Below are positions 1 to 32,151 of a DNA stretch of 32,151 bases, piece by piece; position 1 is the first letter of the stretch; the number at the start of each line of letters is the position of its first letter. Position numbers and translations under genes: made by a program. Below the pieces are notes generated by a model, which was not told the DNA's origin, made no database searches, and was given only the letters and a program-made list of their open reading frames with translations. Source of the DNA: Bacteroidota bacterium (lineage in GTDB: Bacteria; Bacteroidota; Bacteroidia; Flavobacteriales_D; Crocinitomicaceae); the NCBI GenBank assembly GCA_947378245.1, contig CANCJF010000009.1:1-32151 (forward strand), read 5' to 3'.

Positions 1-1551
1 AACTACTGTAAAGAAAGATTTTGCTTTTTCTAAATCTTTACTCCCTGAACTATAATAATAATCTCCTAGATATTTAGACGACTCAAGTACCATCGATTTA
101 TTTGCTGGTAATATTCTTTCTTCTGCTTTAATCATTTCAAATGTTTTCTCATAATATGGTTTTGCAGGGTATGTTTTATCCGTTAAATTGCTAAAATAGA
201 TAGAACGTGCTTTCCAATAATATCCAGCAGTATATGTAGGTGATTTTACTATCACTTTTGAAAAAGCGCTATCAGCCATTGCATATTTTTTTGGACCAAA
301 GAAATATGCTTTCCCAAGATCAAAGTATTCCGAAGAAGTTAATCCTGTAGATTTTAATTTTTCTTCTAGTACTTCAATTCCTTTTTGATATTTTTTTGTT
401 TTCAGATATGCTTTAGCAATTACCGGTAGAATTTCGCCCTTTTTAGTTTCATCTTTTGTAATTGCTTTTTCGTACTCTAAGACAGCTAATGAATCTTTAT
501 TTGCAGCTTGTAATAATTGACCTCGATATTTATAGTCTAAGAAATTTATTTTATCTTGAGGAACCTTTTTAAAGAATATTTCTGATGCAGCTAATCCTTT
601 TTCAATATTAGTTTTTTCAGAAATTGTTTCTGCATATGAAAATGTTATCATACGATCAAGATAAAAATTTGTAAAACCTGTTGTCATTAGATTGTTTGCT
701 TCTGTAATTACTTCATTGTATTGTTTTCCTTTATAAAGAGCTGTTATGTATCTATAACGAGCTTCTTGGCTATTATTTAATTCAAGATATTTTTTCCAAT
801 TTTCAATTGCTTTGTTCGCTTTATTTGAATATTTTAAGTATAATTCTGCATTTTCTCTATATGCAGGTGCATAGGTTGGGTCTATACTTATTGCTTTTGC
901 AAAGTTTGCATTTGCAGCTGAATCAGAATTTACTCGTGTGTATAGTTTACCAATACGAACTAAACCACGTGGTGATTTAGGATTGATATCCAAAACATCG
1001 TTATAATTTTTAATTGCTTCATTTGGATTAATCGGTTCGCTTGTCAAATATGCATCTCCAAGTAATAAAAAGTTAAATTCATTTTTTGGATCTACTTTAA
1101 TTGCTTGTGTCAACAATGTAATCGATTCAGCTGTATTGGGAAAATCAGATGTTAAATATGCTTTAACAATCATACGTATTACTTCTGCATTTTTGTTTTT
1201 CGTTTTTGTTAATACATCTGTAAATAAAACTTTAGCACCTGCTATATCTCCTCTAATCAATTTCACTTTACCTGCAGCTACTGTCGATAATGGGTTTAAT
1301 GCATCTTTTTCTATTGCTTTATTCCAATTTACGATAGCTGAATCTATTTCTTTTTGTGCTAAAAAATTTTCACCTAAATAAAAATAATTATTTGCATTAA
1401 GTGGTTCTGCTATAATTAATGCTCGAAACTCTTTTTCTGCTTCCGTAAAGAATTCATTATCTGTATTTTTTGTGGCGTTTTGTATATTTTGTCCAAAAGC
1501 TGTACTTGTTGCAACAAGTAGTATTCCACTAACAATTTTATATAATTTCAT
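1..1551 (-). CDS. Secreted TPR-repeat protein (C-terminus beyond window)
   Basis: The frame is open from the ATG at 1551 to the left edge, giving 517 codons with no stop, so the C-terminus is missing. The first ~21 residues form a signal peptide (MKLYKIVSGILLV... ending near AFGQ). The rest is helical tetratricopeptide-type repeats, with recurring pieces such as EAIKNYNDVLDINPKSPRG and KAISIDPTYAPAYRENAEL. This points to a periplasmic or outer-membrane-associated scaffold that binds other proteins; no catalytic motif is visible. It lies 73 bases downstream of the PstS-like gene on the same strand, and that gene follows the Exb/TonB cluster. From general knowledge, a TPR gene next to TonB/ExbD/PstS genes is common in Bacteroidota. 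The partner and exact role are unknown. Confidence 0.85.
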   Translation of the reverse strand, partial: MKLYKIVSGILLVATSTAFGQNIQNATKNTDNEFFTEAEKEFRALIIAEPLNANNYFYLGENFLAQKEIDSAIVNWNKAIEKDALNPLSTVAAGKVKLIRGDIAGAKVLFTDVLTKTKNKNAEVIRMIVKAYLTSDFPNTAESITLLTQAIKVDPKNEFNFLLLGDAYLTSEPINPNEAIKNYNDVLDINPKSPRGLVRIGKLYTRVNSDSAANANFAKAISIDPTYAPAYRENAELYLKYSNKANKAIENWKKYLELNNSQEARYRYITALYKGKQYNEVITEANNLMTTGFTNFYLDRMITFSYAETISEKTNIEKGLAASEIFFKKVPQDKINFLDYKYRGQLLQAANKDSLAVLEYEKAITKDETKKGEILPVIAKAYLKTKKYQKGIEVLEEKLKSTGLTSSEYFDLGKAYFFGPKKYAMADSAFSKVIVKSPTYTAGYYWKARSIYFSNLTDKTYPAKPYYEKTFEMIKAEERILPANKSMVLESSKYLGDYYYSSGSKDLEKAKSFFTVV

Positions 1552-1624
1552 AAAAGATTATTTATTTTTATTAATCAATTTTCTTGCCAAAATTTAGTTT
1601 TCCAAAATTAATTGTTTTTTTTTT

Positions 1625-2548
1625 TTATTGTCCAGTAAATTGTATTAATCTTACCGGTGAGTTTGCAGGTACTAATCCTGCTTGTTGAATGATGGTTTGA
1701 CCTATTTCATTTTTCATGAATAAAACGAAGCCTGAATGTAATCCTGACCTTCTCCCCTTGTTTATCATCCAAATATCACGAATCAAAGGATATTCTTGTG
1801 TATACATAAATCCATTATAAGGTTGATAATACGAAGCATCTGCTTTCTTAGCTACTCCCATCACCTTTATTCCTTTTAAAAAGTCTTTCGTATCAAAATC
1901 ATCGTCATCACTAATCCAATTCAAACCGATTATACCCATCGCATTTGGATTTTTTTTCACAAAATTGATAACTTCTTCATTCGATTTTGTTGCATAAATT
2001 GATTTGTTGTGCGCCTGATTACCGCATAATTTTGTTAAATAATTAAAATTTGCTGAATTTGGTTTGTCATATACTACCTTAATTTCTTTCCCAGAGGTTT
2101 TCCAATGGTTATTTTTACCAGTAAGTAATGCTTTTAATTCACCAATAGTTATCAAGGTGTCTTTGTTGGATGGATGTACAATCAATGCGATAGCATCTAC
2201 TGCAACTTTTTCGCTTCGAACCTCAATTTTTATGGAGCTTAAATACTTCTTTTCTTTTTCATCTAGATCCCTTGAAATAACTATTGTTTTCGCTTTACGA
2301 TCATACATCGCTTTTACTATATCGTTTTCCGTTTGATAGTTAGGAATAATTTTCGCTTTTGGATACTGACCTTCAAATGTTGAAATTGCTGTTGTAAATA
2401 ATGGTTTAAAAGCTTCTTCGATATATACTACTGCTTTTCCTCTACTATGCGTTTCGGTTTGGTATGCTAATGGATTCTGAGGGTGATTGCATGAAAATGC
2501 AATAATTATTAATATTATTAAATTTATTTGTATTAAATACTTCTTCAT
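1625..2548 (-). CDS. PstS-like phosphate-binding lipoprotein
   Basis: A 307-residue protein with a lipoprotein signal (hydrophobic 5-18, lipobox AFSC with C20). The body resembles the PstS/PBP-like family: an early VVYIEEAFKPLF segment, the VAVDAIALIVHPSNKD segment and a GELKALLTGK segment are typical of these phosphate-binding proteins. Such proteins normally deliver phosphate to PstCAB, but no pstC, pstA or pstB is present here. It sits after a 62-residue membrane protein (4-base gap) and before a TPR gene, downstream of tonB. It may bind phosphate or another anion in the periplasm, or serve the Ton system. Family assignment is good; the ligand is not proven. Confidence 0.82.
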   Translation of the reverse strand: MKKYLIQINLIILIIIAFSCNHPQNPLAYQTETHSRGKAVVYIEEAFKPLFTTAISTFEGQYPKAKIIPNYQTENDIVKAMYDRKAKTIVISRDLDEKEKKYLSSIKIEVRSEKVAVDAIALIVHPSNKDTLITIGELKALLTGKNNHWKTSGKEIKVVYDKPNSANFNYLTKLCGNQAHNKSIYATKSNEEVINFVKKNPNAMGIIGLNWISDDDDFDTKDFLKGIKVMGVAKKADASYYQPYNGFMYTQEYPLIRDIWMINKGRRSGLHSGFVLFMKNEIGQTIIQQAGLVPANSPVRLIQFTGQ

Positions 2549-2552
2549 GTTC

Positions 2553-2741
2553 TTATTTTTTTATTAATTTATATACTTTATAAATTCTAAAACTTGCATA
2601 AATTGATAACATTACAATAAGAAGAGTTCTTTTTGTGCCAATTAATCGATCTGAAAATAGTTGAGTTGAACTTAAGTAATAAACTAACACCAAACAAATA
2701 ATTATGGTAGTTGATGATAGTAATGCATTAATGTACTTCAT
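2553..2741 (-). CDS. Small two-helix membrane protein, unknown function
   Basis: A 62-residue protein with two predicted membrane helices (about residues 5-24 and 39-56) and a basic C-terminus (YKVYKLIKK). No family is recognised. It starts directly after the U-tract of the tonB terminator and ends 4 bases before the PstS-like gene, so it is probably translated together with that gene. The tight spacing and membrane-like composition support a real gene, although its length is near the limit for confident calling. Confidence 0.6.
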   Translation of the reverse strand: MKYINALLSSTTIIICLVLVYYLSSTQLFSDRLIGTKRTLLIVMLSIYASFRIYKVYKLIKK

Positions 2742-2744
2742 AGT

Positions 2745-2783
2745 TTAAAAACAAAATCCCCAAACAATTTCTTGTTTGGGGAT
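2745..2783 (-). terminator. Intrinsic terminator after tonB
   Basis: A perfect 12-bp stem (arms 2756-2767 and 2772-2783, ATCCCCAAACAA with its complement) encloses a 4-base loop. On the minus strand it is followed by TTTTGTTTTT. It lies just downstream of the tonB stop codon and directly upstream of the 62-residue gene, so it ends or attenuates the exb/tonB transcript. Confidence 0.9.
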
Positions 2784-2804
2784 AGATAAATATATATAAT
2801 TAAT

Positions 2805-3635
2805 TTATTCTCCAATTAAAATAGGCAAACTGAATCTTGAACGTACAGCCTTTCCATTGTTTTTTCCTGGTTTCCAACGAGGCATAGATCTTATCACTCT
2901 AATAGCTTCTTTATTAGCCTCAGGTGATAATCCTCTTACAACTTCTACATTGGATATTGCTCCGTCCAATTCAACTACAAATCTTACGATAATTTTCCCT
3001 TCAACATCTTGTGCAGCATCACCATTAAAATGGGAACTAACAAAATCTTGAGGTTTACCACCTGGAAATTCTGCATCTTCTTCTACTGCATCAAATATTT
3101 GCTCCACTTTAGGAGCTTCAACTACAGTTTCTGTTGGACCTACAGCTGCATTAAAAGAATCATCAGAACCTTCTTGATCTTTAGTAGAAACCGTTGTACT
3201 TTCTACATCTTGTTGTGTTTTTGGTTCAGTGTCAACTTCTACATCAACAATTACTGGAGGAGGAAATGCTACTAATTTTTCCACTTCTGGCACTGGTGGT
3301 TCTGGTGGAGGTGGTGGCAACTCTTCATCTGGTTTAGCAGGTGGAATAGTTGTAACATCTACAGGTTTGATGTCTATCACTTCTTCTGGAATACTTTTGA
3401 TATAATTAAAAATACCAAAAGTTAATCCTAATGTAGCTACAAAGCTCACTAAGATAATAACCATACGTTTGTCGTAATCTCTACGCATCGTATAGGCACC
3501 GTACTCTTTGTTTCTGTCAGCAAAAACGATCTCGTTTCTGTCTGCAGAAGTTACTTGTTGCCAATTTCTAGCTGAGAAATAGTCGTACAAGGAAATACCT
3601 GCTACGATCAATGCAACTATTAATACTACTGTCAT
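2805..3635 (-). CDS. tonB: Energy transducer TonB
   Basis: A 276-residue protein that passes energy from ExbB/ExbD in the inner membrane to TonB-dependent receptors in the outer membrane. Visible parts are a hydrophobic N-terminal helix (1-19), a conserved Bacteroidota segment (ADRNKEYGAY, about 39-48), a membrane helix (58-78), a proline-rich periplasmic stretch (about 98-117, with LPPPPPEPPVP) and a TonB C-terminal domain (about 188-276, with FPGGKPQDF, GKIIVRFVVE and RWKPGKNNGK). It begins 6 bases after exbD and is followed by a strong terminator. The extra first helix ahead of the usual one is slightly unusual. The next in-frame Met is residue 50, which would remove the conserved NKEYGAY segment, so the upstream start is preferred. 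Confidence 0.95.
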   Translation of the reverse strand: MTVVLIVALIVAGISLYDYFSARNWQQVTSADRNEIVFADRNKEYGAYTMRRDYDKRMVIILVSFVATLGLTFGIFNYIKSIPEEVIDIKPVDVTTIPPAKPDEELPPPPPEPPVPEVEKLVAFPPPVIVDVEVDTEPKTQQDVESTTVSTKDQEGSDDSFNAAVGPTETVVEAPKVEQIFDAVEEDAEFPGGKPQDFVSSHFNGDAAQDVEGKIIVRFVVELDGAISNVEVVRGLSPEANKEAIRVIRSMPRWKPGKNNGKAVRSRFSLPILIGE

Positions 3636-3641
3636 ACGCTT

Positions 3642-4283
3642 TTATAGTTTAGCTTTTAATAAATCTGCTTCACTTTTCATTAATTCTAACGGAGCAACAA
3701 CACCAATTTGAGCGATTTTTACTTCATCCACTAAGTCGATAAAGTTTTCACAAGTTGTTTTGTCGTCTGTTTTTATTAACACCTTTAACGCTTCTTTTTT
3801 AGACATGAATTGATTCAACATTCTTTCGTATGTAGTATCAGCAATTTGTTTGCGTTTTAGTTTTTCATCTAATAATAATTTTTCTTTTATTACAAATGCA
3901 TTTTTATCCGCTAACAATTTACGTAAGCCTTTTGGGTCGGAAGGACTAAAGTTTGTTTCTTCTAATATAGTAACTGGTTTACCATCCGCATTTCCTGGAG
4001 CATAAAATTGACCAGTATAGTAAAACACTTTGTCCTTCGTTAATAAGAAAGTAATACCGTTATTAATAGGTAAAGGTTTTTCAAGTGGTTTATCTTCTAT
4101 TTTAGCTGGGTAAGTTAAACTCATTACTTTTGGTTTACTAAAGGTAGTTGTCATTACGAAGAACGTAAGTAACAAGAAACCTAAATCCACCATAGGTGTC
4201 ATATCGATTCGCGTAGAACCTTTCTTGGGTCTTTTCTTACCGCCTTTATCGTGGCCGCCGCCACCTTCTGCTATTTCTGCCAT
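3642..4283 (-). CDS. exbD: ExbD/TolR biopolymer transport protein (second copy)
   Basis: A 213-residue member of the ExbD/TolR family. A Gly/Lys-rich cytoplasmic N-terminus leads to the signature RIDMTPMVDLGFLLLTFF (about 25-42). D33 in the helix matches the proton-path Asp of ExbD. The remainder is a periplasmic domain. It lies 12 bases after another exbD and 6 bases before tonB; two ExbD copies in tandem are usual for Bacteroidota Ton clusters. The two copies differ in their periplasmic domains and so probably form different positions of the ExbD dimer, or serve different complexes; this is inference. Confidence 0.95.
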   Translation of the reverse strand: MAEIAEGGGGHDKGGKKRPKKGSTRIDMTPMVDLGFLLLTFFVMTTTFSKPKVMSLTYPAKIEDKPLEKPLPINNGITFLLTKDKVFYYTGQFYAPGNADGKPVTILEETNFSPSDPKGLRKLLADKNAFVIKEKLLLDEKLKRKQIADTTYERMLNQFMSKKEALKVLIKTDDKTTCENFIDLVDEVKIAQIGVVAPLELMKSEADLLKAKL

Positions 4284-4295
4284 TTTAGTAAGTTT

Positions 4296-4958
4296 TTATT
4301 TAGGAGCTTTCTCCGCAGATGTAATAAAGTTCAAATTATTCAAATTCAAATCTCTGAAGATGTCAATCACTTGTTGAGCAAATATATATGCAGCTTTACC
4401 ATCTACTTTTAAAATGAACTTTGGTTTAAAATCATTTGCATTTGGTTTGTCACCTTTCATCTCTGCTTCTAAGAATTTTGTTTGCCCTGTATTAAGAGCA
4501 GCAATATTCCCGTAATAAATCCAATCTTTCAACTCATTTTTTGTTGAATCCGTAGGAATCCCTATCGTATTGAATCTTTTACGCTCTTCACTGGTTAAAT
4601 CCAAATACTGAGGTAATTCTTTCATAGAACAACCAAAACTAGTCATGATTGTAAACTTTTTAGTTTGTTCTTCAGTAAGACCTACTTTGTATTTAGCAGC
4701 CATATTTTGTAACATTTCAGTACGTGCATCCGAGTGACTTAAATTCATAAACACACGTCCACCTTTATCAATTGTTACCGTCAAATTATTGTCAGGAATA
4801 ATTTTTTCACTAATACTTGAAGGCGTTGTTACATCAACTGGATCTGTTTCTCTTGGAATAGCAGCAAGCATAAAGAAAGTCACAAGCAAGAATGCCAAGT
4901 CAACCATCGGCGTCATGTCGATCGACGGTGAATGTTTTGGTACTTTTATTTTAGGCAT
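4296..4958 (-). CDS. exbD: ExbD/TolR biopolymer transport protein (first copy)
   Basis: A 220-residue ExbD-family protein. The signature SIDMTPMVDLAFLLVTFFM starts at about residue 12, with D20 as the conserved membrane aspartate. The helix is followed by a periplasmic domain longer than that of enterobacterial ExbD (~140 residues); it contains an inserted segment around 105-165 and a final piece (ILKVDGKAAYIFAQQVIDIF) typical of the ExbD fold. It follows exbB by 31 bases and precedes the second exbD by 12 bases. With ExbB it forms the proton-driven motor that moves TonB. Confidence 0.95.
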   Translation of the reverse strand: MPKIKVPKHSPSIDMTPMVDLAFLLVTFFMLAAIPRETDPVDVTTPSSISEKIIPDNNLTVTIDKGGRVFMNLSHSDARTEMLQNMAAKYKVGLTEEQTKKFTIMTSFGCSMKELPQYLDLTSEERKRFNTIGIPTDSTKNELKDWIYYGNIAALNTGQTKFLEAEMKGDKPNANDFKPKFILKVDGKAAYIFAQQVIDIFRDLNLNNLNFITSAEKAPK

Positions 4959-4989
4959 TGTTTGTTGTTTTAATAATTGCTAACTATTC

Positions 4990-5805
4990 TTATTTCTTTT
5001 TAGTTCTTGCGCTAAAGTTTTGAGCGATAGAATGACTAGCTTCATCCATACTATAAGTCAATGTATCGATTTTAGTAGAGAAGAAGTTATAAGCAATAAT
5101 TGCTAATGTAGAAGCCAAGATACCTAAGAATGTATTTACAAGTGCCTCAGAAATACCGGTTGCTAATTCAGCTGGATCAGGAGCACCACCCGCCATTGCA
5201 GCGAATGCTTTGATCATTCCTAATACTGTTCCAATCAAACCAATTAATGTAGATACAGATGCAGACGTAGAAAGAATACTTAAGTTTTTAGAAAGCATTG
5301 GTAGTTCTAATGCTGTAGCTTCTTCCAATTCAGATTTAATTGCTTCCACTTTTTGTTCGTTATCTAATGTTTCATCAGAAGAAACAGATTCAAATTTAGT
5401 TAAACCTGAACGAACAACATTTGCTAAAGAACCTCTTTGTGCGTCACACGCATCTATTGCTTCATTGATTTGGTTATTGTCTAATTTTTCACGGATATCT
5501 TCTACGAATTTATCAGTTCTTCCTTTTCCTTTTCCTTTTGCTAATGTAATGAAACGCTCTATTGAGAAAATCAATACGATTAAGTTCATCGCGATCAAGA
5601 AAGGTACGATGAAACCTCCTTTGTGAGCAATACCTAAAAAGTTACCTTCTAAAGGTTCAGCTGTTGGATCGTTATCTACGAAGTTTGCAGGATTACCAAG
5701 TACGTATACGTACAAAATAATTCCAATTAAAATACATAAGGCAACAGTAATTGTTGCAACTAATGAAGTAAATCCTCCTGATGTCTTTTGTTTTGTGCTC
5801 ATCAC
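4990..5805 (-). CDS. exbB: ExbB/TolQ/MotA proton channel protein
   Basis: A 271-residue protein of the MotA/TolQ/ExbB family. Predicted membrane helices lie at about 16-36, 64-84, 180-205 and 222-242, with a cytoplasmic charged region between the second and third. The last two carry the family core (STLIGLIGTVLGMIKAF and LVNTFLGILASTLAIIAYN). It is the pentameric channel of the Ton motor. The first N-terminal helix is extra compared with E. coli ExbB, as is common in this phylum. It is the first gene of the exbB-exbD-exbD-tonB operon, with a good promoter 48-78 bases ahead. Translation can begin at either of two adjacent Met codons. Confidence 0.95.
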   Translation of the reverse strand: MMSTKQKTSGGFTSLVATITVALCILIGIILYVYVLGNPANFVDNDPTAEPLEGNFLGIAHKGGFIVPFLIAMNLIVLIFSIERFITLAKGKGKGRTDKFVEDIREKLDNNQINEAIDACDAQRGSLANVVRSGLTKFESVSSDETLDNEQKVEAIKSELEEATALELPMLSKNLSILSTSASVSTLIGLIGTVLGMIKAFAAMAGGAPDPAELATGISEALVNTFLGILASTLAIIAYNFFSTKIDTLTYSMDEASHSIAQNFSARTKKK

Positions 5806-5852
5806 TTTTAAATTTTAATTTAAATTTTTAATTTTTTTACTAAATATGGTTA

Positions 5853-5883
5853 CAAACATACATAAAACTTTTTCTAATTCAAA
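5853..5883 (-). promoter_or_regulatory. Bacteroidota sigma-A type promoter of exbB
   Basis: On the minus strand a TTTG (complement of 5880-5883) is followed after 19 bases by TATGTTTG (complement of 5853-5860). This matches the Bacteroidota -33 TTG / -7 TAnnTTTG consensus with the expected spacing. The inferred start of transcription is near 5848, giving a leader of about 43 bases. Confidence 0.75.
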
Positions 5884-6027
5884 CAGGTTAAAAATCGTTT
5901 TTTCGGTTGTTAATAATATCTTAACGTGAGCGTGAAGTAAATATTGTATTTGACTGATGGCACTCTTGGAGTCTTAGTAGCCTTGAATAGATATTGTAGT
6001 AATTTTTTTAATCGTTTTTTTAGAAAA

Positions 6028-6609
6028 TTATTTCTGAAGTAGTTTTGACACATATTTTCCAATAATGTCGAATTCAAGGTTTATATGATCTCCATTTTTT
6101 AATTGATGGAAATTTGTATGTTCGTAAGTATAAGGTATGATGCATACCGAAAATGATTGTTGTTTAGATTCAACCACAGTAAGACTTACTCCATTGATAG
6201 TTATTGAACCTTTGTCTACTGTTACGTTGGTTGGTGAAGTGTATTCAAACGTAAATTTCCAACTGCCATCTTGATTCTCGATTTTTGTACACACTCCTGT
6301 TGTATCTACATGACCTTGTACAATATGTCCGTCTAGGCGTCCATTTAGTTGCATGCATCTTTCTAAATTTACTTTAGTTGTAATATCCCAAAGACTGATG
6401 TTTGTTTTTTGTATTGTTTCATGTATTGCAGTGACAGTATAGGTGTTATTTTCTATTGCCACTACTGTTAAACAAATTCCATTGTGCGCAACACTCTGAT
6501 CAATTTTCAGTTCTTGAACAAAGTCTGCTTCTAATGTTATGTGTAAGTTTTCATTTTCTTTGACTATCTTCTTGATTGTCGCTAATTGTTCAATAATACC
6601 TGTAAACAT
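6028..6609 (-). CDS. ribE: Riboflavin synthase, alpha chain
   Basis: A 193-residue enzyme that converts two 6,7-dimethyl-8-ribityllumazine molecules into riboflavin and a pyrimidine, the last step of vitamin B2 synthesis. It starts with the hallmark MFTGIIEQ and contains two lumazine-binding repeats (about 1-97 and 98-193), seen in the paired motifs NGICLTVV and NGVSLTVV and in GHIVQGHVDTTG. The length is usual for the family. It is the last gene of the purE-to-envC series, 41 bases after the EnvC-like gene. No other rib gene and no FMN riboswitch was seen nearby. Confidence 0.95.
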   Translation of the reverse strand: MFTGIIEQLATIKKIVKENENLHITLEADFVQELKIDQSVAHNGICLTVVAIENNTYTVTAIHETIQKTNISLWDITTKVNLERCMQLNGRLDGHIVQGHVDTTGVCTKIENQDGSWKFTFEYTSPTNVTVDKGSITINGVSLTVVESKQQSFSVCIIPYTYEHTNFHQLKNGDHINLEFDIIGKYVSKLLQK

Positions 6610-6650
6610 AATGATTTGCGGGTTAAGTGTTATTAGAAATGAGTTAAGGA

Positions 6651-8012
6651 TTAGCGAGCAATCCAGCTGCTAGGGTTCATTCGATTTATTTGACCATTTG
6701 CTACTTGGTGAATTTCGAAATGAGCAATAGAAAGTGATTCTTCATCAATCGATAAAAGTGACCCTATTGCTTGTTTAGTTTTCACTTTAGTACCTACACT
6801 TACATAAACTTCTTGAAGATTAGAATAAACTGTTCTATAATTTCCATGTTTGATTATTACAATTTTTCCTGCACCCGGTATTGATAAAACACTTGTAACT
6901 TCTCCATCAAATACAGCTCTTACGTTTGCATTTCGGTGAGTACTTATGTCAATACCATTATTATTGGTGTATATATCTTTCAATTTTGCATGTGCTTGTC
7001 TACCATATCCTTCAGTGATTGTTCCACGTTCAACAGGCCATGGTAATCTACCACGGTTAGTTTCAAAACTTTGATTTAATTCAACTTCTTTTGTTTCATT
7101 GATTGTAATTATACGTTTTGGAGATTCAGCAGTTGTGTTTGTTTTTGAGGAATTTGTTTTATCGTTATTTGTTGAAGTTTTTGTCGATAAAGGAGTATTT
7201 GTAGACGTATTTGTTGTTGCCGATGAATTAGTATTTTTAATATTATTTTTGCGTTCATTCGCTTTTTTTCGTGCTTCTTCAGCTACTAATTCCGCACTAA
7301 TTGCTTCTTTAATTCGTTGTTTTAATATAATTTTTTTGTTTTCGATCAATTTCATTTCAGCAGTTAATTTATTTTCTGCTTTTTTAAGTTTATCGTAATT
7401 TTTTTCTTGTTCTTTTTTATCCACCAATAAATCTTCTTTTTCTAATTTCTTTTGTTCAGCAATAATTATTTTACTTTGTTTTTCTTTTTCTAAGGAAGTT
7501 TTTTCATTCGAAATAAGTCTCTGATGTTGAAGTATAACTTGCTTTTGTTTACGTTGTAGCTCTGCAATTTTGATTAGATATTTTTTTCTTTTAATTGCTT
7601 CATTGTAGTTGTCAGCAGCAAAAACATACATCCATTGTCCTTCTTTGCTTCGGTGTTTATAAGCATAGAATAAAAGTTCTTTATACTGATAGATTAAATG
7701 TTGTAGCTTATCTTCTAATTCTATAATTTGTTGTGATTTTTGATCAATTTTTAGTTCAGTACTTTTAATTTGACTATCAAAGTTTTTTAACAATTCTTCT
7801 CGGTATTTAACTTGATTTTCAAGTACTCGAAGCTCGCTTAATGTTGCTTCTGTACTTGATTTTGCTTTTTTGAGTAACCCTTTTGTTACTGAAATACTTT
7901 TTTCTAAACGTTCTTGTTCCTTGCGTAATTTTTCGCTATTTTTTTGAGTAAATCCAACGATTGGAAATCCTACAACACATGAAAGTAAAAGTAATTTAAT
8001 TGCAATGTTCAT
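6651..8012 (-). CDS. EnvC-like murein hydrolase activator with degenerate LytM (M23) domain
   Basis: A 453-residue exported protein. A signal peptide (about 1-22) precedes a long coiled coil (about 25-250, rich in K, E, Q and L), an Asn/Thr/Ser-rich linker (about 255-300) and a C-terminal LytM/M23 fold (about 321-453). The zinc ligands look lost: N351 replaces His in HxxxD (NNGID), N398 lies where YxHL is expected (VYSNL), and I429 replaces the first His of HxH (IAHFEI). This is the EnvC pattern: an inactive LytM factor that activates cell-wall amidases at division. It overlaps the DUF4292 gene by 17 bases, supporting linked expression with that gene and the TPR lipoprotein. The amidase partner is not in the window. 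Confidence 0.88.
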   Translation of the reverse strand: MNIAIKLLLLSCVVGFPIVGFTQKNSEKLRKEQERLEKSISVTKGLLKKAKSSTEATLSELRVLENQVKYREELLKNFDSQIKSTELKIDQKSQQIIELEDKLQHLIYQYKELLFYAYKHRSKEGQWMYVFAADNYNEAIKRKKYLIKIAELQRKQKQVILQHQRLISNEKTSLEKEKQSKIIIAEQKKLEKEDLLVDKKEQEKNYDKLKKAENKLTAEMKLIENKKIILKQRIKEAISAELVAEEARKKANERKNNIKNTNSSATTNTSTNTPLSTKTSTNNDKTNSSKTNTTAESPKRIITINETKEVELNQSFETNRGRLPWPVERGTITEGYGRQAHAKLKDIYTNNNGIDISTHRNANVRAVFDGEVTSVLSIPGAGKIVIIKHGNYRTVYSNLQEVYVSVGTKVKTKQAIGSLLSIDEESLSIAHFEIHQVANGQINRMNPSSWIAR

Positions 8013-8811
8013 AATTTTCAGGAATCGTAAAATAAATTTCTTGTTCTTGATTTACTTCAATTTTCTCATAATTGAGCATAATAAGAATTATATTTTTTTT
8101 AATAGCTATTCTAATTTCTACCTCATCAGGTATCCAATAATTTTCAATATTTTTTTTTGATTTATAATTAACTGAAATGTATGTCGAATCTTTGTTGTTT
8201 TCAATTTCAATTTTTTTAATTCCTAATCTGTCATTTGTAAAATAATATTTAAGAATAAAATCGTCAAAATTTTTGCGTTCCATTTTCTTTATTTCTCTTT
8301 TACGATGAGAAGATACAATATATGAATAAGGATCATGAATTTGATAATATTTTTGTTGTGAATTATATCCAAGTGGGTGACCTAATAAAATTTCTTGTAA
8401 ATTTTTATAATCAAAATCTACTCCCAACTCTTGTCTTAAGATTTTCAATGTTGTTTTAACGAAGCAACGATCCTTTTTATTTGTAAATTGTAATGAATCC
8501 TTTGTAATTATAGAGTTTACAATAGGAATTCCAGCATAAGTTATCATAGCCGTTATAGCACTATCTTTAATCATTCTAACTGAAGTTTTAAATGATACTT
8601 CTTGATTGCTATCTTTATAAGAAGTAGAAATCTTCGTATATAATGTATTTGGTGTGATTTTCGATAAACTATCTAAAACCAACATTAATTCTGAAGTACG
8701 CTTACGTTCTACTTTAATTTGCGGAATTTCTCCAACTATTTTCTTTGCACAGGAGGGTAATGTTATACCTATACATACTATGATTTTTAATATGTTAAAA
8801 TACTGTTTCAT
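7996..8811 (-). CDS. DUF4292-family lipoprotein
   Basis: The frame is open from 8868, but the likely start is the ATG at 8811. From there the protein begins MKQYFNILKIIVCIGITLPSC, a lipoprotein signal with lipobox LPSC. The upstream extension is highly charged and would spoil the signal. The mature part (~250 residues) is mostly beta strands and resembles DUF4292 (LolA/LolB-like fold in Bacteroidota), with PNTLYTKISTSYKD near the start and a DSAITAMITYAGIPIVNSII stretch. It overlaps the TPR gene before it and the EnvC-like gene after it by 16-17 bases. A role in lipoprotein or surface-material handling in the periplasm is inference. Confidence 0.82.
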   Translation of the reverse strand: MKQYFNILKIIVCIGITLPSCAKKIVGEIPQIKVERKRTSELMLVLDSLSKITPNTLYTKISTSYKDSNQEVSFKTSVRMIKDSAITAMITYAGIPIVNSIITKDSLQFTNKKDRCFVKTTLKILRQELGVDFDYKNLQEILLGHPLGYNSQQKYYQIHDPYSYIVSSHRKREIKKMERKNFDDFILKYYFTNDRLGIKKIEIENNKDSTYISVNYKSKKNIENYWIPDEVEIRIAIKKNIILIMLNYEKIEVNQEQEIYFTIPENYEHCN

Positions 8812-10498
8812 AGTACTGTTTTTTCTCAATCTTTTTAGGTAGAATCGAATTTTTCGATCCTTTTTCAAGTGCCATTTTCCAATGTATTAGTGCTTCATTA
8901 ATATTTCCCATTTTAAATTGACAATCACCGATATGTTCTAAAATTAACGGCTCTTTTAATCCGTTTTTTTGAATGGATTGAAATATTGATAAAGCCTCGG
9001 AGTATTTTCCTTGTTGAAAAAGAATCCAACCATACGTATCTAAAAAATGATAATCATTTGGAGAGACAATCAATACCTCTTTTATCATTTTTTCAGCTTT
9101 TTCTAAATGCATTTTTTCGTTTGCCAAATAAAATGCATAATTATTTAAATTAAGTTGATTTGTTGGAGCTAAGTTAATGGCATTTTCATAAGACTCATTT
9201 GCTTCTTTGTGTTGTTTATTTTTAAAATGAGCTTGGCCTAATTGTGCATAAAATTCAGCCTTTAATTCTTGATTTTTACCCGTATATTCTTTCCCCATTT
9301 CTAATGCTGCAATAGCTTCTGTATATTTTTTCAATTGAATAGCACTTACACCTGCTAATAGATACAACTTACCTTTCGTTGGAAAAATCTCAATTGCTTT
9401 TTTACAATCTGAATACAGCTCATTATATTTTTGAAATTCATATTCCATAATAACCACTTCTTCCCAAATAGAATAATGTGTTGGATCTAACTCCACTGCA
9501 TGATGATAAGAGTCAAGCGCTAAAGTGTCAAAGCCATTTTTACTTTGAATATCACCTAAAAGGGTGAATACTTTTGCTTCTTTTGGATAATCAGTTGTTA
9601 ATTGTTGAGCTAACTCTGTAATTTGAGGGTCTAATTTCGCTTGTTTTTCAAAGAAATATGAAATAGATTTTGTTTTAGTTTCTAGTGAAATCTCTGAACA
9701 ACTAAATGCTAATTTTAATTCTTTATAGGTATTCAATTTATCGTCTCTTTCTAAATAATACTGTGCTAAAGTTAAATGCACATTACCATTTATCGGATCC
9801 GATTCAGCTAATCTAAAAAGTAATTTAATCGCGGCATCATCATTTTTAGTTTCAAAATAATAATCTATTAATTGTGCAAGTATTTCATTTTCAGAAGGAA
9901 ACTTTTCGATTGCTTTTATTAATATTTCTTCGGCTTCTTTATCTTCGTGTAAATACCTTTTGACTTTATATTTTTCTATATAAATTTCTGGAGTTTCACC
10001 AAGAACTGCTTGAAGTTGATTTAGTGATTGAAAAGCTTCTTTTAATTTATTAGACTTCAATAAACATTCCGAATAATTAATTAGCCATTCTGGATTTCTA
10101 GGGTTCTTTTTAAGTAATTTTTGATACGTGTTAGTAGCTTGTTTGTAATTATTTGTAGCCAAATACTTAATAGCCAAATCTTGAATATAATGGTCGTTTT
10201 CAGGATCTAATTCTGCTGCCTTTTCAAGAGCTCCTATTGATTTTTCTTTTTGATTAGTATACCCGTAAAGTTCTGATAACGCAAAATAAGCTGCATCATC
10301 TTTTTTATTTTGTGTAATACATGCTTCAAAAATTGAGATTGCATTTTCGTATTGTCTACGCTGCTTTGTCCTTACACCTTCATGAAATAACTCAATATAT
10401 TTTGGATAATAGGCAATTTCGGCGGTAGTATTCTTTTTACTTGTACCACAAGCGTATACGACCAAAACAATACAAGTAAAAAGTATAAAATGCTTCAT
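8795..10498 (-). CDS. TPR-repeat lipoprotein
   Basis: A 567-residue protein with a lipoprotein signal (hydrophobic 3-15, lipobox VYAC with C17, then GTSKK) followed by about a dozen tetratricopeptide repeats through residue ~550, such as AISIFEACITQNKKDDAAYF and ALDSYHHAVELDPTHYSIWE. It is probably attached to the periplasmic face of a membrane as a scaffold. Its start codon overlaps the stop codon of the preceding nucleotidyltransferase gene (TAATG), and its end overlaps the DUF4292 lipoprotein gene by 17 bases, so the three are translationally linked. The order nucleotidyltransferase, TPR, DUF4292, EnvC recurs in Flavobacteriia as far as I know. The binding partner is unknown. Confidence 0.9.
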   Translation of the reverse strand: MKHFILFTCIVLVVYACGTSKKNTTAEIAYYPKYIELFHEGVRTKQRRQYENAISIFEACITQNKKDDAAYFALSELYGYTNQKEKSIGALEKAAELDPENDHYIQDLAIKYLATNNYKQATNTYQKLLKKNPRNPEWLINYSECLLKSNKLKEAFQSLNQLQAVLGETPEIYIEKYKVKRYLHEDKEAEEILIKAIEKFPSENEILAQLIDYYFETKNDDAAIKLLFRLAESDPINGNVHLTLAQYYLERDDKLNTYKELKLAFSCSEISLETKTKSISYFFEKQAKLDPQITELAQQLTTDYPKEAKVFTLLGDIQSKNGFDTLALDSYHHAVELDPTHYSIWEEVVIMEYEFQKYNELYSDCKKAIEIFPTKGKLYLLAGVSAIQLKKYTEAIAALEMGKEYTGKNQELKAEFYAQLGQAHFKNKQHKEANESYENAINLAPTNQLNLNNYAFYLANEKMHLEKAEKMIKEVLIVSPNDYHFLDTYGWILFQQGKYSEALSIFQSIQKNGLKEPLILEHIGDCQFKMGNINEALIHWKMALEKGSKNSILPKKIEKKQYYETVF

Positions 10499-11505
10499 TA
10501 AGCTATCGTTGAGTAATCCCCTAGACTAATATCTGCAATGTTTCCTTCGTAATTAGCAGTGTTTCCAATCATTGAATTTTGTAAAATTGCATTTTTAATT
10601 TTTGCATTTGATTGAATAATTGAATTTTTAATCGTTGCATTTTCTACAAATGAACCTTCTCCAATAGAAACATGTGGCCCTACTACAGCATTAATAATTT
10701 TAACATTTTTCCCTATATAACATGGTGGAATTATTACTGAATTTTCAGAAATAATAGTGTCTGAAATTGTCTTTATTCCTTTTGAGGCATCGTGTTCTAA
10801 CACACGTTGATTTGTATGAACAGTTACTTCTTTATTACCACAGTCTAGCCATTCATCTACTTTACCAGGTTTAAATTTATTTCCAGCTTCTGTCAAACGA
10901 CGAAGTGCATCCGGTAATTGGAATTCTCCACTTTTAATAATATTATTTTCTAGGAGAAACTCAATTTCTTTACGTAAATCTTCCCCTTTTTTAAAGTAAT
11001 AAATACCAATCATTGCTAGATCAGACACAAATGTTTGAGGTTTTTCTACAAAATCTATAATTTCATTACTTTCATTTAATTTTACAACTCCAAAAGCAGA
11101 AGGGTCTTCAATTTGTTTTACCCATAAGATTCCATCTACTGTTGCATCTAATTTAAAATCAGCACTAAAAAGTGTATCCGCAAATGCAACAACTACAGGG
11201 CCTTCTAATAATTCTTTTGCACAATATACTGCATGCGCAGTGCCTAAAGGTTGGTCTTGATAATGAATAGAACCTTTAGCTCCTAGTTTTTCAGCAACCT
11301 TAATTAATTCTTCTTCTACTTCCGTTCCAAAATCACCAATTACAAAAGCAATTTCATCAATTTTATCTGAACAAATTGAAGCAATATCTTCAACTAGTCT
11401 GTGAACAATCGGTTTTCCTCCTACAGGAATTAATGGTTTTGGTATAGTTAATGTATGTGGGCGAAGACGACTTCCACGTCCAGCCATAGGTACGATAATT
11501 TTCAT
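10498..11505 (-). CDS. Sugar-phosphate nucleotidyltransferase with C-terminal hexapeptide repeats
   Basis: A 335-residue cytoplasmic enzyme of the RmlA/GlmU-type family that joins a sugar-1-phosphate to a nucleotide for cell-surface polysaccharide synthesis. The N-terminal motif GRGSRLRPHT (9-18) with PKP (22-24) binds the NTP, LGTAHA lies at 87-92, and D110 of FADTLF should bind Mg2+. From about residue 245 it has left-handed beta-helix repeats (ISENSVIIP, IGEGSFVENA, IIQSNAKIKNA). No acyl- or acetyltransferase active site is recognisable. The sugar and nucleotide cannot be told from sequence; glucose-1-phosphate with dTTP or UTP is possible. It follows dut by 5 bases. Confidence 0.9.
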   Translation of the reverse strand: MKIIVPMAGRGSRLRPHTLTIPKPLIPVGGKPIVHRLVEDIASICSDKIDEIAFVIGDFGTEVEEELIKVAEKLGAKGSIHYQDQPLGTAHAVYCAKELLEGPVVVAFADTLFSADFKLDATVDGILWVKQIEDPSAFGVVKLNESNEIIDFVEKPQTFVSDLAMIGIYYFKKGEDLRKEIEFLLENNIIKSGEFQLPDALRRLTEAGNKFKPGKVDEWLDCGNKEVTVHTNQRVLEHDASKGIKTISDTIISENSVIIPPCYIGKNVKIINAVVGPHVSIGEGSFVENATIKNSIIQSNAKIKNAILQNSMIGNTANYEGNIADISLGDYSTIA

Positions 11506-11510
11506 AGATT

Positions 11511-11945
11511 TTATTTTTTTCCAGTACTTCCAAATCCACCTTCTCCTCTTTGGGAATCATTTAAGGTATCTGTTAAATTCCAAATTGCTTGTTCAACTTT
11601 TGCAAAAACTAGTTGTGCAATTCGATCACCAGAATTGATTTCAAAATTTTGATTTGAGTGATTAATTAGAATAACTCCTATTTCTCCTCGATAGTCTGCA
11701 TCAATAGTTCCAGGAGAATTCAATACAGTAATTCCATTTTTTAGAGCTAGGCCAGAACGAGGTCTCACTTGTGCTTCATATCCTTCCGGAATTTCAATAT
11801 ACAATCCGGTTTTAATTAATTTTCTTTCACCAGGTAGAAGTGTAAATTTCCCGTCTAAAAATGCACGAATATCCATTCCTGCAGAAGCAGTAGTTTCGTA
11901 GGACGGTAATGTATTATTTGATTTATTAATTATTGCAACATTCAT
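11511..11945 (-). CDS. dut: dUTP diphosphatase
   Basis: A 144-residue trimeric dUTPase that converts dUTP to dUMP and pyrophosphate, keeping uracil out of DNA and supplying dTMP synthesis. All five motifs are visible: I (SAGMDIRA, 21-28), II ([10 protein letters not shown], 61-70), III ([12 protein letters not shown], 79-90, with catalytic D84), IV ([10 protein letters not shown]) and V ([10 protein letters not shown], 133-142). Length and motif order are standard. It lies 23 bases downstream of purE and 5 bases upstream of the nucleotidyltransferase gene. Confidence 0.97.
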
Positions 11946-11968
11946 AGCTTTGTAGTTTTTTTAACTAA

Positions 11969-12454
11969 TTATACATGAAGATTTTTCCCACTTTCAAGTA
12001 CAGCTTCCTTGAGTGATTGCATATAATCCACCAATACTTTTAATAACTCAGAATCATTAGTTGCAATCATTTTTGCAGCTAGAATTCCAGCGTTTTTAGC
12101 TGCATTTAAAGCAACAGTAGCAACAGGAATACCGTTCGGCATCTGAAGGATAGAAAGAATACTATCCCAACCATCGATCGAGTTACTTGATTTAATTGGA
12201 ACACCAATCACAGGAAGTGGTGTCAATGAAGCGGTCATTCCAGGTAAATGTGCAGCACCTCCAGCTCCTGCAATGATTACTTTTATTCCACGTTTGTGAG
12301 CGTTTTGCGCGTACTCTACCATCAGTTCAGGCGTACGATGCGCAGAAACAACATTAATTTCATATTCAACACCAAACTCTTTCAAAATATGAGCAGCTTC
12401 TTGCATAATCGGCAAATCCGACTTGCTTCCCATAATAATTCCAACTTTTGCCAT
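11969..12454 (-). CDS. purE: N5-carboxyaminoimidazole ribonucleotide mutase (class I PurE)
   Basis: A 161-residue enzyme of purine synthesis that moves the carboxyl group of N5-CAIR to form CAIR. Diagnostic motifs are GSKSDLP (9-15), SAHRTPE (37-43, with the essential His39), [11 protein letters not shown] (63-73) and [13 protein letters not shown]. The partner purK is not in the window. It is the first gene of the minus-strand series that ends with ribE, and is divergent from the M43 protease gene. A TACATTTG -7-like box at 12469-12476 would give a very short leader. Confidence 0.97.
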
Positions 12455-12468
12455 TTTACTATTTTTAA

Positions 12469-12476
12469 CAAATGTA
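12469..12476 (-). promoter_or_regulatory. Possible -7 box for purE
   Basis: On the minus strand TACATTTG matches TAnnTTTG exactly, 15 bases ahead of the purE start. No convincing TTG -33 box is present at the proper spacing, and the leader would be only a few bases long, so this is weak. Confidence 0.35.
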
Positions 12477-12593
12477 AGTACTTTCGTTCTTGTTTTGTAA
12501 TCTTCTAAACTAAGTTCTGAAAAAATGAATGTTAGTATATCTAATTTTTAAGTATGATCAACCTTATTTTAAAAATATCGTCTAATATTAAGT

Positions 12594-12623
12594 TTGTGAT
12601 TATATTCATTGCAAAATTATTTG
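12594..12623 (+). promoter_or_regulatory. Probable promoter of the M43 protease gene
   Basis: TTG at 12594-12596 (within TTTG) is followed after exactly 19 bases by ATTATTTG (12616-12623). This departs from the Bacteroidota TAnnTTTG box in the first two positions but has the ideal spacing. Transcription would begin about 12 bases ahead of the ATG at 12640. Confidence 0.5.
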
Positions 12624-12639
12624 TTTAGATATTCTTATT

Positions 12640-14727
12640 ATGAAAAAAATATTCTTTTTGTTTGCATTTATCTTTTTAAGCTTCAATTTTTACAGCCAAT
12701 TATTACCATGTGGTCAGCACACTAAGTTACAAGACCAACTGAAAGATCCTGACTTCAAAGTTCAGTATGAATCTGATCAAAAGATTCAAGAACTTGTAAT
12801 GCAACAGATGTTTAAAGATCCAGTACAAAAACGAGGTACGGTGTACAAAATACCGGTTGTATTTCATGTGTTGCATTCTAATGGGCCAGAAAATATTTCT
12901 AGAGAGCAAATTTTAAATCAGCTAGCAATATTAAATAATGATTATCGTTTACTAAATATTGATGCTGCTAATGTACATCCTGATTTTAAAGGTATGCCAA
13001 CAGACGTAGGGGTTGAGTTTGTATTGGCAACTAAAGCACCCGATGGGACATGTTTCTCGGGAATTACAAGAACTTACACACCAAAACTGGTTACACAAGA
13101 CACCTCTCAGTTGAGAATAATTTTAACAGGAAATGATGTATATAGAAAGGAATGGACAGGTTATCAATATTTAAACATCTTTGTAAGTGCAGGGTTAAAT
13201 GGTCCTGCTGGTTTTACGCGCAAACCATTTGGTAAAGGTACTAGTATGTCTAGTGGGATATATATATTACATAATTATGTTGGTAGTATTGGTACAAGTA
13301 ATAGCATTACAAGCAGGGCGCTAACTCATGAGATTGGTCATTGGTTAAATTTAGACCATACTTGGGGTCCAACGAATAGCCCTGGTGATACTTCTAGTTG
13401 TGGGGTTGATGACGGTGTTGCTGATACTCCAAATTGTATCGGTGATAAGAGTTTATGTAATTTAGATGATAAATATTGTGGTCCAAGAGCCAATATTGAA
13501 AATTTTATGGAATATTCTTATTGTAGCAAAATGTTTACAAAGGGACAAGTTGATCGTATGCGTGCAGCAATTATTTCATCAGTAGGAGGAAGGAATAAAA
13601 TTTGGACATTAGAAAATTTAGCATTAGTAGGTGCAACTACTTCACCAATTTGTAAGGTTGACTTTACAAGTGATAATCCTCAAACATGTGAGGGAGGTCA
13701 TATTAATTTTAAAGACGAGACATATAATACGCCATTAAGCTGGTATTGGGAGTTCCCTGGAGGTACACCAAGTAGTTCAACTTCACAAAACCCTACTGTT
13801 ATTTATTCGTCAATTGGAAATTATTCAGTAACATTAACTGTTTCAGATGGAATTTCCACTAAAACTATTGTTAAACCAAATTTTATCTTAGTAGTTCAAG
13901 GAAATAAAGAGATTCCTTTTTTAGAGACTTTTAGAGACTCCAAATTATCTGATTTTTGGAATGTTTCCAATTTAGGTAATAACGAAGCGTTTGAATTATA
14001 TCAAGGCACAGGGTTTTTAGATGATAAATGTTTAAGATTAGCTAATTATAATAGTACTATAAGTAGTACTGATGACATCACATCTAATTGTTTTGATTTA
14101 ACTAAAATAATTGATCAAGGTCAAGTAACATTAACTTTTCGTTATGCATATCGAAAAAAGTCAATTGAAAATTCTGAAGTTTTTAAAATTAGTATGAGTG
14201 GTGATTGTGGATCTTCATGGAAAATGTTAAGAAGTTTTATAGGAGGAAATTTATCTTCGAGTATTAGTCAAACTAATTGGTTTCCTTCAAGTATTTCGGA
14301 TTGGACAACTGTTCATATTACAAACATTTCAAATACTTATTGGAATTCTAATGCTAGAATTCGTTTTTCTTTTGATGGAAGTGGAGGGAATAATTTTTAT
14401 TTAGATGACATAAACTTGTATGCTGGATCTCCTTCAGATCAAATTGTCTTATCCGTTCAAGAAAATATAGTACACAATACAATAGAATTGTATCCAAACC
14501 CTTCTGACTTACAGTTGATTATTCCTTTGGTATTAATGGAAAGTGTAAATGGGTTTTATGAAGTTAAAGATGTATTAGGAAAAACAATCATTAGAAGTGC
14601 GATAAATGCATCCATAGGAAATAATTTAATAATAGTACCAACTAATGAATTAATTAAAGGAAGCTATTTTATCAAAATCATTTTCGGGGAAGAACAAATT
14701 ACTAGACAATTTCAGGTAATGAGATGA
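12640..14727 (+). CDS. Secreted M43-family metalloprotease with PKD domain and T9SS tail
   Basis: A 695-residue exported zinc protease. It has a signal peptide (1-20, ending FNFYSQ), a propeptide region, and a pappalysin/M43-type catalytic domain with HEIGHWLNLDH at 230-240 (three His ligands, catalytic Glu231) and a Met-turn at about M290 in NFMEYSYC. Cysteines at 254, 266, 273, 280 and 295 fit the disulfides of the family. A PKD domain follows (about 345-407, with WYWEFPGGTPSSS and VTLTVSDG), then a MAM/jelly-roll-like domain, and a type IX sorting tail (about 618-695, starting ELYPNPS). It is likely released or anchored on the surface to digest proteins. It stands alone, between purE and a binding lipoprotein gene. 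Confidence 0.93.
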   Translation: MKKIFFLFAFIFLSFNFYSQLLPCGQHTKLQDQLKDPDFKVQYESDQKIQELVMQQMFKDPVQKRGTVYKIPVVFHVLHSNGPENISREQILNQLAILNNDYRLLNIDAANVHPDFKGMPTDVGVEFVLATKAPDGTCFSGITRTYTPKLVTQDTSQLRIILTGNDVYRKEWTGYQYLNIFVSAGLNGPAGFTRKPFGKGTSMSSGIYILHNYVGSIGTSNSITSRALTHEIGHWLNLDHTWGPTNSPGDTSSCGVDDGVADTPNCIGDKSLCNLDDKYCGPRANIENFMEYSYCSKMFTKGQVDRMRAAIISSVGGRNKIWTLENLALVGATTSPICKVDFTSDNPQTCEGGHINFKDETYNTPLSWYWEFPGGTPSSSTSQNPTVIYSSIGNYSVTLTVSDGISTKTIVKPNFILVVQGNKEIPFLETFRDSKLSDFWNVSNLGNNEAFELYQGTGFLDDKCLRLANYNSTISSTDDITSNCFDLTKIIDQGQVTLTFRYAYRKKSIENSEVFKISMSGDCGSSWKMLRSFIGGNLSSSISQTNWFPSSISDWTTVHITNISNTYWNSNARIRFSFDGSGGNNFYLDDINLYAGSPSDQIVLSVQENIVHNTIELYPNPSDLQLIIPLVLMESVNGFYEVKDVLGKTIIRSAINASIGNNLIIVPTNELIKGSYFIKIIFGEEQITRQFQVMR

Positions 14728-14753
14728 TTGTATATTATTCTTTTAGTTCTTTT

Positions 14754-16469
14754 TCAATTTGATGGCTCTCTTATGAACATTTTAGAAAAATCTATAATTT
14801 CTGTTGAATTTGTCGCGAAATTTTTCACTCTAAAATTAACCATTGTCATAAAATCTTGATGAAATAATGGCATAATAGCAGCGTCATCAATGATTTGTTG
14901 ATCACATTTAACAAAAAGATTTCTTCTTTTATAATCATCGCGTTCACGCATAGCATTCTTAAAGTTTTCATCAAAAACTTTATTTGAATATTTAAATGGA
15001 TTTGAAATAACAGATGATTTGGAAATATTTTCACTAAAAAATAAATTCAAGAAGTTTTCTGGGTCAGGATAATCAGCAATCCAACCACCTCTCCATATTT
15101 TTGCTTCGCCAGTTTGTATAGCTTTTTCACGCTCCTCAATAGAACATAACTTAATAGTAATGTTTACATTTAAATTCTTTTTTAATTGCTTACATACACC
15201 TATCGCAGCTTTATGAGGAGCCGTTCCTTCTTTTGCATTCACAAATAATGAAATTGTAGGAAAGCCAGTACCATTTGGATAACCAGCATTTGCTAAAAGT
15301 TTTTTAGCTACTTCAACATTAAAAGTATATCCTTTTACTAAAGTATCATTGTAATCTAAAACTTCAGGTACAAAGCCAGATAATGCAGGATTTCCTTCAC
15401 CTTGCAATGTGTTTTCAATTAAATTTACACGATCTAAAGCTAGATTAAAAGCTTTACGAACATCTGTCTTGTCAAAAGGAGCACTCGTATTTGCAAACCC
15501 ATAATAAGCTGTACCCAAAGCTTCTCTAAAATCAATTTTGTGCTTAACTGTTTTTCCTGCTAAAGCAGTATTTAAGTCTCCCAATATATTCTCAATTTCA
15601 TCAACTGGAATATCCATTACTAAATCAATTGACTTATTTCTAAATGCAAATAACTCACTTTTTTTATCTTTAGAATAACTCACTTCAATATTTGCTAAAA
15701 ACGGCAATTGATTTCCTAAATTATCTATTCTCCAATAATTTGGATTTCTAGCAAGAATAATTTTATCATCTGTCCACTCTTCTAATCTAAAAGCCCCTGT
15801 GCCCACTGGATGTTTACCGATTTCATTTCCATACTCTTCAAAAGCTTCTTTAGGGAAAATTCCCAAGCTGCAATGAACAAGCAATTTATCAAATCCTGCA
15901 AATGCGTATTCTAATTCAATAGACAATGTATTTTTGTCTATAACCTTAATTGATTTTAAGTCTTTAGGAGCGACTCCTTTTGTAGAATTATCATAATGTT
16001 GTTTAGCTCCTTTAATTTTAGAAACTAAGAACCAATAAATTTCATTGTCAACAGCTTTACTACATGCAAATTCCAACGTGTTTTTAACATCATTTGCAGT
16101 TAATTCACGACCTTTTCCATCTTCGAAACAATCATCATCATGAAAAAATACACCTTTACGAATCTTAAACGTAAATTTTGTAGCGTCTTGATTCATGCTA
16201 AAGCTCTCCGCAATTCCTGGTACAATTTCATTGGATGTAGGATCAACTTTCAATAGTGTTTCAAATATCTGACTACCTACACGTTGATTGTAAATACTTG
16301 ATGAAGAAATAGGAAGTAAAGTTGTTATTTTTTCGGCAGACATAAATCTGAATGTTCCACCATATTTTACATTTCCTTTAGCTTTTATATTTGAGAGATC
16401 ACTACTGTCAGAACATGAGGTGATAAAAAATAACGATAAAACTGTTGTAAAAAGTACTATTCTACGCAT
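14754..16469 (-). CDS. ABC transporter substrate-binding lipoprotein (oligopeptide/SBP_bac_5 family)
   Basis: A 571-residue lipoprotein (lipobox ITSC with C19) related to OppA/DppA-type binding proteins. Family features are GGTFRFMSAEKITTLLP near the start, the SQIFETLLKVDPTSNEIVPG segment, the ARNPNYW motif (about 240) and WIADYPDPENFLNLFF in the C-terminal lobe. It should capture peptides or similar solutes in the periplasm. No permease or ATPase genes lie beside it, so it must work with components encoded elsewhere. It converges with the M43 protease gene (26-base gap); a link to the peptides that enzyme makes is tempting but not shown. Confidence 0.9.
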   Translation of the reverse strand: MRRIVLFTTVLSLFFITSCSDSSDLSNIKAKGNVKYGGTFRFMSAEKITTLLPISSSSIYNQRVGSQIFETLLKVDPTSNEIVPGIAESFSMNQDATKFTFKIRKGVFFHDDDCFEDGKGRELTANDVKNTLEFACSKAVDNEIYWFLVSKIKGAKQHYDNSTKGVAPKDLKSIKVIDKNTLSIELEYAFAGFDKLLVHCSLGIFPKEAFEEYGNEIGKHPVGTGAFRLEEWTDDKIILARNPNYWRIDNLGNQLPFLANIEVSYSKDKKSELFAFRNKSIDLVMDIPVDEIENILGDLNTALAGKTVKHKIDFREALGTAYYGFANTSAPFDKTDVRKAFNLALDRVNLIENTLQGEGNPALSGFVPEVLDYNDTLVKGYTFNVEVAKKLLANAGYPNGTGFPTISLFVNAKEGTAPHKAAIGVCKQLKKNLNVNITIKLCSIEEREKAIQTGEAKIWRGGWIADYPDPENFLNLFFSENISKSSVISNPFKYSNKVFDENFKNAMRERDDYKRRNLFVKCDQQIIDDAAIMPLFHQDFMTMVNFRVKNFATNSTEIIDFSKMFIREPSN

Positions 16470-16489
16470 AAGCTAATAAGTTTATCTAA

Positions 16490-16497
16490 CAAATATA
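16490..16497 (-). promoter_or_regulatory. Possible -7 box of the binding lipoprotein gene
   Basis: On the minus strand TATATTTG matches TAnnTTTG exactly, 21 bases ahead of the ATG at 16469. No clear TTG at the -33 position was seen. Confidence 0.45.
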
Positions 16498-16575
16498 TTA
16501 ATAATAGAAAGATAATTCTACCATTCTTTCTTTGAAGTTTATTTTTTTAGTAATTTAGATAGACAAAATCACAAT

Positions 16576-17289
16576 ATGTTACAAAAAATTACACTTGATA
16601 AGATTCTATTTTTAGATATAGAAACAGTCCCACAATTTCCAACATTCTTAGAGTTGGATGAAAAAACGAAACAACTTTACAGTCAAAAAACGAAGTTTTT
16701 ACAAAAAGAAAGTAGTGTTGAAGAACTTTATGACCGCGCTGGAATTTATGCGGAATTTGGGAAAATAATATGTATTTCAGTTGGGTATATTCACGATGGT
16801 AGTTTAGGTGAACAAATTCGGTTAAAATCGTTTTATAACGATGATGAGGAAGTGTTGTTACGAGAATTTGTGAGCCTACTCGAAGAAAACTATAAATTTT
16901 CAATTTTATGTGGTCACAATGCAAAAGAATTTGATTTCCCATATCTTTGTAGAAGATTGCTTATTCATGGTATTACTCTTCCATCTATATTAGATATTGC
17001 GGGTAAAAAACCATGGGAAATTAGTCATTTAGATACTATGGAATTATGGAAGTTTGGAGACTATAAAGCTTATACATCGTTGGCTTTATTGTGTCATGTT
17101 TTCCAAATACCTACTCCTAAGGATGATATTTCAGGGGAAGATGTAGCTCGTGTATATTATATTGAAAAAAACCTTGAAAGAATAAAGGTCTATTGTGAAA
17201 AAGATGTGGTTGCATTAATTCAATTACTACGAAAAATGACCGGTAAGTCATTAATTAAGGAGGCTAAAATATTTTTTAGTGAACAGTAA
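16576..17289 (+). CDS. DEDDy 3'-5' exonuclease (PolB-exonuclease-like)
   Basis: A 237-residue stand-alone exonuclease of the DnaQ-like superfamily, similar to the proofreading domain of family B polymerases. ExoI is LFLDIETVP with D14 and E16, ExoII is CGHNAKEFDFPYL with D120, and ExoIII is YCEKD with Y206 and D210, so all four metal-binding acids and the Tyr of the DEDDy type are present. No polymerase domain is attached. It probably removes 3' nucleotides from DNA during repair; the substrate is inferred from the family. It is divergent from the binding lipoprotein gene and shares a hairpin at its end with the converging lipoprotein gene. Confidence 0.9.
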   Translation: MLQKITLDKILFLDIETVPQFPTFLELDEKTKQLYSQKTKFLQKESSVEELYDRAGIYAEFGKIICISVGYIHDGSLGEQIRLKSFYNDDEEVLLREFVSLLEENYKFSILCGHNAKEFDFPYLCRRLLIHGITLPSILDIAGKKPWEISHLDTMELWKFGDYKAYTSLALLCHVFQIPTPKDDISGEDVARVYYIEKNLERIKVYCEKDVVALIQLLRKMTGKSLIKEAKIFFSEQ

Positions 17290-17312
17290 ATAACTTACTG
17301 TTTCTTCTTTCT
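17282..17312 (+). terminator. Hairpin terminator after the exonuclease gene
   Basis: An 8-bp stem (17282-17289 AACAGTAA with 17295-17302 TTACTGTT) and a 5-base loop are followed on the + strand by TCTTCTTTCTT. The stem is made from the stop-codon regions of both converging genes. On the minus strand the following bases are A-rich, so it should act only on + transcripts. Confidence 0.5.
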
Positions 17313-17684
17313 TAGAATTACTATTGCTGGCTTTGTTATTCCTGCGTCTAATTGTACATACGAAGCACCTTCTAAAGTGTCATTACCAGTAATGAAAATT
17401 CCGGTTATGTCAAGTACGGCAACACCAGCTTGTCCATCTTTATAAATTGAAGTGTAGTCAAATTCAACCTGACCTTTAGAGTTTGTATAGGCTGAATCAG
17501 AAAGATTCCCTTTTGCTGATACAATTTGTGATGGTTGCGCACGTATAACAACTTTCACATTTGCCATTGGAACTTTCATTTCATTAACTGCTGTTATTGT
17601 TGTTTTAGTTGGTTCGATTTTATGACAACTAATTAGTATTAAAATAAAAGAAATAAAACAAAAACTAAAATTAAATTTTCTCAT
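17295..17684 (-). CDS. Small lipoprotein with Ig-like/carboxypeptidase-regulatory-like domain
   Basis: A 129-residue lipoprotein (hydrophobic 7-18, lipobox LISC with C20). The mature part is one small beta domain with TAVNEMKVPMANVKVVIRA followed by NSKGQVEFDYTS. This 'modifiable attribute, then new-value' pattern is that of CarboxypepD_reg-like or prealbumin-like domains. No enzyme motif is seen. It lies 15 bases after a gene for a similar protein and was probably produced by duplication, although identity between the two is low. A surface or outer-membrane location is likely; function is unknown. Confidence 0.75.
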   Translation of the reverse strand: MRKFNFSFCFISFILILISCHKIEPTKTTITAVNEMKVPMANVKVVIRAQPSQIVSAKGNLSDSAYTNSKGQVEFDYTSIYKDGQAGVAVLDITGIFITGNDTLEGASYVQLDAGITKPAIVILRKKKQ

Positions 17685-17699
17685 ATGTGCTAAAAATTA

Positions 17700-18086
17700 T
17701 TATTTATTTTCTGGGAATTTAACAGTTTGAACTTGAGTTGTTTGGTAAGTCACTCTTACAGTTCCAATCGCTGTGAATCCGCCTTTTTCTGCTATAATAT
17801 CAAAATAACCATCTCTAGAAGTTGAAATCTGAGATTTAAAGAAAGTTGTTAAATCGAAAGTACAATAAGAAGATACATTTGTTTGTTGCTTGTCATTATA
17901 TTTTGAAGTTATAGGCACTGATGAAGTGCTAGAAATAATTTTCACTTCAGCACCTGGAACAGGGTTACCACTTGAATCTCTTACAAAAATTTTAAGTTGA
18001 GAGGCAGGTTTTTCACAACTTGTTAAGTTTAATAAAGAGATAGTAATTAAAAATATAGTTAAAGGTCTAATAATACGTTTCATCAA
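17700..18086 (-). CDS. Small lipoprotein with carboxypeptidase-regulatory-like domain
   Basis: A 128-residue lipoprotein (lipobox LTSC with C24; translation could also begin at the second Met). The mature part starts with KIFVRDSSGNPVPGAEVKI, a clear CarboxypepD_reg/Ig-like opening, followed by CTFDLTTFFKS and a final strand VRVTYQTTQVQTVKF. It is the first of two tandem minus-strand lipoprotein genes and is divergent from pheS. A -7 box (TAACTTTG, complement of 18110-18117) lies 24 bases upstream. Role unknown. Confidence 0.77.
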   Translation of the reverse strand: MMKRIIRPLTIFLITISLLNLTSCEKPASQLKIFVRDSSGNPVPGAEVKIISSTSSVPITSKYNDKQQTNVSSYCTFDLTTFFKSQISTSRDGYFDIIAEKGGFTAIGTVRVTYQTTQVQTVKFPENK

Positions 18087-18109
18087 AAAATTAATTATAA
18101 CAAAGTATC

Positions 18110-18117
18110 CAAAGTTA
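18110..18117 (-). promoter_or_regulatory. -7 box of the tandem lipoprotein genes
   Basis: On the minus strand TAACTTTG is an exact TAnnTTTG match, 24 bases ahead of the ATG at 18086. It is the mirror image of the box on the pheS side; 12 bases (CAAAGTTACATA) are shared in inverted orientation. No -33 TTG is found at 19 bases. Confidence 0.5.
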
Positions 18118-18190
18118 CATATAAATTTTACTATCTGTAAAAATCAAGCGTAAAATATTCTAATTGTTCGTGTAGAAATACATATTTATG

Positions 18191-18198
18191 TAACTTTG
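18191..18198 (+). promoter_or_regulatory. -7 box of the pheS operon
   Basis: TAACTTTG matches TAnnTTTG exactly, 52 bases ahead of the pheS ATG. The only nearby TTG upstream lies a few bases too far away, so the -33 element is uncertain. Confidence 0.5.
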
Positions 18199-18249
18199 AA
18201 ATGATATAGTGTTATACTATTAATAATATATTTTTACAAACTAATATCT

Positions 18250-19272
18250 ATGAAGGATAAAATAGCTGATGTTTCAACAAAAATTAATTCTTTTCAAATT
18301 AAAGATTTAAATGAACTTGAAGCATTTAGGATTCATTTTTTAGGTTCAAAAAGTGATATAAAATTATTATTTGGACAATTAAAATCTGTTGCCAATGATG
18401 AAAAAAAATCAATTGGAAAAGAATTGAATGATTTACGTATTCTGGCTGAAGAGAAGTTTGCTAATTACAAATCTCAATTAGAGTCCACTAACTTAGGAAA
18501 TGAAACGATTGATTTTTCAAAAACTGGAGAGACCTTTTCTGTTGGTTCTCATCATCCAATTTCATTAGTTCGTTCTGAAATTATAGAGATTTTTAATCGA
18601 ATTGGCTTTGTCGTTTCTGAAGGGCCTGAGATCGAAGATGATTGGCATAATTTTTCTGCTTTAAATTTTCCACCTGAGCATCCTGCAAGAGATATGCAAG
18701 ATACTTTTTTCATTGAAAAGGGTGAAAAAGAGATGGCATTGCGTACACATACTTCCTCAGTTCAGGTTCGTGTAATGGAAAATCAAAAACCACCCATACG
18801 TACTATTTCACCTGGTAGAGTTTATCGAAACGAAGCGATTTCAGCAAGAGCACATTGTTTCTTTCATCAAGTGGAGGGATTGTATATTGATAAAAATGTA
18901 TCCTTTGCTGATTTGAAACAAACTTTGTTATATTTTGCTAAAGAAATGTTTGGAGAAAAAGCACAAATTAGATTAAGACCTTCTTATTTTCCATTTACAG
19001 AACCAAGCGCTGAAGTAGATGTTTCTTGTTCTATATGTAATGCCAAAGGTTGTAATGTTTGTAAATATACTGGATGGTTAGAGATTTTAGGTTGTGGTAT
19101 GGTAGATCCAAATGTACTAGAGGCTGCAGGAATTGATTCTACGATCTATACAGGTTATGCTTTTGGAATGGGTATTGAACGAATTACACAATTAAAATAT
19201 AAAGTCAATGATTTACGTTTATACTCAGAAAATGACGTTCGTTTCTTAAAACAATTTACTGCATCTATTTAA
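18250..19272 (+). CDS. pheS: Phenylalanine--tRNA ligase, alpha subunit
   Basis: A 340-residue class II synthetase subunit that charges tRNA-Phe together with PheT. The N-terminal coiled-coil domain (1-~95) contains FLGSKSDIKLLF. The catalytic domain carries motif 1 (FNRIGFVVSEGPEIEDDWHN), the HPARDMQDTFF segment, motif 2 (GRVYRNEAISARAHCFFHQ) and motif 3 (GFGMGIER-like, here AFGMGIERITQLKY). A Cys cluster (CSICNAKGCNVCKYTGW, about 258-274), which may bind zinc, is common in Bacteroidota PheS. pheT is not adjacent. One base separates it from ytxJ, so the two are co-transcribed. Confidence 0.97.
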   Translation: MKDKIADVSTKINSFQIKDLNELEAFRIHFLGSKSDIKLLFGQLKSVANDEKKSIGKELNDLRILAEEKFANYKSQLESTNLGNETIDFSKTGETFSVGSHHPISLVRSEIIEIFNRIGFVVSEGPEIEDDWHNFSALNFPPEHPARDMQDTFFIEKGEKEMALRTHTSSVQVRVMENQKPPIRTISPGRVYRNEAISARAHCFFHQVEGLYIDKNVSFADLKQTLLYFAKEMFGEKAQIRLRPSYFPFTEPSAEVDVSCSICNAKGCNVCKYTGWLEILGCGMVDPNVLEAAGIDSTIYTGYAFGMGIERITQLKYKVNDLRLYSENDVRFLKQFTASI

Positions 19273-19273
19273 T

Positions 19274-19612
19274 ATGGGACTTCCTTGGATTGAATTAACA
19301 AGTATTGATCAATTAAATCATATTTGGAATAACTCATTAACTCAGCCTGCTGTTTTTTTTAAACACAGTACTCGTTGTAGTATTTCATCCATGTCACTTC
19401 GAGCTTTTGAGCGTTCTTGGGTAATAGATGATACACAATTGTTTTTCATTGATTTGATTGCTCACCGTGATGTTTCCAATTTATTAGCAGAAATTAGTCA
19501 TGTAGAGCATCAATCACCTCAGGCTATAGTTACTAAAAACAACATTGTGATTTATAATGATTCTCATGGGACAATAGATTCAGAAAAGATTCAACAATTA
19601 ATTCATTCTTAG
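19274..19612 (+). CDS. ytxJ: Bacillithiol-system redox protein YtxJ
   Basis: A 112-residue thioredoxin-fold protein. The key motif is FFKHSTRCSISSMS (about 29-42) with a single active-site Cys35, matching the monothiol YtxJ family linked to bacillithiol, a low-molecular-weight thiol found in Firmicutes and many Bacteroidota. It probably removes bacillithiol from protein cysteines. There are no other bacillithiol genes in the window. It is tightly placed between pheS and a glutaminyl cyclase gene with one-base gaps, so translation is likely coupled. Confidence 0.85.
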   Translation: MGLPWIELTSIDQLNHIWNNSLTQPAVFFKHSTRCSISSMSLRAFERSWVIDDTQLFFIDLIAHRDVSNLLAEISHVEHQSPQAIVTKNNIVIYNDSHGTIDSEKIQQLIHS

Positions 19613-19613
19613 C

Positions 19614-20693
19614 ATGTCAAAAACAAAACGTATTTCGATAATAATTATCCTTGCATTGTTATTAGGGGCATATTTTATTATCCCTTTGATTGATAATTTT
19701 AGTCCACAACAAATTGATGAGGAAGTTGAGGAAGAATTGGCTCATTTTGATTTTTCAGACAATTTCACATTAAAATATGGGTCTGAAAAAAAAATGAGTT
19801 TCACTGTACAAAGTTCTAATGTTTCCAAAATTGAACTTGTAATTTCAGATAACTTGATTCAAACTTGGTCTAAACCCAGAGGGAAAATTTATTTTGATTT
19901 TAATACTAAAAAGTTATTACTAGGAGCGCAGGAAGTTAAAATCAACATTTTCAAGGGGAATACACTACATTCTGAAGATAGTCGACTTATTCGAGTATTA
20001 TCTGATATTATTCCTAAACAAATCATTGCTAAAGTAAAATCTTTATCGTCTCATAATCCTTTAAATTTCACCCAAGGATTGGAATTTTATAAGAATCAAC
20101 TTTTCGAAAGTACTGGTCAATATGGTGAAAGTAAGGTGATGAAATTAGATTTTAGTTCGGGTAATGCAACTAAATCCGTTGATGTAGAAGCTACTTATTT
20201 TGGAGAAGGAATAACAGTGTTAAATGATAAGATTTTTGAGATTACTTGGAAGGAACAAAAGTGTTTTGTATACGACGTAAATTCACTTGCTTTGGAAAAA
20301 ACGATTTCATATGTAGGAGAGGGATGGGGATTGTGTAATGATGGAACTAACATTCTAATGTCTGATGGATCTGAAAGAATCTATTTCAGAAATCCAAATA
20401 CTTTTGAAATTACTCGAACTATTGAAGTATATAATAACAAAGGACCTATTATCAATTTGAATGAATTAGAATACATCGAAGGTAAAATATATGCCAATGT
20501 ATGGCAAGCTAATTACATTGTTGTAATCGATCCATTAGTAGGTAAAGTGGAAAGAATTATAGATTGTGGAGAAGTTATTGGTCAGGCAAGAGGAAACGGT
20601 GAAGTACTCAATGGGATAGCCTATAACAAGCTAACCAAAAAAATGTATTTCACTGGGAAAAATTGGAGTAAAATCGCCGAGGTCAAATTATAG
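19614..20693 (+). CDS. Membrane-anchored glutaminyl-peptide cyclotransferase
   Basis: A 359-residue protein with an N-terminal membrane helix or signal anchor (about 7-26) followed by a periplasmic region. An Ig-like domain (~45-135) precedes a five-bladed propeller of the plant/bacterial glutamine cyclotransferase family (~145-359). Family pieces are NFTQGLEFYKNQLFESTGQY, the FGEGITVLNDKIFEITWKE blade, LNELEYIEGKIYANVWQANY and NGIAYN. It converts N-terminal Gln into pyroglutamate on exported proteins; in Bacteroidota many exported proteins start with Gln after signal cleavage. It is the last gene of the pheS-ytxJ operon. Confidence 0.92.
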   Translation: MSKTKRISIIIILALLLGAYFIIPLIDNFSPQQIDEEVEEELAHFDFSDNFTLKYGSEKKMSFTVQSSNVSKIELVISDNLIQTWSKPRGKIYFDFNTKKLLLGAQEVKINIFKGNTLHSEDSRLIRVLSDIIPKQIIAKVKSLSSHNPLNFTQGLEFYKNQLFESTGQYGESKVMKLDFSSGNATKSVDVEATYFGEGITVLNDKIFEITWKEQKCFVYDVNSLALEKTISYVGEGWGLCNDGTNILMSDGSERIYFRNPNTFEITRTIEVYNNKGPIINLNELEYIEGKIYANVWQANYIVVIDPLVGKVERIIDCGEVIGQARGNGEVLNGIAYNKLTKKMYFTGKNWSKIAEVKL

Positions 20694-20746
20694 TGACGTG
20701 AAATGAGTTACGAGTTACGGAATGAGAAAAATACAGTATACGAAAA

Positions 20747-21724
20747 TTATTGTGGATAGAATCCGATTGCTTTTCTAGTTCTATTTAATGTTATTTTGGC
20801 AATTTCTCTTGCTTTTTTTGCACCTTCTTCTAGGATTTCATCCACTTTAGAAGGGTTTTCTAGGTAAAAGTTGAAAAGAGTTCTTTCTTTTTCAAAATAA
20901 CTCAACATAAGATTTAATAATTCTGTTTTCGCATGACCATAACCATACCCTTTTGTTTTATAGTTTATTTCCATTTGCGAAATTTGTTCTGAAGAAGCAA
21001 TTAATTTATATAATTGAAAAACATTACAAGTTGTAGGGTCTTTTTCATCGTCTAAACCTTTTGTATCGGTAACAATTTTCATTATTTGCTTTTTCAATTC
21101 TTTTTCAGGAAGAAAGATATCTACACAGTTGTTGCGTGATTTACTCATTTTCTCTCCATCGATACCTGGGATAAGTTTTGTTTCTTCTTGAAGATCTTCT
21201 TTAGGAATAACAAATACTTCTCCCATTTTATGGTTGAATCTTGCTGCAACATCTCTTGTAAATTCAAGGTGTTGTAATTGATCTTTACCAACTGGTACTA
21301 CTTCTGCATCGTACAATAATATATCTGCAGCCATTAGCATAGGGTAACTAAATAATCCAGCGTTTACATCTTCTAATCTATCCGCTTTATCTTTAAAGCT
21401 ATGAGCAAGATTTAAACGTTGAAATGGAAAATGGCACATTAGGTACCAAGTTAGTTCTGTCGTTTCAGGAACGTCACTTTGGCGATAAAAAAAAGTTTTG
21501 TCTGGGTTTAATCCAAATGCTAACCAAGCGGCAGCTGTCTCTTGTGTGTTCTGGTGTAATTCTACAGGGTCTTTGATTTGAGTTAAAGAATGCATGTCTG
21601 CAATAAACAAAAATGCTTCATTTTCAGGATTGTTTGCCATTTCAATCGCTGGTCTGATTGCACCTAGTAAATTTCCTAAATGAGGTCTTCCTGTACTTTG
21701 AACTCCTGTTAAAACTCTTGCCAT
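20747..21724 (-). CDS. trpS: Tryptophan--tRNA ligase
   Basis: A 325-residue class I synthetase that charges tRNA-Trp. The HIGH-type motif is PHLGN (14-18, in STGRPHLGNLLGAI) and the KMSKS motif is at 192-196. DMHSLTQ, DILLYDAEVVPVGKDQLQHLE and the C-terminal tRNA-binding region are all typical, and the length is standard. It is 71 bases downstream of the thioredoxin gene on the same strand, with an unusual dyad element in between, and converges with the glutaminyl cyclase gene. Confidence 0.97.
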   Translation of the reverse strand: MARVLTGVQSTGRPHLGNLLGAIRPAIEMANNPENEAFLFIADMHSLTQIKDPVELHQNTQETAAAWLAFGLNPDKTFFYRQSDVPETTELTWYLMCHFPFQRLNLAHSFKDKADRLEDVNAGLFSYPMLMAADILLYDAEVVPVGKDQLQHLEFTRDVAARFNHKMGEVFVIPKEDLQEETKLIPGIDGEKMSKSRNNCVDIFLPEKELKKQIMKIVTDTKGLDDEKDPTTCNVFQLYKLIASSEQISQMEINYKTKGYGYGHAKTELLNLMLSYFEKERTLFNFYLENPSKVDEILEEGAKKAREIAKITLNRTRKAIGFYPQ

Positions 21725-21756
21725 ATTGGTTAGATTGTTTTGATTATTTTTATTTA

Positions 21757-21782
21757 TACATCGGATGTATCACGATACATCC
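21757..21782 (-). repeat. Alternating dyad element between thioredoxin gene and trpS
   Basis: The segment contains a perfect 9-bp hairpin GGATGTATC / GATACATCC (21763-21771 and 21774-21782, 2-base gap), preceded by another inverted copy (ATACATC, 21757 onwards) that pairs with the first arm. Alternative pairings are therefore possible in the leader of trpS. There is no T-run, so it is a poor intrinsic terminator. It could be a dispersed repeat or a leader structure. Confidence 0.5.
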
Positions 21783-21795
21783 TTACATGTGCTTG

Positions 21796-22095
21796 TTATC
21801 CTATACTACTTTTTATCTTTTGTTCTAATGATTTTGGATCCATTCCACCGGCTTGACGCCATAGGATTTCTCCTTTTTGAAATAAAACCAATGTTGGAAC
21901 ACTGCGCACTTTAAATTTTGTAGCTACTTCTTGGTTTTTATCCACGTCTATTTTAACGATTCGAATTGAAGTACCCATTTTTTCTTTTAATTTATCAAGT
22001 ACGGGATACATTTGTTGACAAGGCCCACACCAAGTTGCGTAAAAATCAACTAATGTAGGTGTTTCAGATTGAACTATTTCTCTAAACTTCGACAT
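21796..22095 (-). CDS. trxA: Thioredoxin
   Basis: A 99-residue thioredoxin with active site WCGPC (C23 and C26 in FYATWCGPCQQMYP), cis-Pro at VRSVPTLVLF and the usual VDVDKN-like strand (VKIDVDKNQEVATKF). It has no signal peptide, so it reduces cytoplasmic proteins. Its start touches the stop codon of the DUF983 gene (TAAATG), so the two are co-translated. It is followed by trpS after 71 bases. The length is slightly shorter than E. coli TrxA. Confidence 0.95.
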   Translation of the reverse strand: MSKFREIVQSETPTLVDFYATWCGPCQQMYPVLDKLKEKMGTSIRIVKIDVDKNQEVATKFKVRSVPTLVLFQKGEILWRQAGGMDPKSLEQKIKSSIG

Positions 22096-22476
22096 TTATT
22101 TTACTTTTTCTGGGTTATACGCTGAAAACATATTCATCCAAATCATTCTGCTCAAACGATAATTTATTGGAGCTATCAACAAAGATACCAAGGAAATTAT
22201 TATAATATGATACCAAGCATCTGTTTCTGGATAAATTAAATAGGTTATTACAAAAGTAGCAATTGAGATAGCAACGGTTAGTGCATAACTTACATACATT
22301 GCCCCTTGCCAAAATCCACCTTCAATTTCAAATTTATGGTTGCAATTTTCACAACGGATAGGCATTTTATGAAATGTTTTAAGATCGTATTTTTTTGAAG
22401 AAATAAACGCATTTCCTTCGTGGCATACAGGGCATTTTTCATTTAAAATACTGTACATTTTACTTTCTTTTTTCAT
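22096..22476 (-). CDS. DUF983-family membrane protein
   Basis: A 126-residue protein with an N-terminal zinc-ribbon-like part (C15PVC18 and C42ENC45) and two or three membrane helices (about 57-80 and 90-108). This is the DUF983 family, common in Bacteroidota and of unknown function. An AGGAGG lies directly against the first ATG, too close for ordinary pairing; a start at Met7 (MYSILNEKC) is an alternative. It is tightly coupled to the thioredoxin gene, which suggests a redox- or membrane-related role (inference). Confidence 0.85.
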   Translation of the reverse strand: MKKESKMYSILNEKCPVCHEGNAFISSKKYDLKTFHKMPIRCENCNHKFEIEGGFWQGAMYVSYALTVAISIATFVITYLIYPETDAWYHIIIISLVSLLIAPINYRLSRMIWMNMFSAYNPEKVK

Positions 22477-22490
22477 CCTCCTATTTATTT

Positions 22491-22524
22491 GGAAACAAAA
22501 AAGGCACCGTTTAAATACGGTGCC
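22491..22524 (-). terminator. Intrinsic terminator after sdhB
   Basis: A perfect 8-bp GC-rich stem, GGCACCGT (22503-22510) with ACGGTGCC (22517-22524), and a 6-base loop are followed on the minus strand by TTTTTTGTTTCC. It lies 22 bases past the sdhB stop, and ends the sdhCA-mntA-hepT-sdhB transcript. Confidence 0.92.
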
Positions 22525-22546
22525 GTCTTTCTACGTTAACCGTAAC

Positions 22547-23314
22547 TTATTTATTAGAAACTAGAGAAGCTTTTAAAAACTCTCTATTTAATCTAGCGAT
22601 ATTATCTAATGAGATTCCTTTAGGACATTCAATTTCACAAGCCCCTGTATTTGTACAGTTACCGAAACCTTCTTCATCCATTTGACGAACCATATTTAAC
22701 GCACGTTGTGTAGCTTCTACTTTACCTTGAGGTAATAATGCATATTGCGAAACTTTTGCTCCAACAAAAAGCATCGCAGAACCATTTTTACAAGTAGCAA
22801 CACATGCTCCACAACCGATACATGCAGCTGCCTCGAAAGCCTTGTCTGCATCTTCTTTTGGAACTGGAATAGCGTTTGCATCCATTGTTCTTCCAGAAGT
22901 ATTTACAGATACAAAACCTCCAGCTTGTTGAATACGATCAAAAGCACTTCTATCTACTACTAAATCTTTGATTACAGGGAAAGCAGCAGATCTCCAAGGC
23001 TCCACATAGATTGTCGCACCGTCATCAAACATACGCATATGTAATTGGCATGTCGTAACACCGTTATCTGGTCCGTGCGCTCTTCCATTGATGTATAAAG
23101 AACACATACCACAAATACCTTCACGACAATCGTGATCAAACGCTACAGGTTCTTTTTTCTCATTTACTAATTGCTCGTTTAATTGATCTAGCATTTCTAA
23201 GAAAGAACTTGCTGTAGAAACATCCTTTAATGTATATGTTTCCATCTGACCTTTCGCATTACAGTTTTTCTGTCTCCAGATTTTAAGTGTAATATTTATT
23301 GATTTTGCAGCCAT
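22547..23314 (-). CDS. sdhB: Succinate dehydrogenase/fumarate reductase iron-sulfur subunit
   Basis: A 255-residue subunit that carries electrons from the flavoprotein SdhA to the membrane quinone site. The 2Fe-2S ligands are C63, C68, C71 (CREGICGMC) and C89. The 4Fe-4S set is [11 protein letters not shown] (C165, C168, C171) with C230, and the 3Fe-4S set includes C175, C220 and C226 ([16 protein letters not shown]). Length and motif order are normal for the Bacteroidota type. It is separated from sdhA by 649 bases occupied by the mntA/hepT pair, unlike the usual close sdhA-sdhB junction. Confidence 0.97.
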
Positions 23315-23341
23315 TTTTTTTTAGTAATTAGGTTTTAGCTT

Positions 23342-23677
23342 TTATTTTAATAATTTTTCTATTTGAAATTCAAGTTCTTCCAAATAAGTTTCAATAATAT
23401 CCCAAACAACTTCGTAGTCGATTCCTGAATAGTCGTGTATCATTCGATTTCTTAGACCTCTCATTCTCTTCCATTCAACTTCTGGGTGTTGTATTTGAAA
23501 TTCTTCATCTATTTTTGAGCTAACCTCGCCAATAATTTCAAAATTTCGTACCACAGCATCTATTGTTTTATCATCGTCTAAAAACATATCTAAATTAAAT
23601 CCATCTGTATATTTTCTAATTTTAGAAATAGACTCTAGAATATCATTTAACAATACGTTTCTATCTTTTTTAGACAT
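23342..23677 (-). CDS. hepT: HepT-like HEPN toxin (DUF86)
   Basis: A 111-residue, mostly helical HEPN protein. The RNase motif RX4HXY is complete: R76, H81, Y83 in GLRNRMIHDYSG. In characterised systems the partner nucleotidyltransferase MntA attaches AMP to this Tyr and silences the toxin. It overlaps the mntA-like gene by 8 bases, so the two are co-translated. It lies inside the sdhCAB operon, 27 bases before sdhB. Key residues are intact, so the toxin may be functional; DNA or RNA target unknown. Confidence 0.85.
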   Translation of the reverse strand: MSKKDRNVLLNDILESISKIRKYTDGFNLDMFLDDDKTIDAVVRNFEIIGEVSSKIDEEFQIQHPEVEWKRMRGLRNRMIHDYSGIDYEVVWDIIETYLEELEFQIEKLLK

Positions 23678-23960
23678 AAATTAAATCATTTTTAATATGC
23701 TCGAAATAGGAAGATTTGATTCCTTTTCTAGACACAACATCTGTTTTAATTCCTAAACAATCTTCAATTTCATCAGCAAGATCAATAAATTTAATTCCGA
23801 TTTTGCCATTGAATTCAACCATAACATCTACATCGCTATTTTCGTCTGCTTCTTGTCTCGCATACGAACCAAATATTGCAATAGAAGCTAAAGGATATTT
23901 TTCTTGTAACCTTGGCTTCAATTCCAATAATTTAGATTTTATAGATGTTAAGGTTAACAT
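23670..23960 (-). CDS. mntA: MntA-like minimal nucleotidyltransferase antitoxin
   Basis: A 96-residue member of the MNT family. The catalytic GSX10DXD motif is intact (G31, S32, D43, D45 in FGSYARQEADENSDVDV), with the third acid D74 in IKTDVVS. In studied pairs such proteins transfer AMP to a Tyr of HepT and act as the antitoxin. It begins 3 bases after the sdhA stop codon, and so probably relies on translation coming from sdhA, and it overlaps hepT by 8 bases. Confidence 0.85.
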   Translation of the reverse strand: MLTLTSIKSKLLELKPRLQEKYPLASIAIFGSYARQEADENSDVDVMVEFNGKIGIKFIDLADEIEDCLGIKTDVVSRKGIKSSYFEHIKNDLIYV

Positions 23961-23963
23961 ATT

Positions 23964-25976
23964 TTATTTGTAATTTCTTGCAGCAATCGTAATGAACTCA
24001 TATTTAAGTTCTTCTTTGTGTAATTGCTCTTGTTTGATGTCATCTCCTTTGTATTCCCATGCACCAGCGAATTTGAAATTTTCATCATCTCTTAATGTTT
24101 CTCCTTCTGCATCTTGGTATTCTTCACGGAAGTGACCACCACATGACTCTTTACGTTGTAAAGCATCCATAGCCATTAATTGTCCTAATTCGATAAAGTC
24201 AGCAACGCGCATTACTTTTTCTAATTCTGGATTTAATTCATCTGCACTTCCAGGTACATATACATCCTTGTAGAAATCTTGTTTTAGTTGATCGATCTCA
24301 GCAATAGCAGCTGTTAAGCTTTCTTCACTTCTAGCCATACCAACTTTGTTCCACATGATTAATCCTAATTTTTTGTGGAAGAAATCTACTGACTTCGTTC
24401 CATTATTTGTTAGGAATTTATCAATTTGAGATTGAACATTTTTTTCAGCTGCTTCGAATTCTGGAGAATCTGTTGCAATTTTACCAGTACGAATATCGTT
24501 TGATAAGTAATCTGAAATTGTGTAAGGTAATACGAAATAACCATCTGCTAACCCTTGCATTAATGCAGAAGCACCTAAACGATTTGCTCCGTGATCTGAG
24601 AAGTTTGCTTCACCAGCCACGAAACAACCTGGAATAGTAGATTGTAAGTTATAATCTACCCAAACACCACCCATTGTGTAGTGAACTGCAGGGTATATTT
24701 TCATTGGAGTTTCGTATGGATTTTCGTCTGTAATCTTTTGATACATTTGGAAAAGGTTACCATATTTTTCTTCCAACCATTTTTTACCTAATTCGATAAT
24801 TTTTTCGTCGGAAGGATTGTGGTCACCAGCAGCATAAGCAGCTTGTTTTCCTTTATTTTTGATTTCTGTAGAGAAATCTAAATAAACACCTTCGTTTGTG
24901 TCATTTGCTTCGATACCATAACCAGCATCACATCTTTCTTTAGCAGCACGAGAAGCCACGTCACGAGGAACTAAGTTACCAAATGCAGGGTATCTTCTTT
25001 CTAAGTAATAATCTCTATCTTCTTCCGCGATTTGTGTTGGTTTTAATTTTCCAGCACGAATAGCCTCTGCATCTTCTTTTTTCTTTGGAACCCAAATACG
25101 TCCTGAGTTTCGAAGAGACTCGGACATTAACGTTAATTTGGATTGATTCGTTCCATGAACTGGAACACATGTTGGGTGAATTTGAACATAACAAGGGTTA
25201 GCAAACAAAGCACCCTGTTTGTGTGCTTTCCAAGCAGCAGTTACGTTACTTCCCATTGCATTTGTAGAAAGGAAATACACATTCCCGTAACCACCAGTTG
25301 CTAAAACAACAGCGTGAGCAGAATGTCTTTCTAATTCTCCTGTAACTAAGTTACGAGCAATGATACCACGTGCTTTTCCATCCACCTTAACGATTTCAAG
25401 CATTTCATGACGGTTGTACATTTTCACACGACCCAAACCGATTTGTCTAGATAATGCAGAATAAGCACCTAATAATAATTGTTGACCAGTTTGGCCTGCA
25501 GCATAAAACGTACGTTGAACCTGTGTACCACCGAAAGAACGGTTATCTAACAAACCTCCATATTCACGTGCAAAAGGAACGCCTTGCGCAACACATTGGT
25601 CAATGATACTTCCAGATACTTCCGCTAAACGGTGAACGTTTGCTTCACGAGCACGGTAGTCACCACCTTTGATTGTATCGTAGAATAAACGGTAAACAGA
25701 GTCACCATCATTTTGGTAATTTTTAGCAGCATTGATACCACCTTGTGCGGCTATAGAGTGTGCACGACGAGGTGAATCTTGGAAACAGAATGCTTTCACA
25801 TTGTATCCCATTTCTCCTAAAGATGCCGCCGCCGAAGCACCAGCTAAACCAGTTCCTACAACGATGATGTCGATTTTCGGTCTATTGTTTGGAGCAACTA
25901 ACTTCAAATGATCTTTGTAGTCTGTCCATTTATCTGAAATATTACCTGCTGGTATTTTTGAATCTAATATTGACAT
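23964..25976 (-). CDS. sdhA: Succinate dehydrogenase/fumarate reductase flavoprotein subunit
   Basis: A 670-residue flavoprotein that oxidises succinate to fumarate with covalently bound FAD. The Rossmann motif is [20 protein letters not shown] (G41, G43, G46). [13 protein letters not shown] carries the expected FAD-linked His73, and [11 protein letters not shown] and [10 protein letters not shown] are catalytic-domain motifs. Length and the extended C-terminus ([16 protein letters not shown]) fit the SdhA of Bacteroidota. It lies 20 bases after sdhC; the mntA/hepT genes lie directly after it, before sdhB. Confidence 0.97.
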
Positions 25977-25996
25977 AGTAGTATATTTTAATTCGA

Positions 25997-26848
25997 TTAA
26001 TTATATAGTTTCCAAATAATTACTGGAATGATAGCGAATAAAAGTGGAATTAGAATTGCAAATCCATTTCCTACATTTTTGATTGTATCTGTATATTTTG
26101 GGTGTCTTGCACCTAATGATTGGAAAGCAGATGCAAAACCATGCATTAAGTGAAATGCAAGAACTACCATCGCAATTACATAGAAAATCACTGCAAACAA
26201 TGCATTTTCATTTCCTGGAACTCCATTAGTTTCTTTCCCTGAGAAGAAAGCAATAACTACAGAATGTAAATCTTTGTAACCCTCTCCTAATTTAATATCT
26301 ACATTTGGTTCAAAGAACTCTGTGTGATTTTTCACTTTCACCCCTTGTACAGGTAAATAACTTCCAGCAGTTGTTACATATAATTCAGCTGGTCCATTTG
26401 GAGATTGCACAACCACTTTATGTAATAACATATCGTGTTTTATTTTTGCTTTGTACCAAAAATGAGCACCGTGCATTACGATAAATACAAGAATCAACGA
26501 CCCAAGTAATGCCATATTTCTTGAAGACCATGTTGAACTTTTCGTTCCTGCAGCATGCGCATATCCAATTGGACGTGCTTTTTTGTTTTCTACCGTTAAA
26601 AGTATTCCATCGATAATATGAAAAAGGATAGAAATGTAGGTCATCCATGACATCACTTTGATGAAAGGATTGTGAGCCATGAAATAGGCGTATTCATTAA
26701 AAGCTCTTCTTCCTGACTCGCCAGTATGCGTAATCAATTGAAGGTTACCTAGTAAGTGTCCTACCAAGAAAAGGCAAAGGAACAACCCCGTTGCAGCCAT
26801 CCAATATTTTTTGGCTAGAGAGGATTTTAAAAGTACAGATTTACTCAT
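25997..26848 (-). CDS. sdhC: Succinate dehydrogenase cytochrome b subunit
   Basis: A 283-residue membrane anchor of the b558 type, in which one chain replaces SdhC and SdhD. Predicted helices are at about 13-34, 60-80, 110-130, 206-230 and 255-280. Several His residues that can hold heme lie in helices (for example GHLLGNLQ near 26, ILFHIIDG near 70, VMHGAHFW near 124, LAFHLMHGF near 232). It passes electrons from SdhB to menaquinone. It is the first gene of the operon; a -7-like box lies 32 bases upstream. Confidence 0.95.
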
Positions 26849-26879
26849 AATTAGTTAGAAAATGGATGAATATTCAGCA

Positions 26880-26887
26880 CAAATTTA
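26880..26887 (-). promoter_or_regulatory. Probable -7 box of the sdh operon
   Basis: On the minus strand TAAATTTG matches TAnnTTTG exactly, 32 bases ahead of the sdhC ATG at 26848. The -33 region is only a TTTTCG, not a good TTG. Confidence 0.5.
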
Positions 26888-26972
26888 ATGCTTACATAAA
26901 GACGAAAATAGAATATTTACTATTTAGATTGATTTTAAATAATATTTTTTAGTTTAAAATTATTTTTCGACC

Positions 26973-27003
26973 TTTCTTTTCTTTTTCCGCAAAAGAAAAG
27001 AAA
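26973..27003. repeat. 13-bp pyrimidine/purine hairpin
   Basis: TTTCTTTTCTTTT (26973-26985) pairs perfectly with AAAAGAAAAGAAA (26991-27003) across the loop TCCGC. It directly precedes the longer inverted repeat. A run of this kind next to a palindrome resembles intergenic repeats that occur in several Bacteroidota genomes (from memory, unverified). Confidence 0.6.
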
Positions 27004-27016
27004 CAAAAGAAAACTC

Positions 27017-27148
27017 CTCGCTTAATTTTATAAAGTGCATTTCACTCTTGAAATTGCTACCATATCAGTGATCTCTCCGCATCCGCTTCGAGTTACCTCA
27101 TGGTACCAGCATTTCAATTCGTTACATTGCTTTATAAAATAATGCGAG
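27017..27148. repeat. Long imperfect inverted repeat (~132 bases)
   Basis: Outer arms CTCGCTTAATTTTATAAAG (27017-27035) and CTTTATAAAATAATGCGAG (27130-27148) are nearly complementary. Inner arms TTGAAATTGCTACCAT (27048-27063) and ATGGTACCAGCATTTCAA (27100-27117) also pair with a few mismatches, leaving a ~36-base central loop. The element lies between the ends of sdhC's leader and the transporter gene. It could be a dispersed non-coding repeat, a miniature mobile element or a structured RNA. Confidence 0.6.
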
Positions 27149-27183
27149 AGATGACTTACTTCGGTTTTTTATAGTTATATTCT

Positions 27184-28890
27184 TTAATCCAAATGAACTC
27201 CTTGTTTTTTGAGCATGCGTTTTACGACGATTGCAAATACAGCAAGGTAGATAAAGCATAGGGATCCTACGACGAAGGATTGTTGAATACCAACTAAATC
27301 ACTTAATTTACCTTGTAGAGGAGGGATGATTGCGCCACCTAAAATCATCATGATTAAAAATGCAGAACCTTGTGATTGGTATTTTCCTAGTCCACCAAGG
27401 GATAAAGAGAAAATGCAGGGCCACATAATGGAGCAGAAAAGTCCGACACTAAGAAATGCGTAAATAGCGATTTCACCCGTTGTAGATAGGCCAATTAAAG
27501 TTGCTATTACTCCAAGTAAGCTAAAAATTAACAGTGTTTTTGCAGGTTTATTTTTACCAAGATAAAACCCTCCAATTTGTATGAACACACAAACAACGTA
27601 GAAATATAAATTTGACACATCGTGTCCAGCAAGATGCGTTAACCCTAAAACCACTCCAAACGCTATCAAAGGAATTAATGTGGTTAGTATGTTTTTAGTT
27701 TTGTCTTTCAGGTCGAAGGCGTGTATTGCACTTGCCCAACGTCCGATCATTAAACTTCCCCAGTAGAGGGCGATGAAAGGTGCAATGTTGGAAGAACTAT
27801 ACCCGCCAAACTCTTTTTGTTTTAATAATTCACCAAGATTACTACCAACTGCGACTTCTACACCAACATAAATAAATATGGCAAGCATACCAAGAATTAG
27901 TTGTGGGTATTGCATGGCCCCCCAACCTTCGCTATTTTTTTTAGCACTTCTTAAGGAAAGTAATAATCCTCCTACAATTACCACTAATCCAAGGGATAGC
28001 CACAACATTCGTTCATTTTCTAGCGGAACCTTTAGATCTAAAATTTCTTGTTCTAATACTTCAATCACTTTCGTGTTTGATACCAAGCTTTCTTCTGCTT
28101 TGATCAATTTAGTTTTACTTATGATTTCTTGTGCTTCCTGACTTCGATAGCTATTAAATACAGGTGCAAAACACATCACAAGTAATCCAGTAATAATTAA
28201 TAAGGAACGTAAGGCTTTTTTAGAATTCTCTGTTTTTTCTTCATTTATTCCAGAAGGTAATTTTTTTGATAGAGCGAAAAGCGAAGCAATACCAACAAAC
28301 AGTAAGCCAACACAGATATATAAAACGATCACTTTATTGAGGCTGAGGTGTTGAATTTGTTCGTCATTCACTGCTGCACTACCGAATAATGCGAGTGCTA
28401 CAACCAGAGGGCCGATGGTTGTGCCTAAACTATTGATTCCTCCTCCTAAACTGATTCGATTAGAGCCGGTTGATTCATCTCCCAAGGAAATCATAAATGG
28501 ATTCGCGGATGTCTGTTGAAGTGAAAAACCGAGTGCTACAATAAATAAACCAAACAACATACCCGTAAACACGTCAAAATATACGGAAACAATCATAGCA
28601 CCAGCACCTAGGGCAGAAAAAAGTAATCCATAAATGATGCTTTTTTTGTAGCCCCATTTTCCAACCGGATCAACCCCTTTATTGGATCCGATTGCAAATA
28701 AGGTTAACGCTCCAATATAGTAGGCGAAGTAAAATGCAAAATCGATTAATTGACTTTGAAATTGATCTAGTTTGAAATAATGTTTACAGAAAGGAATAAA
28801 GATACTGTTACCAGCAGCAATGAACCCCCAGAAAAAAAATACAGTGATTAAGGTAAATAGGGCGCTATAATTTGTTTTAACTTGAGTCAT
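27184..28890 (-). CDS. FucP-like MFS sugar transporter with extra two-helix insert
   Basis: A 568-residue major facilitator protein, much longer than the ~430 residues usual for the FucP sugar:H+ symporter family. N-half motifs typical of the family are FFFWGFIAAGNSIFIPFCK, QLIDFAFYFAYYIGAL and GFSLQQTSANPFMISLG; the C-half begins YPQLILGMLAIFIYVGVEVAVGSNL. Between them (about 229-313) are two added membrane helices flanking a charged helical segment (248-294). It should import a sugar with protons, although no sugar catabolic genes are adjacent. A -7 box (TACTTTTG, complement of 28908-28915) lies upstream. The substrate is unknown. Confidence 0.9.
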   Translation of the reverse strand: MTQVKTNYSALFTLITVFFFWGFIAAGNSIFIPFCKHYFKLDQFQSQLIDFAFYFAYYIGALTLFAIGSNKGVDPVGKWGYKKSIIYGLLFSALGAGAMIVSVYFDVFTGMLFGLFIVALGFSLQQTSANPFMISLGDESTGSNRISLGGGINSLGTTIGPLVVALALFGSAAVNDEQIQHLSLNKVIVLYICVGLLFVGIASLFALSKKLPSGINEEKTENSKKALRSLLIITGLLVMCFAPVFNSYRSQEAQEIISKTKLIKAEESLVSNTKVIEVLEQEILDLKVPLENERMLWLSLGLVVIVGGLLLSLRSAKKNSEGWGAMQYPQLILGMLAIFIYVGVEVAVGSNLGELLKQKEFGGYSSSNIAPFIALYWGSLMIGRWASAIHAFDLKDKTKNILTTLIPLIAFGVVLGLTHLAGHDVSNLYFYVVCVFIQIGGFYLGKNKPAKTLLIFSLLGVIATLIGLSTTGEIAIYAFLSVGLFCSIMWPCIFSLSLGGLGKYQSQGSAFLIMMILGGAIIPPLQGKLSDLVGIQQSFVVGSLCFIYLAVFAIVVKRMLKKQGVHLD

Positions 28891-28907
28891 AAAATGATAT
28901 TTTTTTT

Positions 28908-28915
28908 CAAAAGTA
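28908..28915 (-). promoter_or_regulatory. -7 box of the sugar transporter gene
   Basis: On the minus strand TACTTTTG matches TAnnTTTG, 18 bases ahead of the ATG at 28890. No convincing -33 TTG was found at the usual spacing. Confidence 0.45.
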
Positions 28916-29043
28916 GAAGAATAATAACTAGTTAAGAAGAAGAGTAGAAATAATTTATACTAACTGAAATGTTGATAGATTGAATTTGGAATTTATTTCA
29001 ATTTATTTGATATGATTTATCATAAAATTTCGTTTCTTGTAGT

Positions 29044-29517
29044 ATGAAAAATTTGTTTGTTACAATTTTAGTAGTTTGTTTACATTCTATTAGTTATTCT
29101 CAAATCTTTGAAAAAATCACCTTTCAAACTTCCTATTGCTTTGGAACCTGTCCGGTATATCACCTTGAACTAAACTCTGACAAAACCTTTAAACTACATG
29201 TAGAAACTGTCTTTTTGGAAAACAGTCAAATGCGTGCATTAGATTCTTCCAAAATGGGATATTTTTCAGGGAAATTAGATCAAAAAACCTACGATAAATT
29301 TATCGCTGCTTTTCAACAAAGTGACATGTGTAACCTTACTTTTGATGGGATTACATGCTGTGACGGCTCTTTGATTACAATGGTTGTCAATTACGATGGA
29401 ATTCAAAAAGAACTAGTTTCGATGTTTCCTCCCTATGAAGCACAGCCATTAATTCAAGTTTTATACGAGATATGTCGAACTACAAAAATGAAGCGAGTAA
29501 ATTCAACTGATAGATGA
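29044..29517 (+). CDS. DUF6438-type exported protein
   Basis: A 157-residue exported protein. A signal peptide (1-20, ending ISYSQ) is followed by FEKITFQTSYCFGTCPVYHL; the CFGTCPVY motif (C32, C36) is the mark of DUF6438, a domain of unknown function widespread in Bacteroidota. Later cysteines (TCCDGS) may pair with these in the periplasm. Its stop overlaps the start of the next gene by 4 bases (ATGA), giving translational coupling with the polysaccharide-lyase-like gene. No enzyme function can be claimed. Confidence 0.8.
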   Translation: MKNLFVTILVVCLHSISYSQIFEKITFQTSYCFGTCPVYHLELNSDKTFKLHVETVFLENSQMRALDSSKMGYFSGKLDQKTYDKFIAAFQQSDMCNLTFDGITCCDGSLITMVVNYDGIQKELVSMFPPYEAQPLIQVLYEICRTTKMKRVNSTDR

Positions 29518-30320
29518 AAACTACTTTAAAATTTTTACTATTTGGAATAGGAATAGCCTTGTTTTCCTGTGGAAAAGTGCCTACTTCAGTGCCAAATCAA
29601 CCGATAAGCTATTTCGTTGGTGATTTTGAAAATGGAACTGTTTCTGGATTTCATTACCTGCTTGTTGATACAACTAACAACACTCAAATAGTTACCAATC
29701 CTGTTCGTAAAGGAAAATACGCACTTAAAAATATTCTACATCCGGATGATTTTACAAGCAATGGATACAGAACAGAATTGGCGATCTACAACAGTGCAAA
29801 TTTCAAATCAGAAGCTTATTACAGTTTCAGCTTTTGGGTAGATTCCAACTACCTCGATACTGCTTACAATTTAGTTTGTCAATGGCAAGATTTACCTTAT
29901 TATTTACAAGGGGAAGATTGGACACCAAGTCCTACTTTACATGGATCACCCCCACCAATTTCGTTGACTTATGTAAATAATACCATCGAATTAAAAATGA
30001 ATGATAACCCTTCTTTTTCTAACCAAACGTTCTTGGTTGGGGAACCTTTAAAAATCAAAAAAGGCAAGTGGTATGACGTGGTTGCACACATATATTGGAA
30101 CGATGACAAAACCGCATATCAAGAAATTTCGATCAATGGAAAATTCATCACGCCCTTTAATGGTGTGGACTATAAATATTATCATCGTAACCTTTTCAAC
30201 CGTGCAGGAAACTATTTCAAGTTCGGACAATACCGTGGAAAAAACAAATCTGAACACACCAACATTATCTATTTCGATGAGGTAAAAATTGGATCCACCT
30301 TAAATGAAGTTGCGCTATGA
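29514..30320 (+). CDS. Polysaccharide-lyase-like lipoprotein (heparin lyase I-type fold)
   Basis: A 268-residue lipoprotein (lipobox LFSC with C19). The mature part resembles the Polysacc_lyase family (PL20/heparin-lyase-I-like jelly roll): GDFENGTVSGFH, NPVRKGKYALKNIL, SNGYRTELAIYNS, YYSFSFWVDSNY, LVCQWQDLPYY, KKGKWYDVVAHIYWN and a final IYFDEVKIG. Such proteins cut acidic polysaccharides by beta-elimination or bind them. Catalytic residues cannot be assigned with certainty. It overlaps both neighbours by 4 bases (ATGA on each side) in a three-gene unit with a DUF6438 protein and a predicted barrel. No SusC/SusD pair is present. Confidence 0.8.
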   Translation: MKTTLKFLLFGIGIALFSCGKVPTSVPNQPISYFVGDFENGTVSGFHYLLVDTTNNTQIVTNPVRKGKYALKNILHPDDFTSNGYRTELAIYNSANFKSEAYYSFSFWVDSNYLDTAYNLVCQWQDLPYYLQGEDWTPSPTLHGSPPPISLTYVNNTIELKMNDNPSFSNQTFLVGEPLKIKKGKWYDVVAHIYWNDDKTAYQEISINGKFITPFNGVDYKYYHRNLFNRAGNYFKFGQYRGKNKSEHTNIIYFDEVKIGSTLNEVAL

Positions 30321-30919
30321 GACAACTATTTTTCCTTTGCTTACTTTTAAGCAACTTTATTCACTCTCAAGAAAGTAGTTCTTTAAATAAAAGCAGTTTT
30401 TCCGTTGACTTTGGAAGTTTAGGTAATCGTTATATATACCCAAAAACGGATATCAACTTTTCCACTTCCTTGATTAAATCGAGTGCATTTCGTGTGTCAG
30501 CGCGACTTCGATCTTATGGCACCTTGTATTTTTTCTCTAAAACTGCCTACGATTTTACTCCCCTCATGGAATACTATTTCACCAAAACAGAACAACTCTT
30601 GTATTTTTCTGCTGGAATTGGTTTGGATGCACGGATTCGTTTAGTACATGACAGTAGAAGTTCTGCATCCTCATCGGTAGAACCACTATTGAGTTTAGCA
30701 TTACATGGGAATTATAAAAAAGTTTCGTACTCCGTACCGCTTTGGACCCGTTGGTATACAAATGGTATGTCTTATGCTATCTTACCTCAAATCAATTGGG
30801 AATTAAACAACAACGCGCTATTTATACGTTACGAACTGAACTATCTACGAATTTCCAAAAATGTTTCAAGTGAATGGAGTCAGGATCTATTTTTAGGGCT
30901 TAGGAGATCTCTAAATTAA
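30317..30919 (+). CDS. Predicted outer-membrane beta-strand protein, unknown family
   Basis: A 200-residue protein with a signal peptide (1-17, ending FIHSQ). The rest has alternating polar/aromatic strands (for example INFSTSLIKSSAFRVSARLR and LLYFSAGIGLDARIRLVHD) and ends RRSLN, consistent with a small beta-barrel of roughly eight strands. No family is recognised. It starts in the ATGA overlap with the lyase-like gene, so it is co-expressed with it. Outer-membrane location and a link to polysaccharide handling are inferences. Confidence 0.7.
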   Translation: MRQLFFLCLLLSNFIHSQESSSLNKSSFSVDFGSLGNRYIYPKTDINFSTSLIKSSAFRVSARLRSYGTLYFFSKTAYDFTPLMEYYFTKTEQLLYFSAGIGLDARIRLVHDSRSSASSSVEPLLSLALHGNYKKVSYSVPLWTRWYTNGMSYAILPQINWELNNNALFIRYELNYLRISKNVSSEWSQDLFLGLRRSLN

Positions 30920-31017
30920 TACCAACTCTTCTCTTCGTCGCTCTTCTTTTCATCACCCGTCACTATCTCTCCTACACTCGACCCCGTGCCCTGAAATTTT
31001 CGAAGGGCCGTCACTCC

Positions 31018-31055
31018 AAAATAGTCATTTATAGCTATTTTATGAACTATTTTTT
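31018..31055 (+). terminator. Possible AT-rich terminator after the lyase-barrel operon
   Basis: AAAATAGT (31018-31025) pairs with ACTATTTT (31046-31053), extended by CAT/ATG inside, and the right arm runs into a T-run. The stem is AT-rich with a wide loop. A GC-richer hairpin (GCCCT 30988-30992, AGGGC 31004-31008) lies upstream without a T-run. Together they could end the upstream operon; evidence is weak. Confidence 0.3.
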
Positions 31056-31090
31056 ATTCGTAATTTTACGCAAAATTTTTATACGTCATC

Positions 31091-32151
31091 ATGAAGACAA
31101 CCTATTTCAAACTGATTTTAGCTACACTATCGCTTTTACTTAGTGTACACACCTACGCCAACACTTTGTATTGGATTGGGGGCACTGGAGATTATAACGA
31201 CCCTACACATTGGTCTACCACTTCAGGAGGGAGTGCTTGTGGTTGTATTCCAACACTTAATGACGATGTGTTTTTTGATGCAAACTCGTTTTCTGACAAA
31301 GGACAGGTCGTAACGCTTTCAAGTATTTCGAAAGCCAATGCGATGGATTGGACTGCGGTTACAAACATGCCTACCTTGGCGGGAGACTATAATGCAAATT
31401 CCAGTTTTTACGCAAACCAAATCTACTATACTGAGTTGCACATCGGTGGAGACTTGCGCTTATCGCCAAACATGAAGTTTGATTTTGCAGGTTCTATGAC
31501 CTTTGTGAATGATGAAGTAGGAACGAAAATTACGTTAGCAGGACAAGTATTGAAATGTTCGGTTATGTTTAATCATGAAATGGGAGAATGGGTTTTTCAA
31601 GATACTTTTCAATCTGAAAAAGGGATTATTTTAAACAGTGGAACTATAAATACCAATGGTAAAGATGTTAAAATTTACAATTTTTATGCATCTAATAACA
31701 ACTTAAGAGCTTTGGTGATGACCAATTCGTTGTTTGAAATAGCAGCATCAGGTTATGGTGCAATCAGTACACATTTTTATTCACAAGGTGGTTTTGGACT
31801 ATATGGCTCTTGGTATGTTTCTTCCACCAATTTTAACTTGAATGCACAAAATTCAAGATTAAAATTTCTTGCAAATGTTGCATCGGGGACAGATTTTGGA
31901 TCTAACCTTAATTATGGCACCATTCAGTTTAACAGTGTTGGAGCAATCAAAGATGCGAACATACAAAAATTAATCGCGAATGATGGAGTAACTTTTAATG
32001 GAAATTGCAAAATCATTTCCGCGACGATTAAAGGAGACGGTAATTTTGCAGACAATAATACGATCGATAGTTTGTATTTAACAGCAGGACGTGTTTATAC
32101 ATTTGGTCAGTCGAATGGAATTACCACCATCCAAAAATACCTAAAAGCGGT
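31091..32151 (+). CDS. Large secreted surface protein, N-terminal part (right end cut by window)
   Basis: The frame is open from the ATG at 31091 to the right edge (353 codons visible, no stop). A signal peptide (1-~24, MKTTYFKLILATLSLLLSVH then TYA) precedes NTLYWIGGTGDYNDPTHWST, SACGCIPTLNDDVFFDANSF and repeated beta-strand-rich stretches. The YWIGG...W and P..NDDVFFD pattern is common at the start of very large Bacteroidota adhesin-like proteins exported by T9SS. A beta-helix or beta-solenoid is likely; the sorting tail, if present, would be outside the window. It stands 171 bases after the barrel gene. Adhesion or matrix role is inference. Confidence 0.85.
   Translation, partial: MKTTYFKLILATLSLLLSVHTYANTLYWIGGTGDYNDPTHWSTTSGGSACGCIPTLNDDVFFDANSFSDKGQVVTLSSISKANAMDWTAVTNMPTLAGDYNANSSFYANQIYYTELHIGGDLRLSPNMKFDFAGSMTFVNDEVGTKITLAGQVLKCSVMFNHEMGEWVFQDTFQSEKGIILNSGTINTNGKDVKIYNFYASNNNLRALVMTNSLFEIAASGYGAISTHFYSQGGFGLYGSWYVSSTNFNLNAQNSRLKFLANVASGTDFGSNLNYGTIQFNSVGAIKDANIQKLIANDGVTFNGNCKIISATIKGDGNFADNNTIDSLYLTAGRVYTFGQSNGITTIQKYLKA

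Follow-up and report, generated by a model that had tools for sequence, protein, structure and literature searches.

Introduction

Bacteroidota import glycans through dedicated pairs made up of a lipoprotein and an outer-membrane barrel. To our knowledge, the dedicated pairs described so far use large barrels, SusC being far larger than the barrel considered below. Small barrels with arginines in the lumen are exemplified by KdgM and NanC, which have 12 strands and whose partner enzymes act on acidic sugars.

The catalytic residues of the Trichoderma reesei glucuronan lyase A (TrGL, family PL20) are given as Arg51, His53, Glu55, Gln91, Tyr200 and Asp206 in a paper on TrGL fusions (PMC7601620). 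A review (PMC8618178) lists RXEXR, YXKAGXYXQ and QXH as the motifs of PL7 and describes a single tyrosine serving as both base and acid in PL5, PL14 and PL18. As for lipoproteins at the cell surface, the signal for their export in Bacteroidota is defined in PMC5080379, and RcsF reaches the surface threaded through outer-membrane proteins (OMPs) according to PMC4942254.

Here we describe a small-barrel form of the known lipoprotein-barrel pairs, carried by some uncultured Bacteroidota, whose barrel has no described Pfam family. The pair resembles SusC/SusD and RcsF/OMP in joining a lipoprotein to a dedicated or partner outer-membrane barrel, the complex being here a proposal only, and differs from them in that no sequence relation to its lipoprotein or barrel was seen. 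A limited literature search for a described pair of a lyase lipoprotein and a barrel found nothing relevant; for the lyase family (PF14099) the search turned up a fungal secretome paper, and no paper was found for DUF6438.

Results

Organization of the locus

The locus lies near the end of the window, by which we mean the whole stretch of 32,151 nucleotides that was analyzed (contig C9 of the source assembly). The relevant features are the following.

27184..28890, minus strand: divergent MFS sugar transporter (PF07690), a neighbour outside the unit
29044..29517, plus strand: DUF6438 (PF20033) secreted protein, 157 aa, Pfam E 1.4e-11; an optional, genus-level upstream passenger
29514..29517, plus strand: ATGA overlap between the DUF6438 stop and the lyase start, not kept in relatives
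29514..30320, plus strand: PF14099 glucuronan-lyase-like jelly-roll outer-membrane lipoprotein, 268 aa, Pfam E 4e-29, lipobox Cys19
30317..30320, plus strand: ATGA overlap between the lyase stop and the barrel start, ATGA or GTGA in 16/16 loci
30317..30919, plus strand: small outer-membrane barrel, 200 aa, 10 predicted strands, interior charged and conserved, no Pfam family

The sequence bears out the initial annotation as to the three genes and the ATGA at both junctions. That annotation had also taken the overlaps to mean that the three exported proteins are made in equal amounts, which ATGA overlaps do not imply. Comparison of the window with locus L036 returned dN/dS values of 0.12 for the DUF6438 gene, 0.14 for the lipoprotein gene and 0.19 for the barrel gene, and all three are therefore under purifying selection. 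The divergent gene at 27184-28890 had rightly been described as a sugar transporter: it matches PF07690 and the NCBIfam gluP model, the latter with an E of 2.8e-54 that is yet below the cut-off of that model. A link between transporter and pair was ruled out, the transporter being common only to the window and L036 among the 14 contig loci. At 31091-32149, a large secreted protein (start ...WIGGTGDYNDPTHWS...) with no Pfam match above cut-off runs off the contig end.

The lipoprotein and the barrel as the conserved unit

Genome contigs were scanned with the lipoprotein as query and 14 loci (L036-L049) were recovered, in all of which the barrel gene directly follows the lyase gene with a 4-base overlap (13 ATGA, 1 GTGA). 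Together with the window and G511 (L088) these make up 16 distinct loci across the class, and adjacency and overlap hold in every one of them (15 ATGA, 1 GTGA), while a 4-base overlap is possible at only 8 of the 146 other co-directional junctions of the window and L036-L049. The pairwise distances of lipoproteins and barrels over the 16 loci correlated with r = 0.90, a value to which shared ancestry contributes and which none of 10,000 permutations reached. The core unit is the lipoprotein-barrel pair (29514-30919), not the trio.

The gene-neighbourhood comparison proposed in the initial annotation showed the trio broken up. DUF6438 precedes the pair in 6 of the 16 loci and is absent from 9; at the remaining one, L048, the start of the contig leaves the upstream side unreadable. 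An ATGA at the first junction is confined to the window; L036 has a 1-base overlap there, and in L037-L040 the two genes abut. Of the suggested three-gene unit, the lyase-barrel coupling was thus upheld (16/16) and the membership of DUF6438 was not. One functional unit of DUF6438, lyase and barrel is highly improbable in spite of the co-occurrence of all three in 6 of the 7 carriers within the window's genus, as DUF6438 is missing at all nine other loci with readable upstream sequence and is found without the pair both in G007, a member of the same genus having neither lipoprotein nor barrel, and in more distant genomes. DUF6438 being separable from the pair, the trio was rejected as a unit.

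Outside the window's genus the surroundings of the pair differ, and inspection by eye of the proteins encoded around it there showed no flanking gene in common. In the order the barrel profile matched 8 of 399 genomes, G031 by a short and weak match, and in the class 7 of 295. G005 has a divergent homologue of the barrel (L062, 30% identity) with no lyase next to it. In G009 (C16:11051-11173) a fragment of a barrel copy with stops, which looks like a decayed duplicate, lies near an intact pair.

A glucuronan-lyase-like lipoprotein with a substituted histidine

The Pfam profile search bore out the assignment of the second gene as lyase-like, with 102.4 bits for PF14099 (Polysacc_lyase) against a cut-off of 29.9 (E 4e-29) over the full profile (1-210); no match to PF08787 was found. 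The lipobox ends in Cys19, invariant in 15/15 alignment rows, and this cysteine opens a conserved CGKVPT linker, in which each of the GKVPT positions is 81-100% conserved, with means of 0.68 for the linker and 0.75 for the domain. When the lipoprotein profile was compared with the PDB sequences, the sole match was TrGL (2zzj, E 1.6e-12). The same structure was the best match of the predicted fold (Z 16.5, rmsd 3.5, 191 residues; next 13.4), ahead of PL7 lyases, heparin lyase I and Aly36B at Z about 13. All structure predictions were of single chains and that of the lipoprotein is moderate, weak in places (mean pLDDT 69.9); the PL7 rows of the fold lists, like those of KdgM/NanC for the barrel, were taken as geometry and not as function.

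Arg86, Glu88, Gln123, Gln125, Lys236 and Tyr240 are invariant in the 16 paired lipoproteins. Arg86, Glu88, Lys236 and Tyr240 fall in PL7-type motifs, R86-T-E88 (RXE) and Y234-F-K-F-G-Q-Y240 (YXKXGXY), and the invariant RxE, Gln123 and KxGxY agree with the PL7 motifs of PMC8618178. The QxH motif reads QWQ in 16/16, so that Gln125 stands where the catalytic histidine would usually be. By comparison, QxH is kept in the four full-length unpaired PF14099 proteins that were read (one each in G056 and G530, two in G544), a set from which L060 (G018), judged a non-homologue, and the partial matches of G473 and G518 were left out. The initial annotation had held that a lack of all catalytic residues would weaken a joint role in degradation; the loss turned out to be partial, with Arg86, Gln123 and Tyr240 kept and the histidine gone. 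Three of the four PL7-like positions being kept, a lyase working by tyrosine only or a binding protein is left.

Aligned to TrGL, Glu88 corresponds to Glu55, Tyr240 to Tyr200 and, given a one-residue shift, Gln123 to Gln91, whereas His53 is replaced by Arg86, Arg51 by Gly84 and Asp206 has no clear equivalent, leaving three of the six catalytic residues without counterpart. The lipoprotein therefore shares with the PL20 enzyme its sequence family, its closest fold and these three residues, and differs from it in being bacterial and coupled to a barrel as well as in the three unmatched positions. The likeness to PL7 alginate lyases lies in RxE, YxKxGxY and the Gln of QxH at matching places; the difference lies in the glutamine that stands for the QxH histidine and in the missing PF08787 match.

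A predicted ten-stranded barrel with a conserved charged interior

The window's barrel matched no Pfam family, no credible family was found for the 15 barrels of alignment A2, and the sequence comparison with the PDB returned no matching chain (best E 0.86). AlphaFold2 placed 10 strands after the signal peptide, counting the pieces 150-155 and 158-163 as one strand, with a mean pLDDT of 76.9 and a pTM of 0.70 for the best of five models, two of which exceeded a mean pLDDT of 70; the barrel predicted in the initial annotation was thus recovered as a 10-stranded one. The alternation of residues fits a membrane barrel and agrees with this model. When the more polar face of each strand was taken as its inward side, the inward positions showed the stronger conservation, with a mean entropy of 0.95 against 1.52 on the outward side (p 0.0003).

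Seven arginines (63, 65, 106, 108, 114, 145 and 171) and seven acidic residues (D31, D79, D104, D112, E122, E173 and D190) are invariant, and this charged cluster is mostly inward-facing, with D112 and R114 in a loop. Assuming the usual periplasmic N-terminus, most of these residues would lie in the outer half of the modelled barrel. The best fold matches were OpcA (Z 15.5), OmpT-type proteases (12-14) and KdgM/NanC (about 10.8); kinship with OpcA or the OmpT-type proteases was rejected, the scores being read as shared strand number only. With KdgM/NanC the barrel has in common its small size and the arginines in the lumen, but it has 10 predicted strands, a balanced set of 7 Arg and 7 acidic residues and no sequence similarity to them.

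A second barrel-lipoprotein pair

Lipoproteins of another group, matching PF14099 weakly, directly follow a barrel of 155-173 aa in G000, G420, G477, G489 and G511, with ATGA at the junction in 5/5; G180 also has this second pair, with a 4-base overlap by coordinates. The gene order is opposite to that of the first pair, the barrel being upstream, and the RxE, QxH and KxGxY residues of the lipoproteins are lost. The window's own genome (G000) carries both pairs, the second on contig C36 (L089, G000:C36:10000-19985; locus 7990-9230, minus strand), where the lipoprotein is ATGA-coupled to an upstream 161-aa barrel; among 13 members of the window's genus its lipoprotein occurs in G000 only. In 149 class genomes, scores over 200 bits for the second barrel were confined to the five in which its lipoprotein is also present, and the remaining matches reached at most 105 bits.

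Homology of the two barrel families was unsupported (hhalign probability 35%); one barrel of G460 matched both profiles, the first weakly. The idea that second-type barrels generally precede lipoproteins was likewise unsupported, since a close downstream gene was present in 13 of 30 loci and several of these genes do not encode lipoproteins. A simple lipobox test on the 13 called 5, of which L107 is doubtful; L101, L102 and L104 at least escaped it, although their cysteine after the signal is visible by eye. At L104:1474-2812 and L106:687-2034 (G515 and G442) the gene for a relative of the second barrel overlaps the GDPD (PF03009) gene downstream of it, whose product is a lipoprotein by eye, a further coupling of a small barrel with a lipoprotein. 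At L097 (G483:C40:211951-212291) the second barrel and its lipoprotein persist as broken pieces that lie side by side.

Discussion

A lyase fold beside a barrel with an Arg-containing interior, for which KdgM and NanC are among the fold matches (Z about 10.8), calls to mind a minimal foraging device in which the lyase would cut external polyuronate and the barrel would import the oligouronates as KdgM/NanC do. This reading is improbable. The barrel has 10 predicted strands and not 12, the PF01081 aldolase is lacking in 11 of 14 carrier genomes and present in 3, one with an internal stop, against 8 of 14 controls, and 12 of the 14 carriers gave no GH88 match, only one of the other two matches being above cut-off; these counts cover 14 of the 16 carrier genomes, several of them incomplete, and PF01081 as sole aldolase type. 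The flanking genes that were scanned or read included no recognisable uronate-utilisation gene and, in agreement with the earlier description, the five genes scanned at 27184-32149 included no SusC/SusD. On account of the aldolase and GH88 results, the gene content suggests that the pair is unlikely to serve uronate feeding. Of the proposed minimal system for an acidic polysaccharide, the acidic polymer probably stands, and a feeding role is unlikely, the PF01081 aldolase and GH88 being mostly missing.

The known Bacteroidota surface signal (LES, at least two acidic residues at +2 to +6) is absent from all 16 lipoproteins, which may therefore face the periplasm or reach the surface via their barrel. 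The barrel could thus be dedicated to exporting or threading its lipoprotein to the surface, as OMPs do for RcsF, with sugar chemistry secondary. The conserved GKVPT linker after the cysteine would suit such a role, as would the missing export signal, the pairing of two barrels of unsupported relatedness each with PF14099 lipoproteins and the GDPD genes that follow second-barrel relatives in G515 and G442. However, conserved linkers have other causes, the charged lumen of a 10-stranded barrel may be too full for a peptide, and the downstream genes of the second-barrel relatives (close in 13/30, several not lipoproteins) fit it poorly; we regard the exporter role as quite unlikely. Somewhat doubtful, rather than remote, is a non-catalytic pair, in which a retired lyase would act as a lectin or as a polymer sensor or adhesin, with the barrel as its anchor. 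The replacement of the histidine may mean that catalysis is absent altogether: QWQ marks the paired proteins and QxH the unpaired ones, although the latter are four proteins only, and the second barrel-paired family lacks the Arg, Gln/His and Tyr altogether. Against it, Arg86, Glu88, Gln123, Lys236 and Tyr240 are invariant in 16/16, as expected under selection for catalysis.

As a plausible reading still short of even odds, we tentatively favour that lipoprotein and barrel form a dedicated complex whose role is to bind a uronic-acid polymer of the cell surface and perhaps to trim it slowly. Coupled translation on a shared message would yield the barrel along with the lipoprotein; the barrel would hold the jelly roll at the membrane and turn its own conserved Arg/Asp/Glu pocket to the outside. 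In the jelly roll, the cleft (Arg86, Glu88, Gln123, Lys236, Tyr240) would bind a glucuronate- or mannuronate-type polymer and might trim it slowly; with Gln125 in the place of the usual histidine, Tyr240 would then have to act as both base and acid. We infer the physical complex, the polymer identity, the surface location and the residual activity as follows: coupled translation, strict pairing and the second instance argue for the complex, what is kept of the cleft speaks for a uronic-acid polymer, the missing PF01081 aldolase points to a surface polymer and not to food, and the loss of the histidine suggests binding or slow cleavage by tyrosine only. Counting against this reading are the weak parts of the lipoprotein model, the missing export signal, the G005 barrel that stands without a lyase, the replaced histidine and the three TrGL catalytic residues that lack a counterpart.

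More broadly, it is possible, if rather doubtful at present, that Bacteroidota possess an outer-membrane device of an unrecognised kind, in which a jelly-roll lipoprotein derived from a polyuronate lyase has its own coupled small barrel, with at least two origins (different barrels, opposite gene order), and in which loss of the histidine together with gain of the barrel turned the lyase into a surface-polymer receptor or an export cargo. If so, the pair, together with the second one that this genome carries on the same fold, would offer a testable case of enzyme-to-receptor conversion and a possible route of export or anchoring for lipoproteins without the known export signal. A likely annotation error is also mended, as PF14099 beside a barrel does not imply polysaccharide feeding.

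Finally, a different setting for the family was observed in G544 (L091:7747-11194), where the two PF14099 proteins with QxH, the second bearing a malectin domain, lie beside genes that by eye resemble polysaccharide-synthesis genes; they are possibly processing enzymes of the polymer made by their neighbours.
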